Positions 1-62,246 of a stretch of 62,246 bases of DNA are shown piece by piece. The translations under genes and the position numbers were made by a program. The notes beneath the pieces were generated by a model. The model searched no databases, was not told the origin of the DNA, and saw only the letters and a list, made by a program, of their open reading frames with translations. The first letter of the stretch is position 1. Each line of letters opens with the position of its first letter. Source of the DNA: Acidobacteriaceae bacterium (GTDB lineage: Bacteria; Acidobacteriota; Terriglobia; Terriglobales; Acidobacteriaceae); NCBI GenBank assembly GCA_003152695.1, contig PMAT01000053.1, positions 1-62,246 on the forward strand. The letters are read 5' to 3'.

Positions 1-7
1 AGAAAAC

Positions 8-637
8 ATGATTGCTAGAGACTTGAAATGGAAAACGACTTTCGAGGGGCGGCCCGAGTTGCAGGGACAATTAGCAGGCATGACTGATAGAAACGTCCGA
101 GATGGTAGGCATGTACTGGTGGTAAACTGCTGGTTTCTAGGAGAAGTTGAGTCTCAGCAAATGTGGAAAGAGTACGTAGGGTCAACCGAAGGAGTCGCAA
201 TTCGCTCCACCTTAAGGAGGCTGAATGAGAGCATCTTGGCAAAGCAGGAATCTACGACCATCGGAAAAGTTCATTACATCGATTTTGCAGAGTACGATAT
301 GGGGGTCTACAATGGCAGTCGGGCAGGCGAACGAGCCCTCATAAAGGCGAAAAGGTATTCTTTTGAAAATGAAGTAAGGATTGTGGCCCATAATCTCGTC
401 TGCCCTGGGTGCCTAAATCCCGATGGAAGTCCTCCTACAACAACCCAATTAGATGGTCCTGGCATGTATGATCCCAATCGGCGGGGTCTATATTTACAGG
501 TAAACCTTAGAATGCTCATTGAGACAGTAATTACGGCACCGGGCGCAGCGCCATGGCTCAATGATCTGGTTGGCAAGTTATGTAAGCGTTATCAACTCGA
601 CGCAACTGTCGAGAGGTCAAAACTGAATCACGGCTAA
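8..637 (+). CDS. DUF2971-like protein, N-terminus probably outside the window
   Basis: The protein resembles the C-terminal two thirds of DUF2971 proteins: a Cys-Trp segment, then MWKEYVG, then an EGVAIRST-type strand (residues about 40-67), and later a KAKRYSFENEVRI-like charged stretch. The frame stays open to the window edge and family members are usually longer, so ATG 8 is probably not the true start. DUF2971 genes are often found in accessory islands and some have been linked to phage-abortive functions, but no catalytic motif is visible here and no function is assigned. It is followed by a repeat-rich gap and then a transposon. Confidence 0.6.
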   Translation: MIARDLKWKTTFEGRPELQGQLAGMTDRNVRDGRHVLVVNCWFLGEVESQQMWKEYVGSTEGVAIRSTLRRLNESILAKQESTTIGKVHYIDFAEYDMGVYNGSRAGERALIKAKRYSFENEVRIVAHNLVCPGCLNPDGSPPTTTQLDGPGMYDPNRRGLYLQVNLRMLIETVITAPGAAPWLNDLVGKLCKRYQLDATVERSKLNHG

Positions 638-677
638 CCAGCGGTTCCACCGGATCGCCCAAAATCGGGGCCTGGTG

Positions 678-721
678 CCCCAGGTTCGCGTCCTTCTTTT
701 GGGCGCTAACCTAGGCAGAGG
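678..721. repeat. REP-like palindrome, copy 1
   Basis: An imperfect inverted repeat pairs CCCAGGTTCGCGTCC with GGGCGCTAACCTAGG around a T-rich loop. Its reverse complement matches the palindrome at 27144-27186 almost base for base, including the flanking CCTCTGCC. A third, degraded copy lies at 28797-28835. All three are intergenic. Confidence 0.6.
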
Positions 722-733
722 AGCGGCGCCCAA

Positions 734-889
734 ATGCTACGCCCCATCCTCACCGTTTCAGAAAACTTGCAACGCCGCTGCGTTTCTTGTGTCGCGGTGC
801 GGCCTTACGACGATCTTCACATCCTGATCGAGCGCCACGAGGAAGCGCAGAAGGCGCTCAACCGAAAACTGCCGGAAATCGCCGCGTAG
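734..889 (+). CDS. possible small protein, 51 aa
   Basis: A 51-codon frame starts at ATG 734 and stops with TAG at 887-889. A purine-rich AGAGGAG lies about ten bases upstream (717-723). The product begins MLRPILTVSENLQRRC and ends with a charged helix-like stretch (LIERHEEAQKALNRKLPEIAA without the last residues). It is not similar to a family I know. It lies just after a palindromic repeat and could be a remnant of a longer gene or a chance frame. Confidence 0.25.
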   Translation: MLRPILTVSENLQRRCVSCVAVRPYDDLHILIERHEEAQKALNRKLPEIAA

Positions 890-1295
890 GCGCGCTGCGC
901 CGCGACTGCGGAATTGTGGTTACCTTCGTTCTTCGAATTGCGTTTTCTTCTCGTGCCAGTTTCTTTCTGAAAGATAAACTAAGAAAGCCGGAGCCAGACT
1001 CCGGCGTCGCGAAGCCCGCTCTGCGGCGGCTGCGGCAATGCTCTTTGAAAACCTGTCTGGAACACTTTAGGGATTGGTGTAGCCGCTTATGGAGCAGTAG
1101 TGTCGCCGGCTGAAGCCGGCTCGCTTCTTTAGGATTCACTGCAACGCGGCGCTACCACCCCAGCACGCGCAAAAGCGGCGCGCGCCGGGGACCCCGGTCT
1201 GAAGCGCCGCACTACCCGTGCCGCTTCGGACTACCCTATTTCGAAGGCTGCTCCACCGCCGAATGGATCCTGACTTGCGATAACTCCTTTGTCGG
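890..1295. other. intergenic region, no gene seen
   Basis: About 400 bases without a credible gene. It holds a perfect 7-bp hairpin (988-1006, GCCGGAG/CTCCGGC) followed on the minus strand by a T-rich run, so it could terminate a minus-strand transcript. A second GC palindrome lies near 1106-1121. The 15-mer TGCTCTTTGAAAACC near 1037 also occurs near 28972, ahead of another repeat region. Confidence 0.5.
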
Positions 1296-1511
1296 GAATA
1301 CTTTGCTTACAAGTCAAATGGAATGAATACTTTGGCAGGAATTCTGCAACTTATTTAGTAGCAAGGACTTAGCCTGTTCCGTAACTCCAATGCAATGAAT
1401 ACTTTGCCGGGAATCGTGCAAAGTATTGAATCGTAACGACTTAGATCGCGCAACAACTCTAATGTTTTGAATACTTTAGGGGCAAAGTATTCAAAATAAG
1501 GATCTTACAAT
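1296..1511. repeat. tandem intergenic repeat, about 72-bp period
   Basis: GAATACTTTG-type words begin at 1296, 1325, 1397 and 1469, so the last three are exactly 72 bases apart. Units 1325-1396 and 1397-1468 also share TGCAA, a TATT..A core, GACTTA and AACTC.AATG, roughly 70 percent identity by eye. The last unit is shortened and contains the palindrome GAATACTTT/AAAGTATTC. The transposon is inserted straight after it. A related AATATTTTG array lies at 29091-29205. Confidence 0.65.
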
Positions 1512-1567
1512 GGCAAATATATACTTGGCTCACAATCTGTGCTATCTTGTTGATTGCCGTGACGGGG

Positions 1568-2443
1568 TTAATAGGCTTTCGTCAATCCAAACGTCTCAAA
1601 ATGGCCGATGTACTGCCCCGATGGAGGGAAGAACTCGTCCCCGTGATCAGGGACGTATATGTACACGAAGAAAGTGCCGTGGGACTTCGCGGTTTCGTCG
1701 GTATATCCGAGACATCCCACCAAAAAGACCTTCACGAACTCAGTGTTGGGAATTTCTTGCGGGTACGCCATCCAGTCGGCCTTATTGGGAAGCGGCTTAG
1801 TCTCTCCCGGCAGCAAGAACAGCCCCACATGGTTCCTGTAGAGAGTGAGCGGGAACCCGCCTGGTTCACAGTTGATCTGCTTGTCATCAATCAAGCCGCC
1901 GAATGGATTCTTATCCACGAGAGTTGGATAGTAAGGCTTTACCACCAAATGGCCGAGGATGGAGGCGTTTATCGCTGGAGAAGTTCCGCTGTTGGCAACG
2001 GTAATCAGGGTTCCTCTTGCGTGAGCGCCGCCGAAGTCGAAGGTCAGTGGTTCGGTTACTTGGATTGGATCTTTAATGCCCACCCAAGGACGATGGGACG
2101 CAGCAAATTGTTTTTCCGAGTCGGAAACTTGCTGCTTAATCTGCGCGTATTGCTGCTGGGCGATGCAGGCGTAATACGCGGCGGCGGAGAAAGCGCCAGC
2201 GGTGAACAAGGCCAGAGCGATCTGGACCATAAGCATGTGCCGGTGATGCTCATTGTCTCGCTTGGAATCGTCAGCGCTTTTTTTAATGGTTATGGGTTGT
2301 TCCAGTCTCACAGGTGGTGGGGGGCCTGCCTGTTCTTCTTTGGCTGGTTCGGCTTCGGATTTAGCGTCTTTCTGTTTCTCTATAGCCTCCGATAGCCGAG
2401 TTAAGGCGGCAAGCAACTTTCGTAACGGTGCGGACAGAGTCAT
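1568..2443 (-). CDS. passenger membrane protein of the IS1595 element
   Basis: The 291-aa protein has a charged, proline-rich N-terminal region (residues 1-70, probably cytoplasmic), one hydrophobic helix at about 71-92, a Gln-rich helix at 93-110 and a C-terminal domain of about 180 residues beginning with a HRPWVGI-like strand. I do not recognise a named family, but the layout of a short helix followed by a W[VI]G strand recurs in bacterial hypothetical proteins. It lies wholly inside the inverted repeats of the transposon, so it travels with it. A plus-strand frame over the same bases (1547-2395) is less protein-like. Function unknown. Confidence 0.7.
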   Translation of the reverse strand: MTLSAPLRKLLAALTRLSEAIEKQKDAKSEAEPAKEEQAGPPPPVRLEQPITIKKSADDSKRDNEHHRHMLMVQIALALFTAGAFSAAAYYACIAQQQYAQIKQQVSDSEKQFAASHRPWVGIKDPIQVTEPLTFDFGGAHARGTLITVANSGTSPAINASILGHLVVKPYYPTLVDKNPFGGLIDDKQINCEPGGFPLTLYRNHVGLFLLPGETKPLPNKADWMAYPQEIPNTEFVKVFLVGCLGYTDETAKSHGTFFVYIYVPDHGDEFFPPSGQYIGHFETFGLTKAY

Positions 2444-2452
2444 AATTTGCGT

Positions 2453-2605
2453 ATGGCGAAAAGGAAAGCAGAATACATAGAGGGCCGGAAAGCAAGGGAA
2501 AACTTTGAAACGGCGATGAAGGCTGCGTTTCAGATTCCAAAGGAAAAGGCTCCGGCAAAGCCGAAGCCTAAGCGCCGCAAAGCGTTCGGCAGCGACACGG
2601 GCTAG
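2453..2605 (+). CDS. 50-aa basic protein inside the IS element
   Basis: An ATG at 2453 opens a 50-codon frame that reads MAKRKAEYIEGRKARENFE and continues into a Lys/Pro-rich tail, ending TAG at 2603-2605. Its stop overlaps the convergent transposase stop by four bases. Its start lies only nine bases from the divergent passenger start. CATAAT at 2441-2446 could be a -10 box giving a leaderless message. From memory, similar short EGxKAxENF proteins occur beside IS1595 transposases in related genomes; this was not searched. A role in transposition control is speculation. Confidence 0.6.
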   Translation: MAKRKAEYIEGRKARENFETAMKAAFQIPKEKAPAKPKPKRRKAFGSDTG

Positions 2606-3636
2606 AAAGGCTCCTCTTGCCCCTGTGCTGCCGCCGAATGGTGCAGCGAGTCAACTCCCTTGCCCGTTAGTACGGTATAGGTAAGACGCTTGCCAGGGGC
2701 CAAAGACATGGCCTTCATGAAGCGGTCGGAATCGGTAACTCGCTCTTCGCGCTTCTTGCCGCCGCGATTGTTGAAACGGAACACCTGTTCGTCAAGGTAA
2801 CGATCAAGATGGAATGGCTCGACAGACACGTAAGTCCCGCGCAAGTTGCGCTTGAACAGGCTCCAGAAGTTTTCGAGTCCGTTAGTGTGAACCTGCCCAC
2901 GCACGTACTCCTTGGCGTGTTGCACGACTTCATGGACAAACGTCTTTTCCATCCCCATGTATCCAGCCCACTCATCGGTGTAGAGCCTGCTGCCGTGTTC
3001 GATGTTGTCCAGGATTTCATTCTGCAAGGTTTCGCGCCTAACGTTGGGGATGACCTTGCAGCGAATCTCGCGAGCGTCGCGATCAAGCATTCCGTGAACA
3101 GCAGTCTTGCCGAGATACATATCCCCAAGCCTGTGCTGACTGCGAATCGCGGCGAGCTTCACGCGCCGATCTTTATGCATCTTGCGAGGATTCGGCCCGA
3201 CGAACGTCTCATCACTTTCCACTGCTCCGCCAGTACTGCCGAGCTTTGCCACGGAATTGTTTTTGATGACTTCCCGGACTCGGTGAAGCATGAACCATGC
3301 GGACTTCTGGGTGATCTTGAGAGTCCGCGCCATCTCTGCGCTGCTGACTCCGTTCTTACAGTTGACCACCATCCAGAAGGCCGTCATCCACTTATCCATG
3401 CCGAGCGGAGAATCCTCGAAGATAGTTCCGACCTTAACGCTGAATTGCTTCTTGCATCCCTTGCACCACCACATCAGCCGTGTGCGCAGAAACGAGTGTT
3501 GCTCGCCGCCGCATCGTGGACAGGTTATCTTCTTTCCCGGCCAGCGCAGATTGACTGCATACACGAAAGCCTGCTCGGGATTGGAGAAATAAGCAATTGC
3601 TTCTTGCAGGGATTTGGGCTGTTTGATGTTCGCCAT
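2602..3636 (-). CDS. IS1595 family transposase (ISXO2-like)
   Basis: The 344-aa protein has an N-terminal zinc ribbon (Cys39, Cys42, Cys58, Cys61), a helix-turn-helix-like segment at about 95-120 and an RNase H-fold DDE/N domain. The first Asp is in VESDETF (142), the second in LYTDEWAGY (221), and the third acidic or Asn position is in HTNGLENFW (about 252-255). This is the usual ISXO2/IS1595 arrangement, and the length is complete. It is the catalytic gene of the element at 1512-3707 and appears intact. Translation starts at ATG 3636, about 55 bases inside the right terminal repeat. Confidence 0.95.
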   Translation of the reverse strand: MANIKQPKSLQEAIAYFSNPEQAFVYAVNLRWPGKKITCPRCGGEQHSFLRTRLMWWCKGCKKQFSVKVGTIFEDSPLGMDKWMTAFWMVVNCKNGVSSAEMARTLKITQKSAWFMLHRVREVIKNNSVAKLGSTGGAVESDETFVGPNPRKMHKDRRVKLAAIRSQHRLGDMYLGKTAVHGMLDRDAREIRCKVIPNVRRETLQNEILDNIEHGSRLYTDEWAGYMGMEKTFVHEVVQHAKEYVRGQVHTNGLENFWSLFKRNLRGTYVSVEPFHLDRYLDEQVFRFNNRGGKKREERVTDSDRFMKAMSLAPGKRLTYTVLTGKGVDSLHHSAAAQGQEEPF

Positions 3637-3775
3637 TTCTTTGCCCTCTCGCTCTATCTGATGCGAGAATAGCAGAAAGGATGTTGTGTGTCAAGTATAT
3701 ATTTGCCCTTACAATTCGGGGGGAGGGGTCAGCGACGCCGGTTCTACTCCCGCTCTGTTATCCTGCTGGCGACCC

Positions 3776-4507
3776 ATGAATCCAATCATCCTCAGCATTC
3801 TGCTCGGCCTGACCGCTGCCGGGGCGAACGTTTTCGGCGGCGCGGTCATTGTGCAGAAGAACTGGGACCGCAGTTATCTACGCTATTTTGTGGCGCTGGG
3901 CGCGGGTTTCATGCTGGCAACGGCGCTAGTCGAAATGGTCCCCGAGAGCCTGGCGCTTGCCGGGCGCAATGGAGCCTTGCTGCTGCTGGGCGGCTATCTG
4001 CTGGTGCACTTTTTTGAGCACACCATCACCCCGCATTTTCACTATGGAGAAGAGACGCACGCCGACGAGTATCTGCATTCGCACCGGCGCGTGTCGGTGC
4101 TGTTTGGCTTGATGATCCACGCGTTTTTCGACGGCATTGCCATCACTGCCGGCTTCCTCATTTCGCCCTGGCTGGGCTGGGTCATCTTCCTGGCAATTTT
4201 TCTCCACAAAATACCCGAGGGCTTCACCGTGACCTCGGTGATGCTGGCCAGCGGATTGAGCAAGACGCGGTCGTGGTTCGCGTCCGTGATGTTGGCGATG
4301 GCCACGATGGCCGGCGTGCTCACCATGGCGATCGGCAAACATGCCGTGAGCTACGGATTGCCCGTGGCCGCTGGAGTAACCATCTACGTCGCGGCGTCCG
4401 ATCTGATCCCCGAGGTGAACCGCGAACCCGGCGTGAAGATGGCGCTGGTCGTATTCATCGGAGTCGCCGCCCTATTCGTGCTCGATCACCTGGTGCATTT
4501 GCATTAG
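3776..4507 (+). CDS. ZIP family metal transporter
   Basis: This 243-aa inner-membrane protein of about eight helices matches ZIP divalent-metal permeases, which move zinc or related ions into the cytoplasm. The metal-site helices show H115 and D119 in IHAFFDGIA, and H144 and E148 in LHKIPEG. A His-rich loop lies at about 82-104. ATG 3776 was chosen because the longer frame would begin inside the transposon. The IS right end is only 60 bases upstream, so the native promoter may have been disturbed. TATCCT at 3759-3764 could serve as a close -10 box. The gene converges on the glycosyltransferase at 4511. Confidence 0.88.
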   Translation: MNPIILSILLGLTAAGANVFGGAVIVQKNWDRSYLRYFVALGAGFMLATALVEMVPESLALAGRNGALLLLGGYLLVHFFEHTITPHFHYGEETHADEYLHSHRRVSVLFGLMIHAFFDGIAITAGFLISPWLGWVIFLAIFLHKIPEGFTVTSVMLASGLSKTRSWFASVMLAMATMAGVLTMAIGKHAVSYGLPVAAGVTIYVAASDLIPEVNREPGVKMALVVFIGVAALFVLDHLVHLH

Positions 4508-4510
4508 GCG

Positions 4511-5248
4511 TTACTGCGCGGAGCCGCGCTTCGGTCGGAAGGCATAGAAGTACCACTTCAAATATTGCGGCAACCACGCCCACATCTTGAACCGCGATTC
4601 ACCTTGGGTTCGACCGCGCCAGGTTGTCGGCAACTCCGCAATGCGATAACCGGCGAGGAAAGCTTTCACGGTTATTTCGAGGCTGAGTTCAAACCCCGCC
4701 TTGCTCTCGATCGTCATGCCCTTCAGGATTTTGCTGTCGTACAGCTTAAACGCATTGGTAGCGTCGTGGGTGGGAATCCCGCGAAACCAGTGCAGCGTGA
4801 GGCCGGCGACTCGCGACATCGCGCCCTTCAGCGGAGGCGCATCCAGCAACCGGCCGCCCGGCATGTAGCGACTGCCAACGACTACCTGATATCCCTGGCG
4901 ATAGCAGTCAACCATTTGGTCCACTTGTGCGAGGTCATCGGAAAGATCGGCCATGATCACCAGCACCGGACCGCTTTCGACTTGAGCGAAGCCGGTGCGG
5001 ATGGCCCCGATTACGCCTCGTCCCACATTGTTCTTGACCGGAACCAGTCGAGTCTCTCCGGCGGACATGATTTGCCGCAGGACGGGAACGGTATTGTCTT
5101 CGTCGAAGTCAAACACCACGAACGCCCTGAATCGCGAGCGGATTTGCGAGGTGAGCGCACTCCACAGAGCGGGGAAGTTGGCGCCTTCGTTGTAAACAGG
5201 AATGACCAGGCTCAGTTCGGTCGAGGTGAGTTCAGGTACGACATCCAC
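4511..5248 (-). CDS. glycosyltransferase family 2
   Basis: The 245-aa protein has the GT2 nucleotide-sugar fold: LSLVIPVYNEG at residues 12-22, a central acidic motif MADLSDD (99-105) as the expected DxD-like site, and no clear membrane helix. It resembles dolichyl/undecaprenyl-phosphate sugar transferases such as DPM1, which load a lipid carrier. The GTG start at 5248 overlaps the stop of the upstream epimerase as TAGTG, so the two are probably translationally coupled. It is the last gene of a three-gene sugar operon. The actual sugar and acceptor cannot be told. Confidence 0.85.
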   Translation of the reverse strand: MDVVPELTSTELSLVIPVYNEGANFPALWSALTSQIRSRFRAFVVFDFDEDNTVPVLRQIMSAGETRLVPVKNNVGRGVIGAIRTGFAQVESGPVLVIMADLSDDLAQVDQMVDCYRQGYQVVVGSRYMPGGRLLDAPPLKGAMSRVAGLTLHWFRGIPTHDATNAFKLYDSKILKGMTIESKAGFELSLEITVKAFLAGYRIAELPTTWRGRTQGESRFKMWAWLPQYLKWYFYAFRPKRGSAQ

Positions 5249-6270
5249 TAGATCTGACCCACTTCGATTTGCTCAGCGACCCAGGGAATGACTTCGTCCA
5301 GTATCGCGCTCAAGCTGGTGGTGGCTTCAAAGCCGAGCAGTTGTTTAGCCTTGCGCGTGTCAGGTGAGCGCTCCTGCACGTCATATTCGAATGGCGGGTC
5401 CGAAACATGGCGGAACGGTTTGTTGTCGCCATGCACCTTGCGCCAGATGGTTTCGGCCAATTCCAGAACGGTGGTGCGAGCCGGAGTGGAAAGATTGAAA
5501 TCCTGATTGACCGCAGCAGGATGCTCCAGACAAACTTTTATTCCCTTGGCCAGATCGCCACCATAGGTGTAGTGGCGAACTTGATTTCCAGAACCGAGAA
5601 TGTGGAGAGGATCCTGGCCCTTGAGCACCTTCTGCACCAGGTCGGGGACAACGTGCGACATCGCAAGTTTCACATTGCCGCTGTAAATGTCATGGTCATG
5701 CAACGCCCGCTTCTCTCCAACGCCGACGCAATTAAACGGACGCACGATGGTGTAGGGCAGCTTGTACTGCTCCCACGCCCCCTGAACAAAATACTCGGTC
5801 GCCAGCTTCTGAAACCCGTACGTCGAACGCGGTGGAGGACAGCGATGCTCGGCGCCTTCGGGAGTGGGATACTCCGAAGTGCTCTCGAACACCATGCTCG
5901 ACGACATCACGGTGATCTTCTGCAGCTTCTGGTGTTGATGAGCATGGATGGCGGCATCGAAGGAGGCGGCGGTGATGCGTTCATTCTCCGCCAGCAAGTC
6001 GTAGGCAAACTCGTGGAAGTAGCTGATGCCGCCGATCATTGCCGCTGAGGCAACAAAGTGATCACAGTCGGACAGCAGTTCTTTCAGCAAGGAAACATCT
6101 TTGCAATTTGCCTCGACGAACTGATAGCGCGGGTGTTGGTCGTACGACTTCTCCACCCGCCCGTACTTGCTGAAGTTATCGACCCCAACAACTTCATAGC
6201 CCGCCTGAAGCAATTCCTCAACCAGGTAGCCGCAAATGAAACCGGCCGAGCCAGTGACCAGTACCTTCAT
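5248..6270 (-). CDS. NAD-dependent epimerase/dehydratase (extended SDR)
   Basis: The 340-aa protein starts MKVLVTGSAGFICGYL, the Rossmann GxxGxxG motif in which the usual FIG reads FIC. It has a SYGFQK-like YxxxK pair (STYGFQKLATE) and a sugar-nucleotide-binding C-terminal half, as in UDP-glucose 4-epimerase or GDP-mannose epimerase relatives. ATG 6270 overlaps the upstream stop as ATGA, which decides this start over the longer frame. It works with the dehydrogenase upstream and the GT2 downstream, probably in making a surface polysaccharide or glycan. Exact substrate unknown. Confidence 0.87.
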   Translation of the reverse strand: MKVLVTGSAGFICGYLVEELLQAGYEVVGVDNFSKYGRVEKSYDQHPRYQFVEANCKDVSLLKELLSDCDHFVASAAMIGGISYFHEFAYDLLAENERITAASFDAAIHAHQHQKLQKITVMSSSMVFESTSEYPTPEGAEHRCPPPRSTYGFQKLATEYFVQGAWEQYKLPYTIVRPFNCVGVGEKRALHDHDIYSGNVKLAMSHVVPDLVQKVLKGQDPLHILGSGNQVRHYTYGGDLAKGIKVCLEHPAAVNQDFNLSTPARTTVLELAETIWRKVHGDNKPFRHVSDPPFEYDVQERSPDTRKAKQLLGFEATTSLSAILDEVIPWVAEQIEVGQI

Positions 6271-7502
6271 GACCGCGCTCCTCCTGCCGCAACCGGTATC
6301 GGCGGTTGGGACGACTCGGCGTGCCGCTCCGGCCAATAGTTCCAGATATCAATCACAACCTTGTCGGCTGGGATCTGAACATCGCGATAGGCCGCGTGGG
6401 GCGCTCCCAGTACAAATATTTGAGCCCGGCTGAGGGCTTCACTTAGCGGAACCAGTCGCGGGTCGGGCACGTACGGATCGGTGCAAAGGACCTCTTTGGC
6501 CTCGACTTCCAGCAGCTTCTTCAGCTTGTAAGACAGGCTGTCACGATTGTCGTCGGACTCTCCCTTGAAAGCCATTCCCAGGATCGCAACCGTCTTATCG
6601 GCGAGATCGAGCGGACGCATCTGCGTTACAAGGAAGTCGGGAAGGCCTTCGTTCACCAACATGGCGGCGTGTCCGAGGAAGAAATGATTGCTGGAGAACG
6701 CCGAAAGCTGCAGTGTGTCCTTGAGCAGGCAAGGTCCAGCGGCAAAGCCGGCGCGCGCAAAACTTCGCATCCTGGGATACTCGCGAGTGACCGCATCATG
6801 AATGCGATAAAAGTCGAGGCCGTAGGTTTCCGCCAGCATGTAGAACTGGTTCGAGATGGCGAAGTTCAGGTATCGCCAACTGTTGGTGAACAGCTTGGCC
6901 AACTCCGCTTCCAGCGGCGACAACTCGATAACCGTGGATGCAATGGTGAGGAATAGTTCTTTTGCCCTCCGTAGCGCGCCCGGTTCGAAGGCTGACACGA
7001 TCTGCGGCAGCTTAACCAGTTCCTCCATAGCGTTGCCTTCGGCAATGCGCTCAGGACAGAACGCCAAGTCAATATCGCGTCCCAGCGACTTTATTCTCTG
7101 ATAAACCAACTTGGTGACACCCGGGCTGACGGTGCTGCGCAGAATCAACAAGGTGCCGTCATTGATGTACTGCAGCGTGCCGTCCACACTTTGATACAGC
7201 TCATTAACCGTGGGGTTAAGGTGCCGGTCAACGGGCGTGCCGACAACGGTTATGACCGTGTCCGCTATTCGCAGGCATTGCGAGTCCGTGGTGGCGGTCA
7301 GAGTTTTGCCCAGGACTTGGCGCAGAACGGGCTCAGCTCCCGCTTCGCGGAAAGGCATCTGGCCGGAATTGATTTTTTCGACCTTGGCCGCGTCGATATC
7401 GAGGAGAGAGACCGACAATCCACGGCTGGCCAGTACGATTCCCAGCGGCAAGCCGACGTGTCCGCAGCCGCCCACAATGACGAGGTTCTGTTGAGTCGAC
7501 AA
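6267..7502 (-). CDS. nucleotide-sugar dehydrogenase (UDP-glucose/UDP-ManNAc type)
   Basis: The 411-aa enzyme has the N-terminal NAD-binding GGCGHVGLPLG (11-21), a central helical region with FTNSWRYLNFA, the catalytic cysteine in AGPCLLKD (C258) and a C-terminal domain with GMAFKGESDDNRDS. It would oxidise the C6 hydroxyl of a UDP-sugar to a uronate. The start is a TTG preceded by AAGGA, and the gene leads the operon with the epimerase and GT2. It runs divergently from the exosortase operon across a 486-bp gap, which suggests linked exopolysaccharide work. WecC-like or Ugd-like cannot be separated by eye. Confidence 0.88.
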   Translation of the reverse strand: MSTQQNLVIVGGCGHVGLPLGIVLASRGLSVSLLDIDAAKVEKINSGQMPFREAGAEPVLRQVLGKTLTATTDSQCLRIADTVITVVGTPVDRHLNPTVNELYQSVDGTLQYINDGTLLILRSTVSPGVTKLVYQRIKSLGRDIDLAFCPERIAEGNAMEELVKLPQIVSAFEPGALRRAKELFLTIASTVIELSPLEAELAKLFTNSWRYLNFAISNQFYMLAETYGLDFYRIHDAVTREYPRMRSFARAGFAAGPCLLKDTLQLSAFSSNHFFLGHAAMLVNEGLPDFLVTQMRPLDLADKTVAILGMAFKGESDDNRDSLSYKLKKLLEVEAKEVLCTDPYVPDPRLVPLSEALSRAQIFVLGAPHAAYRDVQIPADKVVIDIWNYWPERHAESSQPPIPVAAGGARS

Positions 7503-7988
7503 AGCGATATCCTTAAGTCCGTTGTTAGCAGGGCGTTGAAGCGCAATTCTACCGCATCTGTAAGTGGGCGTCGCGCTGGGGCTTTGCTGCCGTCAGCGAA
7601 CAGTCAATCGCCAACGTGCCTGCTAATTTCCGGTCTTGAAGTTAGCTATGGGTTGGCTGCTCTTCAACGAGCGCCCTCGGCAAGACTTTTAGTTGCGTTA
7701 GGTCAAACTGTTGCGTACGATGACAAGTGCACGGTCGTCGGGAGCAGTTGCGGTTCATGATTCTCAGGATTCTTACTCAGGTGGAATCGCGGAGGGAGTG
7801 AACTGGGCTGGAACGAATATGCAAACATTTGCACTGCTTGCATTCAAAGTTTTGCGATTCCGAGAATCCATGATAAGAACTGCTTGATTATCAGCTATTT
7901 ATCGAATATGCTATCCTGCACTCTCGGCCAAATAATTGCACACACCCCAAAGGGACTGCCAGAGAAATCAAACAGGGAGTGAGAACCG
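7503..7988. other. divergent intergenic region
   Basis: This is a 486-bp gap between the dehydrogenase and exosortase operons. A plus-strand frame across it (7191-7760) is a shadow of the dehydrogenase gene. The right half is AT-rich and holds the candidate exosortase promoter at 7884-7912. No sigma-54 -24/-12 pair was found here. Confidence 0.5.
7884..7912 (+). promoter_or_regulatory. candidate sigma-70 promoter of the exosortase operon
   Basis: TTGATT (7884-7889) and TATGCT (7907-7912) are separated by 17 bases, about 75 bases before the TTG start at 7989, in the AT-rich end of the gap. Confidence 0.45.
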
Positions 7989-8978
7989 TTGGCGCTGGCC
8001 GGCACCAAAACGACGAGTACTGCTTTGACTACCCCAGTCGACGAACAAGTCTTGTTGGACGACAGTAGCACTGCGAAATCTTCCACCTTGTGGCAAACGC
8101 TCAAGCCGTTCGGCTGGCAAGGGTTGCTGCTGGTCGCGGTGTTGATTGCTCTGTACGCAGCGGTTCTGAAGCATCTGGTGGGTCAGTGGTACAACGATGC
8201 CGACTATTCTCACGGATTTCTGGTTCCCTTACTGGCGCTTTACTTGATCTGGCAGAGGCGGGAAAAGTTGGGCCGGATTGTGCGCCGCCCGTCGCCGTGG
8301 GGAATGTTAGTCGTTTTGTTGTCCCTCGGACTGCTATTTCTCGGAAGCTTGGGGGCGGAACTTTTCCTGGCACGGATCTCGATACTGGGCACCATCTGCG
8401 GGCTGATCGTCTATTTTTGCGGTGGCCCACTGCTGCGCGCTATGGCTTTCCCGTTAGCGTTTTTGCTGTTTGCGATTCCCATGCCGGCTCTGATCTACAA
8501 CGAAATTGTTTTTCCGCTGCAATTTGTGGCCTCCAAATTCGCCACTTCGACGTTGGAGATGCTCAACCTGTTTCCCGTCATGCGTGAAGGCAACGTTCTG
8601 ATTTTGCCCAACATGACGCTGGAGGTGGTGGAGGCCTGCAGCGGTATTCGGTCGTTGATGTCGCTGCTGGCCCTGGCTGCCGGCTACGGGTATCTAGCCG
8701 AGCGCAGCACCGCGGTGCGCTGGCTGTTGTTCCTGGCCATGGTTCCCCTGGCCATTATCAGCAACGGGACCCGAGTCATGATAACGGCTTTGATGGCAAA
8801 CTACATGGGGCCCCGCGCGGCCGAAGGATTCATGCATGAGTTTTCGGGTTGGGTGATTTTCGTAGTGGCCACGGTGTTATTTTTAGGGTTGCACAGCTTG
8901 ACGATTGTGGTGCGCAAGAAACTGGGATGGCTGCCAAAAGATGGAAGCCCCCTTGCAAAGGCTAAGGTCAGTCAATGA
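7989..8978 (+). CDS. exosortase (XrtA/EpsH-like)
   Basis: This 329-aa polytopic membrane protein has the three exosortase signatures: the catalytic cysteine in EACSGIRS (C217), the arginine in NGTRVMI (R262) and the histidine in FMHEFSGW (H283). Such enzymes act as transpeptidase-like sorting proteases on C-terminal PEP-CTERM tails at the inner membrane. A PEP-CTERM substrate is present at 32792-33442. The TTG start follows GGGAG at a workable distance; no ATG fits as well. The next gene, EpsI, overlaps by ATGA. Which exosortase subtype it is cannot be fixed from the sequence alone. Confidence 0.9.
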   Translation: MALAGTKTTSTALTTPVDEQVLLDDSSTAKSSTLWQTLKPFGWQGLLLVAVLIALYAAVLKHLVGQWYNDADYSHGFLVPLLALYLIWQRREKLGRIVRRPSPWGMLVVLLSLGLLFLGSLGAELFLARISILGTICGLIVYFCGGPLLRAMAFPLAFLLFAIPMPALIYNEIVFPLQFVASKFATSTLEMLNLFPVMREGNVLILPNMTLEVVEACSGIRSLMSLLALAAGYGYLAERSTAVRWLLFLAMVPLAIISNGTRVMITALMANYMGPRAAEGFMHEFSGWVIFVVATVLFLGLHSLTIVVRKKLGWLPKDGSPLAKAKVSQ

Positions 8979-9616
8979 AATCCGGTATCCGCTATTGGCT
9001 CATAATCGCCGTGTTAGTGGGAGCGACAACCGCGATGGCTTATCTGTCAAAAAGAGAATCCACTCCCCCCGCCAAGCCGCTTGCCGAATTTCCCGCCCAG
9101 GTCGCGGGATACAACAAGGCCGCCGATTGGCCACTTGACCAGGCAACTTTGGATTTGCTGGGCGTGACCGACTATCTCAACCGTGGTTATGCCTCCAAGT
9201 CGGAAGGCTTAATCACCTTGTACATTGGGTATTTCCGCAGTCAGCGCACCGGCGCCTCCATCCACTCTCCCAAGAACTGCCTGCCGGGGTCGGGATGGAC
9301 GCCGATGACGGCGACCGTCTATCAACTTCCGCTTGACGACGGGCGTAAGGTGCCCGTTAATCTTTACATCGTCCGCAAGGATTTGGACGAACAACTCGTG
9401 TTGTATTGGTACCAGGCGCACGGCCGCGTAGTGGCCAGCGAATACTGGGGTAAGTTTTATTTGGTGTACGACGCGATGCGCTTGAACCGCACTGACGCCG
9501 CTCTGGTCCGTATCACCACTCCGATCTACCAGGGTGATGAGGAGCAGGCGCGCACGCGGGCGCTGGCATTCGCAAAACAGATTACAACTGACGTCGATCA
9601 GATCATTCCTCGGTGA
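8975..9616 (+). CDS. epsI: EpsI family exosortase-associated protein
   Basis: The 213-aa protein has an N-terminal signal anchor (residues about 5-25) followed by an EpsI domain, recognised by the stretch with SQRTGASIHSPKNCLPGSGW and a Cys at its core. EpsI domains are found as separate proteins or fused to the C-terminus of exosortases and are linked to exopolysaccharide export. The ATG overlaps the exosortase stop by four bases, so the pair is one transcription unit. The TPR gene follows after 13 bases. Confidence 0.88.
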   Translation: MKSGIRYWLIIAVLVGATTAMAYLSKRESTPPAKPLAEFPAQVAGYNKAADWPLDQATLDLLGVTDYLNRGYASKSEGLITLYIGYFRSQRTGASIHSPKNCLPGSGWTPMTATVYQLPLDDGRKVPVNLYIVRKDLDEQLVLYWYQAHGRVVASEYWGKFYLVYDAMRLNRTDAALVRITTPIYQGDEEQARTRALAFAKQITTDVDQIIPR

Positions 9617-9629
9617 CCCAGGAGAAGGC

Positions 9630-11918
9630 ATGCGTAACCGCTACATCGGTTTTGTGGTAATGGCTGTACTGTCAATCGTTTTCGTGGGTTGCACTCGTAA
9701 CCCGGAAACTGCCAAGCGCAAGTACGTAGAGAGTGGCATGAAGTATATGGAGCAGAAGAAGTACGATTCTGCCGTGATTCAATTCAAGAAAGCCTTGCAA
9801 GTTGATCCACGATATGCCGAAGCCCATTACCAGTTGGGAACTGCTCAACTGGACTTGCAGCACTATCAGGACGGTTACAAAGAGCTGAGCGAGGCCGTTG
9901 ACCTTGACCCCAAGCACATCAAGGCGCGTCTCGAACTGGGAAACCTGTACCTGGCCGCCCATCAGGCCGATAAGGCGGAGGAGCAGGCCCGCCATGTAAT
10001 TGAGCTTGACCCCAACAATGCGGACGCATTGGTCCTGCTGGGCAATGCCCTGACGGCCGAGAAGCAGCCACAGGACGCCGTTGACGCCTACACGAAGGCG
10101 ATCTCCGTGAAGCCAGATGACGCTGAGGCATACCTCCATCGAGGGATGTTGTACGGCTTTATGAAGCAGGACGCTTCCGCCGAACAGGACATGCGCAAAG
10201 CCATCAGCCTGGATCCGCAAAAGCTGTCGGCCTACGCCAACCTCGCCGGCTTCTACTTTTACAAGAAGGACACCAAGAAGGCGGAAGAAGTGTACCGGCT
10301 AGCGATCCAGAATAATCCGGACTCGCCAGCTCCCTACCTGCGCCTTTCAGGCCTGCTGTTGCATGAAGACCGCAAAGCGGAGAGCGAGCAGATCATTCAG
10401 CAGTTGCGCGACAAGCAGCCGACCTCGGCGGAAGTCGCCACCTCGGTGGGTGACTACTATGCGGCTTTGAGAAATCCTGACGCCGCCCTCAAGGAGTACC
10501 AGCGCGGGCTGAACTATGACCCCAAGAACCAGGAGTTGCAAATGCGGGTGCTGGAGACCTTGCTCAGTACCGGCAAGATTGACGATGCCAACAAAATGGC
10601 GGACAGCATGCTGAAAGACAGGCCGGGCGACATCATAGCGCGCATTACCCACGCGCGTATGCTGGCCATTAAGGGAAACAGCGCCGAGGCCATCACTTCA
10701 CTGCGTGACGTCATCCACGACGCTCCCGAAAATGCCCAGGCGCACTTCATTCTGGGACAGGTGCTACGCCAAACCGGCGATCTGCCCGCGGCCAAAAGCG
10801 AGTTGCAAGAATGCGCCAAGCAGATGTCCTTTAAGCATCAGCCGGACAACCCGATGGTCCTCAGGGCGCTGGCGGAAACCTATCGTGACTCGCACGATTA
10901 CGATACGGCCAGAGAATACGCAGCGCGTTTGCTAAAGCTGAATGAAAACAATCCTGACGCCCATTTCCTAAACGCAACCATCGATATTGGCGCCAGGGAG
11001 TATCCTGCCGCTCTCGATGAATTGAAGGAAGTGCAGAAGGCCGCGCCCAACGATCCGATGGTCCACCTCAACATGGCATTCGCCTACGCGGGGCAGAAGA
11101 AACTTGCTGAGGCGGAGCGCGAATTCCAAGCTGCCCTGAAGGCGTACCCGACATTTGACACGGCCTGGGCCGACTACGTCGCTTTGATGTTTGCCACCAA
11201 CCAGCCGGCCAAGGCGCTGGCATTGGCCAACCAGTACGTCACCGCCAATCCTAACCGGGCTTCCGCGCACTTCCTGTACGGTTCCGCCCTGGCGACGACC
11301 AGAAAGTACGAACCTGCCATGGCAGAATTCCAGAAGGTGCTTCAAATTGAGCCTAAGTCGACGATGGCTTACGTCCGCCTGGCCCAACTTGATCTGTTGA
11401 AGGGACAACCCGACGCAGCTCTGGATTACTACCAGAAGGCACTCGCACTGGAGCCTACCTCGCCTACGGTGAATACCGCGATTGGCGATGTTTATCTGAG
11501 CAAAGGCGACTTGAAGTCGGCAGGCAAATACTTTCAGACGGCTTTAGCGCAGAACTCTCGTGACCCGGTCGCCGCTAACAATCTGGCATGGGTTTATGCC
11601 GTTCAGGGCGAAAACCTTGACATGGCGCTCAGCTTGGCGACGCAGGCGAAACAGACCGCCCCCGATATGACCGCGGTCAGTGACACCCTCGCCTGGATCC
11701 AGTACAAGAAAGGCAATTATCGCGTCTCCATCTCGCTGGCCGAAGATGCGGTCAAAAAGGAGCCGGAGAAGGCTGACTACCGCTACCACTTGGGAATGGC
11801 CCTCAACGGAGCTGGAGAAAGAAGCCGCGCCAAGACTGAGTTGCAGAAGGCACTGCAGTTGAACCTTAAGGGCACGGACGCGCAGGACGCACAGAAAACT
11901 TTGGCGTCTCTGCAATAG
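9630..11918 (+). CDS. TPR-repeat lipoprotein-like protein of the PEP-CTERM system (PrsT-like)
   Basis: The 762-aa protein begins with a signal sequence ending in VFVGC, a weak lipobox, then runs almost entirely as tetratricopeptide repeats with recurrent A..LG......A...Y..A....P patterns. Long TPR lipoproteins of this type (PrsT) accompany exosortases in PEP-CTERM genomes. ATG 9630 was chosen because AGGAGA sits just upstream and the longer frame would overlap epsI deeply. It is the third gene of the exosortase operon and probably scaffolds envelope assembly or export; direct function is not shown. Confidence 0.85.
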   Translation: MRNRYIGFVVMAVLSIVFVGCTRNPETAKRKYVESGMKYMEQKKYDSAVIQFKKALQVDPRYAEAHYQLGTAQLDLQHYQDGYKELSEAVDLDPKHIKARLELGNLYLAAHQADKAEEQARHVIELDPNNADALVLLGNALTAEKQPQDAVDAYTKAISVKPDDAEAYLHRGMLYGFMKQDASAEQDMRKAISLDPQKLSAYANLAGFYFYKKDTKKAEEVYRLAIQNNPDSPAPYLRLSGLLLHEDRKAESEQIIQQLRDKQPTSAEVATSVGDYYAALRNPDAALKEYQRGLNYDPKNQELQMRVLETLLSTGKIDDANKMADSMLKDRPGDIIARITHARMLAIKGNSAEAITSLRDVIHDAPENAQAHFILGQVLRQTGDLPAAKSELQECAKQMSFKHQPDNPMVLRALAETYRDSHDYDTAREYAARLLKLNENNPDAHFLNATIDIGAREYPAALDELKEVQKAAPNDPMVHLNMAFAYAGQKKLAEAEREFQAALKAYPTFDTAWADYVALMFATNQPAKALALANQYVTANPNRASAHFLYGSALATTRKYEPAMAEFQKVLQIEPKSTMAYVRLAQLDLLKGQPDAALDYYQKALALEPTSPTVNTAIGDVYLSKGDLKSAGKYFQTALAQNSRDPVAANNLAWVYAVQGENLDMALSLATQAKQTAPDMTAVSDTLAWIQYKKGNYRVSISLAEDAVKKEPEKADYRYHLGMALNGAGERSRAKTELQKALQLNLKGTDAQDAQKTLASLQ

Positions 11919-12362
11919 CGGTTCTGCCGATTATTGAGACCGCGCTGCTGCGCTGCCGGTTCGGGCGCCATTCCCGGCGAATTGGTGTTGGGGGTTCGCT
12001 GGCGCGGCGACGCAATGCGGCAGCGACGGAGTCTCCGGAGGGCCCCGGGCAGATTGCCGAAAGCCCTTCCGATCATGCTGGAGGGCATGAGCATTCGTGT
12101 GATTTGCGCCTTAGCGGATCATTGAAGAATTAAGCACCTCTCGGGACCGCAGCATTCCGGTACTTCCATCGTGCGTGGATATCGTCCGGCCTCAGGGCCC
12201 TCGAGATCGCGATTGGCTACCCGCTATCCCCTTGCTCTTTCTCCGATCGCGCAATACCGGGATCAATCCCCGCCTCCGAAAGGCCGCCCGCCAGGTAAAT
12301 CTTCGAGAAGTTGAATCGGTTCTGCCTTTCTGCTAATCTAACTAACTGGTTAATTAAACAAA
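11919..12362. other. intergenic region before the TetR gene
   Basis: These 444 bases hold no credible gene; the short frames here have no ribosome site or recognisable product. The last 25 bases turn AT-rich and contain the palindrome at 12339-12356, the likely control site of the downstream TetR operon. Confidence 0.5.
12339..12356. promoter_or_regulatory. predicted TetR operator
   Basis: TAACTAACTGGTTAATTA is an 18-bp imperfect palindrome with 14 matched positions. It ends six bases before the regulator's ATG, a place typical of TetR self-regulation. The site is seen; its use is inferred. Confidence 0.5.
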
Positions 12363-13148
12363 ATGGCGCTCCAAGTCTCATCCACGACCCGGCGAGGAAC
12401 TCGCCGCCAACCCGAGGCAAGCCGCCGAGCAATTCTGCAGGCGGCGCTCGTCGAATTTGCCCAGGAAGGCATTGCCGGGGCGCGCATGGACGCCATCGCA
12501 GCGGCTGCCGGCGTCAACAAGGCGCTGCTCTACTACTACTTCCGGGACAAGGAAGCGCTGTACGGTGCGGTGCTCGATGATTTTTTTGTCCGCCTGCTGG
12601 CTCGCGTCACGCAGGCTTTCGATGGGGCCGGTCCGGCCGGCGAGCGTCTGCTCAACTATGCGCGCGCGCATTTCGATTGCATCTCCGAATCTTTGCACTA
12701 CGCCCGGCTCTTCCAGGGAGAGTTGCTGAGCGCCGGCAGGGGAAAGGCGTCACACCTGACGCGGGTGGTGGAGCGATACATCCGGCCAATCTCCGTGCGA
12801 CTGATTGCGGTGTTGCAGGAGGGCATTGCCAGCGGAGAATTTCGCCAAGTGGATGCCATGCAATTCGCGCCCTCGATTGCCGGGATGATTGTTCACTATT
12901 TTGTTGTAGCACCTGTGGCGCGGACGCTTTTTGCGATAGATCCCTTCTCGCAGCAAGCCCTCCAGCAACGGCGCGCGGCCGTTCTCGATTTCATCGCGGC
13001 GGCATTGTTCGCCGACCAATCCGCCGGAGTGAAGCTGGCGGCGAAAGTGGCAAGCCGCTCTGAAGCGCAGCCAGGGGTCGCGTCGAATGTGGCTAAGACA
13101 TCCACGCGCCGTGTCAGGGTGCAAGGAAACGCAAATGAAGCCCAATAA
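12363..13148 (+). CDS. TetR/AcrR family transcriptional regulator
   Basis: The 261-aa protein has the N-terminal TetR helix-turn-helix at about residues 20-65 (RRAILQAALVEFAQEG, then the VNKALLYYYFRDKEALY recognition segment) and a C-terminal ligand domain. It lies directly before an HlyD adaptor, an ABC ATPase and a permease, with a 14-base overlap into the adaptor. It therefore probably represses its own operon through the palindrome at 12339-12356. The arrangement recalls CecR-YbhGFSR of enterobacteria, where the regulator senses toxic compounds. The ligand is unknown. A Lys/Arg-rich tail of about 35 residues is extra. Confidence 0.9.
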   Translation: MALQVSSTTRRGTRRQPEASRRAILQAALVEFAQEGIAGARMDAIAAAAGVNKALLYYYFRDKEALYGAVLDDFFVRLLARVTQAFDGAGPAGERLLNYARAHFDCISESLHYARLFQGELLSAGRGKASHLTRVVERYIRPISVRLIAVLQEGIASGEFRQVDAMQFAPSIAGMIVHYFVVAPVARTLFAIDPFSQQALQQRRAAVLDFIAAALFADQSAGVKLAAKVASRSEAQPGVASNVAKTSTRRVRVQGNANEAQ

Positions 13149-14199
13149 ATTCTTCATCTTTCTATTCGTTCTGCTGGCGATCGCGACCGGATACTACTTC
13201 TATTCCACCGATCGCACCACCGAGACCGTGCTCATCGGAATCGTGGATGCCAATCAAGTGATCGTGAGCTCCAAAGTCATGGGGCGGATTGAAAAGCTGA
13301 ATGTGGATGAGGGCTCGAAGGTCAAGGCCGGAGATCTGATCGCAGAGATCGACTCCGCCGAACTTGAGGCGCAAAAGAACGCGGCTGAAGCCATGATCCG
13401 CTCCTACGATTCGCAAGTTTCTTCTCTGCGCGCCACCGAGGCGGATACGCTGGGTGAAACCAATAGCGGCGTGGTGAATGCACGGGCGCGGCTGGCGGCG
13501 GCGAAGGCCACGCTGGTGCAGGCGGAAGCTGACCTGGCTCGGATTAAGAGCGACTCCCAACGTATGATCGCGCTGGCCCAAGCGGGTGTTGAATCCGAGC
13601 AGGACAGGGTACGGGCCGATGAGCAACTGAAAGCGCAACAAGCCGTGGTGGTGAGTGCGCAGAAGAATGTCGATGCGGCACAGGCTGACCTGATCACCGC
13701 CATTGCGCGGACCCACCAGCAGGGCGCTGCGGCCAGCAACGTGGCCGCCAACCAGGCCCAGGTGGCCAACGCGCGCGCCCAATTGGCCGAAGCCGAAACC
13801 CGCCTCGGCTATACGAGAATCTACGCCCCGGTGACGGGAACGGTTTCCGTGCGGGCCACGCGGCAGGGCGAAGTCGTGAATCCGGGAACGCCGATCGTCA
13901 CCATCATCGATTTCGGCGACACCTGGGTGCGTGCCGAGGCCCCGGAGACGGAGGCAAGCTTCGTTTCGGCGGGCGACAAACTCGCGGTGCGCCTGCCGGC
14001 GGGGAAGCCAATCGAGGGCACGGTGATCTTCAAGGCGGTGGAGAGCGACTACGCCACCCAGCGCGACGTTAGCCGTCGCAAGCGCGACATCAAGACCATT
14101 GGCCTCAAGCTGAAGGTCGATAATCCCGACGGCGCGCTGGTCCCCGGAATGACCGCCGAAGTTTTGCTTCCGCAACAACTGACGAAAGGGGCGCGATGA
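13135..14199 (+). CDS. HlyD/YbhG-type membrane fusion adaptor
   Basis: The 354-aa protein has one N-terminal membrane helix (about 6-23), a biotinyl-lipoyl half motif with VSSKVMGRIEKLNVDEGSKV, a long Ala/Gln/Glu-rich coiled coil (about 80-220) and the second lipoyl and beta-barrel part with APVTGTVSVR. It would link the inner-membrane ABC pump to an outer-membrane channel. ATG 13135 overlaps the regulator gene by 14 bases and follows AAGGA; the longer frame lacks a ribosome site. The next gene overlaps by ATGA. No TolC gene is adjacent; one is at 55477. Confidence 0.9.
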   Translation: MKPNKFFIFLFVLLAIATGYYFYSTDRTTETVLIGIVDANQVIVSSKVMGRIEKLNVDEGSKVKAGDLIAEIDSAELEAQKNAAEAMIRSYDSQVSSLRATEADTLGETNSGVVNARARLAAAKATLVQAEADLARIKSDSQRMIALAQAGVESEQDRVRADEQLKAQQAVVVSAQKNVDAAQADLITAIARTHQQGAAASNVAANQAQVANARAQLAEAETRLGYTRIYAPVTGTVSVRATRQGEVVNPGTPIVTIIDFGDTWVRAEAPETEASFVSAGDKLAVRLPAGKPIEGTVIFKAVESDYATQRDVSRRKRDIKTIGLKLKVDNPDGALVPGMTAEVLLPQQLTKGAR

Positions 14200-15248
14200 G
14201 CTGGTTCAGCCCAAGATCGAAGCCCACAGCGGCCTGCGACGCAGCGCCCAACGGCGATGCCATCGTGGTGGACCACGTCACGAAGAAGTATGGCGACTTT
14301 ATCGCCGTGGACGACGTTTCGTTCAACGTGCACCAGGGCGAAATCTTTGGATTGCTGGGACCGAATGGCGCTGGCAAGTCCACGCTCATTCGCATGATGA
14401 CCACGTTGCTGCCGCTGACCAGCGGGCGGGCGTTGATCAATGGGTTCGACGTGGCCAAGGATGCGGACTCAGCGCGGCACTGCATGGGCGTAATCCCGCA
14501 GGCGCTGACCAGCGACATCGATCTTACCGTGGAAGAAAATCTCAGTATCTACGCCAAGCTGTACGGTGTTCCCGCCGCCGATCGCAAGCGCAACATTGAT
14601 GACTTGCTGCAAACGGTGGACTTGACGAAGTGGCGGAATGCGCAGACCAAGACACTCTCTGGCGGTATGCGGCGGCGGCTGGAGATCGCCCGCGGACTGG
14701 TACACAGCCCGAAAATATTCTTTCTGGACGAACCGACAACCGGGCTCGATCCGGTGTCGCGCGTAGCGGTATGGGAGATGCTGACTGAGATCAAGAACCG
14801 GCGCGCGCTGACCATTCTGATCACGACGCATTATATGGATGAAGCTGACCGGCTTTGCGATCGCGTGGCCATCGTGGACCACGGCAAGCTGGTGGCGCTG
14901 GATTCTCCGATGGCGCTGAAAGCGAGCGTGCCGGGAACCAACGTCATTGAAGCTCAGTTCCTGAAGGCGCCGGCGAACTGGCACGAGGAATTAGGAAAGT
15001 TGGAAGACGTCACCTCGGTACAGCCGGTGGGCGCTGACATGTACCGCATTCTCAGCAGCAATGGTTCGAAGACAACCACGGAGCTGGTGGAGCTTGCGGT
15101 TCGCTCCAAAGTGGAGGTCAAGTCTCTCTCGGTCCAGAACACGACATTGGACGATGTGTTCGTGCACTACACCGGCCGGCAACTGCGCGATGAGCAGGTG
15201 AAGGCCTACAGCTTCGTGATGCCCGATCGCCCGGGGATGCGGCCATGA
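14196..15248 (+). CDS. ABC transporter ATP-binding protein
   Basis: The 350-aa ATPase has Walker A GPNGAGKST, the signature LSGGMRRRLEIARGL, Walker B IFFLDEPTTGLDP and the switch His in ITTHYMDEA. This places it with the ABC-2/DrrA exporters. The C-terminal 100 residues resemble the DrrA regulatory extension. It overlaps both neighbours by ATGA and should power efflux through the permease that follows. Substrate not evident. Confidence 0.95.
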   Translation: MSWFSPRSKPTAACDAAPNGDAIVVDHVTKKYGDFIAVDDVSFNVHQGEIFGLLGPNGAGKSTLIRMMTTLLPLTSGRALINGFDVAKDADSARHCMGVIPQALTSDIDLTVEENLSIYAKLYGVPAADRKRNIDDLLQTVDLTKWRNAQTKTLSGGMRRRLEIARGLVHSPKIFFLDEPTTGLDPVSRVAVWEMLTEIKNRRALTILITTHYMDEADRLCDRVAIVDHGKLVALDSPMALKASVPGTNVIEAQFLKAPANWHEELGKLEDVTSVQPVGADMYRILSSNGSKTTTELVELAVRSKVEVKSLSVQNTTLDDVFVHYTGRQLRDEQVKAYSFVMPDRPGMRP

Positions 15249-16360
15249 ACAGGATGTGGGCAATTGTCGAGCGCGAGTTGCGCAAGTTCTTTCGCTCGCC
15301 CGCGCTGATGCTGGTCGCCATGGTCTTTCCCCTGGTGCAGCTTATCGTGCTGGGCAACGCATTCGGCGGCAAGATCAAAGAGGCGCGGCTCGGGGTTGTC
15401 GATCAAGACCATGGTACGCAGGCGGTGAAGGTGCGCGAGGCGCTGGCGGCAGTGCAGTCCAATGCGCAGACGTTTTTTCCGGTGCCTTACGACAGCGACA
15501 AGCAGGCGATGGAAGACGTGCGCACCGGAAAGCTGGACGGCGCCATCATTATTCCGCCGGAATACTCGCGCCGCGTTTATGAGCAAAACCATCCGCGGAT
15601 TGCGCTGGTGGTGGACAACACCGACAACTTCATGAGCTCGACCCTGGAGCAGGAATTCAGCGAACTGACCACGGCGCTGAATAATCCCGATGTCGAGCCC
15701 TCGCGCATCGTGCAACAGATTACGCTCGACACGGTTGAGCTGTATCCCTACATCGAGTACATGAAATATCTGCTGCCCGGATCGATCGCGCTGGCCATGT
15801 TCGTCTCGGTCATGATCGGCGGCGGCATGTTGTACATCGACGATAAGGCGCGCGGGGTGCACGAAGGTTATCTGGTGACGCCGATCACCAAGTTCGAACT
15901 GGTGGCCGGACTGAATGTTGCGGGCGCGCTGAAGGCGATCATGGCGGGCATTGTGATCACCGTACTGGGATCGCTGCTGGCGGGATTGGGTACCGCCTTC
16001 ACGCCGCAAAACATGCTCTACGTTTTCCTGATGGTGGTGGCCACCTCGCTGGCGTTTAACACTATGATGTTCCTGCTGATGGTGCGGGTCGAGGACCCGC
16101 TGGTGCCGCGCGCCATGTTCGGAATTCTGAACACCCTGCTGTTTTTTCCCAGTGGCGCAATTTATCCCGTTAAGGCGTTCCCGGCGTGGCTTCGCGGAAT
16201 CGCCTATGTCGATCCCTTCACCTACGCGGTGCACGGCTTCAAGTCCATTCTGCTGAAGGATGCGGGCTTCGCGGCGATCCGCACGGACCTGCTATATCTG
16301 ACTGTCGCGGCGGCCATCATGATCACGATTGCTACCGCGCTGTTCAAGCGGACGCTGTAG
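15245..16360 (+). CDS. ABC-2 type permease
   Basis: The 371-aa inner-membrane protein has one N-terminal helix, a large periplasmic domain (about residues 45-175) and five C-terminal helices, the layout of YbhS/YbhR and DrrB-type ABC-2 permeases. It completes a TetR-HlyD-ATPase-permease operon. The related Ybh system has two permeases; only one is present here, so it may act as a homodimer. A 150-base gap follows before the next small gene. Confidence 0.92.
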   Translation: MNRMWAIVERELRKFFRSPALMLVAMVFPLVQLIVLGNAFGGKIKEARLGVVDQDHGTQAVKVREALAAVQSNAQTFFPVPYDSDKQAMEDVRTGKLDGAIIIPPEYSRRVYEQNHPRIALVVDNTDNFMSSTLEQEFSELTTALNNPDVEPSRIVQQITLDTVELYPYIEYMKYLLPGSIALAMFVSVMIGGGMLYIDDKARGVHEGYLVTPITKFELVAGLNVAGALKAIMAGIVITVLGSLLAGLGTAFTPQNMLYVFLMVVATSLAFNTMMFLLMVRVEDPLVPRAMFGILNTLLFFPSGAIYPVKAFPAWLRGIAYVDPFTYAVHGFKSILLKDAGFAAIRTDLLYLTVAAAIMITIATALFKRTL

Positions 16361-16511
16361 TGCGGGGCGAAGGACGGAGCGACGCTCATATCGTCTGCCT
16401 TTCTTTCTTGTGCGGCATGAACCGTGCTTAGGCGCAGGGCCAACAAATCAACGGCCCCGATTTCGGTTATTCTGTAGTCTCTTAATCAGCTTCCACTGAG
16501 AGGAACTCATC

Positions 16512-16775
16512 ATGCAAGTCTTAGAAAACTGGCATCCCCAGGGCGTTACCGTTTACATGGACGACAAGCGCTTCGTCAAGTGTGTACTGACCGATTGCAA
16601 ACTGATTTATGGCGGTGGAGACGTGACTTGGGAGAACACCCAATTCGTAAACTGCCAGCTTACCTTCGATGGCGCTGCGCAACGCACCGTCGCCTACCTG
16701 CAGAACTTCGGCTTGATGAAGCCGCCAGTGACTAACGCCATACCCTCCGCACAGCCAAATTCGGGAGTGAACTAG
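16512..16775 (+). CDS. small conserved-looking protein, 87 aa
   Basis: ATG 16512 is preceded by AGAGGAA. The 87-aa product has a regular Phe/Cys spacing (KRFVKCVLTDCKLIYGG, then TQFVNCQLTF) that recalls short pentapeptide-like or right-handed beta-helix segments, then a Pro/Ala-rich tail. No known function can be assigned. It lies alone between the ABC exporter and the arsenic operon, and its own promoter was not identified. Confidence 0.65.
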   Translation: MQVLENWHPQGVTVYMDDKRFVKCVLTDCKLIYGGGDVTWENTQFVNCQLTFDGAAQRTVAYLQNFGLMKPPVTNAIPSAQPNSGVN

Positions 16776-16878
16776 CTTTCAGCAATCAGCCGTCAGCATT
16801 CAGCCAAACCAGTCGCCAGGAACCTTTGCTGGCGGAACTCGACAGAATTGTAAGAGCAACCCTTCCTAATCTTGCGGC

Positions 16879-16907
16879 TTGACAACGCCTATATATTTCG
16901 ATAATAG
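16879..16907 (+). promoter_or_regulatory. sigma-70 promoter of the arsenic operon
   Basis: A consensus TTGACA (16879-16884) and TAATAG (16902-16907) are 17 bases apart, about 28 bases ahead of the arsR start. The operator at 16892-16917 covers the -10 box. Confidence 0.7.
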
Positions 16908-16917
16908 TAGAAATATA
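16892..16917. promoter_or_regulatory. predicted ArsR operator
   Basis: Perfect 8-bp arms TATATTTC and GAAATATA flank a 10-base spacer that contains the -10 hexamer. Binding of ArsR there would block RNA polymerase until arsenite or a related metalloid is bound. The palindrome is seen; the binding is inferred from ArsR family behaviour. Confidence 0.65.
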
Positions 16918-16934
16918 GAGGGAGAGCGGGTCCA

Positions 16935-17282
16935 GTGCCCAAGAAACAGGATCCCGAAAAACTTATCCGCTACGCCGACATGCTCTCGGCGATGGGGACC
17001 GAACCCCGCCTGCGCATCATGCAATTGTTGTTGTCGGCGCATCCCGAAGGACTGGTGGTCGGCGAAATTGGTGACGAGTTGGATATTCCGAGTTCGACGC
17101 TGTCGCACCATCTCGACAAGCTGAAGAACGAAGACCTGGTGAAGGTGCGCCGCGAAGGGACCTTTCTCTGGTACACGGCGAATGCGGAAGCTCTGCAAGA
17201 GCTGCTGGGCTTTCTCTACGCCGAATGCTGCACGCGCAACAAAGCGGTCAAACCGGAAAACATCATCACGATATGCAAATAG
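16935..17282 (+). CDS. arsR: ArsR/SmtB family metalloid-responsive repressor
   Basis: The 115-aa protein is a winged helix-turn-helix repressor with the ArsR recognition segment SSTLSHHLDKLKNEDLV (about 53-69). A vicinal cysteine pair lies near the C-terminus (C98, C99) with another cysteine at 114. In this family such cysteines bind As(III) and release DNA, although the classical alpha-3 ELCVCDL motif is absent, so this looks like a C-terminal-site subtype. The GTG start at 16935 follows GGAGAG. It leads an operon with arsM, arsC and acr3 and has a palindrome over its promoter. Confidence 0.92.
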   Translation: MPKKQDPEKLIRYADMLSAMGTEPRLRIMQLLLSAHPEGLVVGEIGDELDIPSSTLSHHLDKLKNEDLVKVRREGTFLWYTANAEALQELLGFLYAECCTRNKAVKPENIITICK

Positions 17283-17291
17283 GAGAACATC

Positions 17292-18125
17292 ATGAGCACT
17301 GATATTAAGGAAGTGGTGAAAGAGAAGTACGGCCAGGCGGCGCTCCGCGTCCACGCCGGAGGCAGCTCCTGCTGCGGCGCATCTGCGGCGACGGATGCGT
17401 GCTGCGATCCGATCACCATGAACCTGTACAACGACACGCAAGCCAGCCAGGTCCCGGAAGGCGCTCTGAAAGCCTCGCTGGGATGCGGCAATCCGACGCT
17501 GCTGGCGCAGCTCAATCCCGGCGAGACGGTGCTCGACCTGGGCTCGGGCGGCGGCATTGATGTGCTGCTTTCCGCCAAGCGCGTCGGGCCGACCGGCAAG
17601 GCTTATGGGCTCGACATGACCGACGAGATGCTGGCGCTGGCGCGGGAAAATCAACGCCAAGCCGGCGTGGAGAACGTGGAATTTCTCCGCGGCGAGATCG
17701 AGAACATTCCGCTGCCGGACAATTCCGTGGATGTGATCATCTCGAATTGCGTCATCAACCTTTCCGCCGACAAGGATCGCGTGCTGAGGGAGGCCTTCCG
17801 GGTGCTCAAGCCGGGCGGCCGCTTCGCCGTGTCTGACGTTGTGGTACATGGCGATGTGCCGGCTGAGGTGCGCCAAAACGTTCTCCTGTGGGTGGGTTGC
17901 ATTGCCGGCGCGCTGCAGGATACGGAATACATTTCGAAGCTCGGAGACGCGGGATTCGAAGCCATCGAGATCGAGCCGACGCGGGTCCACAAGGTCGAGG
18001 ATGCGCGCGTTTTCTTGCATGACCAGGGAGTTGACGTGGACGCCATCGCTCCCCAGGTGGACGGCAAGTTCATAAGCGCATTTATTCGGGCGAAGAAGCC
18101 GCAAACTGAAACCGCGAAGCCATAA
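17292..18125 (+). CDS. arsM: arsenite S-adenosylmethionine methyltransferase
   Basis: The 277-aa enzyme has the SAM-binding motif [12 protein letters not shown] (80-91) and the ArsM cysteine set: C65 in SLGCGNP, C153 in SNCVINL and C203 in VGCIAG. Two extra N-terminal pairs, C27/C28 and C37/C38, are also present. It methylates As(III) to mono- to trimethyl forms, using thiols. It starts nine bases after arsR with GGAGAA before the ATG and is followed four bases later by arsC. Confidence 0.95.
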
Positions 18126-18128
18126 GGG

Positions 18129-18629
18129 ATGACGACGATGCAGGGACGTTACAACGTACTTTTTCTGTGCACAGGTAACTCGGCGCGCTCCATCATGGCC
18201 GAGGCGATCCTGAACTACAAAGGCCGGCCGAACTTTACTGCTTACAGTGCGGGCAGCCAACCAGCGGGACGAGTTCGTCCGGAAGCGGTGCGCGAGATCG
18301 AACGCGCTCACCTGCCCACGAATGGATTACGCAGCAAGAGTTGGGACGAGTTCGCTCGACCTGGCGCACCCGAGATGAACTTCGTCTTCACGGTGTGCGA
18401 CAACGCCGCGAAAGAAGTATGTCCGGTGTGGCCTGGCCAGCCGATGACTGCGCACTGGGGGATTCCCGATCCTGCAGCAGTCACCGGTTCGCCCGACGAA
18501 ATCGAGCGCGCCTTTCGCGATGCTTTCATGGCTTTGGACCGCCGCATCGGCCTGTTTCTGTGCTTGCCGCTTGCCAGCCTCGATCACCTGGCAATCAAGC
18601 GGGAGATCGACAGGATTGGCCAGCAATGA
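18129..18629 (+). CDS. arsC: arsenate reductase, low-molecular-weight phosphatase type
   Basis: The 166-aa protein carries the CTGNSARS phosphatase loop with nucleophile C14, and two further cysteines, C90 in FTVCDN and C98 in EVCPVWPG. These match the thioredoxin-coupled relay of Gram-positive-type ArsC. It reduces As(V) to As(III) for export by the adjacent acr3 or methylation by arsM. The C-terminus is somewhat longer than the classical enzyme. A second ATG lies nine bases downstream and cannot be excluded as the start. Confidence 0.93.
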
Positions 18630-18695
18630 CAAACCGTCTCGGCGCCGCGGCGAAGCTCATTCACCTCAGGCTTATCTAACATTGTGGGATATACG

Positions 18696-19790
18696 ATGCA
18701 CAACAAAGTGACCGCCGACCTCGGGTTTCTCGATCGCTATCTGACGCTGTGGATCTTCGCCGCAATGGCCGTCGGTGTGCTTTCGGGATGGGCGCTTCCC
18801 GGCATTGTTCCTTTCCTGAACCGCTTTAACGTCGGCACGACCTCCATTCCGATCGCGGTCGGGCTGATCCTGATGATGTATCCGCCGCTGGCCAAGGTGC
18901 GCTACGAGGAGCTGGGCGAAGTTTTCCGCAATAAGAAGATTCTCGCTCTGTCGCTGCTGCAGAACTGGGCGATCGGCCCCGTGCTGATGTTCGTGCTGGC
19001 CATTGTCTTTCTCCGCGGCTATCCGGAATACATGGCGGGGCTGATCCTGATCGGACTGGCGCGATGCATCGCCATGGTGATCGTGTGGAACGAACTGGCC
19101 AAGGGAGATACACAATATGCGGCCGGGCTGGTGGCGTTCAATTCGGTCTTCCAGGTCTTGTTCTATTCCATCTACGCGTGGATTTTCGTGACCAAGTTGC
19201 CGGAGTGGTTTGGTCTGCGCGGTTCCGTGGTCAATGTCTCGATTCGCGACATCGCGGGCAGCGTGTTCATCTACCTCGGCATCCCGTTCCTCGCGGGGAT
19301 CGCGACTCGCTTCACGCTGGTTAGAGCCAAAGGGCGGACGTGGTATGAGAAGACCTTCATCCCGCGCATCAGCCCGATCACGTTGGTAGCGCTGCTGTTC
19401 ACGATCGTGGTGATGTTCTCGCTGAAAGGTGACTATATCCTGCGTCTCCCGCTGGACGTGGTGCGCATCGCGGTCCCCCTGCTGATCTACTTTGTGCTGA
19501 TGTTCCTGGTTTCGTTCTTCCTGGGCTACAAGCTAAAGGCTGATTACGCCAAGTCGGCGACGCTGTCCTTCACTGCGGCGAGCAATAACTTTGAGTTGGC
19601 GATTGCCGTAGCCGTTTCGGTGTTCGGCATTAACTCGGGAGAGGCGTTCGCGGCAGTGATCGGTCCCCTGGTTGAGGTGCCGGCGATGATCGGCCTGGTC
19701 AACGTGGCGCTGTACTTCCAGCGGCGGTATTATGGCGCCGCAGTGACGGGAGAACCGGTAGTCCCAATCTGCGATCCTGCTGGAAGATGA
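18696..19790 (+). CDS. acr3: arsenite efflux permease, ACR3 family
   Basis: The 364-aa protein has ten predicted membrane helices and the ACR3 signature around [19 protein letters not shown] with the essential cysteine (C124), plus [11 protein letters not shown] and a conserved [15 protein letters not shown] near the end. It exports arsenite across the inner membrane. ATG 18696 is taken as the start; an in-frame GTG at 18684 is the alternative. It is the last gene of the arsR-arsM-arsC-acr3 operon, so the set covers sensing, reduction, methylation and efflux. Confidence 0.94.
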
Positions 19791-19874
19791 AACTCATGGC
19801 TTGGCCCTGCTTTACTTTGGCCAGACTCTACGTCAGAATGATGACCAGCAAATCGGGCCTAGCGAGGAAATTCC

Positions 19875-20192
19875 GTGAAGTTTCGAGGATGGCTACTGAT
19901 ATTGTTGTTTGTGCACGTTCTGCTGCACCCCTTGGTGCATGTGATCGGCACATCAGGAGCGGCAAATGACCTCGCACGTGTAACCGCCAGCTCGACGCAA
20001 CCAGACAGCAGTCTAGCTACAGGCGATCACTGCGAGCTTTGCCGCGTTGGACATAACACAATTATCACCCCTCAACTGCTGCAAGCCGATCTATTGAATC
20101 CGCGATGGATTCGAGTCGAGCTTCAGGCCGTAAACTACGCGTCACTTCAAGCCGACTACAGACTCCCCGCTCGGGCGCCTCCCAGCCTCTAA
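19875..20192 (+). CDS. small secreted protein with an HCELC motif
   Basis: A GTG at 19875 follows GAGGAAATT. The 105-aa product has a hydrophobic signal-like segment (residues 5-24) containing HVLLHPLVHVIG, then a soluble part with DHCELCRVGHN. The His/Cys pairs could bind a metal, but this is inference. It sits between acr3 and a TonB-type receptor and could be cotranscribed with either. A competing frame at 19787-19969 has no such features. The family is not recognised with confidence. Confidence 0.55.
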   Translation: MKFRGWLLILLFVHVLLHPLVHVIGTSGAANDLARVTASSTQPDSSLATGDHCELCRVGHNTIITPQLLQADLLNPRWIRVELQAVNYASLQADYRLPARAPPSL

Positions 20193-20336
20193 TCCAAACT
20201 CACAATTCTGAAAACTGGTGATGGCGCGTCCTCGGACGCGCACATGCACATGCATTTGCCATTGCTCTTGGCGTGCTGCCCGCATTTTGTTGCGCGGGCT
20301 AAGCACGACCACGGAGCCAGCGAGATTGGAGAAGAG

Positions 20337-23129
20337 ATGATTTCGAAACAGGAGACAAGCAAAACGACTTTGCAGCACAAGGTAGTCGGTGCGATTGCAG
20401 TATTGATGTTCTGTTTAACGCTTTGCGTCATCAGTGCAAGCGCGCAGACCACGGGAAACTCATCGCTGAGCGGTGTTGTTGCCGATCCGTCCGGCGCAGT
20501 AGTGCCGGGCGCGACCATCGAGATTCATAACCCGGTTAGCCAATTCAGCCGGTCCACCACCACCGACAGTGCGGGGCGATTCAGCTTCCCCAACGTCCCC
20601 TTCAATCCTTACCACCTCAGTGTCAAAGTGGCCGGGTTCGCGGCTTACTCGCAAGACGTTGATGTGCGTTCTGCGGTGCCGCTTGCCCTCAAAATCACTC
20701 TGCAAATAGCTGGCTCTGCGGAAAGCGTCACCGTGCAGGGCGAGGCCGGCGATCTTTTGGAAAACGATCCGACGTTTCATACCGACGTGGACCGCAGTCT
20801 GTTCGAGAAGCTTCCGCTGGAGAGCACGTCCTCGGAGCTAAGTTCGCTGGTCACTCTGGCTTCACCGGGAGTCGCCGCCGACTCCAACGGGCTCTTTCAC
20901 GGGATGGGCGATCACGCCGAGAACTCGTTTTCTCTGGATGGCCAGCCCATCACCGATCAGCAAAGCAAGGTATTTTCCAATCAGATTCCGCTCGACGCCG
21001 TGCAGTCGATGACGGTCATCCCCGGTGCTCCACCCGCTGAGTTCGGCGACAAAACGAGTCTGATCATTGACGTGACCACGCGTTCGGGCCTGGGTTCGAC
21101 GACACCGCACAGCGACGTGACCGCCAGCTACGGTAGCTTCGGCAGCTCGAATGTGGATCTCAACTTCTCCTACGGCGGCAAGAACTGGGGAAATTTCATC
21201 GCGGTAAACGGGCTCAACAGCGGCCGCTTCCTCGATCCGCCGGAGTTCGTGGTCATGCATGACAAGGGTAATGAGGAGAACCTATTCGACCGCTTCGATT
21301 ACGTGGTTTCTCCAAAAGACACGGTGCACTTCAATTTCCAGTTCACGCGCTCCTGGTTTCAGACGCCGAATTCCTACGACAACCTGAACCTTGGCGTCGT
21401 CGGGCCGGATGGGCTTCCCGTCGGCCCGACCGACCAGCGCTCCAAAATCCTCACCTTCAACATCGCGCCCACGTGGACACACACATTAAGTCCGAATGCC
21501 GTCTTGAACGTGACGGGCTACGTACGGCGCGACGCCTACAACTACTATCCCAGCAATGACCCTTTCGCGGACCTTGGGCCGGCGAACCTCCAGAGGGAAA
21601 CCGTCGCCCAGCAGCGCTCGCTTACCAATGCCGGCGCGCTCGCGAATATTACCTATACCAAAGGCATTCACAACGTGAAAGCCGGAGTGACGTATGAGCA
21701 GACCTTCCTGAACGAGAATGACCAGCTCGGGATTGTCGATCCCACGCTCAATGCACCTTGCTTAAATGGAAACGCCGTCCCGGTCAATGGTTTTACCGAT
21801 CCTTCGCAGTGCGCAGCAGCTGGATACCAGCCCAACATCGCTTCCAACCCAAACGCGCCCAACTCCTCCCTCTATCCCTTGTTCAACAATGTTCTGCTGC
21901 CTTATGACCTGACACGCGGAGGGACCCTCTTCCCGTTTCTTGGCCACACCGACGTTAAGGAGCTCGCAATGTACGTGCAGGACAACATCAACGTACACAA
22001 TTGGAGCTTCAATCTGGGAATTCGCGGGGACTTGTACAACGGCCTTTCCGTTGCCAGCCAAGCGGAGCCGCGTCTGGGTATTGCCTACAATGTCCAGAAG
22101 ACGAATACGATTCTCCGCATCTCTTATGCGCGCACATTGGAAACTCCTTTCAATGAGAACCTGGTGCTCTCCAGCGCGGGATGCGGCTCGCCCGTCCTGA
22201 ATCCTCTTCTCGCCTGCTCATCAAGTACGTCGACGCCCTTGGCACCCGGCTTTCGCAATGAATTCCACGCCGGCCTGCAACAAGCCGTCGGAAAGTTTCT
22301 GGTGATTGACGGCGAATACATCTGGAAGTACACGCACAGCGCCTACGACTTCAGTGTGCTCGGTAATACGCCGATCACATTTCCGATTGAATGGCATAAC
22401 TCGAAGATTCCCGGTTGGGCGTTGCGCGCCAGTGTGCCGGTGTACCATGGTTTCAGCGCACTGGTGGTGATGTCCAGCGTCGCAGCCCGGTTCTTCACTC
22501 CGCAGATCTCGGGAGCCGGAGCCACTCCCTCGGCACCTACGGGGGTTTTCCGCATTGACCACGACGAAGCCTATAACATGACCACACACCTGCAGTACCA
22601 GACACCCTGGAAGCGTGGGCCGTGGGTTGGCTTCAATTGGCGCTATGACAGCGGACTGGTTGCCGGAGCTGTGCCATGTTACGGAATCGGCCCAGAGAAC
22701 GACTGTCCGCAATCGACCACGCTTAACGGGCTACCTGCCATTACCATGACAGATCCGGCGGGAATCCCTCTAACTGCCGACCAGGAATTTCAGGCCGGAT
22801 TCACTTGTAATGGCGTGCACGCAACCCCGACCAATCCCCTGCCGTTTACCTGTCTAGCATCGCAGTTTGGCTCTACGCTCACACAAGTACCGGCACCGGG
22901 GATCGAAAATGACGACCACAATCCTCCGCGCATCGCATCACGAAACCTGTTTGACCTAGCACTTGGTGTTGACAACCTCTTCAAGACCGACAAGTACAAG
23001 TGGAGTCTGCAGTTGACGGCGATCAACTTAACCAACAAGTACGCGCTGTACAATTTTTTGTCGACGTTTAGCGGCACGCACTACGTGACCCCGCGCGCGT
23101 TGACAGCACAGATCGGGTTCCACTTCTAG
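20337..23129 (+). CDS. TonB-dependent receptor-like protein with carboxypeptidase regulatory domain
   Basis: The 930-aa protein has a signal peptide ending near ASA-Q (about residue 37). A carboxypeptidase-regulatory-like domain follows (SLSGVVADPSGAVVPGA), then a plug with TDVDRSLFEKLPL, and a long beta-barrel that ends in aromatic FHF. This architecture is typical of acidobacterial outer-membrane receptors of the Oar/CarbopepD_reg class. ATG 20337 is preceded by GGAGAAGAG, which decides it over the longer frame at 20244. Substrate unknown; closeness to the arsenic operon is only suggestive. Confidence 0.88.
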   Translation: MISKQETSKTTLQHKVVGAIAVLMFCLTLCVISASAQTTGNSSLSGVVADPSGAVVPGATIEIHNPVSQFSRSTTTDSAGRFSFPNVPFNPYHLSVKVAGFAAYSQDVDVRSAVPLALKITLQIAGSAESVTVQGEAGDLLENDPTFHTDVDRSLFEKLPLESTSSELSSLVTLASPGVAADSNGLFHGMGDHAENSFSLDGQPITDQQSKVFSNQIPLDAVQSMTVIPGAPPAEFGDKTSLIIDVTTRSGLGSTTPHSDVTASYGSFGSSNVDLNFSYGGKNWGNFIAVNGLNSGRFLDPPEFVVMHDKGNEENLFDRFDYVVSPKDTVHFNFQFTRSWFQTPNSYDNLNLGVVGPDGLPVGPTDQRSKILTFNIAPTWTHTLSPNAVLNVTGYVRRDAYNYYPSNDPFADLGPANLQRETVAQQRSLTNAGALANITYTKGIHNVKAGVTYEQTFLNENDQLGIVDPTLNAPCLNGNAVPVNGFTDPSQCAAAGYQPNIASNPNAPNSSLYPLFNNVLLPYDLTRGGTLFPFLGHTDVKELAMYVQDNINVHNWSFNLGIRGDLYNGLSVASQAEPRLGIAYNVQKTNTILRISYARTLETPFNENLVLSSAGCGSPVLNPLLACSSSTSTPLAPGFRNEFHAGLQQAVGKFLVIDGEYIWKYTHSAYDFSVLGNTPITFPIEWHNSKIPGWALRASVPVYHGFSALVVMSSVAARFFTPQISGAGATPSAPTGVFRIDHDEAYNMTTHLQYQTPWKRGPWVGFNWRYDSGLVAGAVPCYGIGPENDCPQSTTLNGLPAITMTDPAGIPLTADQEFQAGFTCNGVHATPTNPLPFTCLASQFGSTLTQVPAPGIENDDHNPPRIASRNLFDLALGVDNLFKTDKYKWSLQLTAINLTNKYALYNFLSTFSGTHYVTPRALTAQIGFHF

Positions 23130-23197
23130 CGGTAATTAGTGTTGGCGGATGCGGAGAGGCATTCCGGGCTTGGTCGCAGGGGTTGTTTCGCGGGCTT

Positions 23198-23566
23198 TTA
23201 CGTGCTGCTGTGCTCCAGAATGCCCTTCTCCATCTTCTCCTGGCACGCGATGCAGAACCGCGTCCAGGGGACGGCTTCCAGCCGCTTGGGGTTGATCTCT
23301 GCGCCGCAAGAGATGCACTGGCCGAAGCTACCCTCCCGGATTCGGTCGAGGGCGCTATCCACCATTTGCAGGAGCTGCCGTTCGTTGTTGCTCTGATGGA
23401 ACAGGAATTCCTTGTTGTACGAGTTTGCCGCCCGGTCGGCGATGTCCTGTGCCGACTCCACATCGGCTTCGCGCCCGTCCTGAGCGGTGCGAGTCATGGT
23501 CTGGCGCAACTCTCGCTGGCGTTCCTCCAGCCGCTTTTTGAAAACTTCCAGCTTCTTCTTGTCCAT
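23198..23566 (-). CDS. DksA/TraR family C4 zinc-finger protein
   Basis: The 122-aa protein has an N-terminal coiled coil (about 1-75) with an acidic DxxxA-like tip region near DIADRAA, and a C4 zinc finger: C84 and C87 in GQCISCG, C105 and C108 in RFCIACQ. DksA-type proteins enter the RNA polymerase secondary channel and modulate transcription with ppGpp. ATG 23566 (MDKKKLEVF) was preferred to a longer frame. It converges on the TonB receptor gene and stands alone. Confidence 0.88.
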   Translation of the reverse strand: MDKKKLEVFKKRLEERQRELRQTMTRTAQDGREADVESAQDIADRAANSYNKEFLFHQSNNERQLLQMVDSALDRIREGSFGQCISCGAEINPKRLEAVPWTRFCIACQEKMEKGILEHSST

Positions 23567-23899
23567 AGGTCCGTAGCCTGCCGATCCCTCGCGCCGACAA
23601 CCCCGTAGGGCGAAAAACGGATGCGTGAAACCGGAATGATATGCGTGGGAGGTACCCATCGTCAACTGCCAGCCTCTTTCGTTCGGTTCCCAGAGCCCCG
23701 ATTTGCAGAGGCTGGATGCCTACCCACCAGTCTGTGATCGGCTTTCACTGCGCTATAAGAAGCGTCCCCCGGCCAGAGATTTCTTGGCCACAGCTTCCCC
23801 AGGGCCCGCGGCGGCGACTGCGGGGGTTGCGGCGTCCAAGGCAAAGGCGGCCCGCTGGCCGCCTGATTGACTAACTACTGTTGTGCCTGCTCTACGCTA
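23567..23899. other. intergenic region
   Basis: A 333-bp gap between two minus-strand genes. It contains the predicted terminator at 23846-23863 and the upstream region of the DksA-type gene. Nothing else was recognised. Confidence 0.5.
23846..23863 (-). terminator. hairpin terminator after the GvpL/F gene
   Basis: A perfect 7-bp GC stem (GGCGGCC/GGCCGCC) with a four-base loop is followed on the minus strand by TTTGCC. It lies 37 bases past the GvpL/F stop. The U-tract is short, so it may be weak. Confidence 0.5.
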
Positions 23900-24640
23900 T
23901 CAATTTCCGCCAGAGACCGTGCGCAGCTTCCCCGGCATGAAGTGATAGGGTGGCCAAGGTCCCGAGATGGTGATGTGGCAATCCTTGAAATGCCGGGTCG
24001 CAGCGCTGTAGCGGTTCTGATATTTCAGGACGGAGGTGGAATCGATGAGATGGGCAAAGTCGATCAGCATGCCGCCGGAGTCGGTGCGTTTGCAGATCAC
24101 GTCCTCTTCCAACGGTAAGAACAGCTTGTGCACTTGCATGGAGAGTGCCCGAGCTTTGGTCTGCCGCTCCCGGTCGCGTGTGGCCTGCTCCCGCAATTTG
24201 CGGAGGTACTCGCCTCCTACGCCATTGGGAAGCTCGGCAATAGCTTCCTGCAGCGTCCCATCCTTGAGCAGAAGCTTGAAATGCATCTCCGCTTTTCCCC
24301 GCAGGCGGGCCACCGTCTCCAGAAATGTTTTGCGATTCGCCCGGACCGCGCGGCGCAGGGCTTCATCGGAGTCGAAAATGGTGCCAAAGCGAAAGGGCAG
24401 GACGGTCAGGGTACGGAAACACTCACTAACCACATGAGCATGGTCCAGAATGGCTTGTTGATTGAGGGGTTGGGCAGCGGAATGCTCGCTAACGATGACG
24501 GCGAACTCTCCGCTGGGACAGGCGAATACCGGAGCGTCGTTCACGCCGCGGAGATTTTCAATCGCCACCGGACGCCGGGCCCGGACGCTACCTGGAAGCA
24601 GGCCCTGCTGCTCGGTAATGCAGTACGCGTACCACGCCAT
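23900..24640 (-). CDS. GvpL/GvpF family gas vesicle protein
   Basis: The 246-aa protein opens MAWYAYCITE, as GvpL/F proteins do, contains TVLPFRFGTIF (about 84-94), a long middle helix (RANRKTFLETVARLRGKAE) and a C-terminal second domain ending in GPWPPYHFM, another family hallmark. GvpF and GvpL are accessory proteins of gas vesicle assembly. AGGAGA precedes ATG 24640, ruling out the longer frame. No gvpA or other gas-vesicle gene is visible in the window, so it may be an orphan with another role. Confidence 0.88.
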   Translation of the reverse strand: MAWYAYCITEQQGLLPGSVRARRPVAIENLRGVNDAPVFACPSGEFAVIVSEHSAAQPLNQQAILDHAHVVSECFRTLTVLPFRFGTIFDSDEALRRAVRANRKTFLETVARLRGKAEMHFKLLLKDGTLQEAIAELPNGVGGEYLRKLREQATRDRERQTKARALSMQVHKLFLPLEEDVICKRTDSGGMLIDFAHLIDSTSVLKYQNRYSAATRHFKDCHITISGPWPPYHFMPGKLRTVSGGN

Positions 24641-24945
24641 CTCAGTCTCTCCTGGGAAGTACTCGCACACGGTTTCACAACCGCTGTGTGTGAGGGAATG
24701 CTGACTTGCGAACGTGGGACTAAAGGATTTGACTTCTGAAAATCGGAGATAGCCTGGAACCACCTCCAACCTTTCCATCCTAAGCCTTTTACCCCGGAAA
24801 CCGCAACCAGCATCTTGCCTGCGGATGCATTTTTCTGCCATTAAACCCGAAAAAGGAACATCTCAGGCTTTTCCCAAGAGCCGCCGCCCGTGGCCATCTC
24901 CAGACCTCGCGGGAAATCTTCTGTGTAGGGCGCCAGGCTTCTCAC
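24641..24945. other. intergenic region
   Basis: A 305-bp gap between two minus-strand genes. The larger frames here extend the GvpL/F frame upstream or are shadows. No promoter or hairpin stood out. Confidence 0.4.
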
Positions 24946-26127
24946 CTACTGGCAAACGGCACGCTCACGCGTCCACTTAGCGGTGTTTTCGAGGATAGAC
25001 GTCCAGGTCGCACGGACCGCTTGGTCTGGGGTAGCAGGAACAAACACCATAATGTAGAGCACTTCCTTCTTAGGAAATGGACGCAAAGAGTACCCAGAGT
25101 AGTCCTCGGCCTCGCTCACGGTCTTGTCAATCATGGCATCAAGCGCACTCGCGAAAACGCGTCGCCTTTGGGGCGGGCCCAGGCAAGTCGGGTGCAGGCT
25201 CTCTTGAAGGAGCGCAAACCGAATAACCGGACTAAGGGCGGCATGCGCTCTTTGGTGCACCTCCCCATCTGACTGGGCAAATAAGTTAGAGCGGTTTGTC
25301 GGCTGGCTCTGGAGGACCTTGGAAATCGGTAAGCTTATATCCTCTGGCTTTCTGGGGTCGAGCTGCCACACCCAGACACTGTCGTCCTGGAGGCTATAAT
25401 TCGGGGTCAGGAACTCTGGCACTCGTTCTGCCGCGGAGTCCTGCGTAGATTGTGGCTGCGACGTACCAATGCCGACAAAGCGGTCGTCTATTCCGTACCA
25501 GCCGTTAAGCTGTTTCGTCAATTCCTGATTTTGAAAGACAACCAACCCTGCGCGCACATCACGTGCAAGCTGCGCAAACGTATCCGGTACGCCGGATTCG
25601 GCCAAGTGTGGTGGAGGAGTTAAACCAGCGGCTATACATTGCCCGACGGGATCGTTGTCTTCGCCAGACAACTCAGCCCCGCGCTGTTGACAGTCCCTGA
25701 CGACGTGCGAGAGATCTCGCCCCCACGCCTGCCACGCATCTTTCGGACGAAGCAATACCACAATCAGGGCAATGGTCGCTCCCAATGCAACTATCCACAC
25801 CACCACGGTGGGCACTCGGTTCAAATAGCCAAGTGCACGGACCAACGTCTTTTGACGATACATGACGCCGACGGCCACGACGAGGAGCAAAGCTACGGCA
25901 GCAACCGAATAATAAGCCGCGACTCGCGCCGGCACGCCGCGCAGCTCACATATCACCTGAGTGATCGCGATAAAGCCGCCGACAATTTCTACAAACGGTA
26001 ATAGTTCGCGCAGTGGAGGGCCGTGCCCGTTACCGGAGGACCGGCGGACACGGGATTGCGCAGGGGTCGCTTTGCGTTTGTGCTCAGCGCCATGCGGGAC
26101 CTCTGGCCCCAGTGACGGAGTGGCCAT
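24946..26127 (-). CDS. membrane protein of unknown function, 393 aa
   Basis: The N-terminal 40 residues are polar and basic. Three hydrophobic helices follow at about 43-62, 68-89 and 103-125, then a soluble C-terminal domain of about 265 residues. Short motifs such as GWYGIDDRFVGIG and SVWVWQLDP are visible, but I do not recognise the family. The gene stands alone, with a candidate promoter at 26205-26233. Base usage is not obviously different from its neighbours. Confidence 0.65.
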   Translation of the reverse strand: MATPSLGPEVPHGAEHKRKATPAQSRVRRSSGNGHGPPLRELLPFVEIVGGFIAITQVICELRGVPARVAAYYSVAAVALLLVVAVGVMYRQKTLVRALGYLNRVPTVVVWIVALGATIALIVVLLRPKDAWQAWGRDLSHVVRDCQQRGAELSGEDNDPVGQCIAAGLTPPPHLAESGVPDTFAQLARDVRAGLVVFQNQELTKQLNGWYGIDDRFVGIGTSQPQSTQDSAAERVPEFLTPNYSLQDDSVWVWQLDPRKPEDISLPISKVLQSQPTNRSNLFAQSDGEVHQRAHAALSPVIRFALLQESLHPTCLGPPQRRRVFASALDAMIDKTVSEAEDYSGYSLRPFPKKEVLYIMVFVPATPDQAVRATWTSILENTAKWTRERAVCQ

Positions 26128-26544
26128 AAAACCTTCTGGGCTGAAGTTCTTCTTCCACGGTGCTCACGTTGCAGTGGCGAAAGCTGCACGGAGAGGTTGC
26201 CGAAAAGGTATGCAACAAAAACCTGATTGTCAAGAAAAAAACTGAAGGACGAGTGTTAAGGCCGGCTTGACGGCCATAAGCGCAGCAGCGTGTTGAGGCC
26301 GTCGGACCAACGTCCGAACCCAGCGGCGAGCAGCAGTAGGGCGGAGATGATCGCTGGCGGCTTGCTCAGCGAACTTTGGTCTGGGTTCGTAGCGGCGATC
26401 TCCTGCGTTCGTGCTCGATGCCCTGCGTTGTTCTGAGCCTATCGTCCAGAGCTCGCCGTGCAGGCGCCCGTGGCCTTGCTCGATGGATTTATTGCATTTT
26501 CATGTGTGTATTCGTCCTCAATCGGTGTATAGTTTGTTCCCACT
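26128..26544. other. intergenic region with a possible gene remnant
   Basis: This 417-bp gap holds the minus-strand promoter candidate at 26205-26233. A minus-strand frame ending at about 26264 encodes a hydrophobic helix followed by GFGRWSDGLNTLLRL, but it has no start codon before an upstream stop, so it is at most a remnant. A short GC palindrome lies near 26254-26270. Confidence 0.4.
26205..26233 (-). promoter_or_regulatory. candidate sigma-70 promoter for the 393-aa membrane protein
   Basis: On the minus strand a perfect TTGACA (26233-26228) is followed after 17 bases by TACCTT (26210-26205), about 78 bases ahead of the ATG at 26127. The -10 box is weak. Confidence 0.4.
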
Positions 26545-27051
26545 ATGCCACTCATCTATTGCCGAGCATGCGGGAAAGAAGTTTCAGATCAAGCCTTGTC
26601 TTGTCCGCACTGCGGTCAGCCGATTGCCGCCGCCGGACCGCCTCTGGTAGCGCAGCCGCCACGAACCTTTGTCAAGGTAGCCAAGGGCATCGCATGGCTG
26701 GTTGTCTTGGGGATTGTTATTCTCATCGTCGTCAGTATCCTGACAAAGAAAGCCTCTCCGCCACCACCGACCGCGGTTTTCGCAGTGACGGACAACCTCT
26801 CTGATGAAGCATGTACCCAGCTGGGGGACTACTGCATCAGGGTCCACTGTACCTATCAAAATAACGGCGACGGCCCGGGAGAAAAGAGGGTCGGTGCTCA
26901 GCTTCTGGATGAAAACAAGGTCGTGGCAGAACGGCAATCTTCTCTCACCTTACTTCCCGGAAAAAGCCAGCGCCTTAACTTCGATTTCCCCGAGGCCGAA
27001 CTGGGCGATCAGCATCACTACACATACAAGTGCACGATCAGTGAAGATTAA
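26545..27051 (+). CDS. zinc-ribbon membrane protein
   Basis: The 168-aa protein starts with a zinc ribbon (C6, C9, C20, C23: YCRACG then SCPHCGQP), a Pro-rich linker, one membrane helix at about 48-66 and an outer domain of about 95 residues with four cysteines and an immunoglobulin-like strand pattern (VHCTYQNNGDG, LLPGKSQRLNFDF). Such proteins probably sense or bind something outside, with a cytoplasmic zinc ribbon. No named family is certain. TATAGT lies 11 bases upstream of the ATG, giving a very short leader if used. Confidence 0.65.
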   Translation: MPLIYCRACGKEVSDQALSCPHCGQPIAAAGPPLVAQPPRTFVKVAKGIAWLVVLGIVILIVVSILTKKASPPPPTAVFAVTDNLSDEACTQLGDYCIRVHCTYQNNGDGPGEKRVGAQLLDENKVVAERQSSLTLLPGKSQRLNFDFPEAELGDQHHYTYKCTISED

Positions 27052-27143
27052 TAGTCCCACCACCCGCAGTGGCCGAAATTGAACCGGAGTGGCCAGCCAG
27101 AGATCGTAAGCTGAAAATGCTTGGTGGGCCGCGCCCAGAGTTT

Positions 27144-27186
27144 CCTCTGCCCAGGTTAGCGTCCAGAAGAGGGACGCGAACCTGGG
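27144..27186. repeat. REP-like palindrome, copy 2 (best preserved)
   Basis: CCCAGGTTAGCGTCC pairs with GGGACGCGAACCTGGG around a short AGAAGA loop, nearly perfect over 15 bp. It lies between the zinc-ribbon and avidin genes. It matches copies at 678-721 and 28797-28835. Confidence 0.65.
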
Positions 27187-27246
27187 TACTAGGCCACCCA
27201 CCCAGGTACCGTCTGTCGGCGCCCTGTTCTGATACAATCTCGTGCC

Positions 27247-27663
27247 ATGGATCTTAATGGTGACTGGTACAACGAACTGGGATCAAAAATGGCCCTCAGG
27301 GTCAAAGGCAGTTCCATCGCCGGAAAGTACCAGACTGCTGTGGGTGATGCCGACGGAATTTATGAACTAGTCGGGCGCGTTAGTGTGCCTGAGGATGACG
27401 CACGTACGCTCGGTTTTGTCGTTGCCTGGCAGAATGATAAGCGCATCACCGATTCATCGACCGCATGGTCCGGCGAGGCGAGGGAAATTGCGGGTGAGGA
27501 AACCATTCTTACTACATGGCTACTCACCGTCGAAACGACTCCCCACGACGACTGGAAATCTACGCTGGTGGGAAAGGACGTATTCACGCGAATCGCTCCC
27601 ACTCCCGAAAAAGTGAAAAGAGCTAAAGCTCTCAGACCACCCTCACATCACCTCAAAGCCTAA
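27247..27663 (+). CDS. avidin/streptavidin family biotin-binding protein
   Basis: The 138-aa protein aligns along its length with streptavidin. The biotin-contact residues can be matched: N9, L11, S13 in GDWYNELGSKM; Y28, T30 and V32-G33 in GKYQTAVGDA; W61; S70, T72, W74 in SSTAWSG; W91 and L93 in TTWLLT; W103 and D111 in DDWKSTLVGKDVF. Only Ser45 to Thr and Asn49 to Asp differ among those compared. Unlike streptavidin it has no signal peptide, and TACAAT seven bases before the ATG suggests a leaderless message. A 20-residue basic tail follows the barrel. It should bind biotin as a tetramer or dimer; its role is unknown. Confidence 0.9.
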   Translation: MDLNGDWYNELGSKMALRVKGSSIAGKYQTAVGDADGIYELVGRVSVPEDDARTLGFVVAWQNDKRITDSSTAWSGEAREIAGEETILTTWLLTVETTPHDDWKSTLVGKDVFTRIAPTPEKVKRAKALRPPSHHLKA

Positions 27664-27766
27664 GCGTCTTTTGACAATCTTGACCTGCGGAGATGACGCT
27701 CTACTCTGGCTCGGTCCAGCCGTCGCAGCACAAGGCTGAGGCCCCCCGCGCTGGCGACATGGCCCA

Positions 27767-28111
27767 TTACTCATTGCTCTCGCTCGCCGGCGTGCCGAAG
27801 CCACAACGTCCGCGCCAGCTTTGCCGGGATTTTTCGCGCTCTTCGGGCGTCATGCGTTCCCAACGCTCGGCCATGCGACGGCCCGAGTAGGAGCGGTGCA
27901 ACCCGCGGCCACTAACGCCGCCGAAGAGAATGCGACACAGCACCAGAAGTCCAATCGCCTGCCAGAAGGTGATCTGGCGCCAGCCGAAAAGCGGCGGCAG
28001 CAGCCAGTTCCACAGATGGAGCACGATTTCGCCGCCGATAAAGACAAATAGCAGCATCCCCACAATCGCCAGCGGCGCAATCCAAATCAGTTTCTTCACT
28101 TTCGGTCTCAT
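27767..28111 (-). CDS. small membrane protein downstream of an ECF sigma factor
   Basis: The 114-aa protein has a basic start, two hydrophobic segments (about 8-29 and 45-65) and a basic tail with RWERMTPEEREKSRQSW. It begins 10 bases after the sigma gene's stop, so the two are surely cotranscribed. The pairing hints at an anti-sigma or sigma-modulating role, but no ZAS or RseA-type domain is seen. ATG 28111 gives a compact protein; the longer frame would overlap the sigma gene. Confidence 0.65.
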   Translation of the reverse strand: MRPKVKKLIWIAPLAIVGMLLFVFIGGEIVLHLWNWLLPPLFGWRQITFWQAIGLLVLCRILFGGVSGRGLHRSYSGRRMAERWERMTPEEREKSRQSWRGRCGFGTPASESNE

Positions 28112-28121
28112 GTTCAGTCCC

Positions 28122-28706
28122 TCACGCTTTCGTAAACTCGTCGTAAATGCTTTGCAACCGCTCGCGTAGATGCAGCACGGCATAGCGTTTGCGCGAGAGC
28201 AGCGTATTCACGTTCACGCCGGTTTCGGCGGCCATCTCCTTGAAGCTGCGCCCCTCCAGCTCGTGCCCGACAAACACCTCGCGCTGCTCGTCGGGCAGCT
28301 CGTCAAGCGCGAACTCGAGTTCCTCGAGCAGCACGCTGCGGGCGTAAAGAGCGCCGGGGCCGGCATCGGGCGAAGGCAGCAAGTCTTCCAACCGCAGCAA
28401 CTCTCCGTCGTCGCTGGCCACGGCGGCATCGCTGAAGCTCTCCGGCTTCTTCTTGCGGAAGAGATCGATGATGCGGTTGCGCGCCACCCGGAACAGCCAG
28501 CCGGTAACATGCTCGATGGGCATCAGCAGGCGATTCGCCTCCACCAACTGGTAGAAGACCTCCTGCAGAATGTCTTCGGCGTCGAGCGGGTCCGGCACAC
28601 GGCGGCGAATGAAGTTGCGCAGCCGGGACTGCTCCCGCTTGACCACCTCGGAGATTCGCTGGTCCTGTTCGAGAGTCATTAGCTCCAGACTCGCCGCGTC
28701 CTTCAT
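28122..28706 (-). CDS. ECF-type RNA polymerase sigma factor
   Basis: The 194-aa protein has sigma region 2 (DPLDAEDILQEVFYQLVEA, then GWLFRVARNRIIDLFRKKK, about 38-88) and region 4 (LPDEQREVFVGHELEGRSFKEMAAETGVNVNTLLSRKRYA, about 138-176). There is no region 3, as in ECF factors. It would direct transcription of an envelope or stress regulon. It is followed after 10 bases by a small membrane protein instead of a recognisable anti-sigma factor. Confidence 0.92.
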   Translation of the reverse strand: MKDAASLELMTLEQDQRISEVVKREQSRLRNFIRRRVPDPLDAEDILQEVFYQLVEANRLLMPIEHVTGWLFRVARNRIIDLFRKKKPESFSDAAVASDDGELLRLEDLLPSPDAGPGALYARSVLLEELEFALDELPDEQREVFVGHELEGRSFKEMAAETGVNVNTLLSRKRYAVLHLRERLQSIYDEFTKA

Positions 28707-28796
28707 CTACGGATGTAGACGAATTGGGGGGTGGGAATATTGTAGGAGCTGGCAAAACAGAGGGAGAGGAATTGCAGTTCTGGCGACGGGCTGCCG

Positions 28797-28835
28797 CTCT
28801 GCCCAGCTTAGGTCCAAACGCCGGACGCGAACCGG
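28797..28835. repeat. REP-like palindrome, copy 3 (degraded)
   Basis: CTCTGCCCAGCTTAGGTCC and GGACGCGAACCGG align with copies 1 and 2, with small deletions and a changed loop, so pairing is partial. Confidence 0.45.
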
Positions 28836-29090
28836 ATGCGCCAGGCGTTTCCCCCGGACATGCACCTTCGTAACTTGACAGCGATGGGGTTCGAGCTATG
28901 CTTGTATGTTGGGCTGAGTGTGCCCAATGGCCGGGGCCGAAACGTGCTCTGCACATCGGCTCAACCCAGTGCTCTTTGAAAACCGAATCCATCATCCCAG
29001 CAGCGGTAGAGACGGTCACCTTGTTGTTCAATTCGACAACACGAGCCTCCGGACTGGGCTACGACTGAGTAAAATCGATCCCCTAAGTCT

Positions 29091-29205
29091 TTATTTATCA
29101 ATATTTTGATATCTAACCCTTTACGCAGGAATATTTTGCAAGGATTTCTTTATTCCAACCCTGTGTTTTCAATATTTTGCGGGGGCCTAGGGAGGGGGGA
29201 GGGGA
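29091..29205. repeat. AATATTTTG intergenic array
   Basis: AATATTTTG begins at 29100, 29130 and 29171, with GCAAGGATTTCTTTATTCC between the second and third. The array ends in a G-rich GGAGGGGGGAGGGG. The same order of short arms followed by a G-run is seen at 1296-1511 joined to 3716-3730 across the transposon. Confidence 0.5.
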
Positions 29206-29369
29206 ATAACCAGTCGATAACGTAGTCCTCAAATGGGAAAGTAGCGACTTGTAGTGAAATGTTTATCGAGTGGTTATGGTTAAGTAAAGACCTCACAGTT
29301 TGCTGGCTTGGTAATGCGGACCCGCAGCGGCGTCCCCAATAGAGTGACGCGACCCCCTGGGGCAGCAAG

Positions 29370-30983
29370 CTACTTGCGGGAGGCCTTGGCCGATTTGCGG
29401 GCTGTAGTCTTGGGCGCGGGCTTGGCCGCTTCGGCTTCTTCTTGGGCGGCACGCCGTTCCAGCGCTTTGGTCACGACGTAACCCATCTCGGCAATGGGAG
29501 CGGGCTTGCCCGTCCAGATCTCAAATTGGCGGGCGCCCTGCTGGACGAACATCTCCAGGCCCGGTATGACCTGCAAGTTCTTGGCGCGCGCCATCTTGAT
29601 GAGCTTGGTTTCGGCGGGGGTGTAAACCAGATCGAAAACGTACTTGGTGTTCAGCTCTTTGTCCTCCAGCGGGGAGTGCTTGCCGTTGGTCATCCCCACG
29701 GGAGTTGCATTGATGATCACGTCGAAAGCAGTTTTCGCGATATCGGCGCGTTTCAAATGCTTGACTTTCGCCTGCCGCGCCAGGGTCTGCGCTTTCTCCG
29801 GGGTGCGATTGGTGAGGAAGACCTCGGCGCCCTTGGCTTTCAATCCGAAAGCCGCCGCCCGCGCAACTCCTCCCGCGCCGATTACGAGGATGCGCGCGCC
29901 CGCCAGGTGAAGGCGCTGCTCCAGCGGAGCTACGATGCCGCCGACATCGGTATTGAACCCGTACAGTTTGCCGTCGAGGCTGCGAACCACGGTATTGCAG
30001 GCGCCAATTTGACGGGTCAGCGCGTCGGAGTTCTCCAGCGCGTCCACGATCGCCTGCTTGTAGGGCATGGTGATGCTGAGACCACGAATCGGTATGTCGC
30101 GCACGCAGGCCAGCAGGTCTTTCAAGCTCTTGGCGTGCAGCGACAAATAGACGGCGTTCACAGATTCGCGGCGGAGGGCCGCATTCATCATGATGGGCGA
30201 GAGCGAATGCTCAACCGGATCGCCCGCCACCCCGTAAACCTGGGTTGCTGCGTCCACGTTGTCGATGCGGTAGATGTCCCGCAAGTCACTGAAGGTTACC
30301 TGGCCGGGAGCGGTCTCTTCGCCACTCTTTGCCGCTCCGAAAGTGAAGATGCTGCCGGCCCTGACCCCAAGGACCCGGCTGATGATTCCTTGTTCGCCCA
30401 TGCACAAGGCCACCATCTCGTGCCTGGCCGAATTCGCCTCCAGGAACTTCATCATGGCCACGTTGTCGTAGAGATTGGTCGCGGTCGAGACCACCTTGTA
30501 GAAATCGGCGGGATATTTGCTCATCTCGGCGAACTGCTCTTCCAGCTTCTTGGTGGCACGGAAGTCGTGGTAGGAGATAATCAAGCCGACCCGGTCGCTA
30601 AGCCCGCGCAGTTGGTCCGCTTTCAAACTCTTGGCGCTCTGTAACTCAATGTCCACCAAGGGGAAACCGGCGTCGGCCGCCTTCAGCAAGACTGCCAACT
30701 CAGCGGCGATCGAACCTTTGAACTTGCCTCCGTTGACCAACCGCCGACAAGTGGCAATCGCCGTCGCCTCCGGGTGCATCTCCAGAAAATTCTTCAGCTT
30801 GGGGAGAGCTGCCATTGGTTGCGGAAGGTAGTCTAACCTTAACTCTAGAAAAGGGTTATCGCGAACCACCGACTCGGCCCGTTCGATCATGGTGGCGGCG
30901 TCGGAGCCCACTACTGGCACACAAACCCGCGGCAGCCGGAAGCGATGGATCCGGGATGCGTAACTAGTGGTAGAAGAGCGCAT
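29370..30983 (-). CDS. aroDE: bifunctional 3-dehydroquinate dehydratase / shikimate dehydrogenase
   Basis: This 537-aa fusion carries a type I AroD domain (about 15-235) with the active-site His in SYHDF and the Schiff-base Lys in DFYKVVSTA. An AroE domain (about 248-510) follows, with the shikimate site EHSLSP, catalytic Lys in MPYKQAI, Asp in GFNTDVGG and the NADP loop GAGGVARAA plus NRTPEKA. It catalyses steps three and four of the shikimate pathway in the cytoplasm. A Lys/Ala-rich tail of about 25 residues follows. ATG 30983 starts close before the AroD fold; the longer frame is unsupported. Fused AroDE is known in plants and some bacteria. Confidence 0.93.
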   Translation of the reverse strand: MRSSTTSYASRIHRFRLPRVCVPVVGSDAATMIERAESVVRDNPFLELRLDYLPQPMAALPKLKNFLEMHPEATAIATCRRLVNGGKFKGSIAAELAVLLKAADAGFPLVDIELQSAKSLKADQLRGLSDRVGLIISYHDFRATKKLEEQFAEMSKYPADFYKVVSTATNLYDNVAMMKFLEANSARHEMVALCMGEQGIISRVLGVRAGSIFTFGAAKSGEETAPGQVTFSDLRDIYRIDNVDAATQVYGVAGDPVEHSLSPIMMNAALRRESVNAVYLSLHAKSLKDLLACVRDIPIRGLSITMPYKQAIVDALENSDALTRQIGACNTVVRSLDGKLYGFNTDVGGIVAPLEQRLHLAGARILVIGAGGVARAAAFGLKAKGAEVFLTNRTPEKAQTLARQAKVKHLKRADIAKTAFDVIINATPVGMTNGKHSPLEDKELNTKYVFDLVYTPAETKLIKMARAKNLQVIPGLEMFVQQGARQFEIWTGKPAPIAEMGYVVTKALERRAAQEEAEAAKPAPKTTARKSAKASRK

Positions 30984-31133
30984 GTAGCTGCCCAATGTTA
31001 CAGATGCACAACAATAGTTGCAACTATCTTCTTGCAGAATATGCAAAAACAGGCAGAAAGGTCTATCAGCGGGCACGAATCAGGTGTGGTACTGCTGAAT
31101 GGGACAACCTCAGAGGGAACGTCTCCTCCTGCT

Positions 31134-32447
31134 TCAGCGGTTCACTACAGCCTGGTTGATCGAATGAAAACCGCGGTTCAGCAGCAGGAATTGATCCATG
31201 TCGGTTCGGTGCAGATTCATCTTCACATGGCTCCCGTTAAGGTCTCCGTACAGGACCATGTGCTCAGGCTCCGGATCTTCATACGTGAAGCTCGCTTTCC
31301 AACTCGGGTCTGTGGGGATGGAGAGCGTGAAAGCCTTCTTCGCCGGATCAAGTGCCAGGGTAAAGTGTCCTATCTGACTGTCCATGTTTTGGAAGTGAAA
31401 AATGTCGGGCGAATCGAAGATCACCCGCTGCCAGCGGCCTGTATCGGTGAGCAGCGGAGGCTGCAGGGTGCCATCAAGGACGAATTCATCCACGGACCAG
31501 ATTCCGCGGATGGGAGCCGGCAGGTACGTGGCATTCTTGACTGCATTCCCGTGCGCCTGAATCAAACAGTACACCAGGGCGATTGCTCCGATCCCAAGCT
31601 GGAAGAGCAAGGCCCAGCGGTTGAGTTGCTCGTCTTTTAGCAGCGGAATGGCAGGCGACGGTTCTGTCCTGCGATTACGAATGAAGAAATCTATCAGCCT
31701 CCGCACGTCGGGAAGAAGCAGGAACAACGCCATCAGCACCAGATGGGTCGAGTAGATCTTCCTGGGCACGTCGTAGCAAAAGTTGAGCATCAACACATTG
31801 CTCATAACCCCGAAGGTCAACAGCGCTCCCAGCGTGGTGAAGCGAGGCACGATCAGAAGCAATCCGCCCGCCATTTCGGCGATTCCGGCGAAAAGGCTAT
31901 ACGCCCGCGACATCCCCATGAAAGTCCACAGGAGACCCATAGGTGAGGAGTTACCGTAGTAGTCCACGTACCGATACAGGGGCGGGGGTGCAAACTGCAT
32001 CCGAAACAACTTGTTGGCGCCGTAGCTGATCATCGCCACCGCCAGCGTCAGTCGAATGAACAATCTGAGCCATTGGTAGAGATGGTCATAATTCGTCCGT
32101 TTTCTGTCAATCCATGACCAGATTGCCGTGGCAACCATAGCCACCACCAACAGGCACAGCAGCAGAAGATAATCGTAAAGCTGGTCGCCGCTGCCGTTGG
32201 CGACCTCCCTCATGTCGCCCTGCAGGTGAAGCAGACTTTCGCCGATCCAAGGCACGATGGCGTGCCACATCCGGCGATAGGCATCATTGTTGGGCATGCC
32301 CGAGCCGAGGGCCCCCACAGCTCCCGGAAATATGTAGAGGAGAAAATAAGAGAACAGAAATCGAAAGGCGACGCGAGTGGAAGGTCGCCAACTCCTGCCT
32401 GCTTCAGTCGCGTGTGCTTCTGCTTCCAGTTTCATTTGCGGTTCCAT
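31134..32447 (-). CDS. DoxX-like multi-pass membrane protein
   Basis: The 437-aa protein has about eight hydrophobic helices in the first 290 residues and a C-terminal non-membrane domain of about 140 residues that looks beta-rich. The stretch LRLTLAVAMISYGANKLFRMQF and the later GGLLLIVPRFTTLGALL recall DoxX/quinol-oxidase-like proteins. The fused C-terminal domain (GIWSVDEFVLDG to the end) is unknown. Start is ATG 32447 or the ATG at 32435. It stands alone and no function is assigned. Confidence 0.7.
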   Translation of the reverse strand: MEPQMKLEAEAHATEAGRSWRPSTRVAFRFLFSYFLLYIFPGAVGALGSGMPNNDAYRRMWHAIVPWIGESLLHLQGDMREVANGSGDQLYDYLLLLCLLVVAMVATAIWSWIDRKRTNYDHLYQWLRLFIRLTLAVAMISYGANKLFRMQFAPPPLYRYVDYYGNSSPMGLLWTFMGMSRAYSLFAGIAEMAGGLLLIVPRFTTLGALLTFGVMSNVLMLNFCYDVPRKIYSTHLVLMALFLLLPDVRRLIDFFIRNRRTEPSPAIPLLKDEQLNRWALLFQLGIGAIALVYCLIQAHGNAVKNATYLPAPIRGIWSVDEFVLDGTLQPPLLTDTGRWQRVIFDSPDIFHFQNMDSQIGHFTLALDPAKKAFTLSIPTDPSWKASFTYEDPEPEHMVLYGDLNGSHVKMNLHRTDMDQFLLLNRGFHSINQAVVNR

Positions 32448-32791
32448 GGCTGCCTGGGGTCCAGTGATGTTTTGTCAAGCCGGCTCCGACAACCTGAGAG
32501 CAGGGCCCGAAGCTGACGCATTTTCTCCCGAACCGAGGTTTGGCGCAACTACTCTTTCCGGGTGAGCAGGCTCGCACCACTTCTTACGACTCTTTCCGCT
32601 GGCTCGACTACGGTGAAACGCAATCCGCGCCGCTCCAGAGTTCCTAGAGCAGTTTAAGAATTGGCGCAGTCGCTACGGAGGCAGTCGGTGCGCCCGGCCA
32701 CGCCCGGGTCCATACCAGTGGATTGCACATGAGAAAAGCCGGAGCACTTGGCTCCGGCTTCCGATTAAGACCTGGGGGAAGGGTCGATTGA
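32448..32791. other. intergenic region
   Basis: A 344-bp gap that contains the terminator of the PEP-CTERM gene (32736-32760). The rest has no recognisable signal; a promoter for the DoxX-like gene should lie in its left half. Confidence 0.45.
32736..32760 (-). terminator. Rho-independent terminator of the PEP-CTERM gene
   Basis: A perfect 10-bp stem (AAGCCGGAGC/GCTCCGGCTT) with a five-base loop is followed on the minus strand by TTTTCTC. It lies about 30 bases after the stop of the PEP-CTERM gene. Confidence 0.8.
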
Positions 32792-33442
32792 TTAGCGAGT
32801 CAGCTTGCGGCGCAGTACGCCCGCCAGGCCGAGGATGCCAGAACCGAACAGCATGATGCTGCTGGGCTCAGGGGTCGTCCCGGTGGTGGTGGTGGTGGTG
32901 GTGGTACTCGATCCGGTCAGCGTGAACGCTTCCGAAGGAATCGAGCCCAGGCTGTTCTCATAGGCCGTGGATCCGCCGCCGTTTTCATCCCAGAAGATCT
33001 GGGCCTCACCGGAGGAGCAGCCGCCAGCGGTGCAGGCATTCTGCAGGCTCACATAGCCCGCGCCCGACCATGGAACGTTAATGCCGGACGTAATGTCGGA
33101 CTGGTAGACTGCGAAACCAAAGTTGTTGGTTCCCAGCAAGGTGGTGTTGGAGACGCCATAGGTGTTGTAGGTGCCGCCGAACGACGAAGACCCGAAAGCC
33201 CCGTCCACGGACGTCAGCTGGTTACCCGCGGCAGTCCAGTACGACAAATGTAAGTCTTGGATGGTGGAGCCACTTGCAACCGTGAAAGAGTCACTCACCC
33301 CAAAGCCGTAGTCAATGGACCAAGCGTCTGTATTGCCATTGAAGGTGCCATTGTTGTAGAGCGTGTCTGCCATAGCCGGAGCAACAGCCAGCATCAGGCA
33401 GCAAACTGTGAGCAGTGTTAGCGAAGCGATTCGCGTTTTCAA
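32792..33442 (-). CDS. PEP-CTERM sorting domain protein
   Basis: The 216-aa exported protein has a signal peptide (MKTRIASLTLLTVCCLMLAV up to about residue 25), a beta-rich body, a Thr-rich linker encoded partly by eight GGT triplets on the plus strand, and a C-terminal TPEPSS motif, hydrophobic helix and RRKLTR tail. The tail is the recognition signal for the exosortase at 7989. It starts with TTG after a strong AAAGGAGGG. A consensus sigma-54 promoter lies about 80 bases upstream. Its likely role is in biofilm or envelope matrix; the body shows no known catalytic motif. Confidence 0.92.
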   Translation of the reverse strand: MKTRIASLTLLTVCCLMLAVAPAMADTLYNNGTFNGNTDAWSIDYGFGVSDSFTVASGSTIQDLHLSYWTAAGNQLTSVDGAFGSSSFGGTYNTYGVSNTTLLGTNNFGFAVYQSDITSGINVPWSGAGYVSLQNACTAGGCSSGEAQIFWDENGGGSTAYENSLGSIPSEAFTLTGSSTTTTTTTTGTTPEPSSIMLFGSGILGLAGVLRRKLTR

Positions 33443-33521
33443 GGATCGAACCCTCCTTTAGGTTCAAATCAGAAATAAACCCACTGGGTAGCCCCATAGC
33501 GAGAGAGGCCACCGATAGAAG

Positions 33522-33537
33522 AGCAATTCCCGTGCCA
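33522..33537 (-). promoter_or_regulatory. sigma-54 (-24/-12) promoter of the PEP-CTERM gene
   Basis: Read on the minus strand, TGGCAC (33537-33532), five bases GGGAA and TTGCT (33526-33522) match the sigma-54 consensus TGGCAC-N5-TTGCW exactly. The inferred transcript start is near 33512, about 70 bases before the TTG start at 33442. PEP-CTERM genomes often encode the PrsK/PrsR system, in which PrsR is a sigma-54 activator, so the site fits. Confidence 0.75.
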
Positions 33538-33716
33538 TTGTAAACCCTGTAGATCCGTCACTTGAGAACCTCCCGTGTGCAGTTCTTTGCGACATTGTTC
33601 TAGGGAATTTCCCTGCAAAGTGGATCGCCTCATTTCCACGTAGCCTGCTTTCTTTCAATAGTTTGGCCGTATTCGACAATCCAGTTTCACGTCCGATACC
33701 GAACCCAAGCTCGTGC

Positions 33717-35387
33717 TTATTTGGGGAAAGTGGTGGCCGGGCTACCTGGGGGGGCCACTCTTGCCGCCGCTTCGAAGTATTGCCGGGCGCGGTCTGTATC
33801 CCCAAGTCTGCGATAGACGTGACCCAAGTTAGCCAAGGCCCTGTAGCGCAGCTCCTTATCCCCGTCTGATGACGCCAGATACTTCTCGTAATAAGGGATG
33901 GACTCCCGAAGGTGGCCAGTTTCATGTTCGTACATCGCGACGCCGAGATTGGCGACTGGATACTCTTGATTGATCGCCAGGGCCGTGACGCAATACGGAA
34001 CCGACCGGTCGATTTCGCCTTTATTCAACATGAGTATGCACACCTGCCCGTTGGCAAACCAATTTTGATCAGTGACTTGCGTCGTGTGTGTCCAGATTTG
34101 CACGGGGTCGGCCCAGTAGCCAACTTGCCGATAGGTGAGCACCGCCAGACTGGCCAATACAACGAGGCTGAGCGCCGGCAGCAACGCGGCAGGGAGATGC
34201 CGGGCCTGGGCCCAATCGGCTGCACTCCAGCAGAGCATGATGAACAGTCCCACAAACGGAAGGTAAGCATAGCGGTCGGCCATGGATTGCCTTCCAACCT
34301 GCAGGAGGCCGATCATGGGCACCATGGTTCCCAGAAACCACAGCCAGCCTACGGCGAGATAACGGCGACGCCAGAGAACCACCACGAGCGCTGAGGCACC
34401 CAGCAGGAAAATCAGGGCCACAAATACCTGCCAGAGCCGTATGCTGTTGCCCGGATGGAGGTACATGGGCGCCAGCTTCAAGGGCCAGAACATCTTCTGC
34501 ACATAGCGCGCGTAGGACACGATCGTATTTTCCAGGCGAACTCGGAATGTAAACGGCCAATATACTGGACGCCCCACTTTTTGCGCCTTCATGGTCACGT
34601 AGGCGTCGATCAGGCAAATAACAAAAAGGGGGATTTTCTCTTTGACCAACTGGTACAAGCTTCTGGACGGCATGTCCGTTTGCGAAACGGAACCGGATTC
34701 CCGGCTGCCCAGGCGAAGGCGGCCCAGCGGCCAGTAATCCCAAAGCAGGAGAACGAACGGCAGGGTGATCGCCTGGGGCTTGGCCATCAAGCCGAGCACA
34801 AATAGGAGCGCCACCAGGATGTATCGCGCCTTTCCCGGCTTATACGCATACCCGCGATAAGCGCCCAAGGCAAGCAGGAAAAACAACATGCTCAACATGG
34901 TCTTGCGCTCCGCGATCCAAGCCACCGATTCGACATTTATCGGATGCAACGCAAACAACGCGGCCACCATCAGACTTCGGCCGGCATAGCCCGTCGCCTT
35001 CCACAAAACCCAAAAAAGCAGCACCACGTTGATCAGGTGCAAGACAACGTTCACATCGTGCGGCCCTGCAGGGCTCAGGTGAAAGAACTGGCTATCCAGG
35101 GCGTGTGACATCCAGGTCACAGGGTGCCAGTTGTTATCGTCGAAGGTGGTGAACGCCCATGCCACAGTCGACCAACTCAAGCCGGACGTGACATTAGGGT
35201 TTTCATATACGTAGCCCTGGTCGTCCATATTGAAAAACGGGTGCCGATGTACCTGTAGATACACGAGCGCCGTTCCGGCCAACAAGGCAAGCCCGAGGAC
35301 TAGAATTGACTTTGCGGGTAAGGTGAAACGAGCCGCTTTCGGCGGGGATTGGACCGGTTCTGGAAGCTGGACCCTGGTAGAAACCAC
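33717..35387 (-). CDS. TMTC-like membrane protein with TPR tail, paralogue A
   Basis: The 556-aa protein has a GT-C-like membrane domain of about ten helices (residues 25-430) with HPFFNMDDQGYVYENPNV in the first outer loop, where the Asp pair is typical of glycosyltransferase C folds, then AWAFTTFDDNNWHPVTWMSHALD. A short TPR domain follows (about 450-550). It is homologous to the 661-aa protein at 39574-41559 and to eukaryotic TMTC O-mannosyltransferases in layout. The GTG start follows TAGGAGGG. A role in protein or envelope glycosylation is inferred, not shown. Confidence 0.8.
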   Translation of the reverse strand: MVSTRVQLPEPVQSPPKAARFTLPAKSILVLGLALLAGTALVYLQVHRHPFFNMDDQGYVYENPNVTSGLSWSTVAWAFTTFDDNNWHPVTWMSHALDSQFFHLSPAGPHDVNVVLHLINVVLLFWVLWKATGYAGRSLMVAALFALHPINVESVAWIAERKTMLSMLFFLLALGAYRGYAYKPGKARYILVALLFVLGLMAKPQAITLPFVLLLWDYWPLGRLRLGSRESGSVSQTDMPSRSLYQLVKEKIPLFVICLIDAYVTMKAQKVGRPVYWPFTFRVRLENTIVSYARYVQKMFWPLKLAPMYLHPGNSIRLWQVFVALIFLLGASALVVVLWRRRYLAVGWLWFLGTMVPMIGLLQVGRQSMADRYAYLPFVGLFIMLCWSAADWAQARHLPAALLPALSLVVLASLAVLTYRQVGYWADPVQIWTHTTQVTDQNWFANGQVCILMLNKGEIDRSVPYCVTALAINQEYPVANLGVAMYEHETGHLRESIPYYEKYLASSDGDKELRYRALANLGHVYRRLGDTDRARQYFEAAARVAPPGSPATTFPK

Positions 35388-35520
35388 AAACCCTCCTACT
35401 CGGCGGAATTATAGTCTGTCCCTTTGACCTGCCTAGGAGAATCTTTTCCCAAGGTCAGGAAGATGCGTCTGCAGCAAGGCGGGTGGCCATGCCCGCAGCG
35501 GTATGTGGTAACAATTACTG

Positions 35521-37140
35521 ATGATGCCAGGCATGAAGCGCGGCGTGACGCAGTATTGGTATTTCGGAGTGCTGCTGTTGGTGATTCTGTTCTTCGCCCT
35601 GATTCGCTTCCACTTGCGGGAGTGCCCCCTGGAACGGGACGAAGGGGAATATGCCTACGCGGGGCAGTTGATGCTGCAGGGCATACCTCCCTACCAGCTC
35701 GTTTACAGCATGAAGTTGCCCGGGACCTTCGCGGCGTACTCCCTGGTCCTCGCGCTTTTCGGGCAAACCCCCGGCGGGATTCATCTGGGTTTGCTCCTGG
35801 TCAACGCCGCCACCACATTCCTGGTTTTCCTTTTGGCCCGGCGGCTGTTCGGCCCCTTCGCCGGATTGGTTGCGGCCGCGAGTTACGCTCTGCTGTCCAC
35901 CAGTCCATCCGTGGTGGGTTTCGCCGGGCATGCTACGCATTTTGTCGTGCTTCCGGCGCTGGGCGGCATCCTGCTCCTGCTCATGGGAATCGACGCCAAA
36001 CGCATCTGGCTGTTCTTTTGCAGTGGAGTCCTGCTGGGGTTGGCATTCCTGATGAAGCAGCCCGGGATTCTGTTTGCCGTTTTTGGCGTCCTGTACCTTG
36101 CTAAAAGCGAATACCGCGATAAGCGACTTGATTGGCGGGCCTTGGCGCCGAAGGCGGCAGCCTTGGTGCTGGGGACGGTCCTGCCTTTTGCAGTGACTTG
36201 CGTTGCTTTTTTCGCGGCGGGAAGCTTTCAGAAGTTTTGGTTCTGGACGTTCCAATATGCCCGAGAGTACGCCTCAATAATGGGGATCTGGTATGGTCTC
36301 TTTTTACTCCGGTGGAACGCTGCCCTGGTGGTGAAGCCTGCATTCTGGATTTGGGCCATCGCCGGAGTGGGCTTCAGTGCGCTCTGGTGGAATCGTAAAG
36401 CGCGGGCCCAGTGGGCGTTCCTTGCAGGGTTCATTCTCTTTTCCTTCCTGGCGGTGTGCCCAGGGTTCTACTTCCGTCAGCACTATTTCATCCTGATGCT
36501 GCCCGCGGTAGCGCTGCTGGCGGGAGTTGCGGTGAGTGCGGCAAGGCAGAGCCTTCTTGAGAGCCGACACCGAGCGTGGTCATTTCTGCCTGTGCTCGTC
36601 TTTCTGGTAGCGTTTGCTGACTCCATCTTTCTGCAGCGAGAGTATCTCTTTACCATGGATCCGCTAACGGCGTGCCAGACGGTGTATGTCGCGAATCCCT
36701 TTCCCGAAGCGTTACAAATCGGGGAATATCTCAGAAGCCATGCCACCCCAGGCGCTCGAATCGCCGTTCTGGGTTCCGAGCCGGAGATCTATTTCTACGC
36801 CCACCGGCATTCGGCGACCGGATACATCTACACCTACAGTCTGATGGAGTCGCAACCGTACGCCTTGCAGATGCAGAAGCAAATGATCGCCGAGATTGAA
36901 GCCGCTCGGCCTGAGTTTGTGGTGTTCGTCAATGTGCCGATGTCGTTCGGCAGGCTGCCGAATTCGGAGAGGCTGATCTTCTCCTGGGCTAGTGTGTACT
37001 TGCACAGCCAGTACGAAAAGGTCGGAACGGCAGATATGAACGAGCCGACTCAATATGTTTGGGGAGACGCCGTCCAAAGTTATCAGCCACGGTCGCGATC
37101 GTTTATCGATGTATTCAAAAGAAAACAGAGTGTAGATTGA
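35521..37140 (+). CDS. glycosyltransferase family 39 (ArnT/PMT-like) protein
   Basis: The 539-aa protein has about eleven membrane helices and the family-39 first-loop motif ERDEGEYAYAGQLMLQG (residues 39-55), the usual acidic site for a polyprenyl-phosphate sugar donor. The C-terminal 130 residues form a periplasmic domain. It would transfer a sugar from a lipid carrier to lipid or protein outside the inner membrane. Several ATGs lie at the start (35521, 35524, 35533). It lies between two TMTC-like genes and a TPR membrane protein. Confidence 0.85.
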   Translation: MMPGMKRGVTQYWYFGVLLLVILFFALIRFHLRECPLERDEGEYAYAGQLMLQGIPPYQLVYSMKLPGTFAAYSLVLALFGQTPGGIHLGLLLVNAATTFLVFLLARRLFGPFAGLVAAASYALLSTSPSVVGFAGHATHFVVLPALGGILLLLMGIDAKRIWLFFCSGVLLGLAFLMKQPGILFAVFGVLYLAKSEYRDKRLDWRALAPKAAALVLGTVLPFAVTCVAFFAAGSFQKFWFWTFQYAREYASIMGIWYGLFLLRWNAALVVKPAFWIWAIAGVGFSALWWNRKARAQWAFLAGFILFSFLAVCPGFYFRQHYFILMLPAVALLAGVAVSAARQSLLESRHRAWSFLPVLVFLVAFADSIFLQREYLFTMDPLTACQTVYVANPFPEALQIGEYLRSHATPGARIAVLGSEPEIYFYAHRHSATGYIYTYSLMESQPYALQMQKQMIAEIEAARPEFVVFVNVPMSFGRLPNSERLIFSWASVYLHSQYEKVGTADMNEPTQYVWGDAVQSYQPRSRSFIDVFKRKQSVD

Positions 37141-37179
37141 TGCTGGCCGTCATCCGAATCCGGGTGCCAGGCGCAACCA

Positions 37180-39540
37180 ATGCCAAAATTCAACAAAAAA
37201 CGTGGAAGGCAGGCTGAACCCAGAGGAGTCACGCGCCCGGGAATGAACAACCGAACTGCTTCGGCGCCGGCCAATCATGGTGCGTTCCAGCGGCGCTGGT
37301 TTCTGGTTCTCGCCTGCATCGCCCTGGCATACGCATTTCTGGCCGGCCTGCGCACGCTCGATGACTATGATACCGGCTGGCAGTTGGCAACCGGACGCTG
37401 GGTGGTGCAGCACCATCAAGTGCCTTCCGTCGATGTGCTTTCCTACACCGTGCAGGGACAACCCTGGATCTATCCCGTCGCAGCGGGAGTGATCTTCTAC
37501 CTTGCTTTCCTTGCGGGAGGCTACGCGCTACTCTCCTGGATTGGGGCGGCGGCCTGCGTCGGGACCGTTGCTTTACTGCTCCGCCGGGGAAATCCGGTAA
37601 GCGCCTGCCTTGCCATTCTCGCCGTGCCCCTCATTGCCTCCCGCACCCCCCCGCGCGCCGACGCGTTTAGCGTCGTATTTTTTGCGGCATTTCTGTCGCT
37701 GCTTTGGGAGAACTATCAGACGGGGCGGGCTCGTTTGTGGTTATTGCCGCTGCTGATGCTGGTCTGGGTCAATGTTCATTTCGGCTTTGTCGCGGGGCTG
37801 GCGCTGATGCTCGCTTATGCTGGCGTGGAATTGTCGGAGACGGTTCTGGGCGAGGCGCGCCGCCGTGCCGCCATGCAGAGACTAAGCCGGGCCTCAGGAT
37901 GGCTGTTGTGCACAGCCGTCGTTACTCTGCTCAACCCTTGGGGATGGAGAATCTACCGAGCGCTGCTCTTGCAAGAGCGTGCCTCGGGAAGCCAGGAGGT
38001 GTCGATCGCGGAGTGGACAAAGCTACCTCTGAATTGGGTCGCCTTCAGCCAGGCACTTCCGTTGCAAGATATCCGTGGCGCTCTCTATCTGCTGCTCGCC
38101 ATAGCAGTGGCCGCCGCCGTGCTGGGTTTGTTTCGCGCTCAACTGGGGGCGGCAATTCTGTTATTCGCGGCAGTCTATCCGCCTGTGCGTCATATCCGCA
38201 TGGGCGCTGTATTCTCCTGCGTGCTGGTCATTGTTGGCGGGCCCATCCTGTGGGATGCGGGGCTACGCCTGAGTGCTCATATTCGACCTTCGCGAATACG
38301 TTCGGTCGCCGCCGTTGGGGCGGTGCTCCTCTTCGCAGGGTTCGCCTTTGCGCGCTCCTTCGATCTTGTTACAAACCGTCACTACTTTGGCGGCGACACC
38401 GACAGTGCGACCTTCGGCGCGGGTTTAAGCTGGTGGTTCCCGCAACGTGCGGTCGAATTCATCCAGACAGAGAGGCTTCCGGGAGAAGTCTTCAATGCGT
38501 ACAACGCAGGCGGCTACGTTGCCTGGGCACTCGGCCCGCAACGCCGTGACTATATCGATGGACGCGACACGCTTTTTGGAATGCAGCGCATCGAGCGGCA
38601 GCATCAATTGCTGGCGAGTTCGCCGGATTCTTCTGTTTGGCGGCAGGAAGCAAAACAGTACCACATCAATACCATCCTTCTTTCCATCGCCCGCTACGAT
38701 GGCCTGGCGTCTGTCGAGCTCAAGAAATTCTGCGATAGCCGCGATTGGCAGCTGGTCTACCTGGACGAAGTCTCAGCGGTCTTTGTGCGCCACGGACCGG
38801 AGGTCGAGGACTTGATTCTCCACTCGAAGCAGGACTGCGCAACTGTGCGCTTGCCTGCCGGGGCGCCTTCGCAGAATAGCGCCCAGGCGTTCAATCAATG
38901 GGCCAATGTGGCCGGGATTCTTTTCGTTCTGGAACGCGACTACGAGGCGCTCGCCGCAACCGACAAGGCCTTGGCTATTTTTTCCGCCAGCGCAAGCGTT
39001 CATCTGATCCGCGCCCAAATCTTCTACGCATTAGGTCGTTTCGCGGAGGCGGAACACGAACATTTGCAGGCAGTGTCTCTGCATCCCGACGATTTCACCT
39101 GGGCAGCGCTCGCGGATTTCTACCGAAAACGCGATCGCGATGCCGATGCGATCGTGGCCCTGAAGCAGGCCGCTCAACTCTCGGCACGGCCGGGGGCATT
39201 GTGGGTGCAGCTAGGGTATTATTCCCTCCATCTGGGACAACCAAAGGAGGCGCTGGTTGCGTTCGACAAGGCAGTTAAAGGCGCCGCGCCGGAGCTGACG
39301 AACGCCAGCGGAAGAGGCTCGTTTAGCTACAACGTGGCGACGGGTCGCGCTCGGGCCTATGAAATCCTTGGCGATGTTCCACAAGCCATCGCTTATCAAG
39401 AGGAGGCGATCCGGCTTGCACCCGATGCTTCTCAACCTTGGCTTAATCTGAGTCAGCTATATCACCTTGATGGCCGCTCCGCTGACGAGGAACGTGCCAA
39501 AGCGCGCGCTGCCATGCTGGCAGAGAATGAGCGTCGTTGA
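37180..39540 (+). CDS. large membrane protein with C-terminal TPRs
   Basis: The 786-aa protein has about eleven hydrophobic helices in residues 35-410, a soluble middle part (about 415-560) that opens with YNAGGYVAWAL, and four to five TPR units to the end. The first loop holds DDYDTGWQLATGRW, an acidic motif reminiscent of GT-C enzymes, so it may be a distant member. It follows the GT39 gene after 39 bases on the same strand, probably in one operon. The start could be 37180 or ATG 37243. Function is not established. Confidence 0.75.
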   Translation: MPKFNKKRGRQAEPRGVTRPGMNNRTASAPANHGAFQRRWFLVLACIALAYAFLAGLRTLDDYDTGWQLATGRWVVQHHQVPSVDVLSYTVQGQPWIYPVAAGVIFYLAFLAGGYALLSWIGAAACVGTVALLLRRGNPVSACLAILAVPLIASRTPPRADAFSVVFFAAFLSLLWENYQTGRARLWLLPLLMLVWVNVHFGFVAGLALMLAYAGVELSETVLGEARRRAAMQRLSRASGWLLCTAVVTLLNPWGWRIYRALLLQERASGSQEVSIAEWTKLPLNWVAFSQALPLQDIRGALYLLLAIAVAAAVLGLFRAQLGAAILLFAAVYPPVRHIRMGAVFSCVLVIVGGPILWDAGLRLSAHIRPSRIRSVAAVGAVLLFAGFAFARSFDLVTNRHYFGGDTDSATFGAGLSWWFPQRAVEFIQTERLPGEVFNAYNAGGYVAWALGPQRRDYIDGRDTLFGMQRIERQHQLLASSPDSSVWRQEAKQYHINTILLSIARYDGLASVELKKFCDSRDWQLVYLDEVSAVFVRHGPEVEDLILHSKQDCATVRLPAGAPSQNSAQAFNQWANVAGILFVLERDYEALAATDKALAIFSASASVHLIRAQIFYALGRFAEAEHEHLQAVSLHPDDFTWAALADFYRKRDRDADAIVALKQAAQLSARPGALWVQLGYYSLHLGQPKEALVAFDKAVKGAAPELTNASGRGSFSYNVATGRARAYEILGDVPQAIAYQEEAIRLAPDASQPWLNLSQLYHLDGRSADEERAKARAAMLAENERR

Positions 39541-39573
39541 CGCTGAACGCTCTGCCAACGAACGCCAGCAGAT

Positions 39574-41559
39574 CTACTGGCCCAGAATCTGATCCGCAAC
39601 GCGCTGGGCCCCGGCGAAGTTTGCTGACAGGGCTTTAGCGCGCTGTGTGGCCGTAGCCGCTTCGTCCTGATGGCCGCTCTGCTGCAAAGCGCGAGCCAGC
39701 AGTAGATAACCGACATCCGTCGGCTTGACCTTCACGCCTTCGGAATATGCCTGGATGGCTCCCGCGAGGTCGCCGGATTTCTGTTTCGCCAATCCCAGGT
39801 CAATCCATATTTCCATCTTGTGAGGGTCGAGCCTGACCGCCTCCTGCAGATTTTCGCTTGCCTGCGCCATGTTTCCGAGTTGGAGATAAGCATGCCCCAT
39901 GTTGCTGAACGCCCGCGCATTCGTGCTGGAGTTCTGGCTCACGCTTATCGCTTTCCGGTATTGCTCGATGGCCTCCTGCAATTTCCCGTGCTCCTGGTCA
40001 TAGACTGCGATGTGCATGTGAGGAAGAGTTCGACGAGGGTCAATCTCCGTCGCCTGGTAGAAGTGGATCAGGGCGTCTGCTTGCTCCCCCTTTTCCAGCA
40101 GCGCCTCGCCTAAGTCTTCCTCGGCTTCGTAATTGCGGTTCGTGACCTGCAAGGTGTGCGACCACAGGGTCACGTTGTCACCCCAGTAATCGATCTGGCG
40201 ATGGGCCACCAGCACCAGCGCCACTAAGACACCGGCGCAAACCGTGGCCAGCAAGATAGCGCTAATGGGCTGACGGCTATTGTCCGTTTCCGCGCCAACG
40301 GTTGTTAACCCCCGGCGGCTCTCCAGCCAACGGCTACTGGCCACTACACAATCTGCCACGCCCCAGCAGATCATGATGAACAGACCAATGAATGGCAGAT
40401 AGGCATACCGGTCAGCCATCGCCTGCCTGCCGACCTGCACCAGACCGATCATGGGTATTAACGTCCCCAGGAACCACAGCCATCCCACCGGAAGATACCG
40501 GTGACGCCGGGCGGCGATGACCAGCGCAGTCACCACGAGCAGGAAGAGCAACGCCGAGAGTACCTCCCACTTAGCCAGCGAGTTCCCCGGATGGGGATAC
40601 ATAGGCGCGAGGCGCGTCGGCCAAACCGCCTTGCCCACATAGCGCGCATAGCAGACGACCGCATTGGCCAGCCTCGCCGCAAGCGACAGCTCCGGATTGA
40701 TGCCGCCGCCCACCCGTTGCGCATTCATGGTGACCACGGCGCTAATGGCGGAGAGCGCCACTAGCGGGAGCTTCTCCAGCAGCAGATTGAGAAAACTTCT
40801 AGGCGGGAAGGCGATTTCTGTTCCTGTTGCAACCGGCCCGCCGTCGGCGAACATCCGCCGCAACGGCCAATAATCCCAGAGCAGCAGAACGAAGGGCAAC
40901 GTGATGACCTGCGGCTTGGCCATGAGTCCCAGCGCGAAGAAGAATGCGACCACAGCGTAGCGACCGGGTCGCGGTTCTCGCGCATACCATCGGTAGGCTC
41001 CCAGCGCGAGCAGGAAAAACAACATGCTGAGCAGGTTCTTGCGCTCGGCCACCCATACTACCGATTCGACGTTGATGGGATGCAGCGCGAACAGCGCCGC
41101 CACCATGAAGCTGCGGCCTGCGGACCCGGTCGCTTGCAGCAGAATCCAGAACAGCACCGCTACGTTTAGCGCATGGAGCAGTACATTTGTGCCGTGATGG
41201 CCAGCCGGATCGAGCTGAAAGAGTTGCCAGTCCAGAGCATGAGAAAGCCAGGTCACGGGATGCCAATTGGCCTGATCGTAGCTGGTGAAAGCCCACGCTA
41301 CCGTGTCCCAGGTGAGCCCGCTTTGAACGTGGTGGTTCTCGGTGACATAGCCGTCGTCGTCGTAATTGACGAACGGATGATGGATCGCCGGATAGTAGAG
41401 AACGAGGGTGGCGACTACGAGGACAAGGCCGAGAATCAGGGTCCGCTTCTTTGCTCGAATGAACCGGAGTCGAGTGAACCGGCCGGTTGCCGACTGAGGC
41501 GAAGTCCGCTTCTCAGGTTTGTTGCGAAGATGCTTGGGTTTCACGCCAGCCGCAGTCAC
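39574..41559 (-). CDS. TMTC-like membrane protein with TPR tail, paralogue B
   Basis: The 661-aa protein mirrors paralogue A: IHHPFVNYDDDGYVTENHHV and AWAFTSYDQANWHPVTWLSHALDW in the first loop, FALHPINVESVVWVAERKN, and a GT-C-like membrane domain to about residue 440. It has a longer TPR region (about 460-655). The GTG start follows a G-rich stretch. It converges on the TPR membrane gene at 37180-39540. The two paralogues flank the GT39 and TPR genes, which suggests a glycosylation island. The sugar and the target are unknown. Confidence 0.8.
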   Translation of the reverse strand: MTAAGVKPKHLRNKPEKRTSPQSATGRFTRLRFIRAKKRTLILGLVLVVATLVLYYPAIHHPFVNYDDDGYVTENHHVQSGLTWDTVAWAFTSYDQANWHPVTWLSHALDWQLFQLDPAGHHGTNVLLHALNVAVLFWILLQATGSAGRSFMVAALFALHPINVESVVWVAERKNLLSMLFFLLALGAYRWYAREPRPGRYAVVAFFFALGLMAKPQVITLPFVLLLWDYWPLRRMFADGGPVATGTEIAFPPRSFLNLLLEKLPLVALSAISAVVTMNAQRVGGGINPELSLAARLANAVVCYARYVGKAVWPTRLAPMYPHPGNSLAKWEVLSALLFLLVVTALVIAARRHRYLPVGWLWFLGTLIPMIGLVQVGRQAMADRYAYLPFIGLFIMICWGVADCVVASSRWLESRRGLTTVGAETDNSRQPISAILLATVCAGVLVALVLVAHRQIDYWGDNVTLWSHTLQVTNRNYEAEEDLGEALLEKGEQADALIHFYQATEIDPRRTLPHMHIAVYDQEHGKLQEAIEQYRKAISVSQNSSTNARAFSNMGHAYLQLGNMAQASENLQEAVRLDPHKMEIWIDLGLAKQKSGDLAGAIQAYSEGVKVKPTDVGYLLLARALQQSGHQDEAATATQRAKALSANFAGAQRVADQILGQ

Positions 41560-41696
41560 TCGTCCCCCGTTTTCGACGAGTATATTCGATGGCGGCTTTC
41601 TTCTTGCGACGGGAAAGTCGCGTAGGGAGGCTCTGAGCCATCCATTCTGCGAAAAAAGCGATGTTCGAGCTGCGACACTGTTCGCGTGGCGCTGGT

Positions 41697-41737
41697 TGCT
41701 AGGCGCTAATCGCTAATTGCTAATTCCTAGTTGCTAT
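41697..41737. repeat. stuttering GCTAATTGCTAATT-type repeat
   Basis: Seven- to nine-base words of the kind GCTAATC, GCTAATT, CTAGTTGCT follow each other between two minus-strand genes. The same words recur at 42443-42590, 61807-61965 and, in weaker form, at 16783-16805. Confidence 0.55.
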
Positions 41738-41738
41738 C

Positions 41739-42434
41739 TTACCCTTTGCTTCCGCTGGCTCCGTGCATCTTGGCGCGCTCGATCAACATCTGCACCTGGT
41801 CCTTCTGCGGATAATCAGGATTGGCCTGCAAGAGTTTTTCCCAGGCCACAACTGCGCCTTTGGGATCTTTCTTCCCCTGCCATTTGACGATCCCGAGGTT
41901 GAATAGTGTGGGCGCGTTATTTGGCCGGATGGTTAGCACCTTTTCGAAGCTGGCGATGGCCTTGTCAGCGTTGCCGGTGTACCAATAGGCGGTGCCTAGA
42001 TCGGTGCGAACATCGGCATTGTCGGGTTGAAGGGTGACAGCTTTTTCGTAGTATTCGATGGCTTGCGGATAAGCCTGGCCATCGTAGTACAGATTTCCCA
42101 GCTTGACGACCGTCTCAAAGTCCTTCGGGTTGGTTTTCAATTGAGCCAGTAGCGGCTCGGCTGCCTTCGCCAACATTTCCGGCGATGCGCCCTGCTGCTG
42201 TTGCGTGCTTCCGATTCCTGGCAACTGTGCAGAGCCCACCGGTGCGCTCCCCATTCCGGCGGGAGCGGAAGCAGTCTGCGCGCTTTCGCCGGAAGTCGCA
42301 ACCGGCGCCGATCCCCGGGCAAAGTAGCCCACCGCAATTCCGATGGCCAGCGTGATCACCGCCAGCGTGTAAGCTTGCACGTTGCTGAAGGCCAGGTTGT
42401 TCTTGCCGTTGTTGTTCTGTACAGCTTGAGACAT
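41739..42434 (-). CDS. TPR protein with N-terminal membrane anchor
   Basis: The 231-aa protein has one N-terminal hydrophobic helix (about 22-40), an Ala/Gly/Gln-rich linker (about 42-80), and three TPR units (about 95-225), including FETVVKLGNLYYDGQAYPQAIEYYEKAV. It is probably anchored in the inner membrane with repeats outside, resembling CcmH/NrfG-like or tol-associated TPR proteins. AAGGAG before ATG 42434 decides the start; the longer frame extends into a stuttering repeat. It lies 130 bases downstream of hemA on the same strand. Confidence 0.8.
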   Translation of the reverse strand: MSQAVQNNNGKNNLAFSNVQAYTLAVITLAIGIAVGYFARGSAPVATSGESAQTASAPAGMGSAPVGSAQLPGIGSTQQQQGASPEMLAKAAEPLLAQLKTNPKDFETVVKLGNLYYDGQAYPQAIEYYEKAVTLQPDNADVRTDLGTAYWYTGNADKAIASFEKVLTIRPNNAPTLFNLGIVKWQGKKDPKGAVVAWEKLLQANPDYPQKDQVQMLIERAKMHGASGSKG

Positions 42435-42442
42435 TGGTTGTG

Positions 42443-42590
42443 TACTCCTTGTAGCAGCTAGCACTTGGCACTTAGCATTTGGCATTTGGTTGAACCGTTC
42501 GACTTCCAATGCTAAATGTCGTTCACTGATGTCGCTTTTCACTCAGAGGCGGTTTGCTAAATGCTAGTTGCTGATTGCTAATTCCTCGTT
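42443..42590. repeat. stuttering repeat between hemA and the TPR gene
   Basis: Words such as GCTAGCACTTGGCACTTAGC, GCATTTGGCATTTGG and GCTAGTTGCTGATTGCTAATT fill both ends of this gap. On the minus strand the hemA frame runs into the repeat, whose letters encode its last five residues (LAISN) and the TAG stop. Confidence 0.6.
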
Positions 42591-43883
42591 CTTAGCGTCG
42601 GCGCTAACCGTTGACAGTTGCTCAAGGTGAAACAGGCGGCGCACCGCTGCGGTCAGCAGGTCCTGTTCCTTCCTTTCTGGAAGTTCCTTCAATTCACGGG
42701 CCAGGGAACTGGCAATTCGTTGCGTTATACGTATTGTAAGCGTTGTGAGTGCATGGTCCTGATCTTCTGTGAACGGTCCATATTCCTGGCGAAGGCTTTC
42801 CAATTCCTGCCGGCAAAGTTCCTCGAGACGTTGACGCAGGGCCACGATGGTCGGGACCACCCGTTCCGCCATCAGTTTGCGACGAAAGCCCTGCACTTCC
42901 GCCTGCACAATCTTTTCCGCGGCTTCGGCGGCGGCCTGTCGTCCCACCGCGTTGCGTTTCACCACGTGCTCCAGGTCGTCCATATCGAAAAGATGAATGC
43001 CCTCGACGTCGCGCACGCCAGGCTCGATATCGCGTGGGACCGCGATATCAATCATGACCAGGGGGACGTGGCGCCGTTGCCGGGCAATCTCCTCGGCTTC
43101 CCCGCGGCTCAGGATGAAGTGCGGGCAAGCTGTTGAGCTCACCACAATGTCGGTCGTCTTCAGGTGGTGTAAGCGATCGTCGAAGGAAACCGGCGTGGCG
43201 CCCATCTTCTGCGCCAACTCTTCGGCATGGGCGAAAGTGCGGTTCATGACCTTCACGTGGCTGGCGCCGGCTTTCGTCAGGTAGTGTGCGGCGAGTTCGC
43301 TCATCTTGCCGGCGCCAATCAGCAATACTTCACGTCCGGCAAGTTCTCCCAGGATGTTTCTTGAAAGTTCCACACAAGCGTAGGGCACCGAAACCCCCGA
43401 CGAGCCGATCGCCGTTTCCGTCCGGGCCCGCTTGGAGACGGTCAGCGCCTTCTGCATGACCGCGTCCAGAAATCGTCCAGTCGTGCCTGCCTCTTGCGCC
43501 AGCTCCCAGGCTTGCTTCACCTGCCCGGTGATTTCTGGTTCGCCCAGCACCATGGAATCGAGACCCGAAGCCACGCGAAAGACATGGGTGAGTGCCACGT
43601 CATCCATCAGGCGATAGAAGTGCGACCACTCACACAGCTTGATTTGGTATTCCTGGGTCAGAAACCGTAGCACGGAATTGGCTGCCGTGGGGACGTCGCT
43701 GGCCCACAGAATGAACTCGGTGCGATTGCAGGTGGTCACCACCATCACTTCTTCGACGCCTTCCGAGCGCACCAATTGATGGAGCGCGTCGTAGCGCCGA
43801 GCTTCGCTGATCCAGAAACGCTCGCGAACGGCTACGGGGGACGTTCGGAAGTTCAGGCCAATCACTGCCAGCGTCGGTTCCAC
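42564..43883 (-). CDS. hemA: glutamyl-tRNA reductase
   Basis: The 439-aa enzyme starts the C5 pathway to tetrapyrroles by reducing glutamyl-tRNA to glutamate-1-semialdehyde. Visible are the nucleophile in VTTCNRTEF (Cys near 52), [17 protein letters not shown], the NADPH loop [13 protein letters not shown] and the C-terminal dimer helices. GTG 43883 ([10 protein letters not shown]) is preferred because GAGAGG precedes it and the fold begins there; a TTG at 43940 would add 19 residues. The final residues LAISN derive from an intergenic repeat. Heme supply fits the cytochrome c gene that diverges from it. Confidence 0.92.
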
Positions 43884-44205
43884 GGCGGACCTCTCTTGCA
43901 GAAAGCGGTTTCGCTTTGGTAAGGGCACAATGGATGCCAAACCAGACGAGGTATTCTGGCGAGGGCTAAGTCGCTTAAAATGCGGAGGATTGGGCCCGGG
44001 GGAACGACATCGACGCCGGCGTCACGGCGGCTTGCTTTGCGGCATATCACCCGCTCAGAGTGTTTTCCCCCTCCTGCTCCCACGGAAAGGGTATGGCGAA
44101 ATCCTTCTTCGGGGAGTACAGTACAGTCGCCGTCAGTTAGCGGCATTTTTTGCTTTCTAACAATCCCCTCACGGGGTGGTTTGGTGAAGGAGACGAAGAC
44201 CTAAG
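43884..44205. other. divergent intergenic region hemA / cytochrome c
   Basis: A 322-bp gap between divergent genes, so it should hold both promoters. No clear -35/-10 pair was found. GAAGGAGA-like purines (GTGAAGGAGACG) precede the cytochrome c start. Confidence 0.45.
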
Positions 44206-44538
44206 ATGAAGAAGATGAGACTCTCGCAACGCATCGCTCTGTTCTGCTTGATAACCGCCCTGGCTCTGCCTTCCCTAGCTTCGGCCCAGGCGAAGGGCCA
44301 GGATACTTTCAAAGCCAAGTGCGCTATGTGTCACGGCGCCGACGGTAGCGGCGCCACATCCATGGGCAAGTCGATGGGGTTGAAGGATATGGGCAGCGCT
44401 GCTGTCCAAGGCATCTCCGATGCCGACCTGACGGCCGCTATCACTAACGGCAAAGGCAAGATGCCAGCCTACAAAGGCAAGTTGACCGATGCCCAGATCA
44501 GCGATCTGGTTTCGTACATCCGCACTCTGAAGAAGTGA
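44206..44538 (+). CDS. class I cytochrome c
   Basis: The 110-aa exported protein has a signal peptide (residues 1-27, ending ASA-Q), the heme motif CAMCH at 39-43 and the distal Met in KGKMPAY (M86). It would carry electrons in the periplasm. A strong terminator follows, so it is transcribed alone. It precedes the exported molybdenum hydroxylase operon, for which it may act as electron acceptor; that link is inference from position only. Confidence 0.92.
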   Translation: MKKMRLSQRIALFCLITALALPSLASAQAKGQDTFKAKCAMCHGADGSGATSMGKSMGLKDMGSAAVQGISDADLTAAITNGKGKMPAYKGKLTDAQISDLVSYIRTLKK

Positions 44539-44564
44539 TTCCACGCTTACCAACGGCCCACTTG

Positions 44565-44598
44565 TCGGCGGCTCCTGCGGGAGTCGCCGATTTTTTTT
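44565..44598 (+). terminator. Rho-independent terminator of the cytochrome c gene
   Basis: An 11-bp stem (TCGGCGGCTCC/GGAGTCGCCGA, one G-T pair) with a TGCG loop is followed by eight T residues, 26 bases after the stop codon. Confidence 0.92.
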
Positions 44599-44807
44599 GG
44601 GCGTTTCCCGCTGTCATCCGGAATGTCTGCGTTCAACGTTCAAATTCCCTCAGTAGTGGTGGCTGAAAATCAGCGCATTCTTCAGACACGCGCCGCCATC
44701 GCTGCGTCATCTGTCACGGAGTTATACTCGCAAACGGAAATTGTTCGTGCTTTGTTTGCAAATAGAAAAGTTGCATCCAAGTCAGCAACCGCCGCGATGG
44801 AGGCACG

Positions 44808-45431
44808 ATGAAAGACGATCCTACACATAAGCCCGAAAATAGCTCAGGTGTTTCGCGTCGCGATTTCATGAAAATTTCGGGTGTCGGCGTTGCCCTTCCG
44901 TTGGTGCTGGGCCCGAAAGTAGTCGAAGCTGCTGGTCAGGAAGTGGCCGTCCATGGACCGGGCAAGGTCCCGATCGCACTCACCGTCAACGGCAAGAAGT
45001 TGACCGCGCAGTTGGAGCCGCGGGTCACGCTGCTGGATGCACTGCGCGACAACTTCGATTTGACCGGGGCAAAGCGCGTCTGTGACCGCGGGGTCTGCGG
45101 GGCCTGCACCGTGTTGATGGACGGCAAGACCGTCTATGCGTGTGCCGTGCTGGCCATCGATGCGCAAGGGAAGAACATCACCACCATCGAAGGTCTAGCT
45201 GAAGGTGACGAGTTAACTCCGGTCATGCAGGCTTTCGTCGCACACGATGCCCAGCAGTGCGGCTTCTGCACCCCGGGATTCATCGTTGCCACCACTCATT
45301 TCCTCGAGCAGCACCCGAATCCAACTGCGGAGGACATTCGCCGCGGACTGAGCGGCAATTACTGCCGCTGTGGGACCTACAACGGGATTCGCGCCGTCGC
45401 GTTGGCCAAGCCAGAAGGGAGGGCGTCATGA
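44808..45431 (+). CDS. molybdenum hydroxylase, 2Fe-2S subunit with Tat signal
   Basis: The 207-aa protein has a Tat signal, SRRDFMK at residues 16-22, then a hydrophobic stretch. The two [2Fe-2S] sites of the xanthine oxidase family follow: C92, C97, C100, C112 (plant-ferredoxin type) and C151, C154, C186, C188. It passes electrons between the molybdenum and FAD subunits. As in PaoABC of E. coli, the Tat signal should export the whole assembled complex. ATGA overlap with the large subunit shows an S-L-M operon. Its substrate may be an aldehyde or N-heterocycle. Confidence 0.92.
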   Translation: MKDDPTHKPENSSGVSRRDFMKISGVGVALPLVLGPKVVEAAGQEVAVHGPGKVPIALTVNGKKLTAQLEPRVTLLDALRDNFDLTGAKRVCDRGVCGACTVLMDGKTVYACAVLAIDAQGKNITTIEGLAEGDELTPVMQAFVAHDAQQCGFCTPGFIVATTHFLEQHPNPTAEDIRRGLSGNYCRCGTYNGIRAVALAKPEGRAS

Positions 45432-47794
45432 GCGAGTACAAGTGGCCCGATCCTGCAACCCGTCCGCTGCTGGGCAAGCGCATTTCGCGAGTTGATGGTC
45501 CGGTGAAAGCTTCCGGCCGCGCGAAATACACCTACGACTACAACCCCAATGGCTTGCTGGCGGGAAAGATTCTTCGCTGCCCGCATGCCCACGCGCGCAT
45601 CGTCAGCATTGACAGCAGTGCGGCCGAGAAGATGGCTGGCGTGAAAGCCGTCAAAGTATTGCAGCCGCCGGGAACGGAGATTTTCTGGGCGGGCGACGAA
45701 GTGGTCGGGGTTGCAGCCGTAGATGAGTCAACCGCCGAGGATGCCATCCGCGCGATCAACGTGCAGTACGAGGTGCTGCCCCACTTTGTCTCCGATGCCG
45801 AGCCGCCCACCAATATCGGCGCCAATAACGGACCGATCAGCCGCGACGACTTTGAAGACATGGAGGACAACCAAGTCCCGGACGAGCAGGTGATCGCGTC
45901 CATCAAGGCGAACGGCATCAGCTTCAAACCCGACGACAAGTATCTGAAGGATGCGCAAGCGTCCGGCGTCGATCCCAAGGTTGTCGCGGCACTGCGCGCC
46001 GCCAAGTACGCCGAGGCCAAGACTTCGCGCTCGCCTTACAAGAAAACGGCGGTGCAGAAGCAAGGCGATCCCGACAAGGCGTTCACTTCCGCGGCCGCCG
46101 TTTCCGAAGGTCTCTACGGCGCTTCCTGCATCACGCACTGCTGCCTTGAAACGCACGGCATGGCATCGGAATGGCCCAGCGACAAAGACCTTGTGGTGCA
46201 CGTTTCCACGCAAAATCTTTCCGGTATTGCTCCCCAAGTCTCGGAACCGCTCGGGATCCCGGCGGGAAATATTCAAGTGCTGCAGCAGTATATCGGCGGC
46301 GGATTCGGCAGCAAGTTCAGCCCCGATCGTTGGGGCATTGCTACGGCGCAACTCTCCAAAGCCGCTGGCGGCAAGCCGGTGAAGATCATGCTCGAACGCG
46401 ATTCCGAACAGAAAGTCGCGGGCATGCGTCCCTCGGGCTTTGCGCGGGTAAAAATTGCCGCCGACAAAGACGGCAAACTTGTCGCGTGGGAGTCACGCTC
46501 GTGGGGAACGGGCGGAGTGGGCGGCGGCGGCACGCCTCCACTGCCGTACATCTTCGAAATTCCCAACCAGCGCAAGCAGCACATTGCCATCTCCACGAAC
46601 CAGGGAAGCGCCCGCGCGTGGCGAGCGCCGAATCATCCGCAGGCTGCGGTCATTACCATGACCGCGATCGAAGATCTCGCTACCAAGATGAACATGGACC
46701 CGGTGGACTTCATTACTGGCAATCTGGAACTAACCGGCCCGCGCGAAAAAATCTATCGCGATGAACTTCCCATTGCCGCGGAGCTAATGGACTGGAAAAA
46801 GATTTGGCATTCGCGCGGCGATAAATCCCCGGGGCCGATCAAGCGCGGGCTCGGACTCTCGCTGCACACCTGGGGAGGCCGTGGACACAACAGCGATTGC
46901 GATCTCACCATCCATCCCGATGGATCGGTTGAGATCAAGATGGCTACTCAGGACCTCGGCACCGGCTGCCGCACCATCATCATGATCGTCGCCGCTGACA
47001 CTCTCGGTATTCCGCTCGACAACATCAAGTTGCTCATCGGAGATAGCCGTTATCCCGTCTCCGGCGCGAGCGGTGGCAGCACGACCTCGGGCGGTGTTAC
47101 GTCGTCTACGCGGCGCGCCGCGGTCGATGCACGCGATCAACTCTTCGCCAAAGTTGCTCCCGCACTGAAGGCGCAACCGGAAGAATTGGAGGCCGTGAAT
47201 GCAGCCGTGCGGGTGAAGAGCGATCCCAGCCGCAGCCTCCGGTGGAAAGAAGCGTGCGCCAAGATTGGCGCCATGCCGATGACCATCCGCGGCAAGAATC
47301 CCGACAAGTCGAAGCCGCCGGACCTGACCAACAGCGGCGTCGGCGGCGTGCAGATGGCCGATGTCTCGGTGGACACCGAGACTGGCATCGTGCGCGTGAA
47401 CAAGATGGTCGCGGTGCAGGACTGCGGCTTGGTGGTGGACGTCAAGACCGCCGAGAGCCAGGTGCTGGGCGCGCTCATCATGGGCATCAGTTATGCGCTC
47501 TACGAGGAGAAGATTCTCGATCCGGTTAGTGGGCGCATGTTGAACCCGAACATGGAGTTCTATCGGCTGGCGGGCATCGCCGACATTGGCGAGATGAAGG
47601 TCCACATGATGACCGGCAAAGGTTACGACGAGCGCGGCGTCATCGGATTGGCCGAGCCGCCCGTGGTTTCGCCCGGTGCGGCCATTTCTAACGCAGTGGC
47701 CAATGCCATCGGGGTGCGAGTGCCATTTCTGCCGCTCACTCCCGCCCGCGTACTGGAAGCTCTGGAGAACGGAGGCACCCATGCGGCCGTTTGA
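45428..47794 (+). CDS. molybdenum hydroxylase, molybdopterin-binding large subunit
   Basis: The 788-aa protein belongs to the xanthine dehydrogenase/aldehyde oxidase large-subunit family: an N-terminal hammerhead domain (RISRVDGPVKASGRAKYTYD), cofactor-binding glycine-rich segments (YIGGGFGSKF, SGASGGSTTSGGV) and the catalytic Glu in GLAEPPV near the end. Unusually, residues about 140-210 between the two parts of the N-terminal domain hold an extra helical segment with VIASIKANGISFKPDDKYL and VDPKVVAALRAAK. ATG 45428 overlaps the small-subunit stop and rules out the longer frame. Confidence 0.93.
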   Translation: MSEYKWPDPATRPLLGKRISRVDGPVKASGRAKYTYDYNPNGLLAGKILRCPHAHARIVSIDSSAAEKMAGVKAVKVLQPPGTEIFWAGDEVVGVAAVDESTAEDAIRAINVQYEVLPHFVSDAEPPTNIGANNGPISRDDFEDMEDNQVPDEQVIASIKANGISFKPDDKYLKDAQASGVDPKVVAALRAAKYAEAKTSRSPYKKTAVQKQGDPDKAFTSAAAVSEGLYGASCITHCCLETHGMASEWPSDKDLVVHVSTQNLSGIAPQVSEPLGIPAGNIQVLQQYIGGGFGSKFSPDRWGIATAQLSKAAGGKPVKIMLERDSEQKVAGMRPSGFARVKIAADKDGKLVAWESRSWGTGGVGGGGTPPLPYIFEIPNQRKQHIAISTNQGSARAWRAPNHPQAAVITMTAIEDLATKMNMDPVDFITGNLELTGPREKIYRDELPIAAELMDWKKIWHSRGDKSPGPIKRGLGLSLHTWGGRGHNSDCDLTIHPDGSVEIKMATQDLGTGCRTIIMIVAADTLGIPLDNIKLLIGDSRYPVSGASGGSTTSGGVTSSTRRAAVDARDQLFAKVAPALKAQPEELEAVNAAVRVKSDPSRSLRWKEACAKIGAMPMTIRGKNPDKSKPPDLTNSGVGGVQMADVSVDTETGIVRVNKMVAVQDCGLVVDVKTAESQVLGALIMGISYALYEEKILDPVSGRMLNPNMEFYRLAGIADIGEMKVHMMTGKGYDERGVIGLAEPPVVSPGAAISNAVANAIGVRVPFLPLTPARVLEALENGGTHAAV

Positions 47795-48788
47795 ATATGT
47801 GAGCCCAACGAACAAGGAACAGGTTGCGATCCTGCTCGGCGAGCGCGGCTCCATTCTCGCCGGCGGCACCGATCTGCTGGCGCTGATGAAGGATGACGTG
47901 GTCGCACCGGAGCGTCTGGTGAACATCAAGCACATCGACTCGTTGCGCGGCATCAGCTATCAACCGGGCAACGGATTGCGCATCGGCGCGCTCACCACCA
48001 TCGCCGAGTTCGCAGAAGATGCGAACGTGCGGCGTTATTATCCGGTTCTGGCGGATGCTGCGAACGAGGTCGCCAGCCCGCAGATTCGCAACCTCGCAAC
48101 CATTGGCGGCAACATGTGTCAGCGTCCGCGCTGCTGGTACTTTCGCAACGGCATGGGGCTGATGGCGAAGACGGCGGACGGCAAATCCATGGTGCTCGCG
48201 GGCGACAATCGCTATGCCGCGATTCTTGGCAACGCCGGCCCGGCTTACTTTGTCAGCCCATCAACGCTTGCGCCGGTGCTCATTGCCTTAGGCGCGAAGA
48301 TCCGTCTCTACTCTGCCAAGGCCGCTGGCAGCGGCGTGCGCGAATTGCCGCTGGAAAAGTCTTTCGTCATTCCGAAATCCGAGAACGAACTCGAACATGA
48401 CCTGAAGCCCGGCGAGATGGTGATCGAGATCGTCGTCCCTCCGCCGTCGCAGGACCTGAAAGCTGCCAGCTATGAAGTGCGCCAACGGGCGGCATTCGAC
48501 TGGCCGCTGGCCCAGGCGAGCGTTGCACTCGAGATGGACGGTAGCGCCGTGAAGAGCGCGCGCGTCGTGCTCGGACACGTTGCGCCCATCCCGTGGATCT
48601 CGCCGGAAGCGGCGCAGGCGCTGGTAGGGAAGAGCATCTCTCCCGACACCGCAATGGCAGCCGCGAACGCCGCAGTCGCGCAAGCCAAACCGCTCAGCCA
48701 CAACAAGTACAAAATTACGCTGGCGAAGGCTGCCGTCAAGCGCGCCATCCTAAGCGCTGCGGGCCAGAGCGCCGGAGGTGCCGCATGA
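47781..48788 (+). CDS. molybdenum hydroxylase, FAD-binding medium subunit
   Basis: The 335-aa protein has the FAD-binding motif LAGGTDLLALMKD, then IRNLATIGGNMCQRPRCWYFR. The paired cysteines in a loop after the second flavin motif match PaoB-like subunits that bind an extra [4Fe-4S] cluster. A CO dehydrogenase flavoprotein C-terminal domain completes it. ATG 47781 overlaps the large-subunit gene by 14 bases. It completes the S-L-M enzyme, and a six-cysteine protein follows with an ATGA overlap. Confidence 0.92.
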   Translation: MRPFEYVSPTNKEQVAILLGERGSILAGGTDLLALMKDDVVAPERLVNIKHIDSLRGISYQPGNGLRIGALTTIAEFAEDANVRRYYPVLADAANEVASPQIRNLATIGGNMCQRPRCWYFRNGMGLMAKTADGKSMVLAGDNRYAAILGNAGPAYFVSPSTLAPVLIALGAKIRLYSAKAAGSGVRELPLEKSFVIPKSENELEHDLKPGEMVIEIVVPPPSQDLKAASYEVRQRAAFDWPLAQASVALEMDGSAVKSARVVLGHVAPIPWISPEAAQALVGKSISPDTAMAAANAAVAQAKPLSHNKYKITLAKAAVKRAILSAAGQSAGGAA

Positions 48789-49030
48789 TGCTGAATCCCG
48801 ACGCCGACCGCTTCAATACAAAGCGCGAAGACATTTGTCCGGCGCTGCGCTGGAAAGGGCAATTCATCGAGGCGGAGCGTGACCCTACGGTGCCCCCCAC
48901 CAACGACGGCCTGTTCTGGTGCATGTACACGCAGACTTGCATCGGCCCCGACGGTGAACTCGCCGAGCCGGGAACCTGTTCATCAAAGTTTCGCGCGTGC
49001 CACGGAACGGGGAAGTGCGAACATAGCTAA
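48785..49030 (+). CDS. six-cysteine protein of the molybdenum hydroxylase operon
   Basis: The 81-aa protein has cysteines at 18, 46, 52, 65, 72 and 78 and ends in ACHGTGKCEH, so it probably binds a metal or cluster or forms disulfides. It lacks a signal peptide. Its ATG overlaps the FAD-subunit stop as ATGA, which ties it to the enzyme. It is too short and unlike the XdhC/PaoD chaperone. A role in cluster assembly or as a small structural subunit is only inferred. I do not know a named family. Confidence 0.75.
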   Translation: MMLNPDADRFNTKREDICPALRWKGQFIEAERDPTVPPTNDGLFWCMYTQTCIGPDGELAEPGTCSSKFRACHGTGKCEHS

Positions 49031-49102
49031 CCGCGGATTCTCGCGGAGAACGCGGATTACGCTGTGAAGGCGTGCCCCTGCAAAGATCCCTGGCTGCTTT
49101 TG

Positions 49103-49354
49103 TTACCGGGTGTATTCCTTGATCAACTCCGCCGCGCCGGGATACTGCTTGATCAATTGCTCGCGATCGCCATTCTCGTAATCGGCGTAATCATGTAGTA
49201 GATTGCCGTGCCGATGGAGCGCGGGCCGCGAATGCCGTCGGGCAGATATTCCGCCGCGACGTTCCAGCGGGAGCGATAGGTTTCACGAAAGAAGCCGCCT
49301 TCAATTGCCAGCGGTTGCAGTTGCAGCAGGTTGTTTGACCTCATCCGCAGTCAT
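49103..49354 (-). pseudogene. broken DUF985 cupin gene
   Basis: The minus strand reads MTADEVKQ, then after a one-base shift LLQLQPLAIEGGFFRETYRS, the N-terminal hallmark of DUF985 cupins, on to TAIYYMI. It then jumps, in another frame, to DYADYENGDREQLIKQYP and ELIKEYTR with a TAA at 49105-49103, which resembles the family's C-terminus. The middle of the cupin fold, roughly 80 residues by family length, is missing. Two lesions, a frameshift and an internal deletion near a GATTACG repeat, therefore make it non-functional. Confidence 0.7.
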
Positions 49355-49408
49355 GGTGGAAACAGCGTAGCACTTCGCGATGCGGGAAACGCTAACCCTG
49401 ATTTGTGG

Positions 49409-49933
49409 TCAGACAATCGAAGAGGCTGAGTTCGCCCGGGCTGCTTCCACCACGGCTTCTTCAGCCGAGATTGTTCCTCCATCGGCAAACATCGCAGCCG
49501 CAATCTGTTGCGGATATAGCTGATACCGTCCCTCCGCCATGGCTTGTTTCAGCGAATCCACCTGCTGCTGGCGGATGTCTGGAACTTTGTCCAGGTGTGC
49601 CTTCAAGGTTTGGACCTCCGCGCTCCAGGTAAACACATGCATTACAGCTTTAGCATCGGCGGTCATGTCCTGGCCATTACTCCCGGCGCTCCTGCGGTGG
49701 TCCGGCGCCGGGATGGCTTGCGGATTTAACAGGCTGCTGAAAAACAAGTCCCATCGGGGGCTCTGAAGCGACTCATCTTCCAATGTGCCGTTAAGCGCTT
49801 TGCTTTTACCATCTTGGGCGGGCGAACCGGAGTCCCCGACGGGTGCAGCTTTCGCGCTGGTTGGGGTAAAGTTCAGCCCGCCACATATCTGCTTTTGGCA
49901 CTTTTTCAACAGCCTCTTTACGTCAATTGTCAT
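49409..49933 (-). CDS. flgM: FlgM family anti-sigma-28 factor enlarged by a miniature element
   Basis: The last 60 residues carry the FlgM domain (DIRQQQVDSLKQAMAEGRYQ, then PQQIAAAMF), which holds sigma-28. The start MTIDV is also FlgM-like, but residues 6-69 are encoded by a 188-bp repeat element plus a 4-bp duplication. Removing those 192 bases restores a 110-aa protein that begins MTIDVNPQAIPAPDH. The insert therefore adds exactly 64 codons with no stop. The gene lies 123 bases after fliA, its natural partner. Whether the enlarged protein still binds FliA is unknown. Confidence 0.82.
   Translation of the reverse strand: MTIDVKRLLKKCQKQICGGLNFTPTSAKAAPVGDSGSPAQDGKSKALNGTLEDESLQSPRWDLFFSSLLNPQAIPAPDHRRSAGSNGQDMTADAKAVMHVFTWSAEVQTLKAHLDKVPDIRQQQVDSLKQAMAEGRYQLYPQQIAAAMFADGGTISAEEAVVEAARANSASSIV
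49729..49916. mobile_element. miniature inverted-repeat element inside flgM
   Basis: The ends AGGCTGCTGAAAAA (49731-49744) and, reversed, AGGCTGTTGAAAAA (49915-49902) are inverted with one mismatch. TTTA flanks both sides (49725-49728 and 49917-49920). At 188 bp it is too short for a transposase and reads as a non-autonomous element. From memory, very similar sequence recurs in related genomes; this was not checked. Confidence 0.75.
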
Positions 49934-50056
49934 CCCAGTTTCTCGTGCTATGTCCCCTGCAATTGAATGATCGGCAATAGTTAAGAAAGCTTTAATCTTT
50001 CTGCGGATTTTCTTGGCGTCTGCCGATCGCCCCAGCGGTATCCGAAGGTTCTTGGC

Positions 50057-50872
50057 TCAGGAGCTTTTCCACATCCCTACCGGCTGGGTAGCGGCATGAA
50101 CCGACGCGGTGAGAACGGCGGTGCGAGCTTGCTGCGCACTCTCCAGGCTGGCCCGCAGCCGCGCCACTGCCATGGAATGAATCTGCGAGACGCGCGATTC
50201 TCCCACTCCCAGCACCGCTCCCACTTCTTTCATGGTGAGCTCTTCCTGGTAATACAGGGCGAGCACTTGCTGCTCGCGCGGCGGCAACTCCGCAATCGCA
50301 TCCGCCAGCATCTGCCGGCGCTCTCCCTGCATGCAGAGGAACAGAGGGTCTTGGTTGGCGGGCCCGGGAAGATTTTGCCCGAGATCGGTTTCCCGTCCGT
50401 CTTCCAGCGATACGATCTGCAGGCTGCCGACCTCGAGGCCGCGAATTTCGTCCAGCAGGTGCTGAAATTCCTCCAGGGCCATGCCCATGGCCAGCGCTAG
50501 CTCGGGCTCGGTGGCCGAGCGGCCCAGCTCGGTCTGCAACTTCTGCGTGATGGTTTCCAGGCGGCGGGCTTTGCGGCGCAGGTCGCGCGGACTCCAGTCC
50601 ATGTCCCGCAGACTGTCCAGAATGGCTCCCCGGATACGGAACTTCGCATAGGAGGCGAAGCGCACCTTCTTGTCCGGGTTGAACTTGTGCACGGCGTCAA
50701 TCAGGCCCACGATACCGGCGTGCAGAAGATCGTCGAAAGGAACGTGCTGCGGCAGCCGTTCGTGGATGCGGCGTGCGATGTATTTTACCTGCGGCAGTTG
50801 TTCCAGCAGGATCTCGTCCGTCATCTCTCCAGCCGGTTCACTCATCTGCTCGTAAGCTTGGGGGCCAGTCAT
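50057..50872 (-). CDS. fliA: RNA polymerase sigma factor FliA (sigma-28)
   Basis: The 271-aa protein has sigma region 2 (VPFDDLLHAGIVGLIDAVHKFNPDKKVRFASYAKFRIRG split over residues 44-84), region 3 (GRSATEPELALAMGM) and region 4 (LPPREQQVLALYYQEELTMKEVGAVLGVGESRVSQIHSMA). The RFASYAKFRIRGAI box is typical of FliA. It directs flagellar or related promoters. It is followed by flgM on the same strand. No flagellar structural genes are in this window, so its regulon lies elsewhere or is non-motility. Confidence 0.92.
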   Translation of the reverse strand: MTGPQAYEQMSEPAGEMTDEILLEQLPQVKYIARRIHERLPQHVPFDDLLHAGIVGLIDAVHKFNPDKKVRFASYAKFRIRGAILDSLRDMDWSPRDLRRKARRLETITQKLQTELGRSATEPELALAMGMALEEFQHLLDEIRGLEVGSLQIVSLEDGRETDLGQNLPGPANQDPLFLCMQGERRQMLADAIAELPPREQQVLALYYQEELTMKEVGAVLGVGESRVSQIHSMAVARLRASLESAQQARTAVLTASVHAATQPVGMWKSS

Positions 50873-51117
50873 GTCTCCTCCTTGATCGAGTCATCTCGAC
50901 GACTGCACCGGCAGCACTGGGGATGGTTGTCGGGAAGCCTCGGCGGCGTCCGCGCAAATCTCCACAGGAACTGCGCTACATTCGTCATCAAGATTGTTGT
51001 AGGCCGCCAACCTTAGAAATGGATTAGGAGGGGATTAGAAGTTTCTAGGAAACTGAAGAACTATCGCGACGCCGACGAAATATGTCCGTTGAGCCAGATC
51101 ACGCAGTCTGCCGTCGC

Positions 51118-51786
51118 TCAACCAATGCAGGGCAATCGCACAATCCAGACTCCGGGAAGACCAGCCGACGACATCCATGCTAGGTCGCCGCCGATGGCGC
51201 GAAAGGTTCGGCGGCCAATCTCCAGCTCACCGCTCCAATCCGGCTCGGAGCGATCGTCAGACGGCCCAGCATCAACGCGGGCCCCGCATCCTGCGATGCA
51301 GATCTCCACCTGCTGTCGGTCCTTGCGCTCTCCGCGCATGACGATACTGTGGCTTGACGAAGGGCAGCGGAGCAGGAACTCCAGCAGATAAAAGAAGCCG
51401 CGAGTCAACTTCGCTTCATTCGCCGCCACCTCCACCGCCACGCAGGTCAGCTCAAAGCATCGCCCCGCGGACTCGAACAGGGGCAGCATTTCCTCGCGCA
51501 GTTGCTGCAAAAGCTGATCGAGCGCCACCGGCGTAGAGGTATCGCCGGGGTCCTCTGCGTCGCTCAATTCGCGCAGCAAGAGCAGCCGCTGGCGCAGCCG
51601 TTCGGCGGCGTGCAGGGCGGCTTCTATGCTGGCGCGGAATTCCTCGGTGGTTTGATCGCGTACCAATGCGAGTTCCAGCGAACACTGCAGAGCGGTGAGC
51701 GGCTGGCTGAGATCGTGAAACACGTTCGACGCGAAATCGCGGCGCGGGGCAAGCTCTGCGGTGGAGGCTGACGCAGATGCGCTCAC
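51118..51786 (-). CDS. degenerate sensor histidine kinase
   Basis: The 222-aa protein has a dimerisation/phosphoacceptor helix with FHDLSQPLTALQCSLELAL (His near residue 24) and a C-terminal domain that keeps the overall length of a kinase ATPase region. The N-box asparagine and the G1 motif are not recognisable. No membrane helix or input domain is present. ATG overlaps the stop of the response regulator by four bases, so it is its cognate partner. It may act as a phosphotransfer or phosphatase module, as for some HPt-like pseudokinases. Confidence 0.75.
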   Translation of the reverse strand: MSASASASTAELAPRRDFASNVFHDLSQPLTALQCSLELALVRDQTTEEFRASIEAALHAAERLRQRLLLLRELSDAEDPGDTSTPVALDQLLQQLREEMLPLFESAGRCFELTCVAVEVAANEAKLTRGFFYLLEFLLRCPSSSHSIVMRGERKDRQQVEICIAGCGARVDAGPSDDRSEPDWSGELEIGRRTFRAIGGDLAWMSSAGLPGVWIVRLPCIG

Positions 51787-52469
51787 ATTGGCGCCCCGGC
51801 TTGGCAGCTCATTTCGTATCCCACGCCGCGGACCGTGTGAATGAGATGGGGCGCGTATTCACCATCCACCTTCTTGCGCAAGTAGTTGATGTAAACATCG
51901 ACGATGTTAGTGGTGGTATCGAACGACAAATTCCACACGTGCTCCACGATCATGGCACGGGTCATGCGGCGGCCCGCATTGCGCATAAGGTATTCGAGCA
52001 GGGCAAATTCTTTCGAAGTAAGCTCGATGCGCTTGCCTGCGCGTTCCACCTTGCGTTCCACGCGATCGAGTTCCAGGTCCGCGAGTCGCAACACCGTCTC
52101 AACGGTTTGCGGGCCGCGGCGCAGCAGCGCGCGCACCCGCGCCGAAAGCTCGGTGAAGGAGAACGGTTTGATGAGGCAATCATCGGCGCCAGTATCGAGC
52201 GATTGCACCCGATCTTCCACCCGGCTGCGCGCGGTCAGCACCAACACTGGAAGCGACGGTTTCTTGGGACGCACGGCGTTCAGCACACCTATGCCGTCGA
52301 GTTTGGGCAGGTTCAGATCGAGGATCAGCAGATCGTATTCACTTTCCAGCGCCATCTGCCGGGCCTGTTCACCATCGGGCGCCACATCAACCGCATAGTG
52401 TTCCGCCTCCAGGCCTTTGCGGAGAAAGCTAGCCAGCGGAGCGTCGTCTTCCACAACCAGGATGCGCAT
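51783..52469 (-). CDS. OmpR-family response regulator
   Basis: The 228-aa protein has a receiver domain with the acidic pair in VVEDD (residues 7-8), the phosphorylated Asp in LLILDLNLPKLDG (about 51), Thr in LTARS and Lys in CLIKPFS. A winged-helix DNA-binding domain (about 125-222) follows with LTSKEFALLEYLMRNAGRRMTRAMI. ATG 52469 (MRILVVED) is preferred over the longer frame. It is cotranscribed with the degenerate kinase. Targets are unknown. Confidence 0.92.
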   Translation of the reverse strand: MRILVVEDDAPLASFLRKGLEAEHYAVDVAPDGEQARQMALESEYDLLILDLNLPKLDGIGVLNAVRPKKPSLPVLVLTARSRVEDRVQSLDTGADDCLIKPFSFTELSARVRALLRRGPQTVETVLRLADLELDRVERKVERAGKRIELTSKEFALLEYLMRNAGRRMTRAMIVEHVWNLSFDTTTNIVDVYINYLRKKVDGEYAPHLIHTVRGVGYEMSCQAGAPM

Positions 52470-52726
52470 ATCGTGGACCGTTGGCGAGTAACCAACCAAT
52501 GGTTACTATGATCTTCGGCTTTTCCACAGGGCTCGTCAACATATCTCCGATCTCTGGCGAGGCACGGCGTGCCGATTCAGGAAGGACCGTTTTGAACTGC
52601 TAACCAGCGAACGGATGACGAAGATCACGCACCTCGGCTGTCACATTGCGTTGGGAGCTGACTGCATTGAGGATCGCGCGCGATTTTTGCGGCGCGGAAT
52701 CATTCTCGCGGCGCTATAATCACAGT

Positions 52727-52972
52727 ATGGCACGTGGTTGGGAAAGTAAGTCTGTAGAAGCTCAAATAGAAGAGTCTGATTCCGAACCCTCCCTTAGCGA
52801 AACCCGCTCCTGCTCTGCTGAAGAAATGCAACTCCAGATGAAGAAGGCTGACCTCGAGCTTTCGCGCAAGCTGGTGCTTCAGCAAATGGAGCGGAGCGAC
52901 AACGAGCGTTATTCCGAGTTGCTGCGCCGATCGCTGGCCGGCCTCGACGCGCAAATCGCCGCCCTGGGCTGA
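52727..52972 (+). CDS. small helical protein, 81 aa
   Basis: The first 30 residues are polar and Ser/Glu-rich. Residues about 32-80 form an amphipathic helix or coiled coil with MQLQMKKADLELSRKLVLQQMERSDNERYSELLRRSL. A perfect TATAAT (52715-52720) ends six bases before the ATG, which suggests a leaderless transcript. No homologue is recognised. It stands alone between the two-component genes and the methyltransferase. Confidence 0.6.
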   Translation: MARGWESKSVEAQIEESDSEPSLSETRSCSAEEMQLQMKKADLELSRKLVLQQMERSDNERYSELLRRSLAGLDAQIAALG

Positions 52973-53095
52973 TTGGCGCCTAGTCAGGTGTTGCCTTCTT
53001 GAAGGAGTTCCTTCGTCTGGAGGGGCGTCGCTTAGCGCCGCCTTCGACGCGGGAAGAAACTGCGTCCGCCTTGTAATCCCACAGTTCCCTTAGCG

Positions 53096-53779
53096 TTACT
53101 TGGCTTCCAACACCAGGAAGTAATCCATGTTGTCCGCCCTCACCAGGTCATCATGCTCTTCGAGCAAACGATAGCCGGCCTGCTCGGCTTCGCGGAGCAC
53201 CACTTTTTTCTGCACGCCATGATCTTCGCCGTTTCCGTTGCGATCAATGATGCCCACGCGCGCGTTGGGTCTTAGCGAAGTTCGCAAGTTGCGCAACAAG
53301 ACAATCGGGCTCGCCACCTCGTGGTAGGTCTTTAGCAAGAGCACAGCATCGATGGAGTTGGCGGGCAGTTCCGGATCGTCAGGTTTGCTGAGCACGGTCT
53401 GCACATTACGCAGGTGTTCCCGCTGCGCCCGGTCCGCGATGTGACGGACCGCCTCGGGGTTAATATCGACCGCATAGACAATCCCGGCCTCCGTCACCCT
53501 TTTCGCAGCTCGCACCGTGAACCATCCCGAACCAGTCCCGATGTCGGCGACCGTCTTACCGGGCGCAATGGCAAGAATATCCATTACGCGATTGATGTGC
53601 AGCCTTTGGCTTCTGCCGGGGGAATCGAAGATGGAAAGGTCGCCGGCATAGGGCGTGCTGGTCTTGCGCTGCTGCGCCGGTTGCGCTGCGGACCCTTGCG
53701 CCCACGAAGCCGGTGCCGGCCCAAGCAAGCAGGCAAACAGCAGCAAGGATATGTACAAAGTGAAACGCCTGGAAGCCAT
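53096..53779 (-). CDS. exported SAM-dependent methyltransferase
   Basis: The 227-aa protein has a signal peptide (residues 1-27, ending SWA-Q) and then a class I methyltransferase fold: VADIGTGSGWFTVRAAKR (SAM-binding), a DIN acidic end of strand two, and LLLKTYHEV near motif IV. Similar exported methyltransferase-like proteins exist in Acidobacteria and Planctomycetes, but a SAM source outside the cytoplasm is not obvious, so the fold may bind another ligand or the signal may be an anchor. It ends just before an intergenic gap and is transcribed alone. Confidence 0.82.
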   Translation of the reverse strand: MASRRFTLYISLLLFACLLGPAPASWAQGSAAQPAQQRKTSTPYAGDLSIFDSPGRSQRLHINRVMDILAIAPGKTVADIGTGSGWFTVRAAKRVTEAGIVYAVDINPEAVRHIADRAQREHLRNVQTVLSKPDDPELPANSIDAVLLLKTYHEVASPIVLLRNLRTSLRPNARVGIIDRNGNGEDHGVQKKVVLREAEQAGYRLLEEHDDLVRADNMDYFLVLEAK

Positions 53780-53827
53780 GACAAAGGTCCGTGCAAGATT
53801 CAGGTGGGGTCGACTTTTCGCGGAATC

Positions 53828-55360
53828 TTAGGCGTTGACCGGTTCAACCGTTTCCGATTCAGCGCCGCTATTGGATGTTCCACCAGCAGGCGGAGATGCC
53901 AACCCGACGCCCTGCTGCTCACGCGACTCTTTCACCGAGCGATTGCGCGCCGCGCGCAGCTTGAGGAACGACTTCGCATCCCGGTATAGACGCTTCCGTT
54001 CAGACGAGTTAAAGACGGCCTTCTTGACGATCCGGAACACGGCCTTGGGGCGGAAGTAGTATTCGTCGTAGAAACGGTGCACCATTTCCAGGATGTAGTC
54101 GCGCGAAATTCCCGGATACTCAATCATGGCGACCTGGTGTCCCATATCGTCCACCATCTGGGAGCCTTCGGCCTTAAGGAAGCCGTTGGCCTTGGCGTAA
54201 TCGTAAAGTTCCGTTCCGGGGTAGGCATGCGCCAGCGATACTTGGATGGTGTCCACATCCAGTTCCTTCGCAAAATCGATCGTGCGCCGGATAGTCTCTT
54301 TGGTCTCGCCAGGCAGACCCAGGATGAAGTCGCCGTGTACTATGAGCCCGAGCTTCTTGCAGTCCCGGGTGAAGTCCCGCGCCCGTTCCACGGTCGCGCC
54401 CTTCTTGATGTTCTTCAGAATTTGCTGATCGCCCGACTCGTAGCCCACGATCAACAGGCGGCAGCCGGCCTCTTTCATCGCCTTCAGCGTCTCGTAATCG
54501 GTGGTGACGCGTGAAGTGCAAGACCAGGTCAGGTTCAACGGTTTCAGCTTGGTGCAAAGTTCGATGGTGCGCGCCTTCTGAATGTTGAAGGTATCGTCGT
54601 CGAAGAAAAACTCTTTTACCCAAGGCCAATATTCCTTGGCCTTTGCCATCTCTGCGGCCACCCTATCGGTCGAACGTTTGCGCCAGGGGTGTCCACTGAG
54701 CGTTTGCGGCCACAAACAGAACGTGCACTGTGCCGGACAGCCGCGCGTGGTGTACAGCGAGACGAAGGGATAGAGCAGGAATGGCACGTTGTAACGACGA
54801 GGATCGATGTCGCGCTTGTACACGTCCACCACGTCAGGCAGAGCATCGAGATCGGCTACTGCCGGGCGGTCGGCGTTATGCAGTATCTGGCCATTCGGCC
54901 CACGATACGAAACGCCCAGAATCTCATCCAGCGGCTTACCGTTCGCATACTCGACTACGGCGTAATCGAACTCCCGGCGCACTATGAAATCGAGCGCCGT
55001 GCCTTCCTGGAGAGACGCCTCCGGCAGGGTGGTTACGTGCGGTCCCACGAAAGCGATCTTCAGCCTCGGATTGGCTGCCTTCATGGCAGCCGCCAGCTTG
55101 ATGTCGCCTTGAAAGCCCGGCGTGCTGGTGAACAAAACCAGGAATTCGTAATCCCTTCCAATTTGGATAGTCTCTTGCGCCGTCACCTTGTGCGGTGAGG
55201 CGTCGAGCAGACGGGAGCCTTCCAACATGCCTGCCGGGTAAGCTAGCCAGACCGGGTACCAATAGGACTCGATCTCGCGCGTGGCTGGCCAGCGCGAACT
55301 GGCGCCACCGTCATAGTTCTCAAACGAAGGGGGATTCAAAAATAGAGTTTTCAAAGGCAT
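53828..55360 (-). CDS. hpnJ: hopanoid biosynthesis radical SAM protein HpnJ
   Basis: The 510-aa protein has an N-terminal B12-binding-like region (residues about 1-165) and a radical SAM core with the 4Fe-4S motif C208-X3-C212-X2-C215 (RGCPAQCTFC). MPLKTLFLNPPSFENYDGGASSRW is the HpnJ opening. In hopanoid pathways HpnJ helps make the cyclitol ether head group of bacteriohopanetetrol derivatives. ATG 55360 is preferred to the longer frame at 55498. No other hpn gene is adjacent, so the rest of the pathway lies elsewhere. It could also be a related B12-radical SAM enzyme. Confidence 0.85.
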   Translation of the reverse strand: MPLKTLFLNPPSFENYDGGASSRWPATREIESYWYPVWLAYPAGMLEGSRLLDASPHKVTAQETIQIGRDYEFLVLFTSTPGFQGDIKLAAAMKAANPRLKIAFVGPHVTTLPEASLQEGTALDFIVRREFDYAVVEYANGKPLDEILGVSYRGPNGQILHNADRPAVADLDALPDVVDVYKRDIDPRRYNVPFLLYPFVSLYTTRGCPAQCTFCLWPQTLSGHPWRKRSTDRVAAEMAKAKEYWPWVKEFFFDDDTFNIQKARTIELCTKLKPLNLTWSCTSRVTTDYETLKAMKEAGCRLLIVGYESGDQQILKNIKKGATVERARDFTRDCKKLGLIVHGDFILGLPGETKETIRRTIDFAKELDVDTIQVSLAHAYPGTELYDYAKANGFLKAEGSQMVDDMGHQVAMIEYPGISRDYILEMVHRFYDEYYFRPKAVFRIVKKAVFNSSERKRLYRDAKSFLKLRAARNRSVKESREQQGVGLASPPAGGTSNSGAESETVEPVNA

Positions 55361-55476
55361 AGGATTAACTATCGTATCATTATGTCCCGTACCGGCGGAA
55401 CTTCTTACCCGTGTTTCGGTTAGATACATTTCCCCGCCAGGCGGATACATTTTATGGCTGGCAGTCAAATGGTTGA

Positions 55477-56826
55477 TTAGCGAGGTGGAATGGCCCATTT
55501 CTCCAGTTCGCCGGTAAGCCGCAGCAGTTGCAGTTCGGCCCGGCTGAGCTCGAGCTGAGCGTCAAAATAGGCGGCGTGCTTATCTTCGGCATCGAGGCGG
55601 GCGTTTTGCTGATCGCGGGTGTTGGCGTTGCCGGTCTCGATTCTGGCCTTCACCGCCTCCAGGTCTCCTTGAGCTACTTCCCATTCCAATCTGGCCACGT
55701 CTCGTGCTGCGGCTAGTTGTCGCAGAGACCTTTGGAGCTTCAAGGCCTCTTCGCTGACCTGATTTCTGGCGATATCTACTTGCTTTTTCGCCATCAAGGC
55801 AACGGCATCAGCTTCCTCTGCCTTGGCCTTCTGCCCCGAATTGAAGATGGGGAACCTGACATCCACTCCACCGCTGAAATTGTTGGCAGTGTAGTTGCGA
55901 TAGTACAAATCGTAATTGTTGTATTTGGCAAGATAAGCGTATTGCGACGCCAGATCGATGGTGGGCATCGTCAGCGCCTTGTGTTCGCCCCTGGCTCGTG
56001 CCTGTGCAGAGGCTACTTTCTGCTCGGCCTGCTTCACCGCAAGACCGTTCTCCACGGCCCGGGCCGGCAGATCGTCATCCTGCGAAATCACGGGCAGCTC
56101 CGGTATCGATTCGGGATCGACCGCGATCGATTCGGCGGGTAATCCCACCAGCTTGGACAGATGCTCGCGCAGCACGTCGGCTTGCCCCTGCGCCTCGGCA
56201 ACTCGCAATCGAATGCGAGCGGCCACCAACTGACTCTTCGTAAGGTCAAGCTTGCTGTCCACGCCCTGCTGTAGGCGCTGTTCGGTCACAAATTGTGCGT
56301 TGTCGGCCGCGCTTTGAGCTTCGCCCAACGCCTTCAGCTTGCCGGTGAGCTGATCGAGTTGCGCGTAGGTCAGCGCCGTATCCAGAATGACGGAGTCGCG
56401 CTTGTCTTGCACGTCCAGGGAGGTGGCATTCCAGTCGATCTTTGCTGCCTTGATGAACTGCCGAAGGGAGAGGTTGAAGAACGACTGCACGGAGTTGAAG
56501 TTCACCACCGATGGCGCCGAGCCCTCCAGGGTGAGCGGAAATCCATAAGAATAACCGAGGCCGGAACCTACGGTGAGCTGCGGAATGTAGTTCGCTCGGA
56601 CCTCCTCATAGGCCTCGCGCGCTCGCCATTGGTTGACGGTCGCGATGCCCATGACACCGCTGTGCTGCAGCGCCAAGTCCACCGCTCTACGGAAAGAAAT
56701 CGGTTCCGCAGTCGCAGCGTCGGCTGCCACGCAAGGAGCACAAGAAAGTACAAGGGCGCAGGCGAGAGCTACCCTCGCAGCACAGCCAATCCGGGTCGTT
56801 CTCAAACAGCGGGGCCTTCGGGGCAT
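55477..56826 (-). CDS. TolC family outer-membrane efflux protein
   Basis: The 449-aa protein has a signal peptide (about 1-36) and two OEP repeats with long Ala/Gln/Glu-rich helices, the layout of TolC. Typical pieces are FRRAVDLALQHS near the start and FPIFNSGQKAKAEEADAVAL in the middle. It would form the outer-membrane channel for export together with the adaptor at 57807, which lies in the same minus-strand run with a TPR gene between them. No inner-membrane pump gene is next to them. Confidence 0.9.
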   Translation of the reverse strand: MPRRPRCLRTTRIGCAARVALACALVLSCAPCVAADAATAEPISFRRAVDLALQHSGVMGIATVNQWRAREAYEEVRANYIPQLTVGSGLGYSYGFPLTLEGSAPSVVNFNSVQSFFNLSLRQFIKAAKIDWNATSLDVQDKRDSVILDTALTYAQLDQLTGKLKALGEAQSAADNAQFVTEQRLQQGVDSKLDLTKSQLVAARIRLRVAEAQGQADVLREHLSKLVGLPAESIAVDPESIPELPVISQDDDLPARAVENGLAVKQAEQKVASAQARARGEHKALTMPTIDLASQYAYLAKYNNYDLYYRNYTANNFSGGVDVRFPIFNSGQKAKAEEADAVALMAKKQVDIARNQVSEEALKLQRSLRQLAAARDVARLEWEVAQGDLEAVKARIETGNANTRDQQNARLDAEDKHAAYFDAQLELSRAELQLLRLTGELEKWAIPPR

Positions 56827-56859
56827 CCTGGCTCTACCTGGTGAAACGATTGAAGACGG

Positions 56860-57810
56860 CTACTGTAACCGGTCAAGAGCTTTCCGCGCGCGGTCAAAAC
56901 CGGAGGCCAGAGCAAATGACGCCTCGTATTCCGAGGTGGCGTCTGAACTACGGCCCATCTTCTCGTCGATCTGACCTAGCAGGTAGTGGGCGTGAAACGC
57001 CGGGGCATCCTCCACCAGTCCGCCGGAATCGAGGTACTTCTGCAAATATTGCGCCGCTTGTGGAAAGTCACGGCCGCTAAGGTACAGTTCATTGGCGGCG
57101 TCAAAATAGTTTTCGGCGCCCCGGCCCGGCTGCGCCATGGCCGTCAGCACCGTCCTCTGCACATCATCAAAGCGTCCCCGGAGGCGGTAAAAATCCGCCA
57201 ATTGCAGCCAGTAAGTCGTTGGATTGTGGGCCTCCTTGATAGCGCTGTGGAACTGGCTCTCCGCTTCATCGTATCGTTTTTCCTTGGCGGCAATCTGCGC
57301 CAGGATCGAATGCGCCTCGGCCGCGTCGTACTTGCTGACCTGCGCCGCCTGCTCGCGGGCCTTATCCAGTCCCCCTCCCATGACGGCCGGAGCTTGAACG
57401 TAGTATTTGGAGAGATCGCTGCGGGCCTCTACGTTCGCGGGATCCAGTTGCACGGCGTGCTCAAACTCATTCTTGGCTTTGCGCGCCAGTCCGGCCGCGG
57501 CCAGTGGACTCGAACCTCCCGCCTTCCTGCCATACGCCCGGGCCAGCCAAAGATGATAACTCGCATCTCGGGGTCGCTCCGCGACCGCGCGTTCTCCCCA
57601 CCTAACGGCATCGTCCCAGCGCTCCATCGCGTAGTAGGCACGACACATCAGGTTGAACGATTCCGCGTCGCCGCGGTTGGACAACGCGCGGATCGCTTCA
57701 TTCATGCGGCCACGGGACAGTAACTGCACGGCTGCAGGATCGGCGGCGGCAATCGTGGTGACCGCCAGCAGCAGAAACAGAACAGCGAACTTGGAATACA
57801 AGAGTTTCAT
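56860..57810 (-). CDS. exported TPR protein
   Basis: The 316-aa protein has a signal peptide (about residues 1-24) and about six TPR-like helical pairs, including WLARAYGRKAGG and YYVQAPAVMGGGLDKAREQA. It lies between the adaptor gene, whose stop overlaps its ATG as ATGA, and the TolC-like gene 33 bases downstream, so the three form one operon. It probably sits in the periplasm; any role in assembling the efflux channel is inferred from position. Confidence 0.82.
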   Translation of the reverse strand: MKLLYSKFAVLFLLLAVTTIAAADPAAVQLLSRGRMNEAIRALSNRGDAESFNLMCRAYYAMERWDDAVRWGERAVAERPRDASYHLWLARAYGRKAGGSSPLAAAGLARKAKNEFEHAVQLDPANVEARSDLSKYYVQAPAVMGGGLDKAREQAAQVSKYDAAEAHSILAQIAAKEKRYDEAESQFHSAIKEAHNPTTYWLQLADFYRLRGRFDDVQRTVLTAMAQPGRGAENYFDAANELYLSGRDFPQAAQYLQKYLDSGGLVEDAPAFHAHYLLGQIDEKMGRSSDATSEYEASFALASGFDRARKALDRLQ

Positions 57811-59063
57811 GGATTAGCGATTTTCACCGGCATCCCTTCGCGGAGAGATTGCATGTTGAGGGCGCCCAACGCCAGCACCGCATTGTCGGCGAGTCCGCTG
57901 GTGACTTGGATCCGCGTGAGGTTTTCGATGGAGGTGTTCACGTCGCGTCGCTGTAACTCCCCATTGGCTACCTGGAACACGAATTGGCCCTTGACGTCCT
58001 GATGTACGGCTTCTCGGGGGACGGTGAGCGCGTCCTGTTGGCGCGCGATGACGACCGCGACGCTGATATTGGTGTTAGGCAGGAGTTTGAGGTCGCTGTT
58101 GTCCACCACACACGTCACCTCTCCGACCATTCGCGTGCCGCGTTGCACCACCGTCGTAGGCAGGCTCTCCAGCGTGCCTTGCCATACCCGCCCGGGGATG
58201 GCGTCCCACGTGACTTCAACCTGTTGGCCTTTTCGCAGTTTGCCGATCTCCGGTTCGTCAATGAACGCGCGTACTTGGACCTTATGCAGGTCCGCTACTT
58301 GCACCAGCAGATCTCCAGGGTTGACAAATGCACCTTGGCGCACCGGCAGGGAATAGACCATGCCTGCACGTGGAGCAGCAATATTTGAACTTCTCAGCAG
58401 CCCTTGTGCTGCGGCAAGCGAGGCGCGGGCTTCCGCCTGCTGGGACTCGACGTGGCCAACCTCCTGTTGTGAGTAGCGTCCGCTTAGTTTCTGTTGCAGC
58501 AATTGCACGTTGGCTTCGGCAATTTGAAACCGGCTCTGGGCGGTATCCACCTCGGCTTGCGACGCCGCCCCACTCTGCAACAGGCGCTGCATCGCTTGCA
58601 GATTCCGTTGCGCGGCATCCCGATCAGCCTGGGCTCTGACCAGCGCATTGCGCGTGGTCAGCAATTCGTCCTTGGTGCCACCGTTTTCCACCGCGTTGCT
58701 ATCGGCTTCTGCGCCCTTCAATTGCGCTTCGGCTCGAGCTGCCTGCGACCGCGCATTGGCATCTTCAAGTTGCAGAAGTAATTGCCCGGGTTTTACCCAC
58801 GAACCCTGCTGCACATAAATCTTTTTCGCCGTGGTGGCCATGGGCGCGTAAGCCTCGAAGTTATTCAGGGCTTCGATCTTGCCGTTGGTGGCGATGCTTT
58901 CGGTGATGGTTTCGCGGTCGGCGCGGCCGACCCGAACAGCCACTTGAGAACGGTGCAGAGAAACGAAAGCCGCAAGCACCACCACCGCCGCAGTCAGGCC
59001 AATAACGATGCCCCACCGTCTTCCGTTTACGCGGTCATGGCCGTTCTCAATTGCAGCTGCCAT
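57807..59063 (-). CDS. efflux periplasmic adaptor (HlyD/MacA-like)
   Basis: The 418-aa protein has one N-terminal membrane helix (about 17-36), a first lipoyl half near NNFEAYAPMATTAKKIYV, a long coiled coil (about 100-205) with a YSQQEVGHVESQQAEARA tip, and a second lipoyl half and beta-barrel domains ending in a MacA-like membrane-proximal part. It would join an unknown inner-membrane pump to the TolC-like channel encoded downstream. It leads a three-gene operon and runs divergently from queF. Confidence 0.9.
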   Translation of the reverse strand: MAAAIENGHDRVNGRRWGIVIGLTAAVVVLAAFVSLHRSQVAVRVGRADRETITESIATNGKIEALNNFEAYAPMATTAKKIYVQQGSWVKPGQLLLQLEDANARSQAARAEAQLKGAEADSNAVENGGTKDELLTTRNALVRAQADRDAAQRNLQAMQRLLQSGAASQAEVDTAQSRFQIAEANVQLLQQKLSGRYSQQEVGHVESQQAEARASLAAAQGLLRSSNIAAPRAGMVYSLPVRQGAFVNPGDLLVQVADLHKVQVRAFIDEPEIGKLRKGQQVEVTWDAIPGRVWQGTLESLPTTVVQRGTRMVGEVTCVVDNSDLKLLPNTNISVAVVIARQQDALTVPREAVHQDVKGQFVFQVANGELQRRDVNTSIENLTRIQVTSGLADNAVLALGALNMQSLREGMPVKIANP

Positions 59064-59275
59064 TTTTGCTCGAATCTATAAGTATAACGTAGGACACAAC
59101 TTCCACTTCGGCCGGCGCCAAGGCAAAATACGTCCTGCACCCGGGGGAGGTCACTACTACCCCTTTCTATCTGATGTTCGAGCTTGCCCGAAGACGCAGC
59201 CAGTACAGCATGGCTCAGGCCTTGACTCACCATTTCTCATCTCGATACCGTCGTGCGCATCGCTACAATAGAGCC

Positions 59276-59674
59276 ATGGCAAAAAGCGCACGCTATACGC
59301 CAGAGCACGCCGCGGCTGGTCTCTCCGCTAGACTTCCGGAAATTGAAACGTGGCCGAACCAATTCCCCGGCTACGAGATCGTGATTGACGTACCCGAGTT
59401 CACCTCCGTATGTCCCAAGACCGGCCTGCCTGACTTCGGTACGCTGTGGATTCGCTACATGCCCGACCAGGCCTGCCTCGAACTGAAGTCGTTAAAAGAA
59501 TACCTGATCGGCTATCGCAATCTGGGCATCTTCCAGGAAAACATTGTGAACCGCGTTCTCGAGGACGTGGTGCGCGCCAGCAGGCCGAAATGGGTTGAAG
59601 TCAAAGGCGAGTTTCGCCCGCGCGGGGGTATCGGCACGGTCGTGATCGCGCGCTACCCGAGACCGAAGAACTAG
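59276..59674 (+). CDS. queF: NADPH-dependent preQ0 reductase (QueF, type I)
   Basis: The 132-aa enzyme reduces the nitrile 7-cyano-7-deazaguanine to preQ1 in queuosine synthesis. The active-site Cys46 lies in FTSVCPKTGLPDF with Asp53, and the NADPH motif ELKSLKEY begins at residue 69. This is the short unimodular form. TACAAT ends six bases before the ATG, consistent with a leaderless message. No preQ1 riboswitch was recognised upstream, and no other queuosine gene is nearby. Confidence 0.93.
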   Translation: MAKSARYTPEHAAAGLSARLPEIETWPNQFPGYEIVIDVPEFTSVCPKTGLPDFGTLWIRYMPDQACLELKSLKEYLIGYRNLGIFQENIVNRVLEDVVRASRPKWVEVKGEFRPRGGIGTVVIARYPRPKN

Positions 59675-59684
59675 TGCCGCGGTC

Positions 59685-60311
59685 TTAGTACGTGCCCTCC
59701 CGTCGCGTCCCGAAATACTTGCGCACGCCGAACGCGTTATAGCGGCCGTACGGGCCGTTCGGGCCCAGGTACGCCGGCCCCAAGGGCTGGTCGCGGGCTC
59801 CGAACCGCTGCATCTGCGGATGGGTGGTTACGCGAAATTCAAATCGCTTGGGAAGGTCGATTCCGGCGCCCCAGTCGTACTCCATACCAATTCCGCTCCA
59901 TGACCACGTGTACAGGGTTTGCGGAATATTCTTGCCGAACAGGAAAACGGGATCGTAAAAAACGTGTACCCGGCGCAGGAACGTGCGTCCGAACGGACGC
60001 AACTCTACCGTCCCCGAGATCATGTAGCGCCCAAATGCGCTGCATTGCGAGTTCACACCGCCGTACTGGCCAGCATTGGCCGCGCATAGATTGGGATCCG
60101 TCTCATTGTGTGGGGGAGTTATGTCGAATTGCGCCCATCCCCAATACCAGTCCTTGGGAAAGAACATGCGGTCCGCAGTAGCCGCGGGTTTGGTATTGGC
60201 CGTTGGCTGCGAATCGGCCACGGCCTTGGCATCGGTTGCCGGCTTGGAATCTTGTGCCAGCAGGGTGACCTGCAACATCAGACAAACCAGGAACAACAGC
60301 AAGCGTTTCAT
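59685..60311 (-). CDS. secreted protein of unknown function, 208 aa
   Basis: A signal peptide (residues 1-20, ending LLA-Q) leads to a short Ala/Thr/Lys linker and a body of about 160 residues rich in Trp, Tyr, Gly and Pro, with DWYWGWAQFDITPPHNETDP near the start and two cysteines. The pattern of alternating aromatic residues suggests a beta-barrel or beta-sandwich, perhaps outer-membrane. GGAGAGT precedes the ATG. It converges on queF. Family not recognised. Confidence 0.65.
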   Translation of the reverse strand: MKRLLLFLVCLMLQVTLLAQDSKPATDAKAVADSQPTANTKPAATADRMFFPKDWYWGWAQFDITPPHNETDPNLCAANAGQYGGVNSQCSAFGRYMISGTVELRPFGRTFLRRVHVFYDPVFLFGKNIPQTLYTWSWSGIGMEYDWGAGIDLPKRFEFRVTTHPQMQRFGARDQPLGPAYLGPNGPYGRYNAFGVRKYFGTRREGTY

Positions 60312-60602
60312 ACACTCTCCGCGACGATAAATTGGGTATGACCGAGAAGGGTGGGACACGTACGCTGCCTCGCCCCGGCGGGCGGGCGGGAGGAGATGGC
60401 GCGGCTTGCAACCACCGCGCACATTCACTGGCCGATCCTTCTCCACGAGAGAGTATCTCGGTATTGCCAACATGGGAAGAGTTTTTGCAGCAGGCTGCTA
60501 TTAACATCTGTCATTCGTGAATCGCGTCTGTACCCGGAGCGAATCTTTGAAGCGAATCGTGAAAAGCGAGTCGCCGCTCCTCGTGTTATCCTCCGCCCAC
60601 CC

Positions 60603-61829
60603 ATGTCTGCCAAGACCAATGCCTGGGTCGCGCTGCTGCTGCTGACGGCGCTGAACTTTCTCAACTACATCGATCGCAATGTGCTGTTCGCGGTGCAACC
60701 GCTGATCCAGAAGGAATTCGCCCTCAGTGACAAGCAGGTCGGCTTTCTGACCTCCGCCTTTTTTGTCTGTTACATGATTGCCGCCCCGCTGATCGTTCCC
60801 CTGGCCGATCGCTTTCCGCGCCGCATGATCATGGCGGCAGGCGCCTTCGTCTGGAGCCTGGCGACGCTGCTGAGCGCGGTCACGCACAATTATGACGAAC
60901 TCTTGCTGCGCCACGTCATCGTCGGCATCGGAGAGGCAACCTTCGTCGCCATTTCGCCGGCGTTCCTGTCAGACCTTTTTCCGGAGACGGTCCGCGGGCG
61001 GGTGATGGGCCTTTTTTATCTGGCAACGCCGGTGGGCAGTGCGTTGGGCTACCTCGTCGGAGGCTACCTGGGGAGCCGGTACGGCTGGCGGGCTCCGTTC
61101 CTGATTTCGGCGCTGCCCGGCTTGCTGCTGGCGTTTGGCGTCTTGGCGCTGCGCGAACCGGTGCGCGGCGCCAGCGATCACATGGCCGACAGCTTCGAGC
61201 GCGGTTCCGTGCGCGGGCTGTTTCGCAACCGGGCTTTTTGGACCATCAGCCTGGGAGCGGCCATGATGACCTTCGCTATCGGGGGTCTGCAAGTGTGGAT
61301 GCCCACATTCCTTTATCGCATCCGGCACGTGCCGCTGGAGCACGCCAATATTTCCTTCGGCAGCATGACAGTAATCGCGGGAACGGTGGCCACGTTGCTG
61401 GGGGGATGGCTGGGCGACCGCCTGCTGCGGCGCACGCCCGCGGCCTATCAACTCATCTCCGCCATCGGGATGACGCTTTCGATTCCGGCAATCATCGCGG
61501 CCATCTATTTGATCGGGCCGGCGATGTACCCGGCAATTTTCCTCGGCGAATTTTGCCTTCTGCTCAATACCGCTCCGCTCAACGCAGCTCTGGTGAACTC
61601 GGTCAGCGCGCGCATTCGGGCCACCGCCCTCGCAGTGAATATATTTACCATCCACCTGCTGGGCGACGCTTTTTCACCAACTCTGATTGGCTACATCTCG
61701 GACAAAAGCAATCTTCAAATGGGACTCATGGCAATGATTGGGGCGGTTGCGCTTTCGGCGGCGGTGCTATTTTACGGGATGCGCTTCGCACCGAAGCTGA
61801 AAATCGAGCAACTAGCAACTAGCAACTAG
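60603..61829 (+). CDS. MFS transporter (Spinster-like)
   Basis: The 408-aa protein has twelve predicted helices and the major-facilitator motif A-like stretches PLADRFPRRMIMA and GGWLGDRLLRRTP. FLNYIDRNVLFAVQPLIQ near the start is characteristic of the Spinster/hexuronate-like subgroup, which moves lipids, sugars acids or drugs. ATG 60603 is preferred over the longer frame because the first helix begins there. The final residues ATSN and the TAG stop lie in a stuttering intergenic repeat. Substrate unknown. Confidence 0.88.
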   Translation: MSAKTNAWVALLLLTALNFLNYIDRNVLFAVQPLIQKEFALSDKQVGFLTSAFFVCYMIAAPLIVPLADRFPRRMIMAAGAFVWSLATLLSAVTHNYDELLLRHVIVGIGEATFVAISPAFLSDLFPETVRGRVMGLFYLATPVGSALGYLVGGYLGSRYGWRAPFLISALPGLLLAFGVLALREPVRGASDHMADSFERGSVRGLFRNRAFWTISLGAAMMTFAIGGLQVWMPTFLYRIRHVPLEHANISFGSMTVIAGTVATLLGGWLGDRLLRRTPAAYQLISAIGMTLSIPAIIAAIYLIGPAMYPAIFLGEFCLLLNTAPLNAALVNSVSARIRATALAVNIFTIHLLGDAFSPTLIGYISDKSNLQMGLMAMIGAVALSAAVLFYGMRFAPKLKIEQLATSN

Positions 61830-61965
61830 CAATTGGCGACTGGCAGCCGGCAAAGTCCGCCAGCACTCTGTTGGCATCTCCGCTGCTTGACGGGCGACCT
61901 CGCTGCCAGAGACGGAGGCAGCGGGTTTTGATTGCTAATTGCTGATTACTAGTTGCTAGTTGCTA
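61807..61965. repeat. stuttering repeat forming an inverted pair after the MFS gene
   Basis: AGCAACTAGCAACTAGCAACT (shortened to 20 in sense, starting 61807) is mirrored at about 61930-61965 by GCTAATTGCTGATTACTAG and TTGCTAGTTGCTAAC. The arms could fold into a long hairpin at the mRNA 3' end. The left arm contains the MFS stop codon. Confidence 0.6.
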
Positions 61966-61973
61966 ACAACAAA

Positions 61974-62000
61974 CGCCCTCCCGCGAGACGCGAAAGGGCG
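61974..62000 (-). terminator. terminator of the STAS-domain gene
   Basis: On the minus strand CGCCCT, an inner CGCG/CGCG pair and AGGGCG form a nested hairpin followed by TTTGTTGTT, about 40 bases after the STAS stop. Confidence 0.65.
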
Positions 62001-62042
62001 CTAAGGTCTTGCAACGTTAGGCTGCCGGCAGCCGAATGCCGG

Positions 62043-62246
62043 CTACTTGCCGAACGCCGTGATGGCGCCGGCTTCGTCGTCCTTCACGTCAAAGACGGTG
62101 TAGAGCTTGGTGATCTGCAGCAGATCGTGCACTTTCTTGGTCAGATGCAGCAGCTTCAATTCACCGCCCTGGTTGCGAACCGAGGTGAAGGCGCTGACCA
62201 GCTCGCCAATGCCCGAGCTGTCGATGTAGCTGACATCGCCCAGGTT
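62043..62246 (-). CDS. STAS-domain anti-sigma factor antagonist, C-terminal part
   Basis: The frame is open from the window edge and ends TAG at 62045-62043, giving the last 67 residues. It reads [20 protein letters not shown], the SpoIIAA-type STAS motif with the Ser that is phosphorylated in DSSG, and later [18 protein letters not shown]. Such proteins are part of partner-switching regulation of sigma factors. The N-terminus lies beyond the window and its neighbours cannot be seen. Confidence 0.88.

Follow-up and report, generated by a model that had tools for sequence, protein, structure and literature searches.

The window (the whole stretch of DNA analysed, 62,246 nucleotides) harbors a complete IS1595 element of 2,196 bp at 1512-3707, in which three genes lie between inverted repeats. 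Its features are as follows:

1504-1511, no strand: left copy of the target-site duplication, CTTACAAT (sequence, inverted-repeat and target-duplication search)
1512-1539, plus strand: cargo-side inverted repeat, GGCAAATATATACTTGGCTCACAATCTG (same search)
1568-2443, minus strand: cargo gene for a 291-aa membrane-anchored protein (open reading frame, membrane prediction, profile, structure model)
2453-2605, plus strand: core accessory gene for a 50-aa basic protein with a helix at residues 12-26 and a basic tail (open reading frame, relatives in sister elements)
2547-2569, minus strand: terminator-like hairpin with a T-rich tail, behind the transposase gene and inside the 50-aa gene (weak prediction)
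2602-2605, no strand: CTAG common to the convergent stop codons of the transposase and 50-aa genes (sequence)
2602-3636, minus strand: IS1595-family transposase, 344 aa, zinc ribbon and DDE domain (Pfam, NCBIfam)
3666-3694, minus strand: predicted transposase promoter, TTGACA-17-TATTCT, its first box within the inverted repeat
3680-3707, minus strand: transposase-side inverted repeat, GGCAAATATATACTTGACACACAACATC (inverted-repeat and target-duplication search)
3708-3715, no strand: right copy of the target-site duplication, CTTACAAT (sequence, same search)

A preliminary description of this DNA had claimed an IS1595-type element with exact inverted ends, an 8-bp duplication and an intact DDE transposase, all of which held. 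The search re-found the ends with 23 of 28 matches between the repeats and 8/8 between the duplications, and both ends carry the 16-bp tip GGCAAATATATACTTG without a mismatch; apart from these two tips, nothing in the window on either strand comes closer to it than four mismatches. The cargo-side repeat reads TTGGC where the consensus has TTGAC. GG-tipped inverted repeats mark the IS1595 family, and both repeats of the window element carry them, as do all 85 complete elements described below, for which GG was required by the search. PMC8101967 states GG tips for Merlin elements, which are related to IS1595. Two flank searches over 60 genomes of the family showed no genome with both flanks together as an empty site, the left flank being repetitive.

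The transposase frame runs through 344 aa with no internal stop and matches DDE_Tnp_IS1595 of Pfam (E 1.2e-36, 126.5 bits, cut-off 27), NF033547 of NCBIfam (E 6.8e-49, 166.6 bits, cut-off 75) and, at its N-terminus, the zinc ribbon PF12760 (E 2e-11, 44.1 bits, cut-off 25.4). When 20 transposases are aligned, residues D142, D221, N256, and K262 do not vary; the best plasmid relative shares 38.8% with the transposase. A -10 box with at least four of six matches follows the transposase-side repeat in 74 of the 85 elements, against about 16 expected, and the cargo-side repeat in 40, against about 8.5 expected. Cargo orientation was not significantly associated with an intact cargo-side box among 75 elements (p 0.24 for TTGAC, 0.065 for the -10 box). 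Terminator-like sites numbered six in the region, with 2.7 expected.

The 291-aa protein, referred to below as TM-Ig cargo, has one predicted membrane segment, at the place of a long helix in the structure model; this helix (residues 62-116) comprises the membrane segment and a coiled coil, and is followed by an Ig-like sandwich at about 121-265. These predictions agree with the single-helix membrane protein of the preliminary description, and its impression of an unfamiliar passenger type fits the searches of Pfam and NCBIfam, neither of which gave a match at E 1. Likewise, no PADLOC profile family matched at E 0.001, a PDB sequence search with the cargo profile reached E 0.44 at best, a Foldseek search of the PDB returned no match under E 0.001, and a plasmid search with two cargo proteins gave none. 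The best fold likeness (VIA, Z 7.5) is to beta-sandwich domains, a score that unrelated models also reach. An open frame of 282 aa on the other strand (1547-2395, plus) overlaps the cargo gene and, in a scan limited to Pfam, had one match under the cut-off (E 0.055); the 291-aa reading is preferred because its profile finds relatives in other elements.

Searches for sister elements gave 85 complete elements, no two identical and 1.7-4.6 kb long, each delimited by inverted repeats and a target duplication; the duplication is exact (8/8) in 82 and 7/8, the search floor, in the others. Rows dropped before counting were L093 (the L085 element) and L147 and L213 (records of L064 and L084); loci in which the rule did not find both ends were left out (eight from the initial 44 loci and 29 from the 80 genome-contig loci), and L144, L153, L157, and L168, with both end motifs but no strict ends, served for the tree alone. 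Because the end rule and the model of the small gene had been adjusted on the initial 44-46 loci, the sets gathered later test them more fairly. A slot of about 0.4-3.2 kb on the far side of the transposase contains one or few genes, which differ among related elements. Besides TM-Ig cargo, its contents include DUF3800-like proteins, methyltransferases, AIPR/AbiU, AriA/AbiLi-like ATPases, and RelA/SpoT-like proteins. The DUF3800-like cluster comprises 19 elements by pairwise similarity; when the members from 18 of them were scanned alone, nine passed the Pfam cut-off, three fell below it and six had no match, and the representatives scanned from the two following clusters, of 10 and 7 elements, had none.

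Calling of the cargo ORFs relied on codon scores and is imperfect, 17 elements being left with a fallback or no call, and the 106 ORFs were edited before the family scans (fallbacks of L176, L180, and L187 removed, L085 exchanged, L014 and L066 added). The 105 cargo proteins matched 196 PADLOC families, and 105 flank proteins drawn at random from 154 flank ORFs matched 132; this flank control marks PADLOC as permissive, so its counts do not demonstrate a defence bias. The Pfam comparison is more telling, if still partial: cargo matched 32 families, with no metabolic enzyme among the 25 listed, whereas flank proteins matched 214, with several metabolic enzymes among the first 25 listed.

TM-Ig cargo is present in 9 of the 85 elements and in 2 of the 35 complete elements of a further set from viral contigs. 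The preliminary description had expected its passenger to recur within such ends, with 8-bp duplications, and mainly there; recurrence was found, exclusivity was not. In a sample of 396 genomes of the phylum, with up to five candidates scored per genome, 23 places of the family were located: seven in elements of this branch, three within or next to other transposons, and 13 where no transposon was recognizable. Among the other carriers are L120, a second IS1595 lineage (22/22 repeat matches, 8-bp duplication), and L115, an IS1-type element (21/24, 8-bp duplication). The branch end motif was seen in 0 of the 13 outside places; looser end rules, applied to 10 of them, picked out L116 (13/24 repeat matches, 8-bp repeat) and L121 (20/22, 5-bp repeat), which may be chance. 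This distribution over branch elements, other transposons and neither makes it probable that transposons took up TM-Ig cargo from a wider family on more than one occasion; a single capture was considered and rejected.

The 50-aa protein does exist as the preliminary description had it; its status as a passenger has to be given up. Relatives occur in 83 of the 85 elements whatever their cargo (82 without L190, seen in one of two scans), against two hits in 454 kb of flanking DNA, and in 31 of the 35 viral-contig elements; of the four lacking it, three (L306, L310, and L311) have transposases among the most distant, at 37-38%. The protein is thus a core part of the transposon. It could be argued that the 50-aa and 291-aa proteins form a two-gene unit, such as a toxin-antitoxin pair or a membrane effector with its regulator, that is merely carried, as the two genes are divergent neighbors 9 bp apart in the window, and both L110 and L013 have a similar pair in a fetched stretch that lacks a transposase. 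However, the near-constant small gene is accompanied by TM-Ig cargo in only a minority of elements, a pairing too loose for a type II toxin-antitoxin system; no small gene lies within the 4-11 kb fetched around the 13 outside places, and the 4-bp overlap of the small gene is with the transposase, not with the cargo. This reading was rejected as highly improbable. Alternatively, the small frame might not encode a protein but mirror a conserved antisense RNA or DNA site controlling the transposase, which would suit its antisense orientation in 72 of 83 elements and a stop-codon overlap of exactly 4 bp in 44 of these 72. Yet the frame is also found in sense orientation (11/83) and at least 100 bp from the transposase end (17/83), and it is recognizable as amino acids, with changes over 39 pairs falling mostly at third codon positions (936 vs 495 and 384), an excess favored by the choice of pairs by protein identity. 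No Rfam family matched the window element or 12 loci with DUF3800-like cargo, and the antisense explanation, too, was rejected, as quite improbable.

The same kind of weighing applies to the slot. Over 17 pairs of related elements, DNA similarity covers the transposase and reaches the small gene or enters it; beyond that point it is mostly lost, and in 11 pairs it resumes in the last 16-57 bp. Rather than being exchanged, an old cargo gene could have diverged very fast in place: the window, C84, C100, and C89 elements, all of one genome, share a cargo family whose other members are 21-24% identical to the window cargo, and TM-Ig on the transposase tree (13 tips) shows 9 changes where shuffled labels give a mean of 12.4 and a lowest value of 10, so that descent may account for some of its spread. 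Against this, the DNA flanking the window, C84, and C100 cargoes is 77-91% alike while the cargo itself has no DNA match, related transposases accompany unrelated cargo (L066, DUF3800-like, vs L069, cluster 1; L196 vs L189), and divergence in place is accordingly judged improbable. The DUF3800-like cluster, with 19 tips, shows 18 changes against a shuffled mean of 17.3. A somewhat less remote idea, still unlikely, is that the cargo protein rides along by chance and has no role under selection; it belongs to no known family, and the majority of its sampled relatives lie outside recognizable transposons, but the same cargo type has entered three transposon lineages (this branch, L120, and L115) and its changes on the transposase tree are multiple.

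The reading best supported, at a probability of about 0.8, is that of an autonomous cargo-carrying transposon from a distinct IS1595 branch with a fixed core and one variable slot. The core comprises three parts: inverted repeats close to GGCAATAATATACTTGACTCACC, in which the inner TTGAC can serve as a -35 box; a DDE transposase with a zinc ribbon and a promoter at the repeat on its side; and the small basic protein gene, usually convergent with the transposase. The slot, of about 0.4-3.2 kb, contains one or few cargo genes, which differ from one related element to another. Judging from IS1595 family behavior and the 8-bp duplications, the transposase would pair and cut both ends and insert the whole unit. 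The small protein may bind DNA or the transposase, aiding or restraining transposition, as it goes with the transposase and not with one cargo. The TM-Ig protein might sit in the inner membrane, N-terminus inside and Ig-like domain outside, and a contest- or phage-related benefit to the host might keep the element, as hinted by the methyltransferase, Abi-like, and DUF3800-like cargoes that sister elements carry.

IS1595 elements with passengers are known, as the preliminary description had stated; in the present branch as a whole, carrying a passenger is the norm. In PMC8101967, the family (groups IS1016, ISPna2, ISH4, IS1595, ISSod11, ISNwi, and ISNha5) is described with a zinc-ribbon DDE transposase and usually 8-bp duplications, as in the window element, and with a single transposase gene, whereas the present branch has a small core gene and a cargo slot as well. 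The closest precedents are tIS elements such as MTnSag1 (tISSag10) from Streptococcus agalactiae and tISCpe8 from Clostridium perfringens, which, according to PMC5704250, combine an IS1595-type transposase with passengers between 25-bp repeats and are treated as mobilisable; a title in that paper's reference list names tISCpe8 as a lincomycin-resistance element. The window element resembles them in placing a 291-aa non-transposition gene between IS-type ends, with other cargo in its sisters, but differs in that the cargo families listed for the branch, 25 of 32, include none that is relaxase-like. The limited literature searched gave no description of a modular core-plus-slot IS1595 branch.

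Passenger-carrying insertion sequences are easily mistaken for odd singletons. A branch with one transposase, one small companion, one slot, and many cargoes amounts to a natural experiment in bacterial single-gene trade; its slot contents offer a simple route to candidate new defence-like genes, and the small protein, of about 45-75 residues, is a candidate transposition regulator. A bolder proposal, tentative and rather doubtful, is that cargo-swapping transposons of 2-4 kb, in Acidobacteriota and, by record titles, some six other bacterial phyla, shuttle small contest or anti-phage functions under the governance of the small stop-overlapping protein, and that the Ig-like cargo is a new envelope defence or superinfection-exclusion protein picked up by several transposon lineages. 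The IS1-type elements (L115, and one inserted in C84) are likewise small, pairing a transposase with membrane-protein cargo that in L115 is of the same TM-Ig family. They differ in their transposase (DDE_Tnp_IS1, E 1.1e-9 in L115 and 4.3e-7 in the element within C84) and in their ends, GGTAGTGTC; in L115, where no small gene was found, transposase and cargo are divergent.

The window carries a complete 2,196-bp IS1595-type element (1512-3707), bracketed by two copies of CTTACAAT and laid out as follows between its inverted repeats (IRs):

TTGACA-17-TATTCT: transposase-side promoter, its first box within the IR
3636-2602, (-) strand: transposase, directly inward of the promoter
2453-2605, (+) strand: 50-aa gene, opposite to the transposase, with CTAG common to its end and the transposase stop
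2443-1568, (-) strand: 291-aa cargo gene, in the same direction as the transposase and followed by the far IR

A family-profile scan matched the transposase to DDE_Tnp_IS1595 and a zinc ribbon, and in an alignment of 20 transposases the columns without variation include D142, D221, N256 and K262. Judging from the family and the duplications, this DDE transposase would act on both IRs to transpose the element.

Relatives of the transposase (E 1e-20) are present in at least 75 of the 396 genomes of the phylum, the search having scored no more than 5 candidates per genome in many of them. A first set comprised the own-genome loci together with the flanks of the 40 closest loci outside that genome (n=44), and 36 of these 44 were bracketed, i.e., had GG-tipped IRs with at least 19/28 matches and an 8-bp duplication with at least 7/8. 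For a second set, the transposase alignment was scanned against 84,980 species genomes and the best 80 loci were retained, two of which (L147 and L213) repeat first-set loci. By record title these 80 are mostly Acidobacteriota; titles among the others include Syntrophaceae, Acidimicrobiia, Rubrobacter, Chlorobiota, Deltaproteobacteria, Fimbriimonadaceae, Pseudanabaena, Methylacidiphilales, and Verrucomicrobia, and these are largely metagenome bins. Brackets were found in 51/80, and the small gene, modeled on the first set only, in 49 of those 51. Removal of repeats left 85 elements of 1.7 to 4.6 kb, of which the first set contributed 35 and the second 49, the last being locus L105. Among 80 loci of a third set, taken from IMG/VR contigs, 35 carry complete elements; the small gene is present in 31 of these, and of the four lacking it, three are at 37-38% identity and the fourth, L246, at 47%.

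The 50-aa protein had been taken for a passenger in the preliminary description, a view not borne out by its distribution: its profile matches 83 of the 85 elements versus two hits across 454 kb of flanking DNA. One of the two falls in the flank of L085, which also contains another IS1595 transposase. A phylum-wide search gave 42 matches at E <3e-6, and 36 of them have an IS1595 transposase, whole or fragmentary, no further than about 3 kb away. Because of this distribution and proximity, the small protein is classed as a core part of this branch. It consists of a short helix with a pattern close to F, about ten residues, and (V/A)PK, followed by a basic tail. Its gene is antisense to the transposase in 72 of the 83 elements and sense in 11, lies less than 100 bp from the end of the transposase in 66/83, and in 44 of the 72 antisense copies overlaps the transposase stop by exactly 4 bp (CTAA 27, CTAG 15, TTAA 2). 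Third codon positions change most in 39 pairs, although these were chosen by protein identity, which favours this outcome.

The six matches with no IS1595 transposase nearby are in contig C100 of the window's own genome and in L104, L108, L109, L110, and L113. Within L108, a 1,487-bp element (4058-5544) bears the small gene, both end motifs, and a 7/8 duplication with no transposase, possibly a non-autonomous form, and the end-motif scan located one end in C100; therefore, some of these loci look like decayed or non-autonomous copies. The same scan found no end motif in L104, L109, L110, or L113.

On the far side of the transposase lies a variable slot of 0.4 to 3.2 kb (median 1.3 kb) holding the cargo, the borders of which were drawn by DNA comparison of 17 element pairs. 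Homology spans the transposase wherever both members have one, reaches roughly the small gene's start in ten pairs and stops within or before that gene in the others, and returns at the very end over 16-57 bp in 11/17. No terminal match was found in five pairs (window/L014, L071/L167, L072/L167, L071/L072, and L159/L160), the cargo is common to both members of L161/L074, and four pairs have additional short matches in between. Inside the L066 element (4950-8651), two DUF3800-like ORFs lie side by side and the end sequence recurs internally near element position 2847, as though a second slot had been joined on to the element.

Partial copies of the window element were detected by DNA search elsewhere in its own genome. 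A second complete element on contig C89 (L014 4765-7791; 3,027 bp, duplication CTTGTAAC) has the small gene, a transposase 66% identical to that of the window, and two additional genes, one of them from the window's cargo family. In contigs C84 and C100, what survives is a single end, a cargo from that family, and the small gene, which in C84 is truncated; the 9 kb retrieved for each yielded no transposase. The window, C84, and C100 are 77-91% alike in DNA until the region of the cargo start and again over the final 55-57 bp; the cargo itself gives no DNA match. On contig C84 (L012, from 4648), the element's small gene is interrupted by an IS1-type element (tip GGTAGTGTCTCAGTTTG), with a transposase at 4983-5855 (-) followed by a hydrophobic-looking 105-aa ORF at 4669-4986 (-), which overlaps the transposase stop and may also be cargo; a search of L012 for the second end of this insert found none.

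Clustering of slot ORFs across the 85 elements gave a DUF3800-like cluster (19 elements), two clusters (1 and 2) of 10 and 7 elements with no family assignment, and the TM-Ig type of the window's cargo, named for its membrane helix and Ig-like domain (8 elements, or 9 with L148, added by profile), as well as pairs of RelA/SpoT-like, methyltransferase, and AIPR proteins; 32/85 elements have no ORF cluster in common with any other. Two representatives each of clusters 1 and 2 (e.g., L216 7133-8062 and L210 7348-8121) had no Pfam or PADLOC match. By Pfam and PADLOC, further slot content comprises AriA/AbiLi-like ATPases, AbiU, Mrr, SocA-like, PemK, HEPN, and Schlafen domains, with one or two members each. 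On a quick transposase tree with many weak forks, the DUF3800-like cluster requires 18 changes on 19 tips, which is no improvement on shuffled labels, and TM-Ig 9 changes over 13 tips, below all 200 shuffles (lowest 10) yet far from a single change. PMC10910872 connects DUF3800 with Cas12 systems and with putative non-coding RNAs. Cargo and flank genes are not distinguished by PADLOC counts, though their Pfam lists differ. The company kept by these cargoes faintly hints at a role in defence or contest.

The IRs carry inward TTGAC boxes, followed by a -10 on the transposase side in 74/85 elements versus about 16 in shuffles, and on the cargo side in 40/85 versus about 8.5; given the latter excess, some cargoes may be transcribed from their own IR. 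In the window element the box on the cargo side deviates from TTGAC and the gene faces the other way, so expression of the cargo would have to come from read-through or its own promoter.

Hydropathy places one membrane segment near residue 70 of the 291-aa protein, and an AlphaFold2 model (mean pLDDT 75, 33 sequences) comprises a long helix (62-116) and a beta-sandwich (about 121-265). The higher positive charge before the helix suggests an inside N-terminus with the domain outside. The beta-sandwich is so widespread a fold that it points to no particular function. A cargo-profile search of the 396 genomes returned at least 23 places, of which, among those listed, seven belong to elements of the branch (a single end being present in C84 and in C100) and 13 have no recognisable transposon. 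Of the other three, one is in a second IS1595 lineage, within L120 3566-6313 (22/22 IR, 8-bp duplication GAAAAATC, transposase about 32% identical to the window's, no small gene by profile), and one adjoins such a transposase in L119, where a search for transposon ends found none. The third lies inside an IS1-type element with an IS1-type transposase (L115 4114-7427), which has GGTAGTGTCC ends (motif GGTAGTGTC) and the 8-bp duplication CGCTGCTG. Since these places are split among lineages and non-transposon sites, the TM-Ig cargo is repeatedly picked up, yet not confined to transposons.

Passenger-bearing IS1595 elements ('tIS') such as MTnSag1 and tISCpe8 are already known (PMC5704250), and the family has been divided into seven groups with 8-bp duplications as the usual size (PMC8101967). 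In the accessible parts of the literature on IS1595 passengers, tIS, defence, and Acidobacteria (including PMC11092175), mostly non-subscription papers, no description of the branch, the small protein, or the slot was found.

Just to the left of the window element, 1300-1500 contains three copies, one every 72 bp, of a repeat with GAATACTTT, and segments of this flank recur at several places in the same genome. Further out, 758-889 is a remnant in antisense orientation that looks like the 3' end of an HTH_37-type (HigA-like) antitoxin gene, an intact relative of which is at L077 6738-7061; in genome G084, both listed matches to this remnant are within about 1 kb of elements of the branch (L072 and L077).
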